Part shown: positions 1 to 50,088 of the stretch, in pieces | Layout of the letters: every line of letters begins with the position of its first letter | Position numbering within the stretch: position 1 is the stretch's first letter | Assembly (NCBI GenBank): GCA_021792615.1 | Contig: JAJYUJ010000020.1 | Coordinates: 1 to 50,088, forward strand | Source: a bacterium | GTDB lineage: Bacteria > JAMCPX01 | DNA length: 50,088 nucleotides | Reading direction: 5' to 3' | Position numbers and translations under genes: made by a program | The notes under the pieces: model-generated | The model's input: the letters and a program-made list of their open reading frames with translations, nothing else | What the model was told of the DNA's origin: nothing | The model's database searches: none

Positions 1-122
1 GGAAGTTTAAGCCACGCTGGTCTTCGTATTAGTAATTGATAAATCATAAGCAATTAGAATTGTCAATAATAGACTTGGTGCTGCCGGCTAACAATTGAAA
101 AGTCCAGTAATTATAAGGGAAA

Positions 123-154
123 AGGATTACCGCCCCTGAGTTGGCGGTAATCCT
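123..154. terminator. Bidirectional intrinsic terminator downstream of aspC
   Basis: A perfect 12-bp inverted repeat (AGGATTACCGCC at 123-134, GGCGGTAATCCT at 143-154) with an 8-base loop is followed by GAGTTTTT on the plus strand and by TTTTCCC on the minus strand. It lies directly after the aspC stop codon, so it probably ends the rsmD-coaD-aspC transcript. The 120 bases before it show no coding signal that I can support. Confidence 0.8.
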
Positions 155-172
155 GAGTTTTTAAAAATGAAG

Positions 173-1360
173 TTACTGAAGCATCGCTACAGCCTGCTCT
201 ATCCTCTCGAGTCCTTTCTTAATGGTCTCCAGCGATGTGGCATACGATAGCCGCATATTGTCCTTCGCACCGAACGGCGCACCGGGAACAACGGCGACCT
301 TTGCCTGCTCAAGCAGGAAATCGGCAAAAGCGAACGAATCCTTTATGACCTTTCCGTTGAACTTCTTGCCGTAAATCCCGCTGATGTTCGGGAATGCATA
401 AAACGCACCCTTGGGTGTAATACAGGTAATGCCTTTGATTTTGTTCAGGCCCTCTACGATAAACTTCCTTCTCTTGTCGAACTCGGCAACCATAGTCGTA
501 ACGGATTCCTGGGGCCCCCTCAATGCTTCGACGCTTGCCTTCATCGCAATCGATGTCGGGTTCGAAGTGCTCTGGCTCTGAATGTTTTTCATACCGCTTA
601 TTATCTCTTTTGGACCCGCGGTAAAGCCGATCCTCCATCCCGTCATTGCATATGTCTTCGATACGCCGTGAACGAGGAGTGTCCTGGACTTCATGCCATC
701 TGCCTGAGCAATGGTAAAGAATTTCTCTCCGTCATAGATAAGTTTCTCGTAAATGTCGTCGGTCACAACGAACATGTTATGTTTTTTCACGACCTCGGCT
801 ATCTCTTCGAGTATCTGCCGCGGATAGACGGCACCCGAAGGGTTACCCGGACTGTTTATCAAAAGTATTTTTGTCTTCTTCGTTATTGCCTTTTCGACTG
901 CCTCGGGCTTTAAAGCAAAGTTGTCTTTTTCCTTGGTTTTGACAAAAACGGATTTGGCGCCCGCAACCCCGAACATCTCGGGATAGGACACCCAGTAAGG
1001 TGTCGGTATTATAACTTCGTCTCCGGGGTTTATCATTGCCAGGGCAATGTTGAACAATGCGTGTTTAGCACCGACGGAAACTATGATTTCATTTCTTGCA
1101 TACTCGAGGCCGTTGTCCCGCTTGAACTTCTCGATAACGGCGTCCTTGAGATCCGGTATGCCGTCGACCGGCATATACTTCGTAAAACCCTTATTGATGG
1201 CATCGATTGCAGCCTGCTTGATATTGTCCGGTGTGTCAAAATCGGGCTCGCCTGCCCCGAAACCGACAACATCGATTCCCTGTGCCTTTAACTCCTTTGC
1301 TTTCGTATCAATCGCCAGCGTAGCCGACGGTTTGATAGCCTGAGCTCTTTTCGATAACAT
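173..1360 (-). CDS. aspC: Pyridoxal-phosphate aspartate aminotransferase (class I/II)
   Basis: This is a 395-residue fold-type I aminotransferase, the usual length for bacterial AspC/AspB of the Ib group. It should interconvert aspartate and 2-oxoglutarate with oxaloacetate and glutamate in the cytoplasm. Visible landmarks are the NSPGNPSG motif (about 169-176), the PLP-binding DDIYEKL (201-207), and the Schiff-base lysine K235 in VSKTYAMTGWRIGF. The ATG is preceded by an AAAAAGGAG Shine-Dalgarno sequence. It is the last gene of a probable rsmD-coaD-aspC transcript, 51 bases after coaD. The family also includes aromatic and prephenate aminotransferases, so the exact substrate is an inference, but the family assignment is secure. 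Confidence 0.93.
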   Translation of the reverse strand: MLSKRAQAIKPSATLAIDTKAKELKAQGIDVVGFGAGEPDFDTPDNIKQAAIDAINKGFTKYMPVDGIPDLKDAVIEKFKRDNGLEYARNEIIVSVGAKHALFNIALAMINPGDEVIIPTPYWVSYPEMFGVAGAKSVFVKTKEKDNFALKPEAVEKAITKKTKILLINSPGNPSGAVYPRQILEEIAEVVKKHNMFVVTDDIYEKLIYDGEKFFTIAQADGMKSRTLLVHGVSKTYAMTGWRIGFTAGPKEIISGMKNIQSQSTSNPTSIAMKASVEALRGPQESVTTMVAEFDKRRKFIVEGLNKIKGITCITPKGAFYAFPNISGIYGKKFNGKVIKDSFAFADFLLEQAKVAVVPGAPFGAKDNMRLSYATSLETIKKGLERIEQAVAMLQ

Positions 1361-1411
1361 AAATTTCTCCTTTTTTGTTATTTCTTATTTATCTGTAATA
1401 GTGTTCAGTCT

Positions 1412-1924
1412 TTATTCCCACGACACTATATCCGTCTTTCTTTCCTTGAGCCTTTCGTTGAATTTCTCAACGACCACATCAGGGACAAGGTCCCTGACAG
1501 ACCCGCCGAGGGACAGTATCTCTTTTATTATACTTGAACTTAAAAAAGAGTACTTGCCTTCTGTCATCATGAAGATCGTTTCCAGTTTATCGTTCATCTT
1601 CTTGTTTGCCAAAGACATCTGAAGCTCGAATTCGAAATCTGCAACCGTGCGCAGCCCCCTCAGTACTATCTCCGCATTCTTCGCCTTGACGTAGTCAACC
1701 AACAACCCTTTGAAAGGTTCGACCATGACCTTTTTCTCGCCTTTGAAAATCTCTTTTATGATGCTCACGCGTTCTTCTATGGAAAAGAATGATTTCTTGC
1801 CTGATTGGTTGTACGAAATCGCAATGATAATCTTATCAAAAAGCTTCAGGCCTCTTTCCACTATATTGATGTGGCCATACGTGATAGGGTCGAAAGAACC
1901 TGGATATACCGCTATTTTACCCAT
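1412..1924 (-). CDS. coaD: Phosphopantetheine adenylyltransferase
   Basis: CoaD transfers AMP from ATP to 4'-phosphopantetheine, the penultimate step of coenzyme A synthesis. At 170 residues it has the normal family length. The N-terminus carries the nucleotidyltransferase signature AVYPGSFDPITYGHINIVERG in essence: the PGSFDP phosphate loop and the (T/Y)xGH motif with H18. The C-terminal SSS motif sits in YSFLSSSIIKEI, the equivalent of the usual ISSTxVR region. The gene starts one base after the rsmD stop codon, so the two are probably translated from one message. Confidence 0.95.
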   Translation of the reverse strand: MGKIAVYPGSFDPITYGHINIVERGLKLFDKIIIAISYNQSGKKSFFSIEERVSIIKEIFKGEKKVMVEPFKGLLVDYVKAKNAEIVLRGLRTVADFEFELQMSLANKKMNDKLETIFMMTEGKYSFLSSSIIKEILSLGGSVRDLVPDVVVEKFNERLKERKTDIVSWE

Positions 1925-1925
1925 G

Positions 1926-2480
1926 TTACTGTCCCCTCACGATGGTAAGGTAGGTGTCTCCGTACCTGTATGTTTTCATGGTCATGTCTGATTGTACCCC
2001 CTGCAAAATATCTTTTACCGTCCTGTCATGCTCTATACCTATCACCCAGGAATCTCTCATCAACTTCCGGTTGAATATGTCCGGCAGAATGTCCCTGTAT
2101 GCACCGGAATCTTTGTACGGCGGATCAACATATACTATGTTGAACTGTATGTGTTTCTTCTCCATCTGCTCCATTGCCCTCTTTACATCCATCATCATCA
2201 CTTCATATAAATTGCTGTCCATGAATGCAAGGTTTTTTGATAATAATGTTGCTACCGTCCTTGAACGTTCTATGAAATATACCCTGCGTGCTCCACGGCT
2301 CAATGCCTCTATACCGATTGCTCCGGTACCAGCATACATATCGAGAAAATCACAGTCCCGGACATCCTGTCCCACGATATCGAAAAATGCCTCACGGATC
2401 TTTGCAAGCGTGGGCCTTACAAGACCGTCACCCGGACTTTTCAACTTCCTTCCTTTATGCATCCCGCCGATTATCTGCAT
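1926..2480 (-). CDS. rsmD: 16S rRNA (guanine966-N2)-methyltransferase RsmD
   Basis: A 184-residue SAM-dependent methyltransferase that modifies G966 of 16S rRNA on the assembled small subunit. It starts with the family hallmark IIGGMHKGRKL and an RPT motif (22-24). SAM motif I is FLDMYAGTGAIGIEALSRGA (about 45-64), and the catalytic DPPY is at 119-122. The rsmD-coaD pairing is common in bacteria, and the addition of aspC behind it resembles Geobacter-type genomes (recalled, not searched). The upstream 180 bases contain hairpins and no gene, so a promoter should lie there. Confidence 0.94.
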   Translation of the reverse strand: MQIIGGMHKGRKLKSPGDGLVRPTLAKIREAFFDIVGQDVRDCDFLDMYAGTGAIGIEALSRGARRVYFIERSRTVATLLSKNLAFMDSNLYEVMMMDVKRAMEQMEKKHIQFNIVYVDPPYKDSGAYRDILPDIFNRKLMRDSWVIGIEHDRTVKDILQGVQSDMTMKTYRYGDTYLTIVRGQ

Positions 2481-2502
2481 AATAAACCCCGTGAGAAACG
2501 GA

Positions 2503-2519
2503 CGGGGCTTTAAACCCCG
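2503..2519. repeat. Small CGGGG/CCCCG hairpin in the htrA-rsmD gap
   Basis: CGGGG (2503-2507) pairs with CCCCG (2515-2519) around a CTTTAAA loop. It shares its GGGG-TTTAAA/GAAA-CCCC look with the larger hairpin at 2594-2621, so the two may be copies of one short palindromic element. It sits between the htrA stop and the rsmD start. No T-tract follows on either strand, so a terminator role is doubtful. Confidence 0.45.
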
Positions 2520-2593
2520 CCCTTTCTATAAAGAATTAATATTTTCATAGTAACCGCACCATACGTGGCAGCGTATTCTAACGGGGTAAAACC

Positions 2594-2621
2594 ACAGGGG
2601 CGGGTTGAAACCCGCCCCTGT
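2594..2621. terminator. Strong GC-rich hairpin after htrA
   Basis: A perfect 13-bp stem (ACAGGGGCGGGTT at 2594-2606, AACCCGCCCCTGT at 2609-2621) lies 38 bases downstream of the htrA stop. On the minus strand it is followed by GGTTTTACC, so it can act as a weakly T-tailed terminator of the long htpX-to-htrA transcript. Confidence 0.6.
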
Positions 2622-2659
2622 ATAAACCTTGATACTATCTATCCGTAGAATAAACCATA

Positions 2660-4189
2660 TTACTCTGCCGTCATGGCAACATAGATATTGGCATTTCCTC
2701 TGGTAATCAGCAATGAAACCATCTCTCCTTTCTTTACCGGTGCCAGAATCTTGCTATAATCCTCCACGGTGTTTATATCTTTCTGGTTCACTTGCTTTAT
2801 GATATCCCCTTTCTCTATGCCTGCCATATCTGCCGGACTGCCTTCTGCAACATTCGCTACAACGACACCTTTTTCCGCTTGCAGGTTGTATTCCCGCTGA
2901 ACATCCGGCGTAATATTGGTGACCGTTATCCCCAGCTTTTTCTCGCTGACATTCTCCTCTTTTGGTGCAGCAGTACTTGCAACCTCGGTCTTTGACGGCA
3001 GCTCTCCGACGGTAACCTTGATTGTCTTTTCTTTTCCCTGCCTTAATATCTCGACATTTACTTTGCTGCCGATGGGTGTATTGGACACAATCCATGGGAG
3101 GTCGTCGGCACTCTTTACATCTTTGCCGCCGAATTTGATGATGACATCGCCCTGTTTTACACCGGCCTTATATGCAGGCCCGTCCTGCACCACTTTGGTG
3201 ACAACAGCACCTTTCTGATCCCGTTTCAGATGAAATGCTTCGGCAAGATCCGGGGTTATGTTCTGGATGTAAACGCCCAGCCATCCCCGCACCACTTTGC
3301 CATGCTCGATCAATTGAGGAATAATCGTCTTTGCAACATTGATCGGTATCGCAAACCCTATTCCCTGACCTATACTCGGCGCGATGATAGCGGTACTGAT
3401 TCCTATCACTTCGCCGTTAAGGTTGAATACGGGGCCGCCGCTGTTGCCTCTGTTAATTGCAGCATCCGTTTGCAAAAATTGATCGTAATTGCTTGAACTG
3501 AGCCTTCTTCCCTTGGCACTGATGATGCCAGCGGTTACCGTGTGATCGAGCCCGAACGGGTTTCCTATTACAACGACCCAGTCGCCTACCTCGACCTTGG
3601 ATGAGTCTCCGAGATATGCCACGTCGAGCGGTTTCTTCGGTGTGACCTTGAGAAGCGCCAGATCCGTCTGGGGATCTGCACCGATAATCTTTGCCGTGTA
3701 CTGGTCTCCGTTATCGGTTATGACCCGTATATCGGTCATACCGGCAATGACGTGGTTATTCGTGAGAATATAGCCGTCTTTGTTTATGATAAACCCGGAG
3801 CCGAGGGCGTGTTCTTTATATTCCTGGGGTGCTCCCTGAGGTCCCATGAACTGTTCAAAAAAATGCGGTCCGAAAAACTGTTTAAACTGTTCTCCCATCG
3901 GGCCCATTTGCTGCATCTGGGGATTGGTCTTTATAATTTTTGTCGTCGATATGTTTACGACAGCGTCCTTGACCTTATTTACAAGGGGAGCAAACGATGC
4001 CGGCACATATGCCTGAGGCGAGGAAGCATCCTGCGTCTGACCCACTGCCGGTTTTTCGCTCCATATTCTTGTTTCCGTAGCTCTTGTGACCGTCGTAATG
4101 TTCATCCTTGCGGCAAGTATCAATCCTGCCACAACCGATGCTACGACGAGCACGCCAAGTCCTGCTATTGTATAACCCTTCTTTTTCAT
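2660..4189 (-). CDS. degP: HtrA/DegP-family periplasmic serine protease, two PDZ domains
   Basis: A 509-residue Do-type protease. The N-terminus (residues 6-27) is a hydrophobic helix that may be a signal anchor or an uncleaved signal. The chymotrypsin-like domain carries the catalytic triad H146 (TNNHVIAG), D176 (DPQTDLALL) and S250 (GNSGGPVFN). Two PDZ domains follow, roughly residues 300-390 and 410-505, as in DegP/DegQ. The Q/M-rich loop around residues 88-120 (MQQMGPMGEQF) corresponds to the variable LA loop. A TAAGGAGG Shine-Dalgarno precedes the ATG. It is the last gene of a long minus-strand run with htpX and a Clp ATPase, consistent with a stress or envelope quality-control role. DegP versus DegQ cannot be decided here. 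Confidence 0.93.
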   Translation of the reverse strand: MKKKGYTIAGLGVLVVASVVAGLILAARMNITTVTRATETRIWSEKPAVGQTQDASSPQAYVPASFAPLVNKVKDAVVNISTTKIIKTNPQMQQMGPMGEQFKQFFGPHFFEQFMGPQGAPQEYKEHALGSGFIINKDGYILTNNHVIAGMTDIRVITDNGDQYTAKIIGADPQTDLALLKVTPKKPLDVAYLGDSSKVEVGDWVVVIGNPFGLDHTVTAGIISAKGRRLSSSNYDQFLQTDAAINRGNSGGPVFNLNGEVIGISTAIIAPSIGQGIGFAIPINVAKTIIPQLIEHGKVVRGWLGVYIQNITPDLAEAFHLKRDQKGAVVTKVVQDGPAYKAGVKQGDVIIKFGGKDVKSADDLPWIVSNTPIGSKVNVEILRQGKEKTIKVTVGELPSKTEVASTAAPKEENVSEKKLGITVTNITPDVQREYNLQAEKGVVVANVAEGSPADMAGIEKGDIIKQVNQKDINTVEDYSKILAPVKKGEMVSLLITRGNANIYVAMTAE

Positions 4190-4199
4190 TCTATCCTCC

Positions 4200-4634
4200 T
4201 TATTTTTTACCTTCTAAAACTAAAACGTATCTCATTCTCAAATCAAAAAGTACATTATCCAGCATCATGGATTCATCGTTGTTAAGATTGCCATCTGTTT
4301 TTTCCTTCAGGAGCTCGAGAATATCTATCGTCTGCTTTGCGGCACCGAGATCCTTTTTGATAACATTTGTCTGCGGATCGGCTACAGCCCCAAGCTGTAT
4401 CAGTGTCGTACCTGCAAGGGAGTTTATCAGGTCGATAAAGCTTATCTTGAAATTGGGATTTCCTATTCCTTCGGTCTGGCCGTCCGGGCGTTTTGTTTCG
4501 CCGGCATCGCTATTACTGTCCAGCCCTTCATCCGCAGAGCCGTCATCTGCCGTCGTGCTCTTGTCATCGCTGCTGTCATCGCTCATCGTAAACCGTCTTT
4601 TATCGTTTATTTTGATGTCGTCATTTTCCGTCAT
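4200..4634 (-). CDS. DUF1844 protein
   Basis: Function is unknown. The C-terminal half matches the conserved DUF1844 pattern: a FIDLINSLA helix, TLIQLGAV, a run ending in AKQTIDILELL, then KT(D/K)GNL and a final LRMRYV. The first half is acidic, Ser/Asp-rich and probably disordered. I chose the ATG at 4634 over the longer frame to 4682 because AAGGAGGG lies at 4641-4650 just upstream. The gene therefore overlaps the 3' end of the DUF4340 gene by 14 bases, which suggests coupled translation. About 144 residues, soluble, and 10 bases upstream of htrA. Confidence 0.82.
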   Translation of the reverse strand: MTENDDIKINDKRRFTMSDDSSDDKSTTADDGSADEGLDSNSDAGETKRPDGQTEGIGNPNFKISFIDLINSLAGTTLIQLGAVADPQTNVIKKDLGAAKQTIDILELLKEKTDGNLNNDESMMLDNVLFDLRMRYVLVLEGKK

Positions 4635-5577
4635 GCTTTTTTCCCTCCTTAGCCTGATACATATACCGTACCGGCGTTTCAAAAATTGCTGGTACGGATT
4701 TGCTTATCCTATAGACTTCCGGCCTTCCTGCAACCATTGCATATACACTGTTGTTATCCGTATTCTTGCCTATTTTAATGCTATACCTCTTATTATCCAT
4801 ACGTACTATGCTAATAACTTCTAACGGCTTTTCAAGCCCCATACTTTTCAAATCTTTAGCATCGTCAAGTATAGCGTTTGCCTTCATCGTGGTCAGCCGG
4901 AAGAGCATATCGTTTATCAGGGATGTTTTTACTGCGTGACGGGAAGGTTTGGTGATGGTCCATACATCTTTTACCTTTTGCAACGTATAAACCGGCCTCG
5001 AATCTTTAGTGAAATAAATCGACGCTATATCGCTCTGTGACAGCGTTATGAGACTTTTGCTCCTGAGTTCAAATAGCGTACTACCGAGCTGCTTCCTGAT
5101 CCATCCGGATACCGTAAATATGCCCGGGATACCGTTCGATGCCGTTGCATAATAGTTTTCTCCAAGCGGGGCTGCTGAGCCTATGGACAGGCCGTATGCC
5201 CGATTGCCCTGCAACGTTACCGTTGCCGTTACGGATGCCGGACTCAAACCGAATGCTGAAAGTGTACCGGCACCTATTCTTTTTCCGTACCTCAGCGTTT
5301 CAAAAGCACTGAGCAAGGTATTGACTGTGGCTGCATCGGCGCCGGTATTGACCGGCGATACGATGGACCATGTGCCTTTTGTATCTTTCTTCAGCACAAA
5401 ATCACCGTTTTTGTTGTGCAGGTCAATCCCGATCACAGCGTTGCCGCCGGGGATGGTAAATACGTTCTTCATGTGGAGCCGCTCCGAGGCTTTGTGCCTG
5501 GGATTTATGACAAAGACAACCACCAAGACGGCCAGGGCTAAAACAGCCGTAAGGTATACGGTAAGTTTTATATTCAT
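4621..5577 (-). CDS. DUF4340 domain protein, membrane-anchored
   Basis: A 318-residue protein with one N-terminal transmembrane helix (about residues 5-24) and a large extracytoplasmic part with the repeated beta-rich pattern of DUF4340, for example FVLKKDTKGTWSIVSPVNT and VYTLQKVKDVWTITKPSR. Proteins of this family regularly accompany GldG-like proteins and ABC-2 exporters, as here: the gldG-like gene ends 8 bases before it. The module may help the ABC transporter deliver something across the envelope; that role is inferred from neighbours only, and the biochemical function is unknown. Confidence 0.85.
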   Translation of the reverse strand: MNIKLTVYLTAVLALAVLVVVFVINPRHKASERLHMKNVFTIPGGNAVIGIDLHNKNGDFVLKKDTKGTWSIVSPVNTGADAATVNTLLSAFETLRYGKRIGAGTLSAFGLSPASVTATVTLQGNRAYGLSIGSAAPLGENYYATASNGIPGIFTVSGWIRKQLGSTLFELRSKSLITLSQSDIASIYFTKDSRPVYTLQKVKDVWTITKPSRHAVKTSLINDMLFRLTTMKANAILDDAKDLKSMGLEKPLEVISIVRMDNKRYSIKIGKNTDNNSVYAMVAGRPEVYRISKSVPAIFETPVRYMYQAKEGKKHDGK

Positions 5578-5585
5578 GCATCCTC

Positions 5586-7103
5586 CTAAAGTTTTTTCAT
5601 CCTCAGGTACGCGAGAATTCCCCCGAAGAAAAGCAAGAGCGGTATCAAGACAACGGTCAGATAAAAGATCATGTTCCCCTGCCTTTTGGTAAGAAACATC
5701 TGCTGGTTTGCAACTTGCTTTGGCCTTATGGTAATAAGATTTTCTTCTTTTACGAGCCAGCTCACGGTATTCATGACAAGATCTTTATTCGAGAGCGCAT
5801 TGAAGTATTTGTTCGCTGCTATTTTTGATGTTCCGAACACTGCAATACGTGCGGCCTTGCCACCGGACCCGGTCTTCCCCGCAACAGCAACACTGAGGGG
5901 CCCCCTGGCATCGGACGCCCTGAACGTTGCTATGCCCTTATCATAAAGCCCTTTCAGATCCGTATCAGCCCAGCTTGTCTTGCTCGTCATGGCTATGGGA
6001 ACAATATCTCTATTCCTCCCGGGTATTTTTGCCACTTCGACGGTCCTCACCAGAGGAAAGATCGTCGTACCCTTAAAATCTTTGGTTATTTTGCTCTCCT
6101 TGCTGTAATCCCTAACTATGGGTTCCACGCCAAGTCCTGGTCCCTGAAACAGCCGTACAACCTGATCGAGGACGACATTGTTACCCACTTGAATGCCGAA
6201 CGGCGCAAGCACCTGCGTTATGCCGGTCTGTGTGCGAGGGTCTATCATGACCAAAAGGTATCCGCCCGCATCGACGTACGTTTTCAAGGCATTTATCTCC
6301 CGGGGCAGAAAGGTCTTTACGGCACCTGCCTCTATGACCAGGGTGCAGGAAGAAGGAACCGATGCTACGGACGGGAGGAGCAAGGGCTCGACCGAATAAT
6401 CCTGATCCACCAAAGCCTGTTGAAAATCTTTGTAGCCGTCAACCCCGGCTGCGTCCGTCAAATCCCGCTCTCCGTTGCCGGTCAGGTAACATATCTGTAT
6501 ACGACGTTTCCTCATAATTTTTACCAGAGCGTTCGTTATACCATTTTCATTGGCCTGTTCTGTTTTTATCGTTTTACCGCCGTACTGAAGAACGATGGTA
6601 CCGTTTGTGGTTATCCCGAAACTCTTTGCAATGGTCGGTTCTTTATCCGGATCTATAACCACAGAGTGAACTTTTTTGCTGACATACGCATACTCCGCCA
6701 GGAGATCCCGTATGCTTGAACCTGTACCTTCCTGGAAAAAAGCCGTTATCGTTATTCTGTGTTTCAGGCGGCCCAACACCTCGTCCGTTTCCTTTGAAAG
6801 CGTAAACTGTTTGTTGGACGTGAGGTCCCACCGGTGATAGTATTCGGTCGAAACATAATTAAGAACGCCGATGAGACCGAGTACGACAATGACAAGCACA
6901 ATCAGATTAAACCCGTACATGATATGCCTGAACCCGGATCCATCTTTCAACTCATGCCGGTAAAGAACAACCCTGAATATGAGGAGTAACAACCCGATAG
7001 AAATCAGGAGGATTGCCCCCACATCCCATGATGAAACGACAAGGCGTATAAATCCCCCGCCTATAATAAACAATACGCCTGCAATCCATAGTATTGTTTT
7101 CAT
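5586..7103 (-). CDS. GldG-like component of an ABC-2 export system
   Basis: A 505-residue protein with several hydrophobic helices at the N-terminus (residues about 5-20, 27-47 and 68-88), a long extracytoplasmic domain, and a C-terminal helix (about 477-498) ending in the basic tail LRMKKL. The segment WDLTSNKQFTLSKETDEVL is the typical start of the GldG/DUF7088 region (YxRxDLTxxKxYTLS). The family is named for Flavobacterium gliding but is widespread in non-gliders, where its cargo is unknown. It lies between the permease (4 bases upstream) and the DUF4340 gene (8 bases downstream), so the four form one functional unit. Confidence 0.87.
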   Translation of the reverse strand: MKTILWIAGVLFIIGGGFIRLVVSSWDVGAILLISIGLLLLIFRVVLYRHELKDGSGFRHIMYGFNLIVLVIVVLGLIGVLNYVSTEYYHRWDLTSNKQFTLSKETDEVLGRLKHRITITAFFQEGTGSSIRDLLAEYAYVSKKVHSVVIDPDKEPTIAKSFGITTNGTIVLQYGGKTIKTEQANENGITNALVKIMRKRRIQICYLTGNGERDLTDAAGVDGYKDFQQALVDQDYSVEPLLLPSVASVPSSCTLVIEAGAVKTFLPREINALKTYVDAGGYLLVMIDPRTQTGITQVLAPFGIQVGNNVVLDQVVRLFQGPGLGVEPIVRDYSKESKITKDFKGTTIFPLVRTVEVAKIPGRNRDIVPIAMTSKTSWADTDLKGLYDKGIATFRASDARGPLSVAVAGKTGSGGKAARIAVFGTSKIAANKYFNALSNKDLVMNTVSWLVKEENLITIRPKQVANQQMFLTKRQGNMIFYLTVVLIPLLLFFGGILAYLRMKKL

Positions 7104-7107
7104 ATCA

Positions 7108-7884
7108 CTACCTCCATCTCTCGGATTCTAAAACCCTGTGTGTCAGGAACAGAAAAAAGAATATAAAACTCAGGTAATAGACGATATCCCTTGTATCCAG
7201 AATGCCTTTCAAAAGGTCCTGAAAATGCCGGTCTATGAGCGACATATAACCAAGAAAAACAGACAGGGACGGATTTGCACCGTGGGAAACCCAGCCGATT
7301 GTCCAGAACAAAAGCAGGATACCGAACGCAATAACGGCGGCCACGATCTGATTCTCGGTTATACTCGAGGCAAACATCCCGACCGAGATCATGGAAGCAC
7401 CAAGGAGGAACATGCCGGTATACGTCGTTATCATAACGCCTGCATCTGCGGATGCATAAGAACCAAGAAGGACCGGAACCGTAAGGGTAAGGATGAGCAT
7501 TGTTATAAAAACAAGACATGCGGATATGAATTTTCCGATCACAATCTCGGTAAGGGTAACAGGGGACGTCATAAGAAGCTCTTTGGTACCATTCCTTTTT
7601 TCTTCTGCGTATGACTTCATCGTAATCATGGGCATGAGCAGGAGCAGAACCACGGCGAGGTTCGCGTAGAGCGGTTTTATGATGAAATCGCCTATGTTCA
7701 ATGCTTGCATATACCCCTGGTATCTCATGAACTGAAGGCTCAAAAAGTTGTAAAGCTGTATCCTCACAAAGAAGAAGTACCCGGTGAGGAGTGCAAAAAT
7801 GGCAAGTATCACGTACGCGATAGGTGATGCAAAGTATGAAACAAGCTCACGTTTGACGATTGCCGTCATCCTTCTGAAATTCAT
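7108..7884 (-). CDS. ABC-2 type permease, GldF-like
   Basis: A 258-residue membrane protein with about six transmembrane helices. The start, AIVKRELVSYFASPIAYVIL, and the MPMITMKSYAEEKRNGTKELL region are the signature of the GldF/NosY-like ABC-2 permease family. It overlaps the upstream ATPase gene by 4 bases, so subunits are made together. With the ATPase and the GldG-like protein it should form an inner-membrane exporter complex of unknown substrate. Confidence 0.88.
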   Translation of the reverse strand: MNFRRMTAIVKRELVSYFASPIAYVILAIFALLTGYFFFVRIQLYNFLSLQFMRYQGYMQALNIGDFIIKPLYANLAVVLLLLMPMITMKSYAEEKRNGTKELLMTSPVTLTEIVIGKFISACLVFITMLILTLTVPVLLGSYASADAGVMITTYTGMFLLGASMISVGMFASSITENQIVAAVIAFGILLLFWTIGWVSHGANPSLSVFLGYMSLIDRHFQDLLKGILDTRDIVYYLSFIFFFLFLTHRVLESERWR

Positions 7885-8813
7885 TGTACGCCTCCTCTGT
7901 CCTGAGAGATCAGCCGTATATACTCATCTTCCAGGTTAACGGCCCTGGAAGAAAATTCCGAAACGCCGTACCCCGCCTTGAATACCCTGTCCGTTATCAT
8001 CTCGGGAGTTTTAAAATCCGGGCCCGTTTTGATCAGATAGGCATTATTTTCTTTTTTCACGCCGTTTATTCCCGCTATGGATTCCAGCGTTCCGATGATG
8101 CCGTTATCCTCCCGAGCGGTAACGAGGCGGTAGACCCTGTCGCCATGAAGATCTGCACCGGACAGGTCATAATCCCCGCCCCCCAGCAGTCTTCCATCGT
8201 TTATTACAATAACACGGTTGCAGGTTACGGTTACCTCGGGAAGTATATGGGTGCTGAGTATAATGGTGTGATCTTTTCCGAGTTCTCTTATGAGATTCCG
8301 GATCTCTATGATCTGTTCGGGATCAAGGCCGACGGTCGGTTCATCAAGTATCAGTATGGGCGGGTCGCTGAGCAACGACTGTGCAATGCCCACCCGCTGC
8401 CTGTACCCCCTCGACAGGTTCCCGATGATCCTCTCTTTTACCTTATCAAGGTTTGTCTGCTTTATCACCCGTTCGATTGAGAATCCTGCCGAAGCTCCGG
8501 ACATACCTTTCAACCCCGCCATAAACCTGAAATAACCGAGCACCGTCATTTCGGGATATGCGGGTGCAAGTTCCGGCAGATACCCGATAGAACCTTTTAC
8601 TCGCAGAGGATCTTTCCGTACGTCATAACCGTTGACCGTTACTTCCCCGTCTGACGGCGACAGATATCCTGTAATGATCCGCATTGTCGTGGTCTTACCC
8701 GCACCGTTGGGACCCAGAAACCCGAGCACCTCGCCTTTTTCGACTTTGAACGATACGCTGTCCAGAACAGTGCGATCCCCGTATCTTTTTGTTATTTTTT
8801 TTAACTCAATCAT
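7881..8813 (-). CDS. ABC transporter ATP-binding subunit, GldA-like
   Basis: A 310-residue ATPase. Walker A is GPNGAGKTTT, the signature motif is the variant LSRGYRQRVG (usual in this subfamily instead of LSGGQ), and Walker B with the catalytic Glu is ILILDEPTVGLD. A C-terminal extension of about 90 residues is typical of GldA/CcmA-type proteins. A GTG at 8822 opens the frame earlier, but AGGAAGGAG lies 8 bases before the ATG at 8813, so I start there. It energises the permease at 7108-7884. Confidence 0.9.
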   Translation of the reverse strand: MIELKKITKRYGDRTVLDSVSFKVEKGEVLGFLGPNGAGKTTTMRIITGYLSPSDGEVTVNGYDVRKDPLRVKGSIGYLPELAPAYPEMTVLGYFRFMAGLKGMSGASAGFSIERVIKQTNLDKVKERIIGNLSRGYRQRVGIAQSLLSDPPILILDEPTVGLDPEQIIEIRNLIRELGKDHTIILSTHILPEVTVTCNRVIVINDGRLLGGGDYDLSGADLHGDRVYRLVTAREDNGIIGTLESIAGINGVKKENNAYLIKTGPDFKTPEMITDRVFKAGYGVSEFSSRAVNLEDEYIRLISQDRGGVQ

Positions 8814-8878
8814 AAAATACACTCCTTCCTCAACTTAAGAGAGATTTTATACGAGACATACAAAAGAATGGTTCTACT

Positions 8879-11179
8879 TCACGTTACAACTGATTCAAGT
8901 ACAGTTCCTGAAGGTATGCCGTCCAAATCAACCTTCACGTCTATTTCCCCGTCGTTCAAATATACGGTAAATCTGTTCCCCTTCTGCCAGTGGAACGTGA
9001 GGGGTATCTTGATAAGCTGATCGATCGTTCTCTTCAACAACCTGGCGCCGTATTTCTGACTGTAGCCGCTGGTCACGACGTAGTCCAGAGCATCTTCCGT
9101 AACGGTAAGCTGTTTGCCTTCCCGCTCCATCTGCTTTACCGTTTGATTCATATACTTTCGGGCAATCTCCTTCACTGTTTCATACTTCAGCGGGTTAAAA
9201 ACTATTATTTCGTCTATTCTGTTGAGGAATTCCGGTGAAAACATCCGTTCAGCCTCGCCAATCACGGATTTCCGCAGGGTATCTATACCCTGTTGCGCAT
9301 CGTTGAGAAAACCGAGGGGCTGCATGAATTTCTTGAACTGATCGGACCCGAGGTTGCTCGTCATGATTATCACTGCATCGCTGAAGTATACCTTTTTACC
9401 TCTCCCATCCGTAAGCCAGCCCTCATCGAATACCTGCAGTAAAAGATTATGAATATAACTGTTCGCCTTTTCTATCTCATCGAGCAGGACAACGGACGAA
9501 GGATTGTCCCTCACCATATTGGTGAGCGTACCACCGCGCTCGGAACCAACAATACCTCTCGGCATACCGATGAGCTTGTCTATGGCAATGGATGAATCAC
9601 CGTACTCGGACATATCCATACGTATTATTTTATTTTCATCTTCATAGAAAAATTCAGCCAGCGCCTTTGCAAGCTCTGTTTTCCCGACACCGGTAGGCCC
9701 CAGAAACAAAAGAACACCGTCCGGCCTGTTGAAGTTTTCTTTCAGCGGGCCTTTGTTTAAGCGTATACGGTTTGTTACCCTTTTAATTGCGTCATCCTGT
9801 CCGATAACTCTCTTTGAAAGAATATCGTCAATATTGAAGAACCTCTGTGCCGTATCCCTGAATACCATGTCAAGCGGTATCTGGGATTCCTGGGCGATGA
9901 CCTCCTTGACGGTATCCACGGACACAACCTCCTCGTTCTTTATCTCGGTTTTAACCGATGAAGTATCGAGCCAGCCAATGACCTTATCGGGCAGCCGCAC
10001 AGACCTGTTATACCGCTGACTCATATCGACTGCGGTATCTACCGCTTCGGGCGGTATCGTTACGTTGTAAAGCCTCTCCAGTCTCGGAACGACACCCTCT
10101 ACAATGGTACGTGCCTCGGGCAAAGACGGTTCTTTGACATGGACAAGCCTGAACCTCCGTGAAAGAGCTTCATCCTCCGCTATGTATTCCTTATATTCAG
10201 TGTACGTCGTTGCCCCGATTATCTGGACTTCACCCCGTGCAAGGCTCGACTTGAATATGTTTGCGGCATCGCTCGGAACCCCCATAGCTGAGCCCGCACC
10301 CACGAGGCTATGTGCCTCATCGACGAACAGTACGATATTCTGTCTCTCTTTCAACTCTTTGATGATCCGTTCGATCCGGTCCTCGAACATACCCCTGAAC
10401 ATTGTTCCTGCAACAATGGTATTCATCTGTAAATTTACAATCTGTTTTTCCTGAAGTCTCAACGGCACCCTTTCCGGCTCAAGTTCGACCATACGTGCCA
10501 GACCTTCCACAATGGCTGTCTTGCCGACACCGGCCTCACCGACCAGCATGACGGAATTGCTGCGCTCCTTATGGGATAGTATCTCCATTATCTGCGACAA
10601 TTCCTTTTCCCTGCCTATCAGAGGTGGGAGTTTATCCATTCGCGCAAGCCTGTTCAGGTTGGTCCCGAACTGTTTTAGATAGGGCGGCAGCTCGTATTTT
10701 TTCTTCAGCTCTTTTTCTTTCTCTTCGCGCTTCTTCGTCTGCCGGTCGATCTCGATGATCACGGTCCTCGGATCATAACCGAAGCCGCGGAGGAGCTGGA
10801 CTGGATAGCAGTGCCCCTCTTCGAACATCGCCTGCAGCACATCGACGGGCATAACGACCTGCTTTCCTTCACGCCGTATGTTTTCCCACGCGATCTGGAG
10901 GACAGCTGTTGCATCGGGTAAAAACTTGACGCCGCGGGTAACGAAGTACTTCGAATTGTTGAGGTGTTCCTTTAAAAGCTCTTCGACCAGCTTTCTCTCG
11001 ATACCGAGGGCGTTGGTAAAATCGTTATAAAATTCCTTCTCAACGGTTATAAAAGCGAGGAAGATGTGTTCGACTCCAACGTAAAACTGCTGGCGCTTCT
11101 TTGACTCGTCTATTGCAAGATTGAGCATGGACTGTGTCCGCTCTGAAAGCCTGTCTTTGTAGTTGGTCAAGTCAAACAT
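8879..11179 (-). CDS. clpA: ClpA-type AAA+ unfoldase (ATP-binding subunit of a Clp protease)
   Basis: A 766-residue double-AAA+ protein. It has a Clp N-domain (1-145), AAA1 with Walker A GEAGVGKTA (214-222) and Walker B VLFVDEAH (283-290), then AAA2 with GPTGVGKTE (494-502) and VVLLDEIE (563-570). There is no long coiled-coil M-domain between the modules, which separates it from ClpB and ClpC and makes it ClpA-like. The tripeptide LGF at 622-624 is in the place of the IGF/IGL loop that docks on ClpP, so a ClpP partner is likely although none is in the window. A charged linker (about 148-165) follows the N-domain. It starts 11 bases after htpX, which supports a proteostasis operon. Confidence 0.88.
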   Translation of the reverse strand: MFDLTNYKDRLSERTQSMLNLAIDESKKRQQFYVGVEHIFLAFITVEKEFYNDFTNALGIERKLVEELLKEHLNNSKYFVTRGVKFLPDATAVLQIAWENIRREGKQVVMPVDVLQAMFEEGHCYPVQLLRGFGYDPRTVIIEIDRQTKKREEKEKELKKKYELPPYLKQFGTNLNRLARMDKLPPLIGREKELSQIMEILSHKERSNSVMLVGEAGVGKTAIVEGLARMVELEPERVPLRLQEKQIVNLQMNTIVAGTMFRGMFEDRIERIIKELKERQNIVLFVDEAHSLVGAGSAMGVPSDAANIFKSSLARGEVQIIGATTYTEYKEYIAEDEALSRRFRLVHVKEPSLPEARTIVEGVVPRLERLYNVTIPPEAVDTAVDMSQRYNRSVRLPDKVIGWLDTSSVKTEIKNEEVVSVDTVKEVIAQESQIPLDMVFRDTAQRFFNIDDILSKRVIGQDDAIKRVTNRIRLNKGPLKENFNRPDGVLLFLGPTGVGKTELAKALAEFFYEDENKIIRMDMSEYGDSSIAIDKLIGMPRGIVGSERGGTLTNMVRDNPSSVVLLDEIEKANSYIHNLLLQVFDEGWLTDGRGKKVYFSDAVIIMTSNLGSDQFKKFMQPLGFLNDAQQGIDTLRKSVIGEAERMFSPEFLNRIDEIIVFNPLKYETVKEIARKYMNQTVKQMEREGKQLTVTEDALDYVVTSGYSQKYGARLLKRTIDQLIKIPLTFHWQKGNRFTVYLNDGEIDVKVDLDGIPSGTVLESVVT

Positions 11180-11190
11180 TTACCGCCTCT

Positions 11191-12039
11191 TTAACCTCTG
11201 TTATACATCAATTTCTCAAGCCTATCAACTCTTTCCTCTACCGGAGGATGCGTGCTGAACAAGGATGTTATGCCTTTGCCGAGAAACGGCTCCATGATGA
11301 ACATGTGGGCTGTAGACGGATTGGCGCTCATTGGCATTCTCTGATTACCGTACTCCAGCTTCTTCAAAGCGGATATCAGGCCGTTCGGATTTCCCGTCAG
11401 CCTTGCGCTTCCTTCATCTGCATAAAACTCTCTCGATCTCGATATCGCAAGCTGTACGATACTCGCCGCAATCGGAGCCAGTATGGCAAATAAAAGCATG
11501 ACAAATATATTGTTGTTTTTGTTCCTGCTGTTAAACCCTCCGAACATGCCGGCGAACATGGCCATCTGTGCCAGCATAACAATGGCACCCGCTATGGTCG
11601 CTGCAATACTGCTGATAAGGATATCCCTGTGTTTTACATGGGAGAGTTCATGACCGAGTACTCCCTCGATCTCCTCGTCGTTCATCATGTCCAGAAGACC
11701 TTCGGTAACGGCAACTGCAGCATGCTCCGGATTCCTGCCTGTTGCAAATGCATTCGGCGTCTGGGTAGGTATGAGGTACACCCTCGGCATGGGGATGGCG
11801 TCCTGTGTCGTAAGTTTACGTACGATTCCGAATAACCTCGGCGCATCGGATTCAGAAAGCTCTTTGGCTTTGTACATGGACAAAACAATTTTGTCCGAAA
11901 ACCAGTAGCTGGCAAAGTTCATCACGACTGCAAAAGCAAACGCAATGAGCATGCCGTTCTCTCCGCCCAGCGCACCGCCGATAACCACCAGTAATCCTGT
12001 CAGTGCCCCAAGTAGCAAAACCGTTTTCAATTGATTCAT
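11191..12039 (-). CDS. htpX: HtpX zinc metalloprotease of the inner membrane
   Basis: A 282-residue M48 peptidase that degrades misfolded membrane proteins. The zinc site is HELSH (130-134), and the third ligand lies in FYADEGSA. Hydrophobic segments are seen at residues 5-22 and 28-47 before the catalytic domain, and two more after the HELSH helix (about 140-195), matching the HtpX topology. This is the first gene of the minus-strand run; the 128 bases between it and the divergent gene at 12168 must contain its promoter. Confidence 0.94.
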   Translation of the reverse strand: MNQLKTVLLLGALTGLLVVIGGALGGENGMLIAFAFAVVMNFASYWFSDKIVLSMYKAKELSESDAPRLFGIVRKLTTQDAIPMPRVYLIPTQTPNAFATGRNPEHAAVAVTEGLLDMMNDEEIEGVLGHELSHVKHRDILISSIAATIAGAIVMLAQMAMFAGMFGGFNSRNKNNNIFVMLLFAILAPIAASIVQLAISRSREFYADEGSARLTGNPNGLISALKKLEYGNQRMPMSANPSTAHMFIMEPFLGKGITSLFSTHPPVEERVDRLEKLMYNRG

Positions 12040-12129
12040 ATCTCTCTTCTCCTGTTCGTTTCGTTATCTTATGAAAATTTTAAAGCCGCTTGTATGATAA
12101 GTCAATAGCAGACCGATTTTTGATTTTGC

Positions 12130-12158
12130 TTGAAAAGATACTCGCAGTGGTTTATATA
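12130..12158 (+). promoter_or_regulatory. Candidate sigma-70 promoter facing the TonB locus
   Basis: TTGAAA (12130-12135), a 17-base spacer and TATATA (12153-12158) fit the housekeeping consensus well. The predicted transcript would start around 12165, nearly at the ATG at 12168. So either the small gene downstream is leaderless or its real start lies further in. No experimental support. Confidence 0.45.
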
Positions 12159-12167
12159 TGAAAAAAT

Positions 12168-12479
12168 ATGACTTTTGAAAAAAATAAAGCAACAGACAAA
12201 GTACGGCTTGTAAGAGTGGCGCTTGCATCGCTGTATTTATCTATACTTATCTTCCTCCCGTTTTTACACGATCACCCGCTTGTGCTGGGACAACCGGAGC
12301 CTGCAAATTGCCCGGAACATGCCTTTGCCATTGCAAGTTATGGGGTCGTTAATCATACACTTCCAATAACAATTGTGTTCTTCTCGTTTATTTATATACT
12401 TCCGGTCTATTTTATCAAAGTTAAGTATACAGCTCTCTCGTCTGTCAGCGACAGGGCACCTCCTTCGTTCGCACCATAA
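12168..12479 (+). CDS. Small two-TM protein with HDHP / CPEH motifs (DUF2946-like)
   Basis: A 103-residue protein with two hydrophobic helices (about 14-32 and 67-88) separated by a short polar loop with HDHP and CPEH, plausible metal ligands, and a C-terminal RAPPS. This architecture, with the RxPP end, resembles the small DUF2946-type proteins that often sit beside TonB receptors or metal-resistance genes (recalled family knowledge, not searched). The candidate promoter is almost on top of the ATG and no good Shine-Dalgarno is visible, so the start is uncertain. It is the only convincing reading of this stretch. A role in metal uptake with the downstream TonB system is inferred from position. 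Confidence 0.55.
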   Translation: MTFEKNKATDKVRLVRVALASLYLSILIFLPFLHDHPLVLGQPEPANCPEHAFAIASYGVVNHTLPITIVFFSFIYILPVYFIKVKYTALSSVSDRAPPSFAP

Positions 12480-12895
12480 ACATACCAATAAACTTAGGGT
12501 AGCGGGCGGGCCATCATCTTTGCAAAAAATCTCCCCTATTTCCTCTTTTGCTGAGAGGAGTAACGCAGAAGCTTGTCAGGAAGATTGCAAGAACACATTT
12601 CAGTTCGTGTGATTCTTGCTAAGATCGTGTGACCAATCAGGACACCGCTTGTTTTCCGAACAAGGCATTAATTCTGTTTCACCCTTTGAAAAAGGAAGCG
12701 GGGGACCCGGGCGAAGTTCAGGCCGGGGAATATTTGCGGGTCATACTTCTTCCTTAATAATGCCAGAACACCACACCCGGATGGATACCTCCATTATCGA
12801 AAAGATCAAGCAGAAGCCTCTGCCATCGCACACAAAATTTATTGGTACATCTTTTATTCTCAATTCACATTTCAATTTAAAACAAGGAGGTTTTA
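12480..12895 (+). other. 416-base untranslated leader of the TonB receptor gene
   Basis: No credible gene is seen here. The stretch holds a hairpin at 12587-12619 (GCAAGAA with TTCTTGC plus CACA/TGTG, one bulge), then the structured element at 12664-12764, and an AAGGAGG Shine-Dalgarno at about 12884-12890 for the receptor gene. The long leader with two foldable elements suggests post-transcriptional control of the receptor operon. Confidence 0.5.
12664..12764 (+). ncRNA. Candidate riboswitch, 5' half like the c-di-AMP (ydaO/yuaA) class
   Basis: A closing stem GGCATTA (12664-12670) / TAATGCC (12758-12764) encloses a domain that reads TTAATTCTGTTTC, a CCCTTT-AAAAGG-type hairpin, AGCGGGGGACCC (about 12697-12708) and GGGGAAT (12725-12731). 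The order of these blocks matches the conserved 5' part of the ydaO/yuaA riboswitch (TTAATTCTG, GCGGGGGACCCA, GGGGTGAATC). The 3' hallmark CAGCTAACCTCGTAAGCG is not present, so it is either a diverged or degenerate copy or a different RNA. It precedes the TonB receptor start by about 130 bases on the same strand. Confidence 0.45.
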
Positions 12896-15139
12896 ATGAA
12901 ATTTATAAAAATAATATTGTTATCCTTCATAATTACGATAGGAGGCACCGGTGTTTTAAAGGCAGATACCCTGTCTTCATCCGGCACGCTCATACTACAT
13001 GTTTCGATAGGTCATACAGGCAAACCCTTGCCGGGCGCTGCCATAACGGTTCGCTCGGACAGTGCGACGATAACCGGCACTACGAATACCTATGGCCAAT
13101 GTATCATTGCCAGCCTGAAACCCGGCATCTACAGCGTTAAGATACATGCAAAGGAATTTGAAGAACGAACAATAACGATCAACATTACCGGCGGGCAGGC
13201 CTCGCTGCACGATATCAATCTCCATAGCGAACTTGTCTATACGGTGCATGCACATACACTGGTCATGAACACGAAAAGTTCTTCATCTTCTACAGAAATA
13301 TCGCACAAAACAGTATCGGCTTTAGCAGGAAGCGACAACCTTTCCAAGCTACTGTATACGGTTCCCGGTGCTGCACAGGGACCTTTTGGAGAGGTGCATT
13401 TCCGCGGTGCCCACACAGAAATAACGTACAGAATCGACGGCGTCGATATACCTTCCGCTGTCTCGGGAAGCTTTTCGGACATACTCGATCCTCAGGACAT
13501 CCAGAGTATAGACGTCATGACAGGCGGTTATCCCGCCGAATATGGCAACAGCCTTGCCGGTGTCGTAAATATTACAACCAGACAGCATCCGGAAAAGGAG
13601 ATAGGTATAAAAGAAGGCAACTTCGACACACACAGCATAAACTTTAATGTCTCGGGCAACAAATCCGCATTCACCTATGCTTTATCGGGCATAAGCTATT
13701 TTACGGGCAGAGGTCTCGACACCCCGGTTGTAAACCCGATTCACGACAATCTGTTAAAACATTCGTTGTTCGGTAATTTCAGCTATATGATTGACAACAA
13801 CGACAGGGTGAGTGTGCTGCTGTACGGGGATATATCTCAATATCAGATACCGAATACGGACCTTCAACAGGCTCTTGGGGTGAATGATAATCAGAACGAA
13901 TCCAATGATTATGAAACCATCCTCTGGCACCACAATTTCCAGAGTGATTCCAATCTTGTCGTATCTGTGTACAGGCGCGGATCCACACTCGGCTACGACG
14001 GGAGCCCTTCTGATCTGTACGGCGGCTCGGTCACATCCCCTGCATACCTGAACGATGTTGCCGAGTCATTCCTTGGTTCCGGGGCTCAGGCAAATTATAC
14101 AAACGAGGTACTAAAGCACAATCAAATAAAGGCTGGAGCAAGCTACAAGTATTTGATCAACAAACAGTACTTCTTTCTGGCTGAAAGCCCCCAATCATAT
14201 CCGCCATTTTATGATAACCATACGGACAGGGGGTTCGAATACAGCGGTTACTTGCAGGATGAATTGTCGTATGATCCCGTGACGATAAATGCCGGACTCC
14301 GGTATGATTACATCAATGAATATGTCGCTGCCGATCAGCTCAGCCCGCGTATCGGGATAGCGGTAAAACTCTTAAAAACAAATTCTATCCACGCTTATTA
14401 TGGACGTTTTTTCCAGCCTGCACCGTTCGAAAATATCCATGTAAACTCAATACCCATGTTTGCGAACCAGAATATGAGTATACCTCTTCAGCCTGAGCGT
14501 GACAACTACTTCGAAGTCGGAGACCAGCAGATGATAACCGATTATCTCCTCGCAAAGCTTACCTGGTACTACAAACTGATGACCAATGTTATAGATTACA
14601 ACCAATTGCTGAATTCCAACATCTATGTTCCCTATAATATCCAATCCGGTTATACCAGGGGCATTGAATTCAGCATTAAATCAAGAGAGGTTGACGGGCT
14701 GTCCGGAGAGTTCAACATAGCGTGGGAACGGTCTCAGGGAAAGGGCGCTATAACCGGCGGATTGTTCACGGTCGAACCGGTACCGCAGGGCTATTTCTAT
14801 TTCGATCACGATCAAACATACACGTCCTCGGCACTCATCAATTACCGGGACCACGGATTCTGGAGCACGCTTGATCTCGAATACGGCAGCGGTCTCCCGT
14901 ATGGATACAATGCTGTTACAGGGGATGTAAACTATTTAAGGGTCCCTCCGCACACTATTGCAGGTTTAAATTTAGGATACAATTTCGAAAAGGGATTCTA
15001 CCTTGGCAAATCGGATATAGAACTTGATATAGGCAATATCCTGAACACATCGTATCTGATAAACCAGCAAAACGGATTTAACAATACCCATTGGGGGAGT
15101 CCGCGTACCATAGCTATTCTGTTTAAAAAATATTTGTGA
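12896..15139 (+). CDS. TonB-dependent outer-membrane receptor
   Basis: A 747-residue receptor. It starts with a signal peptide (about residues 1-23, ending VLKA) and a carboxypeptidase-regulatory-like domain (about 30-110; TGKPLPGAAITVRSD). The plug domain follows (about 130-225: YRIDGVDIPS, MTGGYPAEYGNSLAGVVNITT in part). The remaining 500 residues show alternating aromatic beta strands of a 22-strand barrel. The substrate cannot be told from sequence. The gene is followed 8 bases later by exbB, exbD and tonB, so this receptor has its own energising complex. A strong AAGGAGG lies before the ATG. A metal chelate or vitamin is possible given the small HDHP protein upstream, but this is a guess. 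Confidence 0.9.
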   Translation: MKFIKIILLSFIITIGGTGVLKADTLSSSGTLILHVSIGHTGKPLPGAAITVRSDSATITGTTNTYGQCIIASLKPGIYSVKIHAKEFEERTITINITGGQASLHDINLHSELVYTVHAHTLVMNTKSSSSSTEISHKTVSALAGSDNLSKLLYTVPGAAQGPFGEVHFRGAHTEITYRIDGVDIPSAVSGSFSDILDPQDIQSIDVMTGGYPAEYGNSLAGVVNITTRQHPEKEIGIKEGNFDTHSINFNVSGNKSAFTYALSGISYFTGRGLDTPVVNPIHDNLLKHSLFGNFSYMIDNNDRVSVLLYGDISQYQIPNTDLQQALGVNDNQNESNDYETILWHHNFQSDSNLVVSVYRRGSTLGYDGSPSDLYGGSVTSPAYLNDVAESFLGSGAQANYTNEVLKHNQIKAGASYKYLINKQYFFLAESPQSYPPFYDNHTDRGFEYSGYLQDELSYDPVTINAGLRYDYINEYVAADQLSPRIGIAVKLLKTNSIHAYYGRFFQPAPFENIHVNSIPMFANQNMSIPLQPERDNYFEVGDQQMITDYLLAKLTWYYKLMTNVIDYNQLLNSNIYVPYNIQSGYTRGIEFSIKSREVDGLSGEFNIAWERSQGKGAITGGLFTVEPVPQGYFYFDHDQTYTSSALINYRDHGFWSTLDLEYGSGLPYGYNAVTGDVNYLRVPPHTIAGLNLGYNFEKGFYLGKSDIELDIGNILNTSYLINQQNGFNNTHWGSPRTIAILFKKYL

Positions 15140-15147
15140 GGTGAAAC

Positions 15148-15774
15148 ATGCAAAACATATCAAATGCGTTACAGTTTATCATGAAAGGCGGGATCATGAT
15201 GTACCCGCTTCTGTTCGTATCCGTCGTATCCATGGCATTGATCATCGAGAGGCTGATGTTCTTCGCCAAGATAAACAATCTGGATGTCTCATTACTGCAA
15301 AAAACAAAACACCTGTTAACGGACAATAAAAGGGAAGACTTAAGGGCTTTTCTGTCGAGCCAAAAAACGCCGGTTGCCGATGTACTCATGACCGGCGTGG
15401 ATACCATGGATTCAAATGCGAACGACATGGATATTGCAATGGAGCAGCACGCGGTCAGTATCATACCGAAACTCGAAAGTAAATTATGGCTGCTTGATAC
15501 CATTATCACCATGGCACCCTTGCTCGGGCTCCTTGGCACCATAACCGGTATGATCAAGGCGTTCCAGATATTCTCGACAAAAGGTCTGAACCAGCCCACC
15601 GCAATATCCGGCGGCGTTGGCGAGGCACTTATAGCGACGGCAACCGGTTTGATCGTTGCTGTTTTTACCCTGCTGTTTTACAACTACTTCAACACAAAGG
15701 TACGGCGATTGATAAAGGACATGGAGTTTGCGTCCAATGAATTCCTCAGAATGGTCAAGCAGGTAGAGCCATGA
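15148..15774 (+). CDS. exbB: ExbB/TolQ-family proton channel subunit
   Basis: A 208-residue inner-membrane protein with three predicted helices (about 13-31, 113-135, 158-180). The conserved MAPLLGLLGTITGMIKAF and the GVGEALIATATGLIVAV segments are the MotA/TolQ/ExbB signature. It uses the proton gradient, with ExbD, to drive TonB. It is placed between the receptor and exbD, with a GAGGTG Shine-Dalgarno, which favours ExbB over TolQ; a separate tolQ exists at 40166-40900. Confidence 0.92.
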   Translation: MQNISNALQFIMKGGIMMYPLLFVSVVSMALIIERLMFFAKINNLDVSLLQKTKHLLTDNKREDLRAFLSSQKTPVADVLMTGVDTMDSNANDMDIAMEQHAVSIIPKLESKLWLLDTIITMAPLLGLLGTITGMIKAFQIFSTKGLNQPTAISGGVGEALIATATGLIVAVFTLLFYNYFNTKVRRLIKDMEFASNEFLRMVKQVEP

Positions 15775-16175
15775 AGATACGGCAATTGGAACCGCCGAAA
15801 AAGGCACGGATAGAGATCATCAACATGATCGATGTGATATTCTTCCTGCTGGTGTTTTTTATGGTTACATCCGCCTCCATCATAGCCATGAAAGGGATCA
15901 AGGTTGATCTTCCGCATGCATCGACAGCAAAAACGACGGATGCCAAATTTATAACCATTACCCTGACAAAAGGCCAAAAGCTTTTTGTCAACGGCAAAAA
16001 GACGAACCCGGACCGGCTCTCTGCAAAGCTGTCGCAGGAGCTTATAGAATATCCGGATGATGTGGTTGTGATCAATGCTGACAGGGATTCTAACTATGGC
16101 GCTGTTGTAAACATCATGAATATATCCCGGGAAGCCGGTGCAACGAAATTCGCCATTGCAGCCGTAACAAAATAA
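15771..16175 (+). CDS. exbD: ExbD/TolR-family subunit
   Basis: A 134-residue protein with a single N-terminal transmembrane helix that carries the essential aspartate (NMIDVIFFLLVFFMV), then a periplasmic domain. It overlaps exbB by 4 bases (ATGA), so it is translationally coupled. It belongs with ExbB and the TonB protein that follows 5 bases later. Confidence 0.92.
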   Translation: MKIRQLEPPKKARIEIINMIDVIFFLLVFFMVTSASIIAMKGIKVDLPHASTAKTTDAKFITITLTKGQKLFVNGKKTNPDRLSAKLSQELIEYPDDVVVINADRDSNYGAVVNIMNISREAGATKFAIAAVTK

Positions 16176-16179
16176 AATT

Positions 16180-16815
16180 ATGGAAACGGATCAGCAAAAG
16201 ATATTTTTGATTGCAGCAGCCACTCTTGCGGTAGCGCTGCACATTGTCGCATTGTACGCCATAGGATGGATAGGCATATCAAGCAGGAAACAGCCGCAGA
16301 AAATCCTTATCCCCGTAACGATGCAGATAAAACCTTTCGACAAAGTCACCAAACCAAAGATACCCGTTCGCATAAGTCATATTCATCCGCAACGGATCCA
16401 TCCGGTCAAAACCGGGCATAACAAGTTTTTGGCAAGTTCCACAACGACAAATCATGGATTTTCAGTACCATCCGGAGGAAACATAAAGGCAGGAACAGTG
16501 CTTGCACATCAGGGTACATCAGCTACTTCAACATCCTCAGACAGCATCTTCCTGCCCCCCATACCGATCTTTAATCCGCTGCCTGTTATACCATCAAACC
16601 TGAGAACACACGGGTACAGTACGTACGTGCGGGTTGAATTCTTTGTAAGCAGGGATGCTTCGTTTACCTCGAAACTGCTGTCATCCACAGGCTATGATGA
16701 ATTGGACAGAGTGGTGATAGATACACTCAAGAAGTGGAAATTTTCTCCCGCAACCATGGACGGGCAACCGGTAAACGGTACGCTGAAGCTGCGCATACAG
16801 TTTTCAGTAAATTAA
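16180..16815 (+). CDS. tonB: TonB-type energy transducer
   Basis: A 211-residue protein with one N-terminal helix (about residues 9-29), a proline- and Ser/Thr-rich periplasmic linker (about 40-140), and a C-terminal TonB domain with VRVEFFVSRDASF, the YDELDRVVIDTLKKWKFSPA motif and a final LRIQFSVN. It contacts the TonB box of the receptor and passes on energy from ExbB/ExbD. No clear Shine-Dalgarno is seen, so it is probably coupled to exbD. It ends the operon; a hairpin follows at once. Confidence 0.9.
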   Translation: METDQQKIFLIAAATLAVALHIVALYAIGWIGISSRKQPQKILIPVTMQIKPFDKVTKPKIPVRISHIHPQRIHPVKTGHNKFLASSTTTNHGFSVPSGGNIKAGTVLAHQGTSATSTSSDSIFLPPIPIFNPLPVIPSNLRTHGYSTYVRVEFFVSRDASFTSKLLSSTGYDELDRVVIDTLKKWKFSPATMDGQPVNGTLKLRIQFSVN

Positions 16816-16841
16816 CCCCCAAAAAATGCATTTTGGGGGTT
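16814..16841. terminator. Hairpin between convergent tonB and lipoprotein genes
   Basis: AACCCCCAAAA (16814-16824) pairs perfectly with TTTTGGGGGTT (16831-16841). It starts inside the tonB stop region and lies before the stop of the convergent gene at 16876. The stem contains T/A runs on both arms, so it can work on both strands, although neither strand has a long T-tract after it. Confidence 0.65.
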
Positions 16842-16875
16842 GACTCAAAAAAATTATCTTTAGAGAATAAAATAC

Positions 16876-18342
16876 CTACGGGTAGGAAGCAAGGGCGATC
16901 TGCCAGTGCGCTCCGTCGAAATACGAGCAGTAAAGGAACATACTGTTTATGAGAAAATCGGGAGACTGAGTACCGCTCATAATGCTCAATCTTGGATTCG
17001 TGTATGACTTTACCCATGTCATGCCATCTTCCGATGTTGCATAATTAATAGTCAGATTTCCTGTTGCGCTGATGCCCGTATAATACATTTTATACACGCT
17101 CCCGTCTTTCGTAACACTGGGAGCATACGCACCATACGTATCAGGACCGGAGCCCGAAACATCGACGACCGGGGCTTCCGCGCCGTTGGAACTGAACTTC
17201 GTCCAATTTACACCGTCAAGAGACGTAGCATAACCGATGCGCCATGTCGTGCCGTCATAACCGGCGAACCACATCTTATATATGCCGCTGTCCTTTATGA
17301 CAACCGGGAATGCTGCACCTCTATAATCCCATGCACCTGTCGTACCTGTATTTAACGCCGGAGTACTGTTTACGGTCCAGGTAATACCATTAGCAGAGGT
17401 TGCATAGCCGATGCGCATGAACGTGCCGTCATACCCTGTAAACCATGCCTTAAAAATACCGTTATCAAACATCAGACTTGTGCCGGAAATGTCCGCAGAA
17501 TAAAACGTTGACGTGCTTATGCCCATGACCGGGTTGCCGTATTTCGTCCATACCCTGCCGTCTGCCGACGTGGCTAACCCTACGTTCCACGTTGTTCCGT
17601 TACTCCCCGAGTAGAGCATATAAAATTTTCCGCCCTCGTTGATCACGGACGGCCACGATACACCGGCGCTGTCCCAGCCCGAACCTGAAACTCCTAAAGC
17701 CGGCTGGCTGATAACCCGCCACGGGATAGAGAGTACGTTAATACCTATGGAGGAGGTTGCCTGCGGTGCAGACGTATCCGAAAAAGCTATGCTTGCCGGA
17801 CCTTCCCTGTTAAGCCATGCGGTAAACGTTTCGGTGCCGTTAGAAAATTGAGAGACCGAGGTCGGTGTAATGTCTCCCCAGCTTGAACGTAACATCAGGG
17901 TACCATTGTATGTCGGGAGTACCGTGCTGTTGAGCATCGCGGACACGGTTATGGAAAACGGCTGGTCTTCAATCGTTGTAAACGGCGCTGACCCGAAGAA
18001 TGAGGTTGCAAGCAGGCTCAGGACCATCGGCAGTGCCTTAACTGTCTGTCCGGCAACAACCGCGATCTGCTGGGAGCCGGACTCGTATCCGGTCATGGCT
18101 GCGTTGATTGTTTGCGTGCCCGCAGGAACGCCGGTCAGCATATAATTGCCCGATGCGTCCGTGTATGCCATAAACGGAGTTCCGCTCACATACACCAGCA
18201 CATTTTGGTATGACGACTGTCCGTTCAGCACAACACTTCCCGTAATACTCCCTGTTGAAGAGCCGTTTGATGAACTGCCGCAGCCCGCTGCGAACATGAG
18301 AACAATCATGAAAATCAATGGCAGGAGTTTCTTTGTCTTCAT
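16876..18342 (-). CDS. Exported lipoprotein: carboxypeptidase-regulatory-like domain plus five-bladed-propeller (glycosidase-like) domain
   Basis: A 488-residue lipoprotein with lipobox FAAGC (Cys21). Residues 30-105 look like a carboxypeptidase-regulatory/beta-sandwich domain (GSITGSVVLNGQSSYQNVLV in part). Residues 210-488 have at least five repeats built on motifs such as YKMWFAGYDGTTWRIGYATS and GITWTVNSTP; this pattern (YxMWYxGxD...IGxAxSxDGxxWTK) is that of GH43/GH130/sialidase-type propellers. Whether it retains enzyme activity is unknown. It is the last of four coupled genes; the Shine-Dalgarno AGGAGG is located in the last codons of the preceding gene. Probably outer-membrane anchored. 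Confidence 0.75.
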   Translation of the reverse strand: MKTKKLLPLIFMIVLMFAAGCGSSSNGSSTGSITGSVVLNGQSSYQNVLVYVSGTPFMAYTDASGNYMLTGVPAGTQTINAAMTGYESGSQQIAVVAGQTVKALPMVLSLLATSFFGSAPFTTIEDQPFSITVSAMLNSTVLPTYNGTLMLRSSWGDITPTSVSQFSNGTETFTAWLNREGPASIAFSDTSAPQATSSIGINVLSIPWRVISQPALGVSGSGWDSAGVSWPSVINEGGKFYMLYSGSNGTTWNVGLATSADGRVWTKYGNPVMGISTSTFYSADISGTSLMFDNGIFKAWFTGYDGTFMRIGYATSANGITWTVNSTPALNTGTTGAWDYRGAAFPVVIKDSGIYKMWFAGYDGTTWRIGYATSLDGVNWTKFSSNGAEAPVVDVSGSGPDTYGAYAPSVTKDGSVYKMYYTGISATGNLTINYATSEDGMTWVKSYTNPRLSIMSGTQSPDFLINSMFLYCSYFDGAHWQIALASYP

Positions 18343-18346
18343 TTTC

Positions 18347-19453
18347 CTAAAACCTCCTGTAAACTGCGTACTTTAATGCCCTGTTCCTGTAGTCCCGGTA
18401 GCTGACGTGCGCATTGTTGTTCGCATCGAGCTTCAAAGAAGAGTACAACCCGACAATGCCTTCGCCGTCGATAATATCAACGTTGAACCCCACACCGTTA
18501 TACCATGCGTATTTGAGGTCTCCGTTCACGCCGTCAAAGTAAGTTATATGCGGATATCCATAGCTGTCGATTGCAATCGAGGTGTCCGTACCCACTCCGT
18601 AGCTCGAATCCGCAATATGGATATCCCACAGTTTCCGGCTGTTGTCGTACCATGCACACTTCAACTGCTCGTTCGTTGCATCGTAATAGCTAATGAACGG
18701 TGTGCCGTCAGCCCTTATCGCAAGCGAGGCATACCTGCCCGCATCATCCCCGCTGCCGCCGTCAACCGTCGTTATCGACCATCCTGTGCCGGTAAAATGC
18801 GCGTATTTCAATGCACCGTTCGATGCATCGTAATATGCAATGGCGGGGTTGCCCGACGGATCAAGGGCAAGCGAGCTATAGAGACCAACCTGCCCGAGGA
18901 AATCTACGGTCGTAATGTTAAAACCTGAGCTTGTGCCGGTAGCCAGTTTTAAGTCGCCGTTGGTAAAATCATAATAGCTGATCACGGGCTCGTTGTTCTT
19001 ATTTATGGCAAGGGAAGCAAATCCTCCGACGTTTGCGTAAACACCGTCGACGACGGTTATGGAAAAGCCGGCATTCGTTCCCGTTGCGAGCTTCAAACGG
19101 CCGTGCGTGTTGTCATAATACGCGATGACCGGTTCGCCGTTTTTATTCAAGGCAAGGGAAGAGAACATGCCCACATTGTTTCCGCCGCCGCCGTCAACCG
19201 TCGTTATGTTCCAAGCACCGGCTGCAGCCGACCACTGTGCAAGACGCAGGCTGCCGTGGGTAACATCGTAATATGAAATAGACGGATTGCCAGAGCTGTC
19301 GAGTGCGAGCGAGGTGTATTCGCCGACATCAGCGCTGTTGTCCACAATAACCGAAGGGAACAAATTTTGTGTTTGCTGTAATCCGGATATGTCTTTACCG
19401 CAGCCTGATGCTATACCGAGTATCATGAAGAACAAAATCGCCTTTCTCATCAT
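18347..19453 (-). CDS. Exported lipoprotein with seven SYYD-type repeats (putative beta-propeller)
   Basis: A 368-residue lipoprotein with lipobox IASGC (Cys18). After a short linker it is made of seven repeats of about 44-48 residues, each with the core SLALDxxGNPxISYYDxxxGxLKxA and a [IV]TTVDG strand, which would form a seven-bladed propeller. No catalytic motif is evident; a binding function is more likely. It overlaps the upstream OmpA-type gene by 4 bases and lies 4 bases before the next lipoprotein, so it is the third of four co-translated exported proteins. I do not know a named family for it. Confidence 0.75.
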   Translation of the reverse strand: MMRKAILFFMILGIASGCGKDISGLQQTQNLFPSVIVDNSADVGEYTSLALDSSGNPSISYYDVTHGSLRLAQWSAAAGAWNITTVDGGGGNNVGMFSSLALNKNGEPVIAYYDNTHGRLKLATGTNAGFSITVVDGVYANVGGFASLAINKNNEPVISYYDFTNGDLKLATGTSSGFNITTVDFLGQVGLYSSLALDPSGNPAIAYYDASNGALKYAHFTGTGWSITTVDGGSGDDAGRYASLAIRADGTPFISYYDATNEQLKCAWYDNSRKLWDIHIADSSYGVGTDTSIAIDSYGYPHITYFDGVNGDLKYAWYNGVGFNVDIIDGEGIVGLYSSLKLDANNNAHVSYRDYRNRALKYAVYRRF

Positions 19454-20937
19454 TGCCCCTTTATTATTTTGAATTCTACCCTTCTGTTCCTCGCCCTGCC
19501 TGCCGCGGTGCGGTTTGATGCAATGGGTGATTCTTCGCCATAACCGGCCGCTGTAAGCCGGTCAGCAGCTATGCCGTGCCGGGCAAGATAGTCCATAACG
19601 GACTGTGCCCTTTTTTTCGAGAGTTCCTTATTGTATGCCGGCGAGCCTATATTGTCCGTATACCCTTCTACACGCACGTGAATATCCGGGTTATATTTCA
19701 ACAGCGTTACGACGTCATCGAGTATCGCATAAGAACCGTGAAGAATAACGGCACTGCCCAGCCTAAAATGGATGGCGTGGGTTATTTCTATCTTCATGCC
19801 GAGTTTGTTTATATAAGCATTTTTAAGCCTTGTCTTGTAGACCGAAGCCGGTTTCGGCGTTGCCGGCGGGGGTGCCTGTACCGGGACTGCATGGGGTGTT
19901 TGCTTTTTGACCGGCGCCTGATGTACGGGAGCAGGTGCAGGTGCTTCAGTGGTTGCAGCAGCCTTTTCCATGGGACAAGCTTTTTCGACAGGAGTCTTGC
20001 ACGGTATAATCTTATATCCGATTTCAACATACAGGTCCCATGGCGCGTACGGGTATGAGGTTGTCGCTGTTACATCGGAAAGCTTCTGGGGCATACCGAT
20101 GTCACCGGCGGCAAGAAGGTACAGCCTGTTTGGCAGTACAACCTTGATACCGGGGGTTATATAAAACGGATTTTGTAAAAATGACGGACTGCCGAGAGAA
20201 GCAAGACTCGCTTTGTAGTACTTGTACCCGGACGCCTGCTCTGTAGAGAGCTCGATGAACGGGTGCAGAAGGTTGTTTAAAAAAACACCTTCGAGCCCCA
20301 GGTTGCCTATGAACCTGTTGTCCCCCCGTATGCCGAGGCCATACAGTCCGGTTACATTATAACTATACGGGTTACCGATCAGGTTTGATGAATTATCGCC
20401 ATAATAACCAAGATTCACATGAACCAGCAATGGTGTAAACCGGGAAACGCCGGTCAGATTGAATGTGAACAGCAGCAGACCAAGGTAGCTTGTAGCAGAT
20501 GTATTGAAACCAAGCCCGTCCGCAGAGGACAGAAACCTCGGCTGGACAAGCGCACCGGCACTGAACCATTTGTTCAGATCATAGCCATACTTGACGGTAA
20601 GCCATACATCCCCGTTGTCATGATACGTGTTCTTGTTTAAAACAAAGGTGCTCTGATAAAGGCTTATGCCGAGGTCAAGCCCCCGCACAAGGGAGAAATA
20701 GCCGAAATCGAGATGTGAACTCAATGACTGATAGGTATTGTCACCTCCCAGGAGATTTGAGGTGTTCACATAGGTCACCCCTCCCGATTCATAAAACCCC
20801 GGCTGTGAGACGGCAGCAGATGTCGCATGCTCAAGACCCGGCTGTCCGATCACGTTTGCGTAGGTGTTCACCGCAGCTCCAAGCATCAAAACAAAAAAAG
20901 ACACACAAGAAAAAACATGAGTTCTTATCCGTTTCAT
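19450..20937 (-). CDS. Outer-membrane beta-barrel protein with C-terminal OmpA (peptidoglycan-binding) domain
   Basis: A 495-residue protein. A signal peptide (about 1-27, ending AAVNTYA) is followed by a beta-rich, aromatic region (about 40-310) that resembles a transporter-like barrel, a Pro/Ala-rich linker (about 320-365, APAPAPVHQAPVKKQTP), and an OmpA/MotB domain (about 385-495) with DIHVRVEGYTDNIGS, LSKKRAQSVMDYL and NRTAAGRARNRRVEF, the peptidoglycan-binding pattern with D and R. It is second in the four-gene operon, 13 bases after the large anchored protein, and overlaps the next gene by 4 bases. It may hold the complex to the cell wall. Confidence 0.82.
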   Translation of the reverse strand: MKRIRTHVFSCVSFFVLMLGAAVNTYANVIGQPGLEHATSAAVSQPGFYESGGVTYVNTSNLLGGDNTYQSLSSHLDFGYFSLVRGLDLGISLYQSTFVLNKNTYHDNGDVWLTVKYGYDLNKWFSAGALVQPRFLSSADGLGFNTSATSYLGLLLFTFNLTGVSRFTPLLVHVNLGYYGDNSSNLIGNPYSYNVTGLYGLGIRGDNRFIGNLGLEGVFLNNLLHPFIELSTEQASGYKYYKASLASLGSPSFLQNPFYITPGIKVVLPNRLYLLAAGDIGMPQKLSDVTATTSYPYAPWDLYVEIGYKIIPCKTPVEKACPMEKAAATTEAPAPAPVHQAPVKKQTPHAVPVQAPPPATPKPASVYKTRLKNAYINKLGMKIEITHAIHFRLGSAVILHGSYAILDDVVTLLKYNPDIHVRVEGYTDNIGSPAYNKELSKKRAQSVMDYLARHGIAADRLTAAGYGEESPIASNRTAAGRARNRRVEFKIIKGQ

Positions 20938-20950
20938 TGTTTTCCTATCC

Positions 20951-23311
20951 CTATTGTTTAGGAATTATTTTATTTTTTTTACTCTTGATTGTTTCTTTTA
21001 ACTGTCTGCCGCGTGCAGCGATGAAGGTGACGGACAACAAGACAAATGATACAAGCAGGAACACGAACACATTATTGCCGTTGTCAAACGGTACGGTACC
21101 GCATCCGCCCGATACGTTCGTCGTGACGGTATAGGTTATCGCCTCGGTAGACGAGGTATTCCCCGCCGCATCCACCGCCTTTACATACAGCGTATGACGG
21201 CCAACAGGGCTGTTCCCGACATCGATGGTGTTTTCACCGGAGCCAAGCGTCGTAAACGAAGCAGGGTTGTCCACCGCATACATAAGCCTCGTTTGAGTAA
21301 CTGCGCTGCTCGCTTTGAAGGTATAATAGGGGTAATCCGCTTTTGACAGGGTCAATTGCGGGGGTACGGTATCCACGGTAAAAAGAACGGAATCTCCGGT
21401 AACGGTAGCACCGGTTTGTGCATCCATAACCCGGAGCTGAAGCGTGTGTTGACCATCCATAAGATTATCGAGCTTTATGGTCGTATCCGTTGTCCATAAG
21501 GACCAGCCCTGCCACACAGGGCCGAACACGGATTGATCGGAAATCCTCCAGGAAACCTCTGCATGCGGAGGCAAAGCAGAACTGAGGGTAAACAGCACAC
21601 CGGAACGCGCGTTGATCAAAGGCTGCAGGGTGTTTCCTTCGAGGGACATTGTCTTCAGAGAGCCTGTCATTTGGTTATTGTATGCTAGAATACCCACCAG
21701 CGGCATTGAGAGCGTGGAGAGGTTCAGTAAATTCATAAATCCGGTTAAATCGAGATATACATTGATGTATCCGCCCGATGGTACGATATCCTTTACCAGA
21801 ACGGTCACACCGCTGAAGGAAAAAGCGGAACTCATCGCAGGCAGAGCTGTTCCGATAAAGCTTGTTGCGAGTCCCAGTCCCATTTGAATCACGCTGTTCA
21901 CATTGGATGGATTGGTCAGCTCGGATGCGAGCACCACATCGCTGATATTCATACTGCCCGGGGTGCTGTCTATGGCTATAACAAGCATAGGGTTACCGTT
22001 TGCATCCAGCTTGTTCTGATCGAGATAGACATCTCCCTTAATAGAAACATCGGCACTCAAAACAAAGGCGTCGGCGTACTGAGTATTGTAATTGGCACTC
22101 GCATCAGGGTAGGTCTGCGCCTCGTCAACGCCCAATTGTCCCTCGATGATGATGCCGTTCAGCGTAATCGTATCCCATGTATTCTGCGGCGAGCCCAGGG
22201 TAATCGTAGGCGCCTGTGTGGGTATGATCTTCAGAATCAGGGTTCCGGTACTCGGCAGTTCGGGAATCAGTCCTTTGAGCAGTCCGACAGGCAGCGGCGG
22301 AGAGGAGAAACACATCAAGCCGCTCTGATAAACAGCATATAATGCCTGGTTTATGATATCCTGAGAAACGCCGAACCCGAGCATGACATCGGACCTTGAG
22401 GTATCGATGGTAGGCGCTGCTATAGTTGGTGTAGGCGGTGCGGCGATGGGCAGCGGCAGGCATGGTGCCGGCGCTCCTGCAGGGCCCACCCCTCCGTCAA
22501 GGCTTATGTCCATTGCATTGTCGGTGATGTTCAATGCCTGGTAGAACAATGACGGCCTGAGCTGATATGCAACAGGCGGATAGGTGCCGTGGATGTACAG
22601 ATTGATATTGATTTTGCTCAGCATCTGGTTTATCTGCGGGATCAACATGTTCTGAACAGCAGAGTTCACGGCAGAATTGACACTTCCCTGAATCAAGCCC
22701 CATATTGTAGGCCATAACCAACCCGGTACTGGAAAGCCGCATAATGAAGGCGGAGATGGTTGTTGTATTGATATAGTTATATTCGGGTTCCCTACCAATG
22801 CCAATTTTAAATAATGACCATCTATACTTGGTTCCACATTCACGGACACCGAAGCATCGGCATTCAGATTATAGAGATCAAATCCGCACGAACTACAATA
22901 GAACGGCCAACCGAAGTTATACCATACTGTTCCATGAATATCAGCGATGTATACATGTATATCGTTGACTGCCAATGATATGCTTTGCGTTGCCCCGTTC
23001 CATGCAAGATTGAGGTTCGGCTGGCTATTGTATTGGCCGGGAATTGTTATTTGTGTATTAAATGAATCAATTTCATAGCCGAAATTATACCACGCTACCG
23101 GGCAACCACCCGGCACTTGAGGCACTGAATAATTCATGCTCAAGCCTGTGAAGTTCTGGGAAACATAGTTCAGGAAGGTTTGATAGACAACTATGTTTGC
23201 AGCATTGGGTTCCCAGAGCGGAGGTACAGATGTATCGGCAAACCCCTCTGTGGAAAACAATAAACCCGTTATTAAAAAAACCCCTGTCGCGAAATAAAAT
23301 AATTTATTCAT
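20951..23311 (-). CDS. Large exported protein with BPI/TULIP-like halves and a GGC-type C-terminal anchor
   Basis: A 786-residue protein of unknown function. It has a signal peptide (about 1-25, ending GFA). Two large segments (about 30-290 and 300-570) have alternating hydrophobic strands and amphipathic stretches such as SAVNSAVQNMLIPQINQML and VIQMGLGLATSFIGTALPAM, reminiscent of lipid-binding BPI/TULIP domains; this is an inference from pattern only. Residues 580-730 resemble two Ig/FN3-like sandwiches (VDTVPPQLTLS, YVKAVDAAGNTSS). The C-terminus has SGGCG (Cys737), a transmembrane helix (about 748-764) and a basic tail (RGRQLKETIK), the layout of MYXO/Synerg/JDVT-type CTERM sorting signals. 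It is first in a four-gene operon. Confidence 0.6.
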   Translation of the reverse strand: MNKLFYFATGVFLITGLLFSTEGFADTSVPPLWEPNAANIVVYQTFLNYVSQNFTGLSMNYSVPQVPGGCPVAWYNFGYEIDSFNTQITIPGQYNSQPNLNLAWNGATQSISLAVNDIHVYIADIHGTVWYNFGWPFYCSSCGFDLYNLNADASVSVNVEPSIDGHYLKLALVGNPNITISIQQPSPPSLCGFPVPGWLWPTIWGLIQGSVNSAVNSAVQNMLIPQINQMLSKININLYIHGTYPPVAYQLRPSLFYQALNITDNAMDISLDGGVGPAGAPAPCLPLPIAAPPTPTIAAPTIDTSRSDVMLGFGVSQDIINQALYAVYQSGLMCFSSPPLPVGLLKGLIPELPSTGTLILKIIPTQAPTITLGSPQNTWDTITLNGIIIEGQLGVDEAQTYPDASANYNTQYADAFVLSADVSIKGDVYLDQNKLDANGNPMLVIAIDSTPGSMNISDVVLASELTNPSNVNSVIQMGLGLATSFIGTALPAMSSAFSFSGVTVLVKDIVPSGGYINVYLDLTGFMNLLNLSTLSMPLVGILAYNNQMTGSLKTMSLEGNTLQPLINARSGVLFTLSSALPPHAEVSWRISDQSVFGPVWQGWSLWTTDTTIKLDNLMDGQHTLQLRVMDAQTGATVTGDSVLFTVDTVPPQLTLSKADYPYYTFKASSAVTQTRLMYAVDNPASFTTLGSGENTIDVGNSPVGRHTLYVKAVDAAGNTSSTEAITYTVTTNVSGGCGTVPFDNGNNVFVFLLVSFVLLSVTFIAARGRQLKETIKSKKNKIIPKQ

Positions 23312-23332
23312 AATAACAGATAATGATTATTC

Positions 23333-23360
23333 TTTAAACACATCGGAACATAAAAGTCAA
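23333..23360 (-). promoter_or_regulatory. Candidate promoter of the four-gene surface operon
   Basis: On the minus strand, TTGACT (23355-23360), a 16-base spacer and TTTAAA (23333-23338) lie 22-49 bases before the ATG at 23311. The -35 is good and the -10 is weak. There is no clear Shine-Dalgarno before that ATG. Confidence 0.35.
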
Positions 23361-23619
23361 GTGCTAAAAAAACAACTTACGATAGCCAAGTGAAAACTTG
23401 ATTCACAGTGAAATACCAAAAAGGGCAGATACTTGTTTCAAAGAGAGACTGAGATACTTGTTCAAAAGAATTGAACCATGGAAGGGAAAACCCTCGTCCC
23501 GAAGGGGCAAGGAAAGAGAACTTATTCATACATAGGTAAGCATGGAGCATCCCTCACCCACTCCGTAAAAATCACGGGGTGGAAGAATAGACACTCATAG
23601 AGATTTCTTCATCTCACGG
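23361..23619. other. Non-coding stretch with palindromes and 25-base direct repeats
   Basis: No gene is seen. CAAGT-GAAA-ACTTG (23387-23400) is followed by TTCAC-A-GTGAA (23402-23412), and AGATACTTGTT occurs twice, at 23427-23437 and 23452-23462. This arrangement of short repeats resembles the end of an IS21-type element, but no istA or istB sequence is present, so the link is weak. A CCCTCG-CGAAGGGG-type hairpin lies further on (about 23489-23508). Confidence 0.35.
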
Positions 23620-23894
23620 TTATTGCGGACCCGTGTAGGGAAAATAAGGACTGGTAACATCCAAGATGTTGGTACCATCGGTCAAAGTTACACCCGATAT
23701 TTTCGACCAATACAGATTCCATGACGAAGCTCCGTCAAATGCTGTCCAGCTTAAGGTTGTCTGACTGTACTCGACAACAACCCTTAGACCTGTCGGGGCT
23801 GAAGGGTATTACCTCTGCTCTTGCTACCACAACTGATCAAGGCAATACCTAAGAAATAAATACAGAGTATTCTAATAATCTTCATGTTCATCAT
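23620..23894 (-). pseudogene. Frameshifted fibronectin-type lipoprotein
   Basis: From the ATG at 23894 the frame encodes a lipoprotein signal peptide with lipobox LISC (MKIIRILCIYFLGIALIS core), then stops at 23784. In the next frame the reading continues with PTGLRVVVEYSQTTLSWTAF and DGASSWNLYWSKISGV, a pattern well known from fibronectin-III-like repeats (PTGLxAxxxxxxVTLSWxAVxGAxSYNLYWS), and ends at the TAA at 23620-23622. The two halves join near 23793 if one base is restored. The whole product would be only about 90 residues, so it may also be 3'-truncated. It encodes the same kind of exported lipoprotein as its neighbours. Confidence 0.65.
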
Positions 23895-23939
23895 ACTATA
23901 ATCCTTTTACAAAAAGGACTTCTAATGCCTTAAAATTAT

Positions 23940-25070
23940 TTAGTGTATAGCATACAGCTTGCCATCCCCGGACCCCACATAGATGGTACCGTCCGCACCA
24001 ATCGCAGGCGATGAATCAATCCAATTCCCGGTTGTGTAACTCCATTTAAGGGTTCCATTGGGATTAATAGCATACAGCTTGCCATCTCCGGATCCTACAT
24101 AGATAGTGCCATCCGCTCCTATCGCCGGTGATGAATCAATCCAATTCCCGGTTGTGTAACTCCACTTGAGGGTTCCATTCGGATTAATAGCATAAAGCTT
24201 GTGGTCATCAGACCCCACATAGATAGTACCGTCCGCCCCTATTGCTGGCGACGAGTATATAGTGCTTCCCGTGGTGTAGCTCCATTTGAGTCCGCCATTG
24301 GGATTGATTGCATAAAGATTATCATCAAATGATCCGATGTATATAATCCCATCATTTCCTATCGCTGGAGAAGATTGAATTTCACCGTCAGTGGTGTAGC
24401 TCCATTTGAGGCCGCCATTGGGATTGACTGCATAAAGATTACCATCAAACGATCCGATATATATAATTCCATCAGTTCCTATCGCCGGGGAAGAGGTTAT
24501 AGGACCATTGGTGGTATAACTCCATTTCACGGTTCCATTTTGATTAATCGCATAGAGTTTGCTTCCCAACCCAACATAAATTGTCCCATCTACTCCTATC
24601 GCAGGAGAGGAAATTCCCCCAATAGTAGTAGCGCTCCATTCGACACCGCCATTCAAATTGAAAGCGTAGAGATAAGTATTTTCTAGGCTGTAAATTGTTT
24701 TATTTACTCCTATTGCTGGTGAAGATTGTATAGATAAATTACTACTACCATAATCCCATTTAAGACTACCTGAGGGACTTATTGCATAGATCTTGCCATC
24801 TTCTGAACCTATATAGATTGTACCATCTACACCTATCACTGGCGCTGAATCAATCCAATTGCCTGCAGTCGTGTAGCTCCATTTGAGTGCACCTGTTGTG
24901 GAAGTTGTATCGGTGGTGCTTAACCCGGTATTCCTTATGTTTCCTCGGAATTTCGGCCACGGTGAATTTGCCAGACCATTAGGCATATTGCTTTTATTCT
25001 TCCCGCAACCAGCTATCAGAGCAAAGGCAATAAAACAAAGAATTGTAAATTTGGAAACATTAGTTTTCAT
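23940..25070 (-). CDS. Exported lipoprotein with PQQ-like beta-propeller repeats
   Basis: A 376-residue lipoprotein with lipobox LIAGC (Cys22 from the ATG at 25070, which has AAAGGA 8 bases before it; the longer TTG start at 25076 lacks this). The body is eight to nine tandem 40-residue repeats of the form SSPAIGADGTIYVGSGDGKL + YAINPNGTLKWSYTT. Such repeats belong to the outer-membrane-protein-assembly BamB/PQQ-like propeller superfamily, and a closed propeller of eight blades is likely. No cofactor or enzyme motif is evident, so the role is probably binding. The protein stops in the middle of a repeat (KLYAIH). It stands alone. Confidence 0.82.
   Translation of the reverse strand: MKTNVSKFTILCFIAFALIAGCGKNKSNMPNGLANSPWPKFRGNIRNTGLSTTDTTSTTGALKWSYTTAGNWIDSAPVIGVDGTIYIGSEDGKIYAISPSGSLKWDYGSSNLSIQSSPAIGVNKTIYSLENTYLYAFNLNGGVEWSATTIGGISSPAIGVDGTIYVGLGSKLYAINQNGTVKWSYTTNGPITSSPAIGTDGIIYIGSFDGNLYAVNPNGGLKWSYTTDGEIQSSPAIGNDGIIYIGSFDDNLYAINPNGGLKWSYTTGSTIYSSPAIGADGTIYVGSDDHKLYAINPNGTLKWSYTTGNWIDSSPAIGADGTIYVGSGDGKLYAINPNGTLKWSYTTGNWIDSSPAIGADGTIYVGSGDGKLYAIH
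23946..24900 (-). repeat. 120-base coding tandem repeats of the PQQ-like lipoprotein
   Basis: The motif (A/T)GCATA(C/A)AG(C/A)TT recurs with a spacing of exactly 120 bases at about 23951, 24071, 24191, 24311, 24431 and 24551, each unit giving 40 residues. The two most 3' units encode the same 40 residues but differ at about a dozen synonymous sites, so the repeat is protein-conserved rather than freshly duplicated. The units nearer the gene start are more diverged. Confidence 0.85.
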
Positions 25071-25131
25071 AATCAATTCCTTTTATCCTTAATAAGATTT
25101 TCACTTCTCGGATTGCCCCACTTATATACGT

Positions 25132-25356
25132 TCACCATGTGGGGCAGCCGCTTCCCCCTGTATAAGCAGGAACTGTTTGAACATTTGATGTGTAGCTGTC
25201 ACTCATAATACGTATTGATATAGTTCCCGGGGGTACCGGAGCATGATGAAAAGCCAAATACGGTATTTCTGTATCCGGATCGAAGCATACCCCGGAAGAG
25301 ATATGAACGGGTTTTGGGACAGCTTTTATACCACTTTTAAGGTGAAAAACTTCCAT
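25132..25356 (-). CDS. Unknown short exported-protein fragment
   Basis: A 74-residue frame with the reading MEVFHLKSGIKAVPKPVH and a final GGSGCPTW. In the same frame about a dozen sensible codons (NFWYNQSNGGSKL) continue upstream of this ATG before a TAA, so this is probably the C-terminal remnant of a larger gene, not a complete one. No signal, no domain and no Shine-Dalgarno are seen. I do not recognise it. It lies between the PQQ-like gene and an IS remnant. Confidence 0.25.
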   Translation of the reverse strand: MEVFHLKSGIKAVPKPVHISSGVCFDPDTEIPYLAFHHAPVPPGTISIRIMSDSYTSNVQTVPAYTGGSGCPTW

Positions 25357-25446
25357 CAGTTTACTACCGCCATTTGATTGATTGTACCAGAAATTCCGCT
25401 TTTATTCATCATGTCATAAATACCCACTTCCATATTCGGAGCTGAT

Positions 25447-25556
25447 CTAGGCCAGAGTCTGTTCTCCCCTGAATGCTTCCAGAGCGATCTTTGCCTTCAG
25501 CCCTGCTTCGATTGTCTTTTTCATTCTAAACCTCCCTTTAGGCTTCTCTTACTACA
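25447..25556 (-). mobile_element. IS3-family element remnant: left end and start of orfA
   Basis: On the minus strand, the ATG at 25524 has a GGGAGG Shine-Dalgarno (25531-25536) and encodes KAKIALEAFRGEQTLA, the start of IS3/IS911-type OrfA (KAKVALEAlRGEkTLAElas). A TAG at 25447-25449 replaces the expected Glu codon, followed by ISSEY, the next family residues, so this is a nonsense-mutated and then truncated copy. The presumed left end is TGTAGTAAGAG starting at 25556; IS3 elements begin with TG. No orfB is present. Confidence 0.65.
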
Positions 25557-25710
25557 TTTCTTCACCCAAAGTAAGCTCTAAAAGTTGTCTATATCTTCCC
25601 GACCCTATAGTCTGCCTGCTTAAGAATGCGTACAACCTTTTCATAACCTTTTGCTTTCTGAATAAATTGAAGACAGCATAACTATCAAAAAGAAATGGTC
25701 CCTTGGGCAT
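25552..25710 (-). pseudogene. Truncated VapC-type PIN-domain toxin
   Basis: The ATG at 25708-25710 overlaps the vapB stop by one base (TAATG). The frame gives FLFDSYAVFNLFRKQKVMKR then RQLLELTLGEEM and stops. This is the N-terminal part of a PIN domain: the first acidic residue in FDSYA, then the LGE motif with the second acidic residue, normally followed by about 80 further residues. The frame ends at the point where the IS3-type left end begins, so the toxin was most likely interrupted by the insertion. It should be inactive: the last two acidic positions and the fold are lost. Confidence 0.65.
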
Positions 25711-25937
25711 TATATACGCTCGTTGTTTCGTTCTTGAATAAGCTTTTTCGCAAGAGAAGGCACAGAGGGCAGCACATAGCATGCGGCCTTGATAGCGTTG
25801 TGGACCGGTGGAACGAGATATATTATGCCATTGTACTCCGAAATCTGTATTGTGGTGCCTGGTTCTATATGATATTTTTTTCTTATGACAGACGGTATTA
25901 CAATCTGTCCTTTTGAAAGGGTTTTAAAATTAGACAT
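25710..25937 (-). CDS. VapB/AbrB-type antitoxin
   Basis: A 75-residue SpoVT/AbrB swapped-hairpin protein: FKTLSKGQIVIPSVIRKKYHIE and GTTIQISEYNGIIYLVPP are the classic DNA-binding half of VapB/MazE-type antitoxins. Such proteins bind their own promoter and neutralise the partner toxin. The toxin gene downstream is broken, so this is an orphan antitoxin, which may still repress. Shine-Dalgarno AGAGG lies 10 bases before the ATG. Confidence 0.8.
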   Translation of the reverse strand: MSNFKTLSKGQIVIPSVIRKKYHIEPGTTIQISEYNGIIYLVPPVHNAIKAACYVLPSVPSLAKKLIQERNNERI

Positions 25938-26119
25938 AATTATCCAACCTCTTTTTAAAAGTCATAAATTTATAATGAACTATACAACTTTAAAATTGTT
26001 CAATCAAGTCTATTACATGCCAAAAGGTATTTTTTGTTTTTATGTGATTTGGGTTGCTCAATCATAACTGTTGAAGAATGCTGCGGTATATGCTCTTTAG
26101 CAGGAAGAGAATAGAATAC

Positions 26120-27289
26120 ATGACCGGAACAGGTATAAAAAAAAACAGAATACTGATTACATGTGCAAAAGGCATAACACCTTTTTTGAAGGATGAGCTC
26201 ACCCAGCTCGGATTTCCCATAATCTCCGAAACCATCGCAGGCATAGCGACCGAGGGGACCATGGACGACACCCTCAGGCTCAACCTCATGCTCCGCACCG
26301 GACACCGGGTGCTTTTCCTGATCAAGCAGTTCCTCGCTCTCGATGCTGACGACCTGTACCGCTCGCTGTCGGAAATAGCATGGGAAGAGTATATTGCCGA
26401 GGACGGATATGTTTGCGTTACATCCAGCGTGGACAATACGAGTATCAGGGACTCCCGCTACGCGAATGTAAAAAGCAAGGATGCCATTGTCGACAGGATA
26501 AAGTCGCGGCGGGGGAGGCGTCCCGATTCAGGCCCCGATAAAAGCAACACCGTGATCAACATCTATTGGAAAGATGAGGAGTGCGCGGTATATTTCGATA
26601 CCTCGGGCGAGGCGCTTTCCCAGCGCGGATATAGAAAACTTCCGATGTCGGCACCCATGCAGGAAACGCTGGCTGCCGCCGTAATACGGGCAACCGGGTG
26701 GAACGGGAGTCAGAATTTCATCAATCCCATGTGCGGAAGCGGCACCCTTGCCATCGAAGCAGCGCTGATTGCACTGAACAGGGCACCCGGGCTTTTGAGG
26801 GATAATTACGGATTCATGCACATAAAAGGATTTAACAAACCCCTCTGGGACAGTCTGCGTACGCAGGCAAAGAAGGAGTCCCGCAAGACCATGCAGTGCA
26901 GGATCATCGCCACGGATATCAGCAGACAGTCCGTAGAGGCGGCAAAGAAAAATGCCGCAACAGCAGGCGTGGATCACCTGATAGAATTCGGTGTCTGTGA
27001 TTATGCCGAAACCACAATACCCGATGACAGGGGTATCGTAATACTCAACCCCGAGTATGGAAGAAGAATGGGAAACACCGGGATGCTCGAGGTCATGTAC
27101 AAGGGGATCGGCGATTTTTTCAAGAAAAGATGCAGTGGATGTACCGGGTATGTCTTTACCGGGAATCTTGACATGGCAAAGAAGATCGGACTGAAGGCAA
27201 AGCGCAGGATCCCGTTCTTCAACGGCAGCATAGAATGCAGGCTCCTCGAGTATGAGATGTACGAGGGCAGCAGACGCACAGTGGAATAA
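26120..27289 (+). CDS. THUMP-domain SAM-dependent RNA methyltransferase (RlmL/YpsC family)
   Basis: About 389 residues from the ATG at 26120, which has AGGAAGAG upstream; the frame is open from 26078, but the extra 14 residues do not look like family sequence. The N-terminal part contains a THUMP RNA-binding domain (about 40-150); the Rossmann domain has NPMCGSGTLAIEAALIA (motif I) and a late NPEYGRR motif, where most relatives have NPPYG. Related proteins make m2G in 23S rRNA (G2445 in E. coli) or in tRNA. The substrate cannot be assigned. It stands alone between the IS-scarred region and a small repeat element. Confidence 0.85.
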   Translation: MTGTGIKKNRILITCAKGITPFLKDELTQLGFPIISETIAGIATEGTMDDTLRLNLMLRTGHRVLFLIKQFLALDADDLYRSLSEIAWEEYIAEDGYVCVTSSVDNTSIRDSRYANVKSKDAIVDRIKSRRGRRPDSGPDKSNTVINIYWKDEECAVYFDTSGEALSQRGYRKLPMSAPMQETLAAAVIRATGWNGSQNFINPMCGSGTLAIEAALIALNRAPGLLRDNYGFMHIKGFNKPLWDSLRTQAKKESRKTMQCRIIATDISRQSVEAAKKNAATAGVDHLIEFGVCDYAETTIPDDRGIVILNPEYGRRMGNTGMLEVMYKGIGDFFKKRCSGCTGYVFTGNLDMAKKIGLKAKRRIPFFNGSIECRLLEYEMYEGSRRTVE

Positions 27290-27330
27290 ACTTTTTCAGG
27301 AGGAAGGAAAGAGTTTGAGACGATGCGAAG

Positions 27331-27377
27331 TAAACCTCCTTAACCCGAATAATGCGATTGTAAAATAAGGAGGTTTA
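27331..27377 (+). promoter_or_regulatory. 12-bp inverted repeat that covers a Shine-Dalgarno sequence
   Basis: TAAACCTCCTTA (27331-27342) and TAAGGAGGTTTA (27366-27377) are perfect complements with a 23-base loop. The right arm contains the AAGGAGG that would serve the small frame at 27382. The fold would therefore block initiation, as in RNA thermosensors and other riboregulators. A third copy of the left arm is found at 27537-27548, which could compete for pairing. Confidence 0.5.
27341..27359 (+). repeat. 19-base direct repeat, copy 1
   Basis: TAACCCGAATAATGCGATT occurs here and again at 27564-27582. With AAGTAAACCTCCTTA (27328-27342 and 27534-27548) it gives a compound repeat on each side of a 200-base segment containing the small frame. 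It looks like the ends of a small mobile or duplicated unit. Confidence 0.7.
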
Positions 27378-27381
27378 TGCA

Positions 27382-27459
27382 ATGAGCGATAAGCCCGCGT
27401 CAGACAAAGGTATTCTTCGAAAATCCGATAAGGAAACCATACCGGGTAATAGCATATAA
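27382..27459 (+). CDS. Possible 25-residue peptide
   Basis: The frame starts with MSDKPASDKGILRKS, is highly charged, and has an ideal AAGGAGG 8-14 bases before the ATG. It has no recognisable homology. Its Shine-Dalgarno lies in the hairpin at 27331-27377. It could be a leader peptide, a remnant of a gene truncated by the repeat unit, or chance. The 27460-27658 stretch holds only the second repeat copies and the hairpin at 27599. Confidence 0.3.
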   Translation: MSDKPASDKGILRKSDKETIPGNSI

Positions 27460-27563
27460 ACATACAGAGGACTAAAACCTCGTTTTTATATGGAAATGTA
27501 GAGATATCAGAAGGATCGCGGGATTGAGCGAATAAGTAAACCTCCTTATGACTTTATTCTGGT

Positions 27564-27582
27564 TAACCCGAATAATGCGATT
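27564..27582 (+). repeat. 19-base direct repeat, copy 2
   Basis: Identical to 27341-27359 (TAACCCGAATAATGCGATT). Here the preceding AAGTAAACCTCCTTA copy is 15 bases upstream instead of overlapping, so the two compound repeats differ by a small insertion (TGACTTTATTCTGGT). Confidence 0.7.
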
Positions 27583-27598
27583 TCCACCCTCCCGTTTT

Positions 27599-27617
27599 CC
27601 CTCCCGTCGAGGGAGGG
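27599..27617. terminator. Hairpin between convergent genes
   Basis: CCCTCCC (27599-27605) and GGGAGGG (27611-27617) flank a GTCGA loop, with TTTT before and GAGAAAA after. It sits 42 bases beyond the stop of the minus-strand oxidoreductase gene. Similar CCCTCxC/GGGAGG hairpins occur at 45683, so it can also be a dispersed palindromic repeat. Confidence 0.5.
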
Positions 27618-27658
27618 AGAAAAATGGGCATCTCTGTTTTTTAAATGCGCGATCCTGG

Positions 27659-29356
27659 TTACTCTTTGGAATCCAGCCCCAGGGTTTTGCCGGGGTTCAT
27701 GATATTGTTCGGATCGAAATGCCTCTTGAGTGCGCGCAGCACCTGAATCTGCTCCTTGCCGAGATAGTTCTCCATCCACGGTGCGAACATCCTGCCGATC
27801 CCGTGGTGATGGCTGATGGACCCCCCGTACTCCACGATCTTATCCACAATCTGTTTGCGAAACTCAAAAAACTCGTTGCCGTCTTTGGGCTTGAGCATGA
27901 GGATAAAATACAGGTTCGTTCCCTGGGGATAAAAGTGCGAGGCATGAGTCGTACAGATTGTGCCGGGGCGGCTCTTGACGAACGATCGTACACCCTGGTG
28001 CAGCCGGTGCAGGTTGTCCCAGGTTACGCCGGTTTCGAGCGTGTCGATAATGATACCGTAATCCAGGAGGTCTTCCCGCATGTGAACGTCCGAGTACCTG
28101 CCATGCTCCCATTGTTTGGTGGCATAGCCGGTCAGGGACATCGCTCCGAACCGGTGTGCGATCTTTGATGCCATTTTCTTCACATGCTTTGCACTGCCTT
28201 TCTCCCCTTCCGCCGTCCCGATGCACAGACACCGCTCCATGGGCTTAAGTCCCCGCAGCCTCAGAAACTTGTCCAGCACCCCATCATTGAATCCCTTGAG
28301 TTTCAGACCTATCTCCGTTTCCTCGGGGTCGGAGATACGCAGCACCGCAGGCAGGCCGAATTCGCCCTGCACAATCTCGCGTGATGCGTTGACCGCTGCT
28401 TCCCACGTCGGGAACATGAAGGCAAAGCGCCGGCGGTTATCCGGCATATACCTGAATATCTTCATCGTGACCTCGACGAGGATCCCGTAGGTACCTTCAC
28501 TCCCTTTCATGATATCGTTCACTTTCGGACCCGTTGCCGTACCGGGAATGTCACGCGTTTTGATAATACCTGCCGGGGTTACATATTCCTGGCTCAGAAC
28601 GATATCATACGCATCGCCGTAATAGGTTGAAGCTTGCCCGGAACCCAGCGCAAGTATCCAGCCCCCCACCGATGCAATCTCGAAAGATTGGGGAAAATGC
28701 CCGCACGTGTACCGGTGTGTTGTACCATAGATCTCCGGAGCGCGGTTCAGCGCTGCTTCATAATCCGGTCCCATAAGCCCCGGCTGAACCAATGCGGTCT
28801 GGTTGTTTTCGTTCACCGATATGACCTTGTTCATGTGGGTACTCATGACGAGCGCGATACCGCCTTGATCCGACCGTATCCCGAGGACCACACCCGACCC
28901 TGCCCCGTACGTGATGATGGGTATCTTCTGTGCGTTGCAGTACGCAACTATTTTTACAACATCTTCTTTGTTGCGCGGGTGGATCGCAAGGTCAGGCACC
29001 CTGTCCGTAGCCTTGTTCCTCATGGCAAGGTCTTCATCCAGGGACTTCCCATGCCCGTATCTGACACGGCTGTAATCGTCCGTCGCGACGTTATCTTTTC
29101 CCACGATACCGATAAATGCATTGATATGGCTATCGCTCAGTCCCGGCTTGCGTTGCAGAACGACCCTTTCATCACCCCCGGGCCGGCGCTTTTTGAAGTC
29201 TTCATCGGTCATTCCAAACTCTTTTTTGAACATTTCGTACCATGCTGCACTCGGATGTGAAAATTTTTTAGGGTCGTACTTAAAGATAGACCTATAGGTA
29301 CCATCAGCCGGGATATCTTCTCTCCAAGCCGGCTGGAATGATTGTCGTGGTTTCAT
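27659..29356 (-). CDS. FAD-linked oxidoreductase, alkyl-DHAP synthase (AGPS)-like
   Basis: About 565 residues of the vanillyl-alcohol-oxidase/FAD-binding-4 superfamily. I start at the ATG at 29356 (AAAGGAG 5 bases upstream) instead of 29407. The FAD domain shows TYGAGSGVVLG, ALVQPGLMG and the GHFPQSFEIASVGGWILALG core; the last has the same build as human AGPS (GHEPDSFEFSTVGGW). Near the end, ISHHHGIGR (AGPS: SHHHGVGK) and FDPNNIMNPGKTLG are conserved. True AGPS makes ether lipids from acyl-DHAP; many bacterial homologues are D-lactate/glycolate-type oxidases, so the reaction is open. No acyl-DHAP partner is seen in the window. Confidence 0.8.
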   Translation of the reverse strand: MKPRQSFQPAWREDIPADGTYRSIFKYDPKKFSHPSAAWYEMFKKEFGMTDEDFKKRRPGGDERVVLQRKPGLSDSHINAFIGIVGKDNVATDDYSRVRYGHGKSLDEDLAMRNKATDRVPDLAIHPRNKEDVVKIVAYCNAQKIPIITYGAGSGVVLGIRSDQGGIALVMSTHMNKVISVNENNQTALVQPGLMGPDYEAALNRAPEIYGTTHRYTCGHFPQSFEIASVGGWILALGSGQASTYYGDAYDIVLSQEYVTPAGIIKTRDIPGTATGPKVNDIMKGSEGTYGILVEVTMKIFRYMPDNRRRFAFMFPTWEAAVNASREIVQGEFGLPAVLRISDPEETEIGLKLKGFNDGVLDKFLRLRGLKPMERCLCIGTAEGEKGSAKHVKKMASKIAHRFGAMSLTGYATKQWEHGRYSDVHMREDLLDYGIIIDTLETGVTWDNLHRLHQGVRSFVKSRPGTICTTHASHFYPQGTNLYFILMLKPKDGNEFFEFRKQIVDKIVEYGGSISHHHGIGRMFAPWMENYLGKEQIQVLRALKRHFDPNNIMNPGKTLGLDSKE

Positions 29357-29559
29357 AATACTCCTTTTGCGTGTTCCATGATGGAACAGTTCTCTTGATT
29401 TTTGCAATAACGTGATTTTTTTGTCAAGAGAATACAGGTCTTTGTATTTGTGGAACGCGTTAGGGAACTTTTTCCGTTAGCACGCACAGTAAAATATACA
29501 TGATTTCCCAATACACTTGAAATTAATGGATAGTCCGGTATTTTAATACCTAAAATAAA

Positions 29560-31143
29560 ATGGCTGAGCGAAATAACGATAAAGATTACAAATGGTGGGT
29601 ACTTGCCATCGTCATGATTGGCAGCTTCATGAGCGTTCTGGACAGCTCGGGCATGAATATCGCCCTGCCGCATTTCATGGTCGCATTCGGTATAAACATG
29701 GAACAGGTGGAATGGATATCCACGGTATACATGCTCGCGTTTGCGATATTTATACTGTTCGCAACGTGGATGAAGAACCTCATCGGGCTGAAACGGACGT
29801 TTTTGTTCGGCTTGTCCTTTTTCGTCATCGGCTCTTTTTTGTGCAGCTTCGCATGGAGCCTTGATTCTCTTATCTTCTTCAGGGTCATCCAGGCAATCGG
29901 CGCAGGGGCCATTACCCCGATCAGCGTGACCATGCTCTCGGAGGTGTTTCCGAAAGAGGAGCGGGGCTTCGCGCTCGGCATGTGGGGAGCAGGGACCACG
30001 GTGGCGCCTGCGATAGGCCCCATGATGTTCGGCTATATCATCGACCACGTTGGCTGGCGCGCATTGTTCTACATTAACATCCCCATCGGCGTGCTCACCC
30101 TGTTCTGGGCTATCACGGTTCTACGGCCATCCAAAGGTAATCTGAAACTCTACAAGAATTTCGATTACATAGGTTTCATAGCGTTCTCCGTGTTCATCAG
30201 TACGTTGATGGTCGCCCTTCAAAAAGGGCAGGAAAAGGGATGGATGTCCGGGTATATAACCTCGCTGTTTGCAGTTTCTTATTTCTCGTTTTTGCTTTTT
30301 CTCATGACAGAGTTTATGGTCGAGCATCCTATCATGGACCTTTCCATCTTTAGAAACTATAATTTTACCCTGTCCAACATCATGCAGCTCACCAGGTCCG
30401 TGGCTTTGATAGGGAGCGTTTTCCTTATGAGTATGTTCTTCCAGAACCTCATGAACTATTCGGCGACAACGACGGGCATGATGCTGATACCGCAGGCACT
30501 TGCCCTGACTGTCAGTATGCCGATCGCGGGCAAGATTTCCGACTGGCTGGGTTCGAAAAAACCGTTGATCTTCGGCACCCTGCTAACGGCATTCTCCCTG
30601 TTATATTTTTCTTCCCTGTCGATCTATTCGAGTACCGGCTTCATTGTAGCAGGTATGATTATGCGGGGGTGCGGCATAAGTTTTATCATGGCACCATTGA
30701 CCAATTCCGCCATAAATGCACTCGAACCGGAACAGGTGAACCTGGGTTCGGGTATCCTGAATCTGCTCCTGAGGATCGGGAGTTCGTTCAGCATTGCGGT
30801 CATGGGCGTTATCGTGGAAAACAGAACGGCCTTCCACATGGCCACATACACCGGAAGCATAGCCTACAATTCTCCGCTCTGGTATGAGATGCTGGACAGG
30901 GTCAAAGCGTATGCCCTGAGTACAGGGGCCAGTTTTTATAACGCAGGTATTGCAAGTAAAGGCGTCTTCATCGGATACTATTTGAAACGGTGGGCAAGTG
31001 CCAATGCTTACGACGATGCGTTTTTCCTCTCTGCGCTGTTTGTACTGGCGAGTATGATCCCGACGTTCATGATAAGGAACATCATCTACAAAAAAGTAAA
31101 ACCGGCGAAAGAGGCGGCTGTGGTCGAATCCAAACAGCAATGA
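29560..31143 (+). CDS. DHA2-family (EmrB/QacA) multidrug exporter
   Basis: A 527-residue MFS protein with 14 predicted transmembrane helices. The first is IVMIGSFMSVLDSSGMNIAL, with motif D1 (LDsTIVNVALP type) and motif C GAGTTVAPAIGPMMFG. It exports drugs or similar compounds with protons. The start is uncertain: no Shine-Dalgarno is visible before the ATG at 29560, but the alignment of helix 1 supports it. No EmrA-type membrane fusion partner is adjacent. It ends 4 bases before the stop of the convergent ABC permease. Confidence 0.88.
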   Translation: MAERNNDKDYKWWVLAIVMIGSFMSVLDSSGMNIALPHFMVAFGINMEQVEWISTVYMLAFAIFILFATWMKNLIGLKRTFLFGLSFFVIGSFLCSFAWSLDSLIFFRVIQAIGAGAITPISVTMLSEVFPKEERGFALGMWGAGTTVAPAIGPMMFGYIIDHVGWRALFYINIPIGVLTLFWAITVLRPSKGNLKLYKNFDYIGFIAFSVFISTLMVALQKGQEKGWMSGYITSLFAVSYFSFLLFLMTEFMVEHPIMDLSIFRNYNFTLSNIMQLTRSVALIGSVFLMSMFFQNLMNYSATTTGMMLIPQALALTVSMPIAGKISDWLGSKKPLIFGTLLTAFSLLYFSSLSIYSSTGFIVAGMIMRGCGISFIMAPLTNSAINALEPEQVNLGSGILNLLLRIGSSFSIAVMGVIVENRTAFHMATYTGSIAYNSPLWYEMLDRVKAYALSTGASFYNAGIASKGVFIGYYLKRWASANAYDDAFFLSALFVLASMIPTFMIRNIIYKKVKPAKEAAVVESKQQ

Positions 31144-31146
31144 CCT

Positions 31147-31920
31147 TTATTCTTTCTGCTGCCGGTTAAATGCGAAAGCTGCAAGTATCGAGCTGACCAG
31201 GGTAAAGACAACCATGAGGAGGATATCCGAAAACAGGGAGAAATCGGAATGAAAATGTGCAAACTCAACGAACATGACGTGCTTGAAGCTGTCGATACCG
31301 TAACTCAGGGGATTCAAATACATCAAGTAACGCATGAATGCCGGTAAAACGTTTATCGGATACATGGCACCGCTCAGAAAGAACATGGGCATGACAATAA
31401 AATTCATGATGATATTGAAGCTCTCAAACGACTTTATCATGGATGCGATAAAAACACCGATTGCCGATATGCACATGGATACGATCATAACAAACACAAC
31501 GAGCAGAAGTGCCTCAAATACCGTAAACCGGATTCCTATGAACGGAGCAGCAGCCATGATGATGACACCCTGAATGGTGGAAACAAGGGTCCCGCTCACA
31601 ATCTTGCCGAATGCGACGGAGAAGCGCGAAACCGGCGTTACGAGTATTTCTTTCATGAAACCGAATTCCCTGTCCCAGACGATGGATATGGACGAGAACA
31701 TCGCACTGAAAAGGATGGTCATTCCGAGAATGCCCGGGAGTATAAACTGGATATAGCTGACACCGAGCCCGCCTTTTATAACCTGATTCAGCCCCGTACC
31801 GATCAGGAAGAGCCATGTCAGCGGCCTGGCGATCATGCCTATCAACCGCGACTTCTGCCTGAAAAACTTCTTCAGGTCCCTCAGGGTGATCACATAAACA
31901 GGAAGGATAAATTTTCTCAT
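31147..31920 (-). CDS. ABC-2 type permease, DrrB-like
   Basis: A 257-residue membrane protein with six predicted helices. It has the ABC-2 signature: ITLRDLKKFFRQKSRLIGMI near the start, FMKEILVTPVSRFSVAFGK, and MFFLSGAMYPINVLP before the last helix pair. It is the daunorubicin-resistance DrrB/NodJ-type partner of the ATPase gene, which it overlaps by 4 bases. It exports an unknown lipophilic compound. Confidence 0.88.
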   Translation of the reverse strand: MRKFILPVYVITLRDLKKFFRQKSRLIGMIARPLTWLFLIGTGLNQVIKGGLGVSYIQFILPGILGMTILFSAMFSSISIVWDREFGFMKEILVTPVSRFSVAFGKIVSGTLVSTIQGVIIMAAAPFIGIRFTVFEALLLVVFVMIVSMCISAIGVFIASMIKSFESFNIIMNFIVMPMFFLSGAMYPINVLPAFMRYLMYLNPLSYGIDSFKHVMFVEFAHFHSDFSLFSDILLMVVFTLVSSILAAFAFNRQQKE

Positions 31921-32867
31921 CTGTTATGTCCCCTTACTTTGGGCGGACGGTCTATGTACTCGTCCCGTATCTCGGAACCGGTCAGCGAAATGTAGAGTTC
32001 TTCCAGCACAGGCTTGTTTATTTTAAAATCGTTTATTTTGAGGCCCGAGAGGTTCATCATTTGTTTGAGAAACATGTCGGGGTCTTCCGTTTTGATCTGA
32101 TACTCTCCGCTGCCAAGCCCGCTCATGCCGTGCTCAAGCAGGGTCTGAACGGTTGCGCTGTCGGTCGCCCCGAAGGTGACCGTGGCTCTGCCCATTTCAT
32201 TGATCAGCTTTTGCGGGTTCCCGACGGCAACAATCCTGCCGTGATCGATGATGGCAATCCTGTCGAAGTCGGATGCCTCTTCTATATAATGGGTCGTGAC
32301 AAAGATCGTTGTCCCTTCTATCTTTTTCATTTCCTTGATAAATGCCCAGACGTTTGCCCGTGTCTGGGGATCGAGCCCGATCGTCGGTTCGTCCAGGAAC
32401 AGTACCCTGGGCTTGTGCAGTAATCCCCTGATGAGCTCGAGCCTGCGCTTCATACCGCCGGACAGGTGTTTCACAAGCTCGTTCTTTTTGTTCTGCATTC
32501 CTATCATGGAAAGGATCTCGTCGATCCTCCTCACAGCATCGTACCTGCTCATGCCGTACAGGTACGCGTGGAACAAGAGGTTCTCGAAGGTTGTCAGCTC
32601 GTTGTCGAGGGTCGTCTCCTGAAAAACAAGTCCTATGTGCTCCCTGATTTTTTCTGACTCCCTGCTTACATCAAATCCCGCGATGAAGACCCGGCCTGCC
32701 GAAGGCTTGAGCAAGGTACACAGGATGTTTATCGTCGTTGTTTTTCCCGCGCCGTTCGGACCGAGAAATCCGAATAACTCTCCGTACCCGATCTCGAACG
32801 ATATACCGTTGACCGCGTGAACGCCGTCATAGGATTTATAAAGCTCTTTTACCTCTATAGCATTCAT
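31917..32867 (-). CDS. ABC transporter ATP-binding subunit, DrrA-like
   Basis: A 316-residue ATPase with Walker A GPNGAGKTTT, Q-loop VFQETTLD, signature LSGGMKRRLE, and Walker B RVLFLDEPTIGLDP. The C-terminal 90 residues (GATDSATVQTLLEHG) form the extension typical of DrrA/NodI-type ATPases. With the overlapping permease it forms a two-gene exporter. No good Shine-Dalgarno precedes the ATG at 32867. The next gene, at 32989, is divergent, so promoters for both lie in the 121-base gap. Confidence 0.9.
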   Translation of the reverse strand: MNAIEVKELYKSYDGVHAVNGISFEIGYGELFGFLGPNGAGKTTTINILCTLLKPSAGRVFIAGFDVSRESEKIREHIGLVFQETTLDNELTTFENLLFHAYLYGMSRYDAVRRIDEILSMIGMQNKKNELVKHLSGGMKRRLELIRGLLHKPRVLFLDEPTIGLDPQTRANVWAFIKEMKKIEGTTIFVTTHYIEEASDFDRIAIIDHGRIVAVGNPQKLINEMGRATVTFGATDSATVQTLLEHGMSGLGSGEYQIKTEDPDMFLKQMMNLSGLKINDFKINKPVLEELYISLTGSEIRDEYIDRPPKVRGHNR

Positions 32868-32988
32868 GGTTCATACGAAACCACAGAAGCATACCCTTGA
32901 TCAACAATTTGATTTACCAGGGAATTGTACTTTCCCGCATTCCTGTGCTACGGTTCAATGATACGATTGTAAAAAGGGGGACTGAACC

Positions 32989-34245
32989 ATGATCGGAAAG
33001 AACGATGCCCAGTACGCGTACGATATAGTAGAGAGGATCTGCACTGAAGTAGGTCCCGGCCTCCCGGGAAGCTCGCAGGAGCATGCTCGGGCACGGATAC
33101 TGCAAAAAGAGCTCGAATCCAATCTTGGCACCGGCAGAGTGACAACGGAAAACTTTACCATGGCTCCCATTGCCCTTCTCGGGTGGCTCCCCGCAGGAGC
33201 AGTCCTTATTCTTTTTTCCGCACTGCTCAACATCTCAATCGGCCGATTCGGTGCTGTTTCCCCCTGGATCAGCTCGGGCCTTTCTCTGGCGTTCTCCGTT
33301 ATTACGGTACTGACCGCCGTACTCCAGTTCATTTTCTATCACGAGTTTGCGGAACCATTTTTTGAGAAAAAGGAATCGGTCAACGTGATAGGTACGCTCA
33401 GAAAACCGGACACCGGAGACGTCAAACGTCTCCTGATACTCGCAGGACATCACGACAGCGCACCGGAGATGACCTGGCTCAGATTTCTTGGCTATGGTTA
33501 CTATGTTGCCGTACCAACCCTTTTTATCGGATTTATCACCATGCTTGTCTATAGTATCATCCAGTTTACCGGAATTATCGCTGCAAACGCCCATATTGTT
33601 CACATGGGGACACTCGGATACATTCCTCTTATCTATCCGGTCATACCCTCGATCATCTTTGCTGTTTTCTTCAACCGGGGAACAAAAGGGGGCGGGAATG
33701 TACCCGGTGCGGCGGACAACCTTTCGGCAAGTGCTCTGGTCGTTTCACTGTGCAGGTTCCTTATGCAAAATCCATCCTACGTCCCGGATCACACGGAGAT
33801 CAGGTTTATCTCCTTTGGCAGCGAGGAGGCCGGATTGCGCGGATCCCGCCGCTACGTGGCCCGTCACCTCGAAGAATTGAAACGCCTCGATGCCCGCCTG
33901 CTCAATTTAGAGACCGTCACCCATCCGGAGGTATCCATCTTGACCTCTGATGTAAACGGAACGGTAAAAAATTCACCGGAGATGGTCAGGATCGTTGCCG
34001 CAGCAGCAGACCGTGCAGGGGTGCCCTACAAGATAAAGCCATTCCCGTTCGGTGGAGGAGGAACCGATGCCGGCTCTTTCAGCAAGGCCGGCTTGAAAGC
34101 AACGACGCTCCTGCCCTTCAAGGTCCCTCAGCAGATGGTTGCCTTCTATCACCAGAAGTGGGATGCGCCCGATGTGCTGACCATAGAGCCGCTCCTCAAC
34201 GTCTTAAAGCTCGCTTTCGAGTGGGTGCGCTCCGGCGGAGAGTGA
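32989..34245 (+). CDS. Membrane-bound M28-family metallopeptidase
   Basis: A 418-residue protein. After an N-terminal helix-rich part there are two membrane hairpins (about residues 58-115, for example LLGWLPAGAVLILFSALL, and 175-228). The peptidase domain has the zinc-binding elements GHHDSAPEM, GAADNLSASALV (Asp bridging both zincs) and FGSEEAGLRGSRRYV (Glu catalytic/ligand), with a later Asp/His site near GGGTDAGSFS. Such proteins are aminopeptidases or remodel proteins at the membrane. The membrane segments inserted before and inside the peptidase domain are less usual. AAGGGGG precedes the ATG. It is monocistronic. Confidence 0.82.
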   Translation: MIGKNDAQYAYDIVERICTEVGPGLPGSSQEHARARILQKELESNLGTGRVTTENFTMAPIALLGWLPAGAVLILFSALLNISIGRFGAVSPWISSGLSLAFSVITVLTAVLQFIFYHEFAEPFFEKKESVNVIGTLRKPDTGDVKRLLILAGHHDSAPEMTWLRFLGYGYYVAVPTLFIGFITMLVYSIIQFTGIIAANAHIVHMGTLGYIPLIYPVIPSIIFAVFFNRGTKGGGNVPGAADNLSASALVVSLCRFLMQNPSYVPDHTEIRFISFGSEEAGLRGSRRYVARHLEELKRLDARLLNLETVTHPEVSILTSDVNGTVKNSPEMVRIVAAAADRAGVPYKIKPFPFGGGGTDAGSFSKAGLKATTLLPFKVPQQMVAFYHQKWDAPDVLTIEPLLNVLKLAFEWVRSGGE

Positions 34246-34297
34246 ACCCAGGCAGAAGGGACAAGCAGGGTCGGGATAAAAGAAAAGGACGGGAACT

Positions 34298-35149
34298 TCA
34301 CCCGCCGGTTTTTTTATACGCATCCAGGAACCTGATCCATCTTTCCAGATCTATGTTCTCTGCCCTGTCGTTGAGATCGATGTCCGCTGCCTTGCACCAG
34401 CCCATGACCTGTGACTGAGTGCCCACAGCTTTCAAGGTATTCTTTATCATCTTTCTGCGAGCAGTGAAAGCACGCTTCAAGAGACGGATGAGTGTACGCT
34501 CGTCCTCCGTGCTCATCAGTGGCTCATGAACATGCATGCTGATGACAACGGAATCTACCTTGGGCACGGGCAGAAAAAGGTTCCTGCTCACATGCCTGAC
34601 GACGGTGGCATCGTAATGCAGCATGCGCATCATGGACAGCAATCCAAAATATTCGTCCGACGGCATGGATACAACCCGCATACCTACCTCTTTCTGCAGC
34701 ATCATGACAATATCGGTAACCACAGCATGATTATCGAACAACAAGCGCAGGATCGGGCCGGATATATAATAGGGGATGTTGCCAACCACCTTTCCTTTAC
34801 CGTCAAGAATGCGCGGTATATCAAGTTTCAAAACATCCTCTTTGAGGACCGAAAATGAGCTGTTGCCGCTGAAGCGGCTTTTGAGATACCCGACATATCG
34901 GTCGTCTATTTCAACCGATGTAAGAGACGCCGGTGTACCGGCGTCCGTGCGATCGATTGCTTCGAGTATGCGTTCCGTCAGGGCACCGCATCCTGCACCG
35001 ATCTCAAGGATACGGTCTCCGGAACGGACGTCCAGGACGCGTACCGTATCGTCGACGACAGCAGTGTCGGTAATCAGGTACTGTGCCGCTGATTTATCCG
35101 GAAGAAGTCCGTGCTCTTTGAGGTATGCGTGTGTTATTTGCATAAGCAT
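34298..35149 (-). CDS. rsmA: 16S rRNA adenine1518/1519 dimethyltransferase RsmA (KsgA)
   Basis: A 283-residue methyltransferase that dimethylates two adenines in the 3' end helix of 16S rRNA. Motif I is ILEIGAGCGALT (48-58), and the catalytic N-I-P-Y is at 124-127. The usual substrate-domain opening QNFL is replaced by AQYLIT. The reading starts inside the tsaD gene, overlapping it by 56 bases (35094-35149), and has no clear Shine-Dalgarno, so it depends on tsaD translation. The start could also be ATG at 35143. It is last in the tolQ...rsmA transcript. Confidence 0.9.
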   Translation of the reverse strand: MLMQITHAYLKEHGLLPDKSAAQYLITDTAVVDDTVRVLDVRSGDRILEIGAGCGALTERILEAIDRTDAGTPASLTSVEIDDRYVGYLKSRFSGNSSFSVLKEDVLKLDIPRILDGKGKVVGNIPYYISGPILRLLFDNHAVVTDIVMMLQKEVGMRVVSMPSDEYFGLLSMMRMLHYDATVVRHVSRNLFLPVPKVDSVVISMHVHEPLMSTEDERTLIRLLKRAFTARRKMIKNTLKAVGTQSQVMGWCKAADIDLNDRAENIDLERWIRFLDAYKKTGG

Positions 35150-36155
35150 CTATGGAGATGTTGCTCTTTATACCGAGCTTCATCAATTGATAGCCGAGGA
35201 AACCCACCATGGAACCGTTATCCGTACATAAGCGTACGGACGGAATGTATATATCGAATTCGTTCCTGTATGCCATAAACATTTCTCTGAGCTGGGCATT
35301 GGCCGCAACCCCGCCGGAAACAGCTATCCTTTTCATACGTCTCTCCCGTGCGAGTGCAATGGTTTTCCTGACGAGGACCCCCGTTACTGCGTTCTGAAAA
35401 CCGGATGCTATGGATGAGAGTCTGCGCTGAGTCATAGGAGAACCGTGCTCTTTTATATACCGTGATACCGCGGTCTTCAGCCCGCTGAAAGAAAAATTAT
35501 AATTGCCCTTCCTCATCATGGCCATCGGGAATTTAACGGCATCATAAGGTTTTTCTCCCTGACCTGCATACGCTGCCGCGGCATCCTTGTCCCCCCGAGC
35601 TATCCTGTCTATCAAGGGCCCCCCGGGGTATCCGAGGCCAAGGGCACCGGCTATCTTGTCGTACGCCTCACCAGCAGCATCATCGATGGTCTTCCCGTTC
35701 AGAACGACATCGGTAAACGATTTGACCGTATAGAGCTCCGTGTGCCCGCCCGACACAATAAGACCTATGTAGGGAAATGAGAGCCGGTCGAACTCTATCA
35801 ACGGGGAAAAAAGATGTGCCTGTACATGATCGACCCCTATCAGGGGTTTATCGAGGGCATAGGCAAGACCCTTTGCGAAATTGACGCCGACCAGTACGGA
35901 ACCGATTAGCCCGGGTCCTCTTGTTACGGCTATTCCGTCAAGAGCGGTCAATGGTATTCCTGTGTCCGTGCATGCCTGCTGCGTGAGGGATCCTATCGCC
36001 TCGAGTTGGATCCGCGAAGCAAATTCAGGGACAACCCCGCCGTACGCGCTGTGGAAATCGATCTGGCTCGACACAAAATCGGTGAGTACATTTCCATCCC
36101 GTATGACTGCCACGCCGGTTTCGTCACATGAAGTCTCTATTCCGAGCAGGATCAT
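35094..36155 (-). CDS. tsaD: tRNA N6-adenosine threonylcarbamoyltransferase TsaD
   Basis: A 353-residue ASKHA-fold protein that, with TsaB and TsaE, transfers the threonylcarbamoyl group to A37 of ANN-decoding tRNAs. The start is the family hallmark LLGIETSCDETGVAVI; the metal ligands are H110 and H114 (GVDHVQAHLFSP), and the nucleotide-binding motif is VSGGHTELY with a late SGGVAANAQLRE. It overlaps cpoB by 4 bases. TsaB and TsaE are not in the window. Confidence 0.95.
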   Translation of the reverse strand: MILLGIETSCDETGVAVIRDGNVLTDFVSSQIDFHSAYGGVVPEFASRIQLEAIGSLTQQACTDTGIPLTALDGIAVTRGPGLIGSVLVGVNFAKGLAYALDKPLIGVDHVQAHLFSPLIEFDRLSFPYIGLIVSGGHTELYTVKSFTDVVLNGKTIDDAAGEAYDKIAGALGLGYPGGPLIDRIARGDKDAAAAYAGQGEKPYDAVKFPMAMMRKGNYNFSFSGLKTAVSRYIKEHGSPMTQRRLSSIASGFQNAVTGVLVRKTIALARERRMKRIAVSGGVAANAQLREMFMAYRNEFDIYIPSVRLCTDNGSMVGFLGYQLMKLGIKSNISIDAYANNTRIPQRARTSSG

Positions 36156-36967
36156 TTTAATTTTTTCAGTTCCTGCGCAGCATCTTTGCTCAGTTGATCT
36201 TTCGGATAACGGGAGATAAGCTCATCAAAAAATAGTTTCGCCTTTTTCTTATCACCAAGATTTACGAAACTCTTGCCGATCATGTAATACGCACTCGTTA
36301 TCAACGGGCTGTCGGGATATTTTTCGACGATAATGCCATAATTGGCAATAGCTGTTTTATAATCTTTCTCCCGGTATGCGATCTCGCCGAGGTAGAAAAT
36401 AGCCCTTGTTTTTTGCCGGGCATTGCCGGTTTTCGCATACCGTTCGAAAACGGGTTTCGCTTCCTCAAACTTGTTGTTCCGAAAGAGTTTTATAGCGCCG
36501 TCAATGCTCAAAACGGTATGTTTTGTTGCAGTCTCCGTAGTATGGGAAGCTGTCTTCTTGCCGTAGGCACTCGAAAAGCTCATCCATGCCTCAACAGCCG
36601 TCATAGACGTCTCAAGTGCGGACAATCTTTGCTCAATGCTTGTATTCAAGGTACCGCCGGTCGTTGTAAAAAGATCGAGGTCCTGCCTGAGGTTGTTTAA
36701 CCGGTGCTGGAGAATATCCACCCTGTTCCTGAGGTCTTTTATATCATCGCTGTTATTCCCGAGTTTCGAGAGCATATCGACCTGGTTCTTCCGTATCTCC
36801 TGGAGCTGCGCATCGAGCTTCTCATTGATCTGTTGGTTGTTCATGTCCACCTTGGTCTGGAGATCGCTCATCTCCTTATCGAGCCGTATGTCCTCGCTTG
36901 TCCTGATACAGCCGGGAATCATAAAACCTAACAACAGTATAAAACCGAGTATAAGCGCTTTTTTCAT
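36152..36967 (-). CDS. cpoB: CpoB/YbgF: TolA-associated coordinator of cell-wall synthesis
   Basis: A 271-residue lipoprotein with lipobox MIPGC (Cys20). Residues 25-120 form a coiled coil (LDAQLQEIRKNQVDMLSKLG), and residues 145-271 have three to four TPR repeats, for example AIFYLGEIAYREKDYKTAIA and YYMIGKSFVNLGDKKKAKLF. This is the layout of YbgF/CpoB, which binds TolA and couples outer-membrane constriction to septal peptidoglycan synthesis. In E. coli it is periplasmic, not lipidated; here the cysteine implies an anchor. It follows pal by 2 bases. Confidence 0.9.
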   Translation of the reverse strand: MKKALILGFILLLGFMIPGCIRTSEDIRLDKEMSDLQTKVDMNNQQINEKLDAQLQEIRKNQVDMLSKLGNNSDDIKDLRNRVDILQHRLNNLRQDLDLFTTTGGTLNTSIEQRLSALETSMTAVEAWMSFSSAYGKKTASHTTETATKHTVLSIDGAIKLFRNNKFEEAKPVFERYAKTGNARQKTRAIFYLGEIAYREKDYKTAIANYGIIVEKYPDSPLITSAYYMIGKSFVNLGDKKKAKLFFDELISRYPKDQLSKDAAQELKKLK

Positions 36968-36969
36968 AA

Positions 36970-37704
36970 TTACCTCGATATGATAACGAATTCGTCTCTT
37001 CTGTTTTCAGCCCATGCCTGTTCATTGTGTGCGGGATTGAGCGGTCTCTCCTTCCCGTAACTTATGACGGACATACTGTCCTTCTTCACGCCAAGCTGTA
37101 TCAGATAATCCCGTGCCGCTATGGCCCTCTTTTCGCCCAGGGCGAGGTTATACTCTTCTGATCCCCGCTCGTCACAATGCCCTTCTATCTGAACCTTTAT
37201 GGAAGGATGGGCACTCAACCACCGGGCATTCTCCATGAGGATCTGCTGAGCTTCGTTTGACAGGGAATAATCATCGAATGCAAAGTGTATCATCTTCAAT
37301 TGTTTGATCAAGATACCCGTTCCCAGAGAGCCTTTCCCCACAATTGAATTTTCCTGAATACCTATATCGGCAAGAGATGAAGGCGCGGTGATCTGTCCTC
37401 CGGTATTCTCCGGAGTTCCTTTGCTTTTATCGAGTGCCATCTGCCGTGCTGTGTCCGCAAGCTGTTTGCCGGTAAGCGCCTCGATCTTCGCTTCCCGGTA
37501 CTGCCGGGTGCCCAGATCGGACTCCGCCTTGTTTATATATCCCTTTGCCGATGAGTATTCCTGCGGAGCATAGGTCTGCGCACCGGCTATCCTGGCGGAT
37601 TCCAGTGCTGCCTTTGCATCCGCAATATCATTGAGCGGGGGTTTGGCACACCCCACGAGTATGATCATAATAACAGAAACGATTCCTATAATAAATTTGT
37701 TCAT
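36970..37704 (-). CDS. pal: Peptidoglycan-associated lipoprotein Pal with DUF4398 insertion
   Basis: About 244 residues from the ATG at 37704, chosen because GAGGT lies upstream and the lipobox ILVGC (Cys19) follows; the frame is open to 37752. Residues 25-100 form a DUF4398-type helical domain (DAKAALESARIAGAQ, ALTGKQLADTA), which is absent from enterobacterial Pal. The C-terminal OmpA domain has IKVQIEGHCDERGSEEYNLA, LGEKRAIAARDYL and ENRRDEF, and binds peptidoglycan. It follows tolB as usual. Confidence 0.93.
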   Translation of the reverse strand: MNKFIIGIVSVIMIILVGCAKPPLNDIADAKAALESARIAGAQTYAPQEYSSAKGYINKAESDLGTRQYREAKIEALTGKQLADTARQMALDKSKGTPENTGGQITAPSSLADIGIQENSIVGKGSLGTGILIKQLKMIHFAFDDYSLSNEAQQILMENARWLSAHPSIKVQIEGHCDERGSEEYNLALGEKRAIAARDYLIQLGVKKDSMSVISYGKERPLNPAHNEQAWAENRRDEFVIISR

Positions 37705-37712
37705 ATTCAACC

Positions 37713-39032
37713 TCATTTTATGGTTATCTTGAAATTTATCCTGCTCGACCAACTGGGAGCACTCATGCCGTAATCCGTGGATTTAATCCTGTGCTGGTTA
37801 CCGCCGTTTGCATTCATGACGTACAACTGCTGATGGCCGTCCCGCGTGGATACGAATATAATATAGTATCCGTCCGGCGACCATCTCGGACTGGTGTTGT
37901 CCCCCTGATTTTCCGTTAACCTGACAAGGTTGGAACCATCCGGTGCCACGGTATAAATATCGAATGTCCCGCCTTTTGATAATCCCGAGAACACGATACG
38001 CTGACCGTTTCGCGACCAGTCGCACGATGCATTATAATCTCCGTTGAACGTTACACGCTGTACGTCCGACCCGTCCGAATTCATCGTATAAATCTGGGGC
38101 CCCCCTGCCCTGTTCGATACAAAGGCTATTTTTTTGCCGTCCGGTGAAAAACTCGGGGAAACATTAATTCCCGACGTGTTCGTCAATTGCTTCAGTATCC
38201 TGCCCCTGATGTCCAGAAGATATATCTCCGGACTCCCCTTGAAACTGAGCGAAACGGCTATTTTTTTGCCGTCCGGTGCAAAGCTCGGGCTTATGTTTAA
38301 TCCATGCCTTCTCGATATCGTTGTTATGACACCGTTCAAAAGGTCGAGCATGTAAAGATCCGGGTTTTGATGCATATACGACGTGAATAACAGTCTATTA
38401 CCGTCCGGCGACCAAACCGGTGATATGTTTATCGTTTTATTATAGGTAAGCTGCACCATATTGCTGCCATCGAGATCCATTGCATAGATCTCTTCCGTAC
38501 CCGTCCTTTTCGATACAAATGCTATCTTGGAACCGGCAAGTCCGGGATGTCCGGTAAATGCATCGATAATGTCGTTCGCGATACTGTTGGCTATATACCG
38601 CACGTCCCTGACATTTCCGCTGTATTGTTTGGACAACAGGGATTTGCCCTGGACAACGTCATACAAATACACCTTTACGACGGCATTGCCGTTATCAACA
38701 GTGTACGCCATTTTTACGAGTCCTTCTGCTCCTATGTCCGTCCAATCACTGAGATTGAACTGCCCGAGTAATAAACCCCCTTTTTTTTCTATAAATGAGG
38801 CGGGGTTCAAAACTGCGAAATATCCCGATGTGTCAAGGGCATTGGTTATTGTAGTGTACAGTAATTGAACATCATTCAGGTTGGAACCCGGTCCTGCAAC
38901 AGGCATGGTAACGGCAATGGGCAGCCTTGTTATGGTGGGAGCATTTATATCTATATACATCTTTGCGAATGCGCTCCGGACACCGAATACCGACAATGCA
39001 ATGATGATGAACGTTATAATTCTCTGTTTCAT
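37713..39032 (-). CDS. tolB: Periplasmic TolB propeller protein
   Basis: A 439-residue protein with a signal peptide ending near residue 23 (RSAFA), an N-terminal alpha/beta domain, and six WD40-like PD40 blades with the repeated core SPDGKKIAFVS (for example LAGSKIAFVSKRTGTEEIYA, WSPDGNRLLFTSYM). TolB binds Pal, TolA and the outer membrane in the Tol-Pal system. It overlaps tolA by 4 bases. Length and domains are normal. Confidence 0.95.
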   Translation of the reverse strand: MKQRIITFIIIALSVFGVRSAFAKMYIDINAPTITRLPIAVTMPVAGPGSNLNDVQLLYTTITNALDTSGYFAVLNPASFIEKKGGLLLGQFNLSDWTDIGAEGLVKMAYTVDNGNAVVKVYLYDVVQGKSLLSKQYSGNVRDVRYIANSIANDIIDAFTGHPGLAGSKIAFVSKRTGTEEIYAMDLDGSNMVQLTYNKTINISPVWSPDGNRLLFTSYMHQNPDLYMLDLLNGVITTISRRHGLNISPSFAPDGKKIAVSLSFKGSPEIYLLDIRGRILKQLTNTSGINVSPSFSPDGKKIAFVSNRAGGPQIYTMNSDGSDVQRVTFNGDYNASCDWSRNGQRIVFSGLSKGGTFDIYTVAPDGSNLVRLTENQGDNTSPRWSPDGYYIIFVSTRDGHQQLYVMNANGGNQHRIKSTDYGMSAPSWSSRINFKITIK

Positions 39033-39775
39033 TTACATCCTTCCTTACAGCTAAATTTTATACCTATATTTATATTCTTTTGCAGCCAGCTTGGAGGAAA
39101 AGGCGGTAAAGGAGATGCCCTTTTTATAGCACGAAGAGCGGTCTGATCAAAGTAAATGTTTCCCGAGCTTTTCTCTACTTCCAGGTCCGTAATGTTACCG
39201 TTACTCTGTATCGTTATAGTTACCACCGTCTCATAGCCATAACTTGCAGTGGCCATGCTCGAGGGGACGAGCCACGCATCATGTATCCTCTGCCAAATCA
39301 GGGAATAGTACTCATCTGCTGCATGACCGGACGGCATTCCCTTGCCGCTGCCCTGGTTGCCGGCAGACGATTCCGAACGTGTTGCAGCAGGAGCATTTTC
39401 ACCTTTGAGGGCATCCTGTATCGCTTGCAGCATTTGCTGCCTTTTCAACTCGCTGTTTACGTGCTTGATAGCAGAGAGAAGCTCGCTTGTACTCGGTGCT
39501 TTTTTTTCGATGGGTAGTATCATGCGTGGCGCGGGCTTTGGGACTGCGGCGTGAATCTGAGGAGGGGTTTTCACAGCCTCCACAGCACGTGGTTTGCCGC
39601 CGGCTTCCGAAGCCGATGAAACGAGATTGACCTTGTATACCGGGGTATAATCTATCGATCGAGAAGGCAGCAGATGACCATACATCAGGGCAAACAGAAA
39701 CAGCAGATGAATACCTGCCGAAAATGCAATAATCCTGTAAAAAGAGATACCTTGATGGATGAAATCATTCTTCAT
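39029..39775 (-). CDS. tolA: TolA/TonB-type periplasm-spanning protein
   Basis: A 248-residue protein with one N-terminal helix (about 14-33), a linker rich in Ala, Pro and Lys (about 50-100) and a C-terminal TonB/TolA domain (SLIWQRIHDAWLVPSSMA, TVVTITIQSNGNITDLEVE, FDQTALRAIKRASPLPPFP). The linker is much shorter than the long helical TolA stalk of E. coli, so it is TonB-like in length, but its place between tolR and tolB makes TolA the right call. It overlaps tolR by 4 bases. Confidence 0.88.
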   Translation of the reverse strand: MKNDFIHQGISFYRIIAFSAGIHLLFLFALMYGHLLPSRSIDYTPVYKVNLVSSASEAGGKPRAVEAVKTPPQIHAAVPKPAPRMILPIEKKAPSTSELLSAIKHVNSELKRQQMLQAIQDALKGENAPAATRSESSAGNQGSGKGMPSGHAADEYYSLIWQRIHDAWLVPSSMATASYGYETVVTITIQSNGNITDLEVEKSSGNIYFDQTALRAIKRASPLPPFPPSWLQKNINIGIKFSCKEGCK

Positions 39776-40182
39776 CGCGCATGTAAAGGTTCTGTCACCA
39801 TTCCGAGTTCCTGAATACCAGCTGCTTTTATCTCTGACATAACCCTCACAACAAATCCATAGGGAACATCTTTATCCGCTTTGAGAAATACCTGCTTGTT
39901 TTTCTTATATGCGTGAAGAGCCTTTAAGGTCGTCCCGAGTTCGCCAATCGTATACGGATTTTTATTTATGTATATTTTTTGATCTTTTGTAATGGTTATC
40001 ATGAGCTTTTGTTCCTGGGATTTGATACTCTGGGCGCGCGCTTGCGGCAGGTTGACCTTTATTCCCTGCTGAAGCATCGGAGCAGTCACCATGAAAATGA
40101 TGAGCAATACCAGCATGACATCCACAAGCGGGGTGACGTTTATTTCCGAAAATGATCTTCTGTTGTTATTGCTTAAAGCCAT
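39772..40182 (-). CDS. tolR: TolR inner-membrane subunit
   Basis: A 136-residue ExbD/TolR protein. One transmembrane helix carries the conserved Asp (VTPLVDVMLVLLIIFMVTAP), then a periplasmic part with KINVNLPQA-type sequences. The reading overlaps the end of tolQ by 17 bases. TolQ and TolR form the proton channel of the Tol motor. Confidence 0.94.
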   Translation of the reverse strand: MALSNNNRRSFSEINVTPLVDVMLVLLIIFMVTAPMLQQGIKVNLPQARAQSIKSQEQKLMITITKDQKIYINKNPYTIGELGTTLKALHAYKKNKQVFLKADKDVPYGFVVRVMSEIKAAGIQELGMVTEPLHAR

Positions 40183-40900
40183 TGGCGCTAATATACCTCT
40201 CGAACATGTTCAGCATTTCTATGATAAAAGCATCCATATCATCCATAAAAACCTTTATGCGCCGTTCAAAATAGTTATACGCGAGAACTGCCGGTATTGC
40301 CGCAAAAAGTCCCATTGCAGTGGTAATAAGCGCTTCCGATATGCCGGGAGCGACGATCGCGAGGCTTGCAGATTCCGTTATACCGATACTCCTGAATGCC
40401 GTCATGATTCCCCAGACCGTTCCGAACAACCCTATGAATGGCGAAGCACTCCCTGTCGATGCAAGAAACGACAGCAGATCTTCGAGTTTGTTGACTTCAA
40501 CAAGAGTCACTTTTCTCATGGCCCTTTCTATTATATCGAGACTCACCGGTAAATCCTCGTCCTGTTCGGACTTTGGCCCTCTTTTCCTCATCGCCGTTTT
40601 GTAACCGACATCGAAAATGGATTTCAGGTAAGATGCAGGCATGGACCTCGTCTCTTCATAAGCATCGTTCAATGTCTTCCCGCCTATGAAAGAATCCATA
40701 AACTGATCCGCGGCCCGGGAGACCTTCTTATAGGAAATATATTTAAAAACAATGATCGCCCAACTGAGAATAGACATGATAAGCAGGATTATGAGGACAG
40801 CTTTAGCTACGGGTCCCGCAGCAAGTATCATCGAGCCTATGGAGCCTGTTCCGTTTTGACTTACGACAGATAAACTTACAATACTTATTAAATTGTTCAT
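40166..40900 (-). CDS. tolQ: TolQ proton-channel subunit
   Basis: A 244-residue protein with three helices (about 27-48, 145-167, 185-205). SPFIGLFGTVWGIMTAFRSIG and PGISEALITTAMGLFAAIPAVLAYNYF are the TolQ/ExbB signature. It starts the tolQ-R-A-B-pal-cpoB-tsaD-rsmA run; the terminator at 40921-40959 separates it from pal2, although read-through is possible. Confidence 0.94.
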   Translation of the reverse strand: MNNLISIVSLSVVSQNGTGSIGSMILAAGPVAKAVLIILLIMSILSWAIIVFKYISYKKVSRAADQFMDSFIGGKTLNDAYEETRSMPASYLKSIFDVGYKTAMRKRGPKSEQDEDLPVSLDIIERAMRKVTLVEVNKLEDLLSFLASTGSASPFIGLFGTVWGIMTAFRSIGITESASLAIVAPGISEALITTAMGLFAAIPAVLAYNYFERRIKVFMDDMDAFIIEMLNMFERYISANGFKQ

Positions 40901-40920
40901 TTTCTTCTTTATGGATTATT

Positions 40921-40959
40921 CTAAAAATATCCCCCGCCTGCTGCGGGGGATATTTTTAG
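40921..40959. terminator. Strong intrinsic terminator between pal2 and tolQ
   Basis: CTAAAAATATCCCCCGC (40921-40937) pairs perfectly with GCGGGGGATATTTTTAG (40943-40959) around CTGCT. On the minus strand the stem ends in ATTTTTAG, a good T-tract. It ends the pal2 transcript 20 bases after its stop. Confidence 0.85.
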
Positions 40960-40979
40960 TCGAATTCTTTCCCGGATAA

Positions 40980-41513
40980 TTACTGTACGATATGCAGTTC
41001 TGCCCTTCTGTTCATTGCCCATGCCTTCTCGTTATTGGCAGGATCAATAGGATCTGACTTGCCATAGCTGATTGTGGACAATCTGTCCGGGGCTACGCCG
41101 AGAGTAACAAGATAGTCCTTGGTTGATTTTGCCCTTTTTTCGCCAAGCGCAAGGTTGTACTCAACCGAGCCTCTGTCATCACAGTAACCGGCTATCTGAA
41201 CTTTCACGTTCGGATTTTCACTCAATACCTTTGCATCACCCTCGAGTATCGTCTTTGCATCAGGCCTGATATTGTATTTGTTAAAATCGAAGTGTACCAT
41301 CAAAAGTTCTTTTTGAATCTCTGCTATTGTTTTCTCTACTGCCTGCTGAGCCTGCGCTGTTACCGCGGGTGCCGTCGACTGTGATGGCTGTGGTGCTGCT
41401 GTCTGTGCCGCCTGTGGTTTTTCTGCCGGCTTTACCGTTTCTTTGTTTGCACAACCCGCTACCGTAAAACCTGCAATAGCGAGCATACTTAAAATCACTG
41501 TTATTTTCTTCAT
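40980..41513 (-). CDS. Second Pal-type OmpA lipoprotein
   Basis: A 177-residue lipoprotein with lipobox TVAGC (Cys21), a Gln/Ala/Pro-rich linker (about 27-60), and a C-terminal OmpA domain closely similar to the operon Pal: VKVQIAGYCDDRGSVEYNLA, LGEKRAKSTKDYL and NRRAELHIVQ. It has no DUF4398 part and has the classic size of Pal. It has its own promoter and terminator, so it is likely the abundant Pal, with the one at 36970 a variant. AGGAGG precedes the ATG. Confidence 0.92.
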   Translation of the reverse strand: MKKITVILSMLAIAGFTVAGCANKETVKPAEKPQAAQTAAPQPSQSTAPAVTAQAQQAVEKTIAEIQKELLMVHFDFNKYNIRPDAKTILEGDAKVLSENPNVKVQIAGYCDDRGSVEYNLALGEKRAKSTKDYLVTLGVAPDRLSTISYGKSDPIDPANNEKAWAMNRRAELHIVQ

Positions 41514-41536
41514 TCTTGCCTCCTTTTTTTGTTTTA

Positions 41537-41565
41537 AATCTAAAACACAAATCGTAATAAGTCAA
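41537..41565 (-). promoter_or_regulatory. Candidate sigma-70 promoter of the second pal gene
   Basis: On the minus strand, TTGACT (41560-41565), a 17-base spacer and TAGATT (41537-41542) lie 24-52 bases before the ATG at 41513. It is a good match to the consensus and fits a single-gene transcript that ends at 40921-40959. Confidence 0.5.
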
Positions 41566-41583
41566 ATGTTTACTATACTTTTT

Positions 41584-43659
41584 TTACTCCAGTTTGAACC
41601 ATTCCACGCTGTCCCGCAAATAGGCAAGCGTTTCCTTCAATTTCGTCAGTAGTATCTCCGTCTGCTTGATGGTAGAGACGTTTTCCTCTATGTTCTTCAG
41701 GCTGTTATCTATAGTATCCACGGCTGTTTTGTTTTCCCGCTTCTGGATGCCAAGCGTCTGATTTACATTGGTTATTACATGCATGGTCGTATCGGCATTC
41801 TTTGCTATGAGCTGTATGCTCTTTGTCTGTTCCGATGTCGCTATGTGGAGCTTATTCGTCAGGTCTTTTATACCGTCTACGGTATGGCTTATCTGTGAGG
41901 TACCGTTCACCTGGTCGTTCATCGCCGTCAGTATCTGTTTTGAGACCTTTGATATCATTTCCTGCGCCTCTGCTATGGTGTTCATGGTTATGGTTTGTTC
42001 CCGTATCATTTTTTCTATCGACATGGTCACCGAATGCGCATTTTTGGTACTCTCATTGATAACGGAAAGCTTCTTGTGCGTTGCACGGGTAAGGTTAATA
42101 CCATCTTCAACTGCTTTCATACCGTCGTCGGCCGCAAGTTTTGCCTTCTGCATCTCGGAATTTATGCTCTTCACTATCCTGTCGATCTCTGTCGTGGATA
42201 TCCTCGTTCGCTCGGCAAGATCATTGATCTCCTGCGCCACGACAACAAAGCCCTTTCCATGCTCGCCCGCCTGATTGGCTATGATTGCAGCATTCAGTGC
42301 AAGCAGGTTTGTCTTGTCTGCAATCTGATTGATGCTGTCCAGAACCTCGACTATCTGATTCGAACTCTTCACCAAAAGGTTTATGGAATTCACTATTTCA
42401 TCGGTCGTTTGTTTGATCTTTCCTATACCTGCAATGGTAACATCCGCGGATTTCAACCCGTCCAATGATTCATTGACAACAACCTCTGCCAGTTTTGAGT
42501 TGTTGATGGAATACTCGCTTATCTCTTTTGTCGATGAACGGATTTCGTGTACCGAGGAACTCGATTCTTCTATGTATTTCGAAAGCTCCCCGAGGTTGTT
42601 TGTCACTTCCTTGATCGATCCGACTATCTCCTCGATAGATATGGATATATCGCCTATGGAAACGGTCAACCGCTCCGCCGAGTTGTCCACTTCTCCTATA
42701 GAGCCTGTAAACTGATTCAGAGCCGACGTAAGATCGGAATATTGCGTGACAACACCTTCCATGGTATTGGCAATATTGTCTATAGCCGCTATCGTAGAAT
42801 TTATGGAACTGAAAGCCGTCTTGAGACCGGATATTTCCCGCGAAGAAGCCTTTTCGAGATTGTTATAAGTCTCCGACAACGAGACAGAGATACCGACAAC
42901 ATCCTTTGTAACATCCCGTATCTTTACAATAACGTCTTTGAGCTTGATCGTCGTATTGTTAAAAGCATGGGTCAGAATACCGAACTCATCTGACGAAAAG
43001 ACCTTCGCGCTGTGGGTAAGGTCCCCGCTTCCCACCAACTTGGTATACGAAAGCAATTTTCCCGCAGATTTTGTGATAATAACTCCGGCAAAATAGGTTA
43101 TAAAAACGATAACGAGGTATGCCAGCGCTGCAGTCCAGATATTCTGGTTATAGACATCAAATATAAAGGCCGTCACTTGCCGGTTGGACAAAGTAATGGC
43201 AATGTAAGCAACCGTATTGCCGTTTGCATCTGTGATCGGATTGATAAAATACCGGTACCGGTTGGTCGGGACAATAGTTATTCCTGATCTCGGCGATTTT
43301 AAATAATTCTGAATCTGATCCGGCAGTGTCCTGTTGTTCAAAAGCCCTTGAGAGGAGGCTATGATGGTTCCGTCAGGAGCAAACACGTCTACGGAAGATA
43401 TTCCTTCGACGAGATGCATCATACCGGACACCGTAGACTCCGACACAGTCAGTGCGCTACCGGTAAAAGCCTGTCCGGACATCCGGGAAGATATGCTTTT
43501 TGATTCCTGTTGTAACAGGCTCTCGGTTTCCGCTGTAATAAGGCCTGTAAATTGTGATTTAAGATTATACCAGCCAATGATCAACTGAGAAGCCTCGAGC
43601 ACAAATAATAGTCCGGCTATCAACAAGGTGATTTTAATTCTTATATTAACATTAAACAC
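41584..43659 (-). CDS. Methyl-accepting chemotaxis protein with altered hairpin tip
   Basis: A 691-residue transducer. A signal-anchor helix (about 9-30) is followed by a periplasmic sensor of about 140 residues (DVFAPDGTIIASSQG, TDANGNTVAYIAITLS) that looks like a Cache-type ligand domain; a second helix (about 174-196), a HAMP domain (197-250), and a long cytoplasmic coiled coil follow. The tip reads NLLALNAAIIANQAGEHGKG, against the usual LALNAAIEAARAGE: the Glu and Arg at trimer-contact positions (Tsr E385, R388) are Ile460 and Gln463. No CheA or CheW is near. It may signal to something other than flagella, or be of an unusual class. Confidence 0.9.
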   Translation of the reverse strand: MFNVNIRIKITLLIAGLLFVLEASQLIIGWYNLKSQFTGLITAETESLLQQESKSISSRMSGQAFTGSALTVSESTVSGMMHLVEGISSVDVFAPDGTIIASSQGLLNNRTLPDQIQNYLKSPRSGITIVPTNRYRYFINPITDANGNTVAYIAITLSNRQVTAFIFDVYNQNIWTAALAYLVIVFITYFAGVIITKSAGKLLSYTKLVGSGDLTHSAKVFSSDEFGILTHAFNNTTIKLKDVIVKIRDVTKDVVGISVSLSETYNNLEKASSREISGLKTAFSSINSTIAAIDNIANTMEGVVTQYSDLTSALNQFTGSIGEVDNSAERLTVSIGDISISIEEIVGSIKEVTNNLGELSKYIEESSSSVHEIRSSTKEISEYSINNSKLAEVVVNESLDGLKSADVTIAGIGKIKQTTDEIVNSINLLVKSSNQIVEVLDSINQIADKTNLLALNAAIIANQAGEHGKGFVVVAQEINDLAERTRISTTEIDRIVKSINSEMQKAKLAADDGMKAVEDGINLTRATHKKLSVINESTKNAHSVTMSIEKMIREQTITMNTIAEAQEMISKVSKQILTAMNDQVNGTSQISHTVDGIKDLTNKLHIATSEQTKSIQLIAKNADTTMHVITNVNQTLGIQKRENKTAVDTIDNSLKNIEENVSTIKQTEILLTKLKETLAYLRDSVEWFKLE

Positions 43660-43756
43660 TTTTACGCCTCCTTACTGCACATACACTATTCCTATACACT
43701 AATTCCACGTATACAATCAAGTATGTCGGGTATTCAAGGGCTATGCAATTTCCGGT

Positions 43757-44536
43757 CTAACCGTTGAGCACATCAAGCAACAGGCTGTGCAGGTGGGCAT
43801 TCGAAGCTACAATATGGTTGGTATATATGGAATAAGGGTTGCCTTTAAAATCCGTAACCATACCGCCTGCTTCCTGTATGATAAGAAAACCTGCAGCAAC
43901 ATCCCACGGCTTCAGCTTCATTTCCCAGAAGCCGTCAAACCTTCCGGCTGCCACATAACAAAGATCAAGAGCAGCAGAACCATCACGACGTACCGCCTGG
44001 GCCTTCCTTATAAATTTTATCCAGTTTTCTATATTGTTCTCGGTTGATATTCGCAAATCGTAGGGAAAGCCTGTCGACAAGAGGGATTGCTCGACGGCCT
44101 TTATGTTTGAAACATGAAGCTTTTTATTATTTAAAAATGCTCCCTTGCCTTTCACGGCATGGAACAATTCCTTTTTGACCGGATCATATACGACGCCCAC
44201 GATGATTTTTCCTTTATATTCAACAGCTATGGATACGGAAACGAAGGGATAAGAATGAAAAAAATTTGTGGTACCATCGAGCGGATCGACAATCCATTTG
44301 TAATTGCTTGATTTTTCGATACCTCCAATTTCCTCGGAAAGTATGGAATGTCCCGGAAATCTCCGGGTTATCGTGTTTATGATGTTTTGCTCGCATAATT
44401 TATCTACATCGGTCACCAGATCCACTATTCCCTTATATGTGACGCGCTTAGACGTATCAATCCTTTTGTTTATGATAGTCCCAGCAATCTTCGCCGATCG
44501 TACGGCTATGTTCAGCAGTTCTGCACTTGATATCAT
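43757..44536 (-). CDS. suhB: Inositol monophosphatase-family phosphatase
   Basis: About 259 residues from the ATG at 44536 (AAAGGGG 8 bases upstream); the frame is open to 44566. Metal-binding motifs are EEIGG (about 69-73), DPLDGTTNFFHSYPF, and WDVAAGFLIIQEAGG in the C-terminal half, all in canonical order and spacing. It hydrolyses inositol 1-phosphate or related sugar phosphates; some relatives act on fructose-1,6-bisphosphate or NADP, and SuhB in E. coli also takes part in rRNA antitermination. The gene stands alone. Confidence 0.88.
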   Translation of the reverse strand: MISSAELLNIAVRSAKIAGTIINKRIDTSKRVTYKGIVDLVTDVDKLCEQNIINTITRRFPGHSILSEEIGGIEKSSNYKWIVDPLDGTTNFFHSYPFVSVSIAVEYKGKIIVGVVYDPVKKELFHAVKGKGAFLNNKKLHVSNIKAVEQSLLSTGFPYDLRISTENNIENWIKFIRKAQAVRRDGSAALDLCYVAAGRFDGFWEMKLKPWDVAAGFLIIQEAGGMVTDFKGNPYSIYTNHIVASNAHLHSLLLDVLNG

Positions 44537-44712
44537 CTTCAAAACCCCTTTAATAACGTATCTCATTAAAACACTTTTTTAAAAATAACAATAAATAAAT
44601 CATATCAATGGGATCCACTGCCTATTTTTTAAGCAGAATGTGTAGAACAGGCATGGAATGGTCATCTGCCGTGTGTTTCAACGCACTTACGAACAGTTTA
44701 TTAACAATTCAG

Positions 44713-44741
44713 TTGAACAATTAGACGCTTTATATTAGTAT
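44713..44741 (+). promoter_or_regulatory. Candidate promoter of the FHA-GGDEF gene
   Basis: TTGAAC (44713-44718), a 17-base spacer and TAGTAT (44736-44741) lie 28 bases before the ATG at 44769. It is a moderate match. The rest of the 200-base gap between the divergent genes shows nothing else. Confidence 0.35.
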
Positions 44742-44768
44742 AGACAGATAATAGGGCAAATAAAATAC

Positions 44769-45647
44769 ATGAAAGACGATAAAACAGCTTTAATCAACAT
44801 AAATTCAAATGATTTCAAAAATGAAAGATGGAAATCCTGCATTATCATTGAAGGCGACCAAATAGGAAAGATCTTCAATCTCATAAAACAACACAACATC
44901 ATTGGCAGGGTGGAAGATGCGGATATCTGCCTCGACTCCCCGACGGTTTCGCGCAAACATGCGGAGATACGATTCGACAATCGAAACGGTATTTTCATAA
45001 AGGACTTAAACAGCAGTAACGGGACATATGTCAATGGGAAAAAAATAACAGAAACTGACCTGCAGGAGGGCGATATATTTTCGATCGGCATATACAAACT
45101 CAAGGTCGCTTCGCTATCAAAGCATGACACGATATTCTTTCAGCGCATGATGGACAATGCTGAAAAAGACAGCCTCACCGGTATGTACAATAAAGGTTTT
45201 ATCACGAAGTTTCTCGACTCGGCATTAACGCAATCGGGACATTTCAAGAAACTGGTATCCATTGCAATGGTGGATATCGATCATTTTAAGAGCATCAACG
45301 ATACCTACGGACATATTGCCGGAGATGCGGTACTCAAAGACATTGCCGCGGTGTTCTGCACCTATCTCAGATCCGCAGACAAGTACGGCAGGTTTGGCGG
45401 AGAGGAATTCCTGATCATATTCGACAGAACTTCCCTGCATGATGCACAAATCATCAGTGAACGGATACGGAAAATGGTTATGGAACACAAAACCGTTTAC
45501 GAAAACCAGGCTATAACGGTTACCATCAGCATCGGACTCGCGAGTAACGAGAACAGTCAAATCAATGACGCGGAAGCGCTCATAAAACGCGCGGATGAAA
45601 AACTTTATTTAGCGAAAAAAAACGGCAGGAACCAGGTGGTATCTTAA
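44769..45647 (+). CDS. Diguanylate cyclase with N-terminal FHA domain
   Basis: A 292-residue soluble protein. Residues 25-115 form an FHA domain, which binds phosphothreonine: GRVEDADICLDSPTVSRKHA (S61, R62, H64) and NSSNGTYVNG (81-90) are the canonical motifs. Residues 130-292 are a GGDEF domain with active site GGEEF (210-214), VDIDHFKSINDTYGH, and an inhibitory RxxD site (R201-SAD) five residues before GGEEF. So it should make c-di-GMP under product inhibition, with phosphopeptide control by an unlinked Ser/Thr kinase. No clear Shine-Dalgarno precedes the ATG. Confidence 0.9.
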   Translation: MKDDKTALININSNDFKNERWKSCIIIEGDQIGKIFNLIKQHNIIGRVEDADICLDSPTVSRKHAEIRFDNRNGIFIKDLNSSNGTYVNGKKITETDLQEGDIFSIGIYKLKVASLSKHDTIFFQRMMDNAEKDSLTGMYNKGFITKFLDSALTQSGHFKKLVSIAMVDIDHFKSINDTYGHIAGDAVLKDIAAVFCTYLRSADKYGRFGGEEFLIIFDRTSLHDAQIISERIRKMVMEHKTVYENQAITVTISIGLASNENSQINDAEALIKRADEKLYLAKKNGRNQVVS

Positions 45648-45682
45648 GTAACCCCGATCATCTGAAAAGGTGATTGTATACC

Positions 45683-45703
45683 CCTTCTCCTCTCAGGAGA
45701 AGG
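45683..45703. terminator. Hairpin between convergent ggdef and aldehyde dehydrogenase genes
   Basis: CCTTCTCCT (45683-45691) and AGGAGAAGG (45695-45703) form a perfect stem with a CTC loop. Its outer bases CCCCT...AGGGATGGGG recall the palindromes that occur in intergenic regions of many Gram-negatives, so it may be a dispersed repeat that is used as a terminator. Confidence 0.55.
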
Positions 45704-45728
45704 AAGGGATGGGGTCTCATGCTTGATG

Positions 45729-47138
45729 TCAGTTGATATGAAATACTACGAGCTTGATCTCGGTCATCTCTTCGATCGCAAAGCGCGGGCCTTCCCTGCC
45801 TATGCCTGACTCCTTAACACCGCCGTACGGCATGAGATCAACCCTGAAGTTCGGTATCTCGTTTATCAGGACACCTCCGGCCTCGAGCCCCTTCGCGTAT
45901 CTCCATGCACGATTGAGGTCATTGGTGTAAACACCCGCCTGCAATCCGTAGCGTGAATTATTTACCATGGAGATTGCCTGATCATCATCCCTGAACGAAT
46001 TGACGACAAGGACCGGGCCAAAGAGCTCATCCTGTACCACTTTCTCTGTCTCCTGCGCATTGGCGATCACCACGGGCGTCATGACATTGCCGGTGACATC
46101 ACCGCCGCAGATAAACCGTGCGCCGTGTGAAACAGCCTCATCTATCCATGATTTTATCCTGAGTATGTCGTTGTGCGTAATAACCGGTCCTACATCGGTC
46201 GATTCATCGAGCTGACTGCCTGTTTTAAGGGCCATGGCCTGTTCCCTGAGTAAGCCGGTAAACGTAGCGAAATGCCTTTCATGAACATAGACCCTCTGCA
46301 CGGATATACAGACCTGACCGGCCTGAGAATACCCGCCCAGTGCGACCCGCTTTACCATGGTTTCCGGTTTTGCATCCTCGCAGATTACGACGGCGGAGTT
46401 GGAACCGAGTTCCATCACCACCTTTTTCAGACCCGCGTTCCGCGTGATCCATTCACCAACATCCCTGCTGCCGGTAAACGTTATCAGGCGAATGTCCGGA
46501 TCCGTCACCAGCTTCAGTCCGATTTTTGAGCCGGATCCTGTCAAAACATTTACTGCCTCCGGCACTGCACCTGCATCGACGAATGCCTGCCCCAGCATCT
46601 CTCCGGTCATCGACGTCGACTCCGCAGGCTTCAATATAAATGCATTGCCGGCAGCATACGCCGGTGCTATTTTGTGAAGGGAAAGGTTCAGAGGAAAATT
46701 AAACGGAGATATTGCCGCCACAATGCCGACAGGGACCCGCATATAAAACCCAACCTTATCCCTGCCGGTCGGGGCAGCGTCCATGGGAACCGTCGACCCA
46801 TAAAGTCTTTTTGCCTCTTCCGCGGACCACGATACGGTTTCAACCGCGCGCGATACTTCTGCACGCGCCTCCCGAATGGTCTTTCCCATTTCCGAGGCAA
46901 TGGTCGTTGCAAACTGATCCGATCGCTGCGAAAGTATCCCGGCAAGTTTCATGAGGGTTTTATATCTGTCGTATGCAGTCTGATGCGAAAGCTTTACAAG
47001 GCCCGCCTTTGCGGCTGCAACGGCCTTTTTGACATCGGATTCCGATGCCCTTGAAACTTCACCAACGACACTATTGTCGTAAGGGTTTCTGACAATCACC
47101 TTATCGTTTGATTCGATCTTTTTACCGGCAATGATCAT
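45729..47138 (-). CDS. NAD(P)-dependent aldehyde dehydrogenase
   Basis: A 469-residue ALDH-fold enzyme that oxidises an aldehyde to an acid. The catalytic Cys277 is in GQVCISVQRVYV, the general base Glu243 is in VMELGSNS, and N147 lies in ISPFNFPLN. The family of lactaldehyde and non-phosphorylating glyceraldehyde-3-phosphate dehydrogenases has this LGSNS variant and GQVCIS. Its neighbour is the FBP aldolase/phosphatase, which makes a glycolytic-triose role attractive, but it is an inference. It is separated from that gene by 97 bases. Confidence 0.87.
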   Translation of the reverse strand: MIIAGKKIESNDKVIVRNPYDNSVVGEVSRASESDVKKAVAAAKAGLVKLSHQTAYDRYKTLMKLAGILSQRSDQFATTIASEMGKTIREARAEVSRAVETVSWSAEEAKRLYGSTVPMDAAPTGRDKVGFYMRVPVGIVAAISPFNFPLNLSLHKIAPAYAAGNAFILKPAESTSMTGEMLGQAFVDAGAVPEAVNVLTGSGSKIGLKLVTDPDIRLITFTGSRDVGEWITRNAGLKKVVMELGSNSAVVICEDAKPETMVKRVALGGYSQAGQVCISVQRVYVHERHFATFTGLLREQAMALKTGSQLDESTDVGPVITHNDILRIKSWIDEAVSHGARFICGGDVTGNVMTPVVIANAQETEKVVQDELFGPVLVVNSFRDDDQAISMVNNSRYGLQAGVYTNDLNRAWRYAKGLEAGGVLINEIPNFRVDLMPYGGVKESGIGREGPRFAIEEMTEIKLVVFHIN

Positions 47139-47235
47139 TGCCCCGTTCCTTTATTCTTCACGAGCGGCAGCCAGACTCTTTATCCCCGGACTCTGCGTTC
47201 TGCACTGAACGTACAAAGTCAGATTCTACCGGGGA

Positions 47236-48342
47236 TTACTTCGCCTTCCTTATCTCAAACCGCTTATCAAGCTTTTTCATGACTTCGACAATGCCTCCAT
47301 ATTCAAGCTCGCCGTAGGGGAGCATTGCAGGCCCCGAGAACCCTTGTCTCCTGATCTCGAGTGCCTTTGCGGAAACATTGTTTCTTACATGATCCCAGAA
47401 TGGGTGATCGAATGCATCGACGGGCTCCGTCAGCTTGCCGTTATGTACCGAGAATGCATGGCACGATACGATGGGGGGGCCGTCAAAATACGATATCGAG
47501 GAATTGATCTTGACCGGCATCAGCGGGCCATTGTGGCTTCCTCTCATAAAACCTGCGACATAATGTCCCAGACTGAACGTCGACAGCACCTCGCCCGTTG
47601 CTGCGAAATTGCCCTGAACCCTTACCAGCATTATGGGGTCGTCCTTGCCGGTATACGTACCGGCAATGTTGTGCAGCCTCGATGTACTCACGGCAACAGC
47701 CTGTGTCTGGTCGTGCCTTGAATAAATTCCTTCGACAACAAACCTTTGATTATCTCTCAGAAGCGCGGCAAGGCTATAGATCTCCTCGGGTGTTTCGAGC
47801 TCGATGACCCTGTCCCCTTCTATATGCTCGACATCCATAACGATAAACTTGAACCCCTTGCTCAACTGCGGATTCAGCAGCAGTCCGGAACAGTACATCG
47901 GATCGGTAAAGGAAAGGTATAACGGCAGGTTATAGGCACCCGGGTCTGTTTTATCCGCGGCAAAAAATAAAAACGGTTCGCTCTTTCTCTCTTCTATCTC
48001 CATTTCTGCAACAGCAGGACCAAGCCCCTTCACATTGCCCGAGAAGGCCGACTTGAGCAGGTCCTGTCCTGCACCATAAAGGCCCTGTTCCTTGGCAACC
48101 TCGGTTCCTTCCTTAAACGCGTCCCACGCAAGCTTGTGGATCTTGTCGTTTCCCTCTCCTTTTTCGTGTGTCATTAAGATTGCAATATCATCACCGGTTG
48201 AAGATATGTAGGAATCTATCAGCAGGCCTCCGCCTTCCGTTGAAATAAACTCCTTAACCCTCTCTATAACCCTTTTACTCGGACGTATATGCCCTCCGAT
48301 ACTTCCAATATCTGCTTTTATAGCTGTAATGGTTACTTTCAT
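47236..48342 (-). CDS. Bifunctional fructose-1,6-bisphosphate aldolase/phosphatase (FBPA/P)
   Basis: A 368-residue enzyme of the family first found in Archaea and some deep-branching bacteria. It condenses DHAP and GAP to FBP and then removes phosphate, making gluconeogenesis one-way. The N-terminus ITAIKADIGSIGGHIRPSKR is the family signature, and the metal-binding Asp and catalytic elements (Y230-TG-K233, Y348 in LEYGG) match the Schiff-base lysine and tyrosines described for the Thermoproteus enzyme (K232, Y229, Y348). It overlaps pncB by 4 bases. The gene suggests that the host makes sugars from small carbon units. Confidence 0.93.
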   Translation of the reverse strand: MKVTITAIKADIGSIGGHIRPSKRVIERVKEFISTEGGGLLIDSYISSTGDDIAILMTHEKGEGNDKIHKLAWDAFKEGTEVAKEQGLYGAGQDLLKSAFSGNVKGLGPAVAEMEIEERKSEPFLFFAADKTDPGAYNLPLYLSFTDPMYCSGLLLNPQLSKGFKFIVMDVEHIEGDRVIELETPEEIYSLAALLRDNQRFVVEGIYSRHDQTQAVAVSTSRLHNIAGTYTGKDDPIMLVRVQGNFAATGEVLSTFSLGHYVAGFMRGSHNGPLMPVKINSSISYFDGPPIVSCHAFSVHNGKLTEPVDAFDHPFWDHVRNNVSAKALEIRRQGFSGPAMLPYGELEYGGIVEVMKKLDKRFEIRKAK

Positions 48343-49511
48343 CTTATCTCCTTTATAGTGTTTTTATTTATTTCTTCAGCTATGTAATCCCGTATCTTGC
48401 CTGCCGGCGGTAAATCCGCAACCACCTTGCCGTTTGTTATAACCGGCTTCATAAGCTCTTCGATCTGTCCCCCGCATAGTCCGCATCTGTCCATCCCCGC
48501 AGGATACACGGAAACAATACGGTTGCCGCATTTTTTACATCTCAGGAGCGTTTTCCTTCCCGATTCTTTGCCGCGTTTCGCAAAGGGCTTATGTTCTATT
48601 TCCACTATGTCCATAGCGAAATCGACAACAGGCGAGTTAGATATATAAGTACCTACGCCGAAAAGATCAACTACTTCTTTTAACTCACGGACTTTATTTT
48701 CGTCAAGCCCTCCGCTTACCATGAACTTTATGTCCTTGTATCCCCTGAGATCGAGCTCCCATTTCGTTTCTTTAATAATCTGTTTCATATCCCCTCTTCT
48801 GGAGCCCGGCGTATCTAACCGTATGCCGTATAACCGTTCTTTCAAAGCATCTGCCACGTCTATAGCCTCAAACTTCTCGTCATGGAACGTATCTATGAGT
48901 ATCAGTCTCGGGACCCCCTTTTCAATCACCTCATCAAAGTAAAGGGATGCTTTGACCGTATCGCCGATGATCAGGATAAAAGCATGCGGGATGGTCCCGA
49001 CCGGCTGTGTGCCTATCTTCTGTGCCCCGAGTTTGTCTGCAACTCCGTCGCATCCTCCGATATAGGCACTCCGTTCGATCATGGGAGCTATGGCAGGGTG
49101 CATGCGCCGTGCGCCGAAGCTGAACACGGGTTTGCCGCCTGCTGCAAGCTTTACCCGTGCAGAGCCGGTTGCAACACCGCTTGCCTGGCAGATAAGCCCG
49201 AGCACCTCGGTTTCATAAGCGCCGAAGTCCTCGTAGCGGCCTTCGATCTCCAGGACAGGTTCGTACGGGTAGAAAACAGTGCCCTCTCGCAGGGCTCGTA
49301 CATTTACCGGCATGCCCTGCAGCAGTTCAACGACTTCCTCAAGCCCGGAGTATACCGCCCATTCCCAGTTGGAAGGCAGTCCTTTTGTACGCACCTCCAT
49401 GGTCACATGCCTTGAAATCCCCTTTGCCTTTAATATCTGCAACGCCCTTTCAAAGTATACGTCGGTTACCCTGCCCTTCCTGAGATCGTCTTCGCTTGCC
49501 ATATAAAACAT
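48339..49511 (-). CDS. pncB: Nicotinate phosphoribosyltransferase with C-terminal zinc ribbon
   Basis: A 390-residue enzyme that makes nicotinate mononucleotide from nicotinate, PRPP and ATP for NAD salvage. Recognisable parts are FGARRMHPAIAPM, IDTFHDEK and VSGGLDENKVREL with FGVGTYIS, the phosphoribosyl-binding end of the barrel. The C-terminus holds a CKKCGNRI...CGLCGG zinc ribbon (about 328-350), known from archaeal and thermophile NAPRTases. AAGGAG precedes the ATG at 49511. It is first in the pncB-FBPA/P transcript; no promoter is clear. Confidence 0.9.
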   Translation of the reverse strand: MFYMASEDDLRKGRVTDVYFERALQILKAKGISRHVTMEVRTKGLPSNWEWAVYSGLEEVVELLQGMPVNVRALREGTVFYPYEPVLEIEGRYEDFGAYETEVLGLICQASGVATGSARVKLAAGGKPVFSFGARRMHPAIAPMIERSAYIGGCDGVADKLGAQKIGTQPVGTIPHAFILIIGDTVKASLYFDEVIEKGVPRLILIDTFHDEKFEAIDVADALKERLYGIRLDTPGSRRGDMKQIIKETKWELDLRGYKDIKFMVSGGLDENKVRELKEVVDLFGVGTYISNSPVVDFAMDIVEIEHKPFAKRGKESGRKTLLRCKKCGNRIVSVYPAGMDRCGLCGGQIEELMKPVITNGKVVADLPPAGKIRDYIAEEINKNTIKEIR

Positions 49512-50088
49512 AAAAACTCCTTTGAACTTACGTATAATTTATAGTTCTCAATGTCAATTCAGATGCTGTTTTTTCATTTCGATGGGGGCAATGGTTTATC
49601 CCGGCATGGGATCTCAGCTACATTTTTCTTTCCCGGCAGGATGGATAAAAAGAAGAGTTCAAAATAATCTATGAAAAGAAGACCTCACCCTTTCACTCTC
49701 CTAACAAGGCGAGGGAACTAAGAGCATTGCAGACAAAGAGAATTTTCAAGTCTCTTTTCCTTTTATTCTCTACTCCTTCCCCTTTTAGCAACTGTGTTCT
49801 TTCTGCGTTTTTTTCCAGTGGTCCAGTTTGTCATTTTGATAGCTCATTTAAAGTAAAATATTCTCATTAATTTGATACGTATTCCCGTCAGCTTTTTCTC
49901 AAAAGCTGTAGTTCTATTGTCCCTGTCTTTAAAAACTACTTCCGCATTTGCCCTATAATCGATCTTTTTATGCTCGTTGATGGTTTTGTACATACCTGCT
50001 ATTCCTTATCGCTGTACATAGCCTATTAGGCCGGTCCCTTCTCAAGCATACCAGGACTCACATTCCAAACAGTATCGTTTTTCACCAT
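49512..50088. other. 577 bases without a convincing gene
   Basis: The stretch contains a CCTCACCC...GCGAGGG intergenic palindrome-like repeat (about 49683-49715). The best frame is 49844-49993 on the minus strand (49 residues starting MYKTINEHKKIDYRANAEVV), without Shine-Dalgarno or recognisable domain, so I leave it unassigned. The last 90 bases may be the start or remnant of another gene; a minus-strand frame of 20 codons from the edge stops at once. Confidence 0.4.

Follow-up and report, generated by a model that had tools for sequence, protein, structure and literature searches.

BPI, LBP and CETP are eukaryotic TULIP proteins in which two barrels are carried on one chain, and the LPS-binding half of BPI is cationic. 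Bacterial TULIP folds have been described as well, among them YceB, DUF4403, DUF2140, DUF2993 and P47/OrfX. Earlier surveys could reach bacterial TULIPs only at the edge of what remote homology reveals (PMC6791001, PMC5507252). Sorting to the bacterial surface has been studied separately: myxosortase cleaves Cys-type tails, and proteins with such tails get to the surface via the T2SS (PMC11980579). In Myxococcus xanthus, TraA carries a polymorphic N-terminal recognition domain, a stalk and a Cys tail of this kind, and an OmpA-domain protein, TraB, is encoded next to it (PMC3325183, PMC3820747).

Here, we analyse a four-gene locus in a window of 50,088 nucleotides (the whole stretch of DNA under study), which lies within contig C38 of a bacterial genome of 2.54 Mb.

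The four-gene row and its envelope proteins

The four genes are transcribed from the minus strand in the order 786-residue protein, OmpA protein, SYYD lipoprotein and glycosidase-like lipoprotein, and span positions 16876-23311.

20951..23311, minus strand: gene 1, 786-aa surface TULIP protein (predicted) with signal peptide, two BPI-type barrels, two Ig-like domains and a GGC-type tail
19450..20937, minus strand: gene 2, 495-aa protein with an outer-membrane barrel (by inspection), a Pro-rich linker and an OmpA peptidoglycan-binding domain (19483-19767)
18347..19453, minus strand: gene 3, 368-aa SYYD repeat (predicted propeller) lipoprotein
16876..18342, minus strand: gene 4, 488-aa lipoprotein with a CarboxypepD_reg domain and a predicted SxDGxxW repeat propeller, distantly GH130/GH43-like

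They are arranged head to tail with gaps of 13, -4 and 4 bases, and the exported-protein reading frames of a preliminary description were recovered exactly where it had placed them. A sister genome, G003 (locus L025), harbors all four genes in identical order, and another, G001 (L026), shows the same order with gene 4 cut by the contig end; identities to the window range from 73 to 98%. In G002, the contig end falls inside gene 1. Since dN is well under dS in all four genes, the reading frames are real, and the row is more than a chance arrangement. A promoter and terminator scan at the locus gave nothing above shuffled sequences. A TonB cluster adjoining the operon was considered as a further part of the system and rejected, being missing in G003. 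An orthologue of gene 1 is absent from one genome of the same genus and three of the same family, and G006 contains only distant relatives. Isolate names, together with a phylum represented by a single family in the set, suggest that the carriers of gene 1 relatives belong to an uncultured phylum of acid mine drainage, perhaps SZUA-79.

The product of gene 2 contains an OmpA domain (PF00691, E 1.8e-22) with the peptidoglycan-binding motif TD..G....N..LS..RA, in agreement with the earlier expectation of a beta-barrel protein able to be fixed to the wall. Its match to the TraB model NF033763 scores 94.5 bits, where the cut-off is 700, and covers the OmpA domain only. Gene 3 encodes a protein with a lipobox (ASGC) and a blade motif repeated about every 48 residues, for which Pfam holds no family. 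It had been described as a seven-bladed lipoprotein; repeat and lipobox stand, while a strict pattern caught five blades. The product of gene 4 shows a lipobox (AAGC), the CarboxypepD_reg domain and propeller repeats. On its suggested glycosidase character, the searches gave a partial GH130/GH43-type match, with PF04041 over the cut-off across part of the domain and the NCBIfam equivalog at 47.9 versus 450 bits. The glycan handling proposed for the assembly finds no support past this weak propeller similarity.

Barrels and sorting tail of the 786-residue protein

The following parts of gene 1 were delimited:

22607..23239, minus strand: N-terminal TULIP barrel, residues 25-235 (AlphaFold model and Foldseek to BPI/LBP/CETP)
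21632..22405, minus strand: C-terminal TULIP barrel, residues ~303-560, with family motif GFGVSQDIINQALYAVYQSGLMC (orthologue comparison, family HMM)
21113..21574, minus strand: two Ig-like domains, residues ~580-733, Big_13 over cut-off at 673-729 (Pfam)
20954..21112, minus strand: C-terminal sorting tail with SGGCGT (Cys737), hydrophobic helix and K/R-rich end (orthologue alignment)

The models from two AlphaFold runs on the gene 1 product scored low (mean pLDDT 48.5 and 55.9; pTM 0.31 and 0.37) and thus support the two-barrel geometry only roughly. The N-barrel is the better-modelled half, with pLDDT mostly 70-89 over residues ~45-235, whereas the model of the C-barrel is poor and of low confidence. 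Both models show the TULIP pattern of a helix, long antiparallel strands and a long helix twice. With both models, Foldseek placed CETP, LBP and BPI ahead of all other PDB entries over ~530-575 alignment columns covering both barrels (E 1e-10 for the first model; 2.4e-14 for BPI to 1.3e-13 among BPI/LBP/CETP for the second). Because the TM-scores to these matches are low (0.39 at most), sequence evidence was relied on as well.

As a single sequence, gene 1 gave no match in the PDB. A profile made from 18 relatives, with the window group left out, retrieved BPI as its sole significant PDB match (E 1.3e-8), and the family profile including the window group retrieved BPI (E 2.2e-9) and LBP (E 2.9e-7). 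In the other direction, a family HMM made without the window group gave the barrel region of the window protein 43 bits (E 1e-12), the best of ~1000 shuffled decoys scoring 7.8 bits. Two family members show weak Pfam BPI C-domain matches at a motif common to the family. The relatives also include stand-alone proteins of 510 aa (L082, L085). The window protein has no match at the gathering cut-off of PF01273/PF02886 (LBP_BPI_CETP), which is a curated threshold and not a structural feature, and its relatives range from E 0.0014 to 0.056. An assignment of the whole protein to a Pfam or NCBIfam family was tried and returned Ig matches only. DUF4403 and the other bacterial TULIP families of Pfam did not match, and a fold search of a virus library gave nothing at E <= 0.001. 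When the profile of the close orthologues was compared with that of a first distant set, the Ig part alone aligned, a problem resolved by a wider, TULIP-only set of relatives. Family profile and predicted fold confirm the BPI/TULIP-like halves first noted from the sequence, and identify the protein as a predicted two-barrel TULIP of the BPI/LBP/CETP type.

The proposed GGC-type anchor was likewise borne out. The tail, SGGCGT...KETIKSKKNKIIPKQ, is kept with its helix and K/R-rich end in all full-length orthologues except for SDGCGT in G007. The genome encodes a single CPBP protease, which matches Mrt_core (NF040914) at 112 bits versus a cut-off of 100; this cut-off is also passed in G006, G007, G022 and G051, and in G022, a TULIP gene starts 160 bases after the myxosortase gene. 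By this match, the protease is a myxosortase, the enzyme class that sorts Cys-helix-basic tails to the surface. The genome also contains the T2SS secretin GspD, over its cut-off. The MYXO-CTERM/NCBIfam sorting models TIGR03901 and TIGR03382 match neither the gene 1 tail nor anything else in the window genome; since the tail matches no published sorting model, its status as a myxosortase substrate is one that we infer. Gene 1 carries the only GGCGT tail detected in the genome, another candidate (C22) being out of frame.

The exchanged barrel and the SYYD partner

Comparison with G003 revealed a segment of gene 1 with a different history from its surroundings:

22650..23139, minus strand: swapped segment, codons 58-221, a putative foreign allele relative to G003 (site-by-site comparison)

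Synonymous divergence between the window and G003 is ~0.1 in the OmpA, SYYD and GH-like genes and in most of gene 1, the sister being ~96% identical outside the segment. Over codons ~51-245 it is far higher and saturates in places, with amino-acid identity of 58-72%. The break points, at codons 58 and 221, are sharp: 25 of 40 four-fold sites differ inside the segment and 34 of 320 outside (p 1e-12), and GC content is 0.43 inside versus 0.50 outside. As the N-barrel of G003 is ~90% identical to the G001 and G002 versions, the newcomer allele is that of the window genome. Independently, a comparable pattern is found in the G271/G135 orthologues, which show 41-59% identity over residues ~95-340 and 90-100% thereafter (p 1e-14); L088/L089, which come from these two genomes and served as a control, have no excess divergence in the N-barrel. 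In addition, tandem TULIP genes of G007 share 1821 identical 3' bases and differ in the N-terminal part. All of these cases come from MAG assemblies and few genomes; the same half is affected in three cases, so that MAG chimerism is unlikely to be the whole explanation. On these comparisons, the N-terminal barrel of gene 1 appears to have been replaced by a foreign allele through recombination, which recalls recombination in recognition proteins.

The preliminary description had included neither the myxosortase nor the wide TULIP family nor the swapped N-barrel.

Its proposal of one joint four-part system is supported in part. The four-gene order is kept in the two sister genomes. In G007, of the same family, the OmpA-SYYD-GH trio occurs in the same order without the TULIP gene, whose orthologue lies alone on another contig; the four-gene operon is thus a genus-level arrangement of two units. 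Beyond the genus, distant TULIP-Ig-tail genes immediately precede SYYD genes in G006 and G007 (phylum of the window), G022, G056, G196 and G158/G296. The families of G051/G196, G158/G296, G022 and G056 are each the sole one of their phylum in the set, which makes five phyla with that of the window. These cross-phylum pairs are without OmpA or GH-like genes, and a TULIP-SYYD-TULIP sandwich recurs. Joint occurrence therefore holds for all four parts at genus level and for TULIP and SYYD across five phyla, and fails for the TULIP and the trio in G007.

Among 386 genomes, 22 have a TULIP barrel match, 20 a strong SYYD match and 12 both, as counted by reading the match lists; this overlap is biased because the SYYD profile was made from TULIP neighbours. 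Adjacency in G196, G158 and G296 is unbiased, since it was found from the TULIP side with an SYYD profile made without them.

Proposed function and known systems

We consider the locus to encode a receptor that handles lipids while tethered to the surface, with a specificity barrel that can be exchanged and with co-made envelope partners, a reading to which we assign a probability of about one half. In this model, two BPI-type hydrophobic tubes would sit atop an Ig stalk, and a tube exposed at the surface would bind or pass a lipid-type ligand. The N-barrel would be the exchangeable part and would determine the ligand, or the partner surface, that the protein engages. Its outer-membrane partners, made together with it and perhaps joined in a complex, would be the two propeller lipoproteins and the peptidoglycan-bound barrel of the OmpA family. 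The SYYD propeller may be the ancestral partner, with OmpA and GH-like proteins as lineage-specific additions.

Three other readings are each improbable, at about one and the same level. The first is recognition and outer-membrane exchange in the manner of TraA/TraB, in which a polymorphic N-barrel would bind to cells that match, be they self or kin, with the OmpA partner completing a device that moves lipids between outer membranes. The layout is that of traAB, with a polymorphic N-terminal domain, a stalk, a Cys-type myxosortase tail and an OmpA-domain partner immediately downstream (PMC3325183, PMC3820747, PMC11980579); the sharp replacement of the N-barrel resembles TraA alleles, and exchange of lipids is a task that would fit a TULIP. 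Against this, no Pfam hit to PA14 or to Cys-rich repeats occurs in the gene 1 product, the similarity to TraB does not extend past the OmpA domain, and the OmpA partner is absent beside the TULIPs of G007 and of other phyla.

Scavenging of lipids, or their exchange with vesicles or neighbours as by CETP/PLTP, is a similarly doubtful account, in which variation of the N-barrel would arise from the pressure that phages or grazers put on an exposed protein and not from partner choice. CETP and LBP are among the top fold matches, the predicted anchors would be surface-exposed and variation is limited to one domain, but no conserved transporter lies alongside, the TonB system of the window lacking a counterpart in G003.

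We are equally sceptical of plain co-transcription, whereby four unrelated envelope proteins would share one promoter in one genus without acting together. The separation of trio and TULIP in G007 fits it, as do TULIP genes elsewhere that stand alone or adjoin other lipoproteins. The constant position of TULIP directly upstream of SYYD gene(s) in five phyla argues against it, being far above expectation for a handful of genes among thousands.

A BPI-like weapon, harming other Gram-negative bacteria by binding to their lipid A, has BPI as the closest solved relative in sequence and fold in its favour, but was rejected as the main reading and is very improbable, because the N-barrel is acidic (2 Lys, 0 Arg, net charge -8), unlike the LPS-binding half of BPI, and the protein is predicted to be anchored to its producer.

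With the receptor reading preferred, the sorting tail, the propeller neighbours in several phyla and the replacement confined to the N-barrel lead to a testable idea, namely that lipid tubes serve as variable recognition or lipid-exchange receptors in bacteria. The broadest form of this idea, a widespread system new to the literature in which BPI-type tubes with exchangeable N-barrels and propeller lipoproteins would act as recognition receptors and hand lipids from cell to cell, as a lipid-tube equivalent of TraA/TraB, is rather unlikely, if slightly less so than the three readings above.

The remark that no system of this composition was known held up: in the open-access literature, we found no paper on a TULIP-Ig-tail family with propeller partners. 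The closest systems each share part of its design. As in MYXO-CTERM proteins and MrtX (PMC11980579), a Cys, a helix and a basic tail occur together with an Mrt_core protease in the genome; unlike them, the tail falls outside TIGR03901 and TIGR03382, and the host, judged from the relatives found, would not belong to the Myxococcota. YceB, DUF4403 (also a two-barrel pseudodimer), DUF2140, DUF2993 and P47/OrfX have bacterial TULIP folds in common with gene 1, but in these surveys we found none that carries an Ig stalk or a myxosortase-type tail, is polymorphic in a barrel or has a propeller as its partner (PMC6791001, PMC5507252).

M. xanthus TraA/TraB corresponds in the polymorphic N-terminal domain, stalk, Cys tail and neighbouring OmpA-domain gene, and the confinement of TraA polymorphism to its recognition domain is matched by gene 1 in the few genomes compared. 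TraA differs in its PA14 domain and Cys-rich repeats, gene 1 having 7 Cys in 786 residues. With both of these and the TraB model lacking, the locus would work like TraAB but is not TraAB, nor homologous to it.

BPI, LBP and CETP differ from the gene 1 product, which is bacterial, carries an Ig stalk and a sorting tail, has an acidic N-barrel and stays below the Pfam cut-offs (best relative E 0.0014). They resemble it in the two barrels per chain, the profile match to BPI, the best fold match and the expected extracellular location. That the sequence profile of a broad bacterial family is by itself enough to retrieve human BPI bears on the origin of BPI-type proteins.

Flanks of the operon

Both sides of the operon carry further genes in the window genome:

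12896-16815, + strand: TonB-dependent receptor, ExbB, ExbD and TonB genes, convergent with the operon
23940-25076, - strand: PQQ-type propeller lipoprotein gene, flanked by gene 1 and an RlmL-like methyltransferase gene

The sister genome G003 has no TonB-dependent receptor, ExbB, ExbD and TonB genes at this place; there, about 240 bases separate the GH-like lipoprotein gene from an M48 protease gene. The TonB-system genes therefore appear to have been inserted in the window genome. Upstream, gene 1 is separated from the methyltransferase gene by about 2.8 kb (23312-26077), which includes the propeller lipoprotein gene; the corresponding distance in G003 is just about 70 bases.

TULIP genes in relatives

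L032:4623-11123: two TULIP genes in tandem (family-level relative)
L072:7100-12578, L073:7314-12414 and L074:6011-11202: TULIP gene (1342-1377 aa), then two pilin-like genes (FTLIE)
L082:1700-3232 and L085:2808-4361: two-barrel-only TULIP relatives

The tandem genes are identical over 1821 bases at their 3' ends and differ in their N-terminal parts, a pattern suggestive of gene conversion sparing the N-barrel. The pilin-like genes immediately follow the TULIP gene in three genomes of one family. The two-barrel-only proteins (510-517 aa) comprise both barrels without Ig domains or tail and are well suited for structure determination.

Myxosortase gene neighbourhoods

L190:5619-7552: myxosortase gene, then TULIP gene 160 bases on (G022, other phylum)

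Here, the gene of the sorting enzyme adjoins that of its likely substrate, a TULIP protein. Within the window family (L193, L194, L195), the myxosortase gene follows genes that, on inspection, resemble dprA, topA and mutS.

Follow-up and report, generated by a model that had tools for sequence, protein, structure and literature searches.

A Cys-type C-terminal tail as candidate substrate of a myxosortase-family protease in a little-known phylum-level lineage of bacteria

Cys-type tails are paired with related CPBP enzymes in the Synerg-CTERM/MrtS system, and the catalytic motifs of CPBP proteases are EExxxR, FxxxH and an H near the end. The wider Mrt families are said to have been described for the first time in a J Bacteriol paper of 2024. 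In MYXO-CTERM/MrtX, exemplified by TraA of Myxococcus xanthus, the signal has a generic GCGC motif, the conserved cysteines (plural) of TraA are needed for cleavage, and the cut is made by MrtX, a glutamic protease of the CPBP family, and not by a rhombosortase, according to the account in PMC11980579. The same source describes Cys-type tails with related CPBP enzymes for JDVT-CTERM/MrtJ.

The window analyzed here (the whole stretch of 50,088 nucleotides, contig JAJYUJ010000020.1 of assembly GCA_021792615.1) encodes a 786-aa exported protein which, like the MYXO-CTERM proteins as portrayed in PMC11980579, has a signal peptide and a Gly-Cys, helix and basic tail at its end. The genome of this uncultured bacterium likewise has a CPBP-family glutamic protease, a T2SS and surface-type substrates that include proteases (PMC11980579, for the M. 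xanthus side). It differs in having one Cys in the window tail, which is matched by neither TIGR03901 nor TIGR03382, in an enzyme that scores 114.1 bits against the MrtX cut-off of 180 and belongs to a lineage clade apart from the myxobacterial enzymes, and in the number of tails, with three found as opposed to the 35 given for M. xanthus in PMC11980579. The enzyme is above the cut-off of Mrt_core (NF040914) and keeps its catalytic positions, but falls in no named subfamily, and its gene lies behind mutS. With regard to JDVT-CTERM and Synerg-CTERM, the window tail is unmatched and the enzyme is below the cut-offs of MrtJ and MrtS.

In the best reading, a myxosortase-family enzyme has the window tail as its substrate, a divergent one of the Cys type that is akin in kind to these signals and lies outside the curated CTERM models. 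The tail very probably serves as a Cys-type C-terminal sorting signal for the genome's own myxosortase-family intramembrane glutamic protease. Myxosortase-type surface sorting is known chiefly from myxobacteria, and this would extend it to a little-known phylum-level lineage, represented here by nine genomes.

The tailed protein and its gene neighborhood

The features of the tailed protein and of the genes that follow it are given below.

20951..23311, - strand: exported protein with sorting tail, 786 aa (ORF including stop)
23234..23311, - strand: N-terminal signal peptide, residues 1-26, MNKLFYFATGVFLITGLLFSTEGFAD (by eye from the sequence)
21122..21502, - strand: C-terminal Ig-like region, approximately residues 604-730 (PF19077; start of region approximate)
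21086..21112, - strand: SGGCGTVPF motif, residues 734-742, conserved in orthologues
21101-21103, - strand: codon of Cys737, within SGGCGTVPF
21014..21070, - strand: hydrophobic helix, residues 748-766, 19 residues (computed from the sequence)
20954..21013, - strand: basic cytoplasmic tail, residues 767-786, 20 residues (8 K/R and 1 E)
19450..20937, - strand: 495-aa protein with C-terminal OmpA peptidoglycan-binding domain (PF00691, E 1.8e-22)
18347..19453, - strand: 368-aa lipoprotein-like ORF with propeller-like repeats (ORF list)
16876..18342, - strand: 488-aa lipoprotein-like ORF, carboxypeptidase-regulatory-like with glycosidase-like propeller (Pfam)

The C-terminus of the 786-aa protein reads ...TVTTNVSGGCGTVPFDNGNNVFVFLLVSFVLLSVTFIAARGRQLKETIKSKKNKIIPKQ in the ORF translation. 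This translation and the measured tail bear out the coordinates, the SGGCG ending with Cys737 and the basic tail given in the preliminary description; the hydrophobic helix before the tail is also present but comprises 19 residues (748-766; mean Kyte-Doolittle value 2.8) and not the 17 that had been reported. Cys737 is the seventh cysteine of the protein and, with the six others paired with each other, would be left unpaired. The Ig-like region was identified by PF19077 (Big_13) with an E-value of 5e-07 (30.6 bits, cut-off 27; best stretch 673-729), while the first 600 residues gave no Pfam match at E<=1.

Orthologues of this protein were identified in four genomes of the lineage (G001, G002, G003, and G007); a first contig scan with the 786-aa protein as query had yielded no relative. 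In the G002 copy, the contig ends before the tail is reached. Compared with the orthologues of G003, G001 and G007, identity is 9/9, 9/9, and 8/9 in SGGCGTVPF, 17/19, 8/19, and 4/19 in the helix and 18/20, 3/20, and 0/20 in the basic tail, and the G007 orthologue ends in FIIRL with hardly any basic cluster. A motif under selection next to a freely drifting hydrophobic helix is the pattern predicted for a sorting signal. A plain inner-membrane anchor left uncut, with the GGC being incidental or the Cys engaged in a disulfide, would have no need of a fixed SGGCGTVPF beside a drifting helix. This explanation is quite improbable, although the G007 orthologue retains its helix with almost no basic cluster, positive-inside helices near the C-terminus are common, and the window tail is unmatched by CTERM models.

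The gene of the 495-aa protein begins 13 bases downstream of the tailed gene and adjoins it also in G001 and G003 (loci L004 and L005), but not in G007. Its N-terminal part is perhaps an outer-membrane barrel. TraB model NF033763 gave this protein 94.5 bits against a cut-off of 700, over residues 380-492 only, and it was rejected as a TraB homologue, sharing the OmpA domain only. The 368-aa ORF has a homologue among the G007 genes with GC tails (41% identity over 299 aligned positions), and the 488-aa ORF closes the apparent operon. A lipoprotein-like ORF made up of PQQ/BamB-type propeller repeats is located upstream of the tailed protein (23940-25076). Elsewhere in the window, positions 12896-16815 were seen by eye to hold an ORF resembling a TonB-dependent receptor and, after it, ExbB-, ExbD-, and TonB-like ORFs, indicating an outer membrane.

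A Cys-tailed exported protein with the gene of an OmpA-domain protein close behind it is also what PMC11980579 outlines for TraA/TraB, from which the locus differs in that the neighbor matches TraB in the OmpA domain only and the matches of the large protein included no TraA model. The gene pair, the OmpA domain and the weak matches of two tailed relatives to a BPI-type model leave room for a TraA/TraB-like surface pair, of which the anchored partner would be a BPI/CETP-like (TULIP) lipid-binding protein, but we regard this as very improbable. Such a pair, if real, would handle lipids at, or between, outer membranes in a non-myxobacterial lineage; TULIP families as such are known in bacteria, as covered by PMC6791001. 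The matches in question are those of LBP_BPI_CETP_C to tailed proteins of G006 (15.1 bits) and G007 (19.5 bits), both under the cut-off of 23. They were the only ones in the nine genomes at E<=10, a search in which the window protein was unmatched and two of the 14 controls were positive too. Comparison with the DUF4403 profile gave E-values (0.33 and 0.55) that did not improve on a subtilase control (0.46), the window-protein profile found nothing meaningful among PDB sequences, and an AF2 model of the window protein, made from the single sequence without an alignment, had a pLDDT of 35.

Related tails and the search for sorting routes

A first tail profile was built from eight tails, with the window tail alone representing its own genome. 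It identified two more tails there (E-values of 0.0011 and 0.0185), and the search for further tailed proteins proposed in the preliminary description was thereby rewarded; weaker matches were dropped wherever the site had no long ORF ending in such a tail. Both extra tails were added as rows to a second profile of 15 tails, which was run on the nine genomes of the phylum-level lineage. This gave 29 places at E<=3.9e-4, spread over 9/9 genomes, comprising 15 training places and 14 new ones, all sitting at C-termini, and the following match had an E-value of 0.054. The own genome (2.54 Mb) has three tails at E<=7.6e-13, all three being rows of the profile, and its next match is at E 0.12. Four short ORFs passed a crude filter (on the + strand of L229, L245, and L004, and one of 188 aa on L162) and were discarded by eye. 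The other two tails of the genome are the following.

C11:72567: second tail, protein of 1245 aa, GGCSCNTTG..., subtilase by Pfam
C58:2426: third tail, protein of 812 aa, SGCMCTQSG..., subtilase by Pfam

Both proteins have tails of the GCxC type and signal-like N-termini, and subtilases account for five of the eight tailed proteins scanned with Pfam. Such tails are also present on exported proteins, such as subtilases, that are unrelated to the 786-aa protein; that unrelated exported proteins end in the same G-C and helix also argues against a plain membrane anchor. With a motif that is fixed while helix and tail drift, and a tail profile that finds few, well-separated matches in the genome, the C-terminal sorting tail of the 786-aa protein is confirmed as real, beyond chance.

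One tailed protein of G007 (L245:2652-5018) has a match to family 15 of the glycosyl hydrolases (E 4e-05), and tails are therefore not limited to proteases. In G007 (L036:5126-16968) and G006 (L037:2743-11846), large GC-tailed proteins whose ends are Ig-like are encoded in clusters, and in between them lie propeller-type lipoproteins that are relatives of the product of window positions 18347-19453.

The tail had been likened to MYXO-CTERM, Synerg-CTERM, and JDVT-CTERM signals. It is of the same kind, namely a Cys-type signal, but the proposed HMM search with curated NCBIfam CTERM models gave no match to the window tail at E<=10, TIGR03901 and TIGR03382 included, and models of GlyGly-CTERM and PEP-CTERM were likewise absent among its matches. 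The best tail of the lineage reached 18.6 bits with the MYXO-CTERM models (cut-off 20), and other lineage tails matched JDVT-CTERM weakly (E 0.16-0.39). One tail of G022 scored 16.0 bits with TIGR03382 (cut-off 15.85), the remaining scanned tails being below cut-off. The 29 tail places gathered here are thus a collection of which the tested members lie below present CTERM cut-offs.

Processing by rhombosortase or archaeosortase-like enzymes, as also put forward in the preliminary description, found no support. No rhomboid (PF01694; 14/14 controls positive) and no exosortase (PF09721; 2/14 controls positive) was found at E<=1 in the own genome, whose assembly is rated 99.55% complete. The Gly-Gly ahead of the helix does recall GlyGly-CTERM, and a tripartite layout is common to such signals in the description given by PMC11980579. 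Nevertheless, with both homologues missing at E<=1 from so complete an assembly and neither GlyGly-CTERM nor PEP-CTERM models turning up for the tail at E<=10, the chance that the tail is a substrate of a rhombosortase (GlyGly-CTERM) or of an exosortase/archaeosortase (PEP-CTERM-like) is close to nil.

The myxosortase-family enzyme and its co-occurrence with tails

The candidate enzyme is encoded as follows.

C12:75660-76316 of the own genome (G000): Mrt protease gene, 219 aa, on another contig than the tailed gene (PF02517, NF040914)

The search of the own genome with PF02517 (CPBP family) gave this single protein above the cut-off, with 61.8 bits. The remark that no sorting protease lies in the window agrees with its being encoded on another contig. 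A second match of 14.1 bits, below the cut-off, is antisense to a longer ORF. The 219-aa enzyme passes Mrt_core NF040914 with 112.1 bits (112.9 in the genome search) against a cut-off of 100. The search for MrtX-type proteases, likewise proposed earlier, yielded one myxosortase-family protease, and the MrtX-type route found backing in this enzyme and the two other tailed proteins. The refuting condition set in the preliminary description, a genome devoid of other such tails and of a sorting enzyme, was thus not borne out. The enzyme is under every cut-off of the named subfamilies MrtX, C, P, S, Z, and J, including MrtP (163.9 bits, cut-off 250), MrtC (126.6, cut-off 195), MrtX (114.1, cut-off 180), MrtS (89.1, cut-off 130), and MrtJ (55.8, cut-off 75).

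Residues E126, E127, R131, F164, H168, and H204 are invariant among 10 aligned proteins. The AF2 model of the G003 orthologue, which is 96% identical to the own enzyme, had a pLDDT of 93.4 (alignment of 30 sequences), and the PDB entry that matched it best was 4cad, the Rce1 protease (rmsd 3.1 across 198 residues; Z 15.2), the next PDB row having a Z of 3.7. Foldseek alone gave E 0.029 with a probability of 1.00, and the sequence profile of the enzyme found nothing among PDB chains at E<=10. The enzyme is accordingly predicted, on the model of its orthologue, to have an Rce1-type membrane fold.

Orthologues of the enzyme are present in 8/9 genomes of the phylum; Mrt was not found in G002, which is 82% complete and does have tails. 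The G004 match runs to its contig end, and in G003 the gene is found on two contigs (C116 and C208), each copy being 96% identical to the own gene; this is probably an assembly duplicate. The tree puts the enzymes of the lineage in one clade of their own (100/100) that is separate from those of the myxobacteria; the order of the deep branches is not settled. The enzyme gene is unlinked to the tailed genes. Within the lineage, mutS precedes the myxosortase gene (L035:9700-16320; L045, L038, L039, and L046), and topA and a dprA-like gene stand before this pair. The myxosortase gene likewise follows mutS in G022 and G051 (L040 and L190), which are members of other families; a search for the own mutS at the myxobacterial Mrt loci, some of which are short, was negative.

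A total of 241 genomes (the nine of the phylum and 232 others) was searched with Mrt_core and with the tail profile. A strong Mrt was defined by at least 67.9 bits, which is above a score gap reaching down to 45.2, and a full-span tail match as one running from profile position <=9 to >=36, i.e., from the Cys through the basic end; both the span and bit thresholds were chosen after the data were seen. The tail search scored up to 29 candidates per genome, so that large genomes are under-counted. A strong Mrt is present in 25/232 outside genomes. Full-span tails occur in 12 of the 232 among these candidates, and 10 of the 12 have a strong Mrt (Fisher 1.9e-9), or 9/11 (Fisher 1.4e-8) when G022, whose tail is a training row, is left out. 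Of the two exceptions, G196 (80% complete) shares its family with the Mrt-bearing G051, and the match of G151 (L218) is not at a fitting C-terminus. Tail matches at E<=0.05, scored in the same way, occur in 39/232 outside genomes, of which 10 have a strong Mrt (p 0.003). The 27 genomes with matches not spanning the Cys have none (0/27). With the curated cut-off of 100 bits the overlap is 6/12 (Fisher 6.6e-6). The other 15 of the 25 strong-Mrt genomes are without a full-span match among their scored candidates (up to 29 each), presumably because their tails differ. Outside the lineage, full-span tails thus mark myxosortase-bearing genomes, with post hoc thresholds, and their tracking of Mrt in other families is a further point against an uncut anchor.

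The proposed sorting route

The reading of the tail as a signal for the genome's own enzyme draws on direct observations, i.e., the anatomy of the tail, the constraint on its motif, a single Mrt-type enzyme with no rhomboid or exosortase, the other tailed exported proteins, the T2SS genes and the co-occurrence across genomes. The pairing of this particular tail with this enzyme, and a cut near Cys737 by Mrt, would follow by analogy with MYXO-CTERM/MrtX. In the proposed route, the signal peptide would direct Sec export of the 786-aa protein, and the C-terminal helix would keep it in the inner membrane so that SGGC737 faces the periplasm. Cys737 would then be lipidated by a putative acyltransferase, and a cut by Mrt beside it would remove the helix and basic tail. 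On the same analogy, it is plausible that Cys737 is lipidated and that the 786-aa protein is probably lipid-anchored on the outer surface.

Several observations count against this reading. There is only one Cys in the window tail, unlike in the generic GCGC of MYXO-CTERM, and no CTERM model matches the tail; the enzyme is outside the named subfamilies and its gene is unlinked to those of the tails. Furthermore, G002 has tails without Mrt, the G007 orthologue is nearly without a basic cluster, 15 of the 25 outside genomes with strong Mrt have no full-span tail (up to 29 candidates scored in each), and the overlap shrinks at other thresholds.

It is also conceivable that Mrt cuts without prior lipidation and that the protein is released or periplasmic, perhaps bound by its OmpA-domain partner (19450-20937), the gene of which is 13 bases away and is kept in G001 and G003. 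No acyltransferase is known, and the account in PMC11980579 leaves open that MrtX may need no modification of its substrate. A conserved Cys is, however, hard to account for without modification. As stated in PMC11980579, a lipidated Cys is the target of CPBP relatives such as Rce1. We consider cleavage without lipidation unlikely.

If the tail is indeed read by the myxosortase-family enzyme, one enzyme and the three substrates identified in this genome of 2.5 Mb would make a compact test case. With one Cys in the window tail and GCxC in both other tails, this genome can show which Cys the enzyme and acyltransferase need, a point described as open for M. xanthus in PMC11980579.

With respect to the T2SS, on which the surface display of MYXO-CTERM proteins depends, the GspD of the own genome scored 552.8 bits (cut-off 351.35), and GspD was above the cut-off in 7/9 genomes of the phylum. 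The ORFs beside the own GspD gene were read by eye as gspC, gspE, and gspF.
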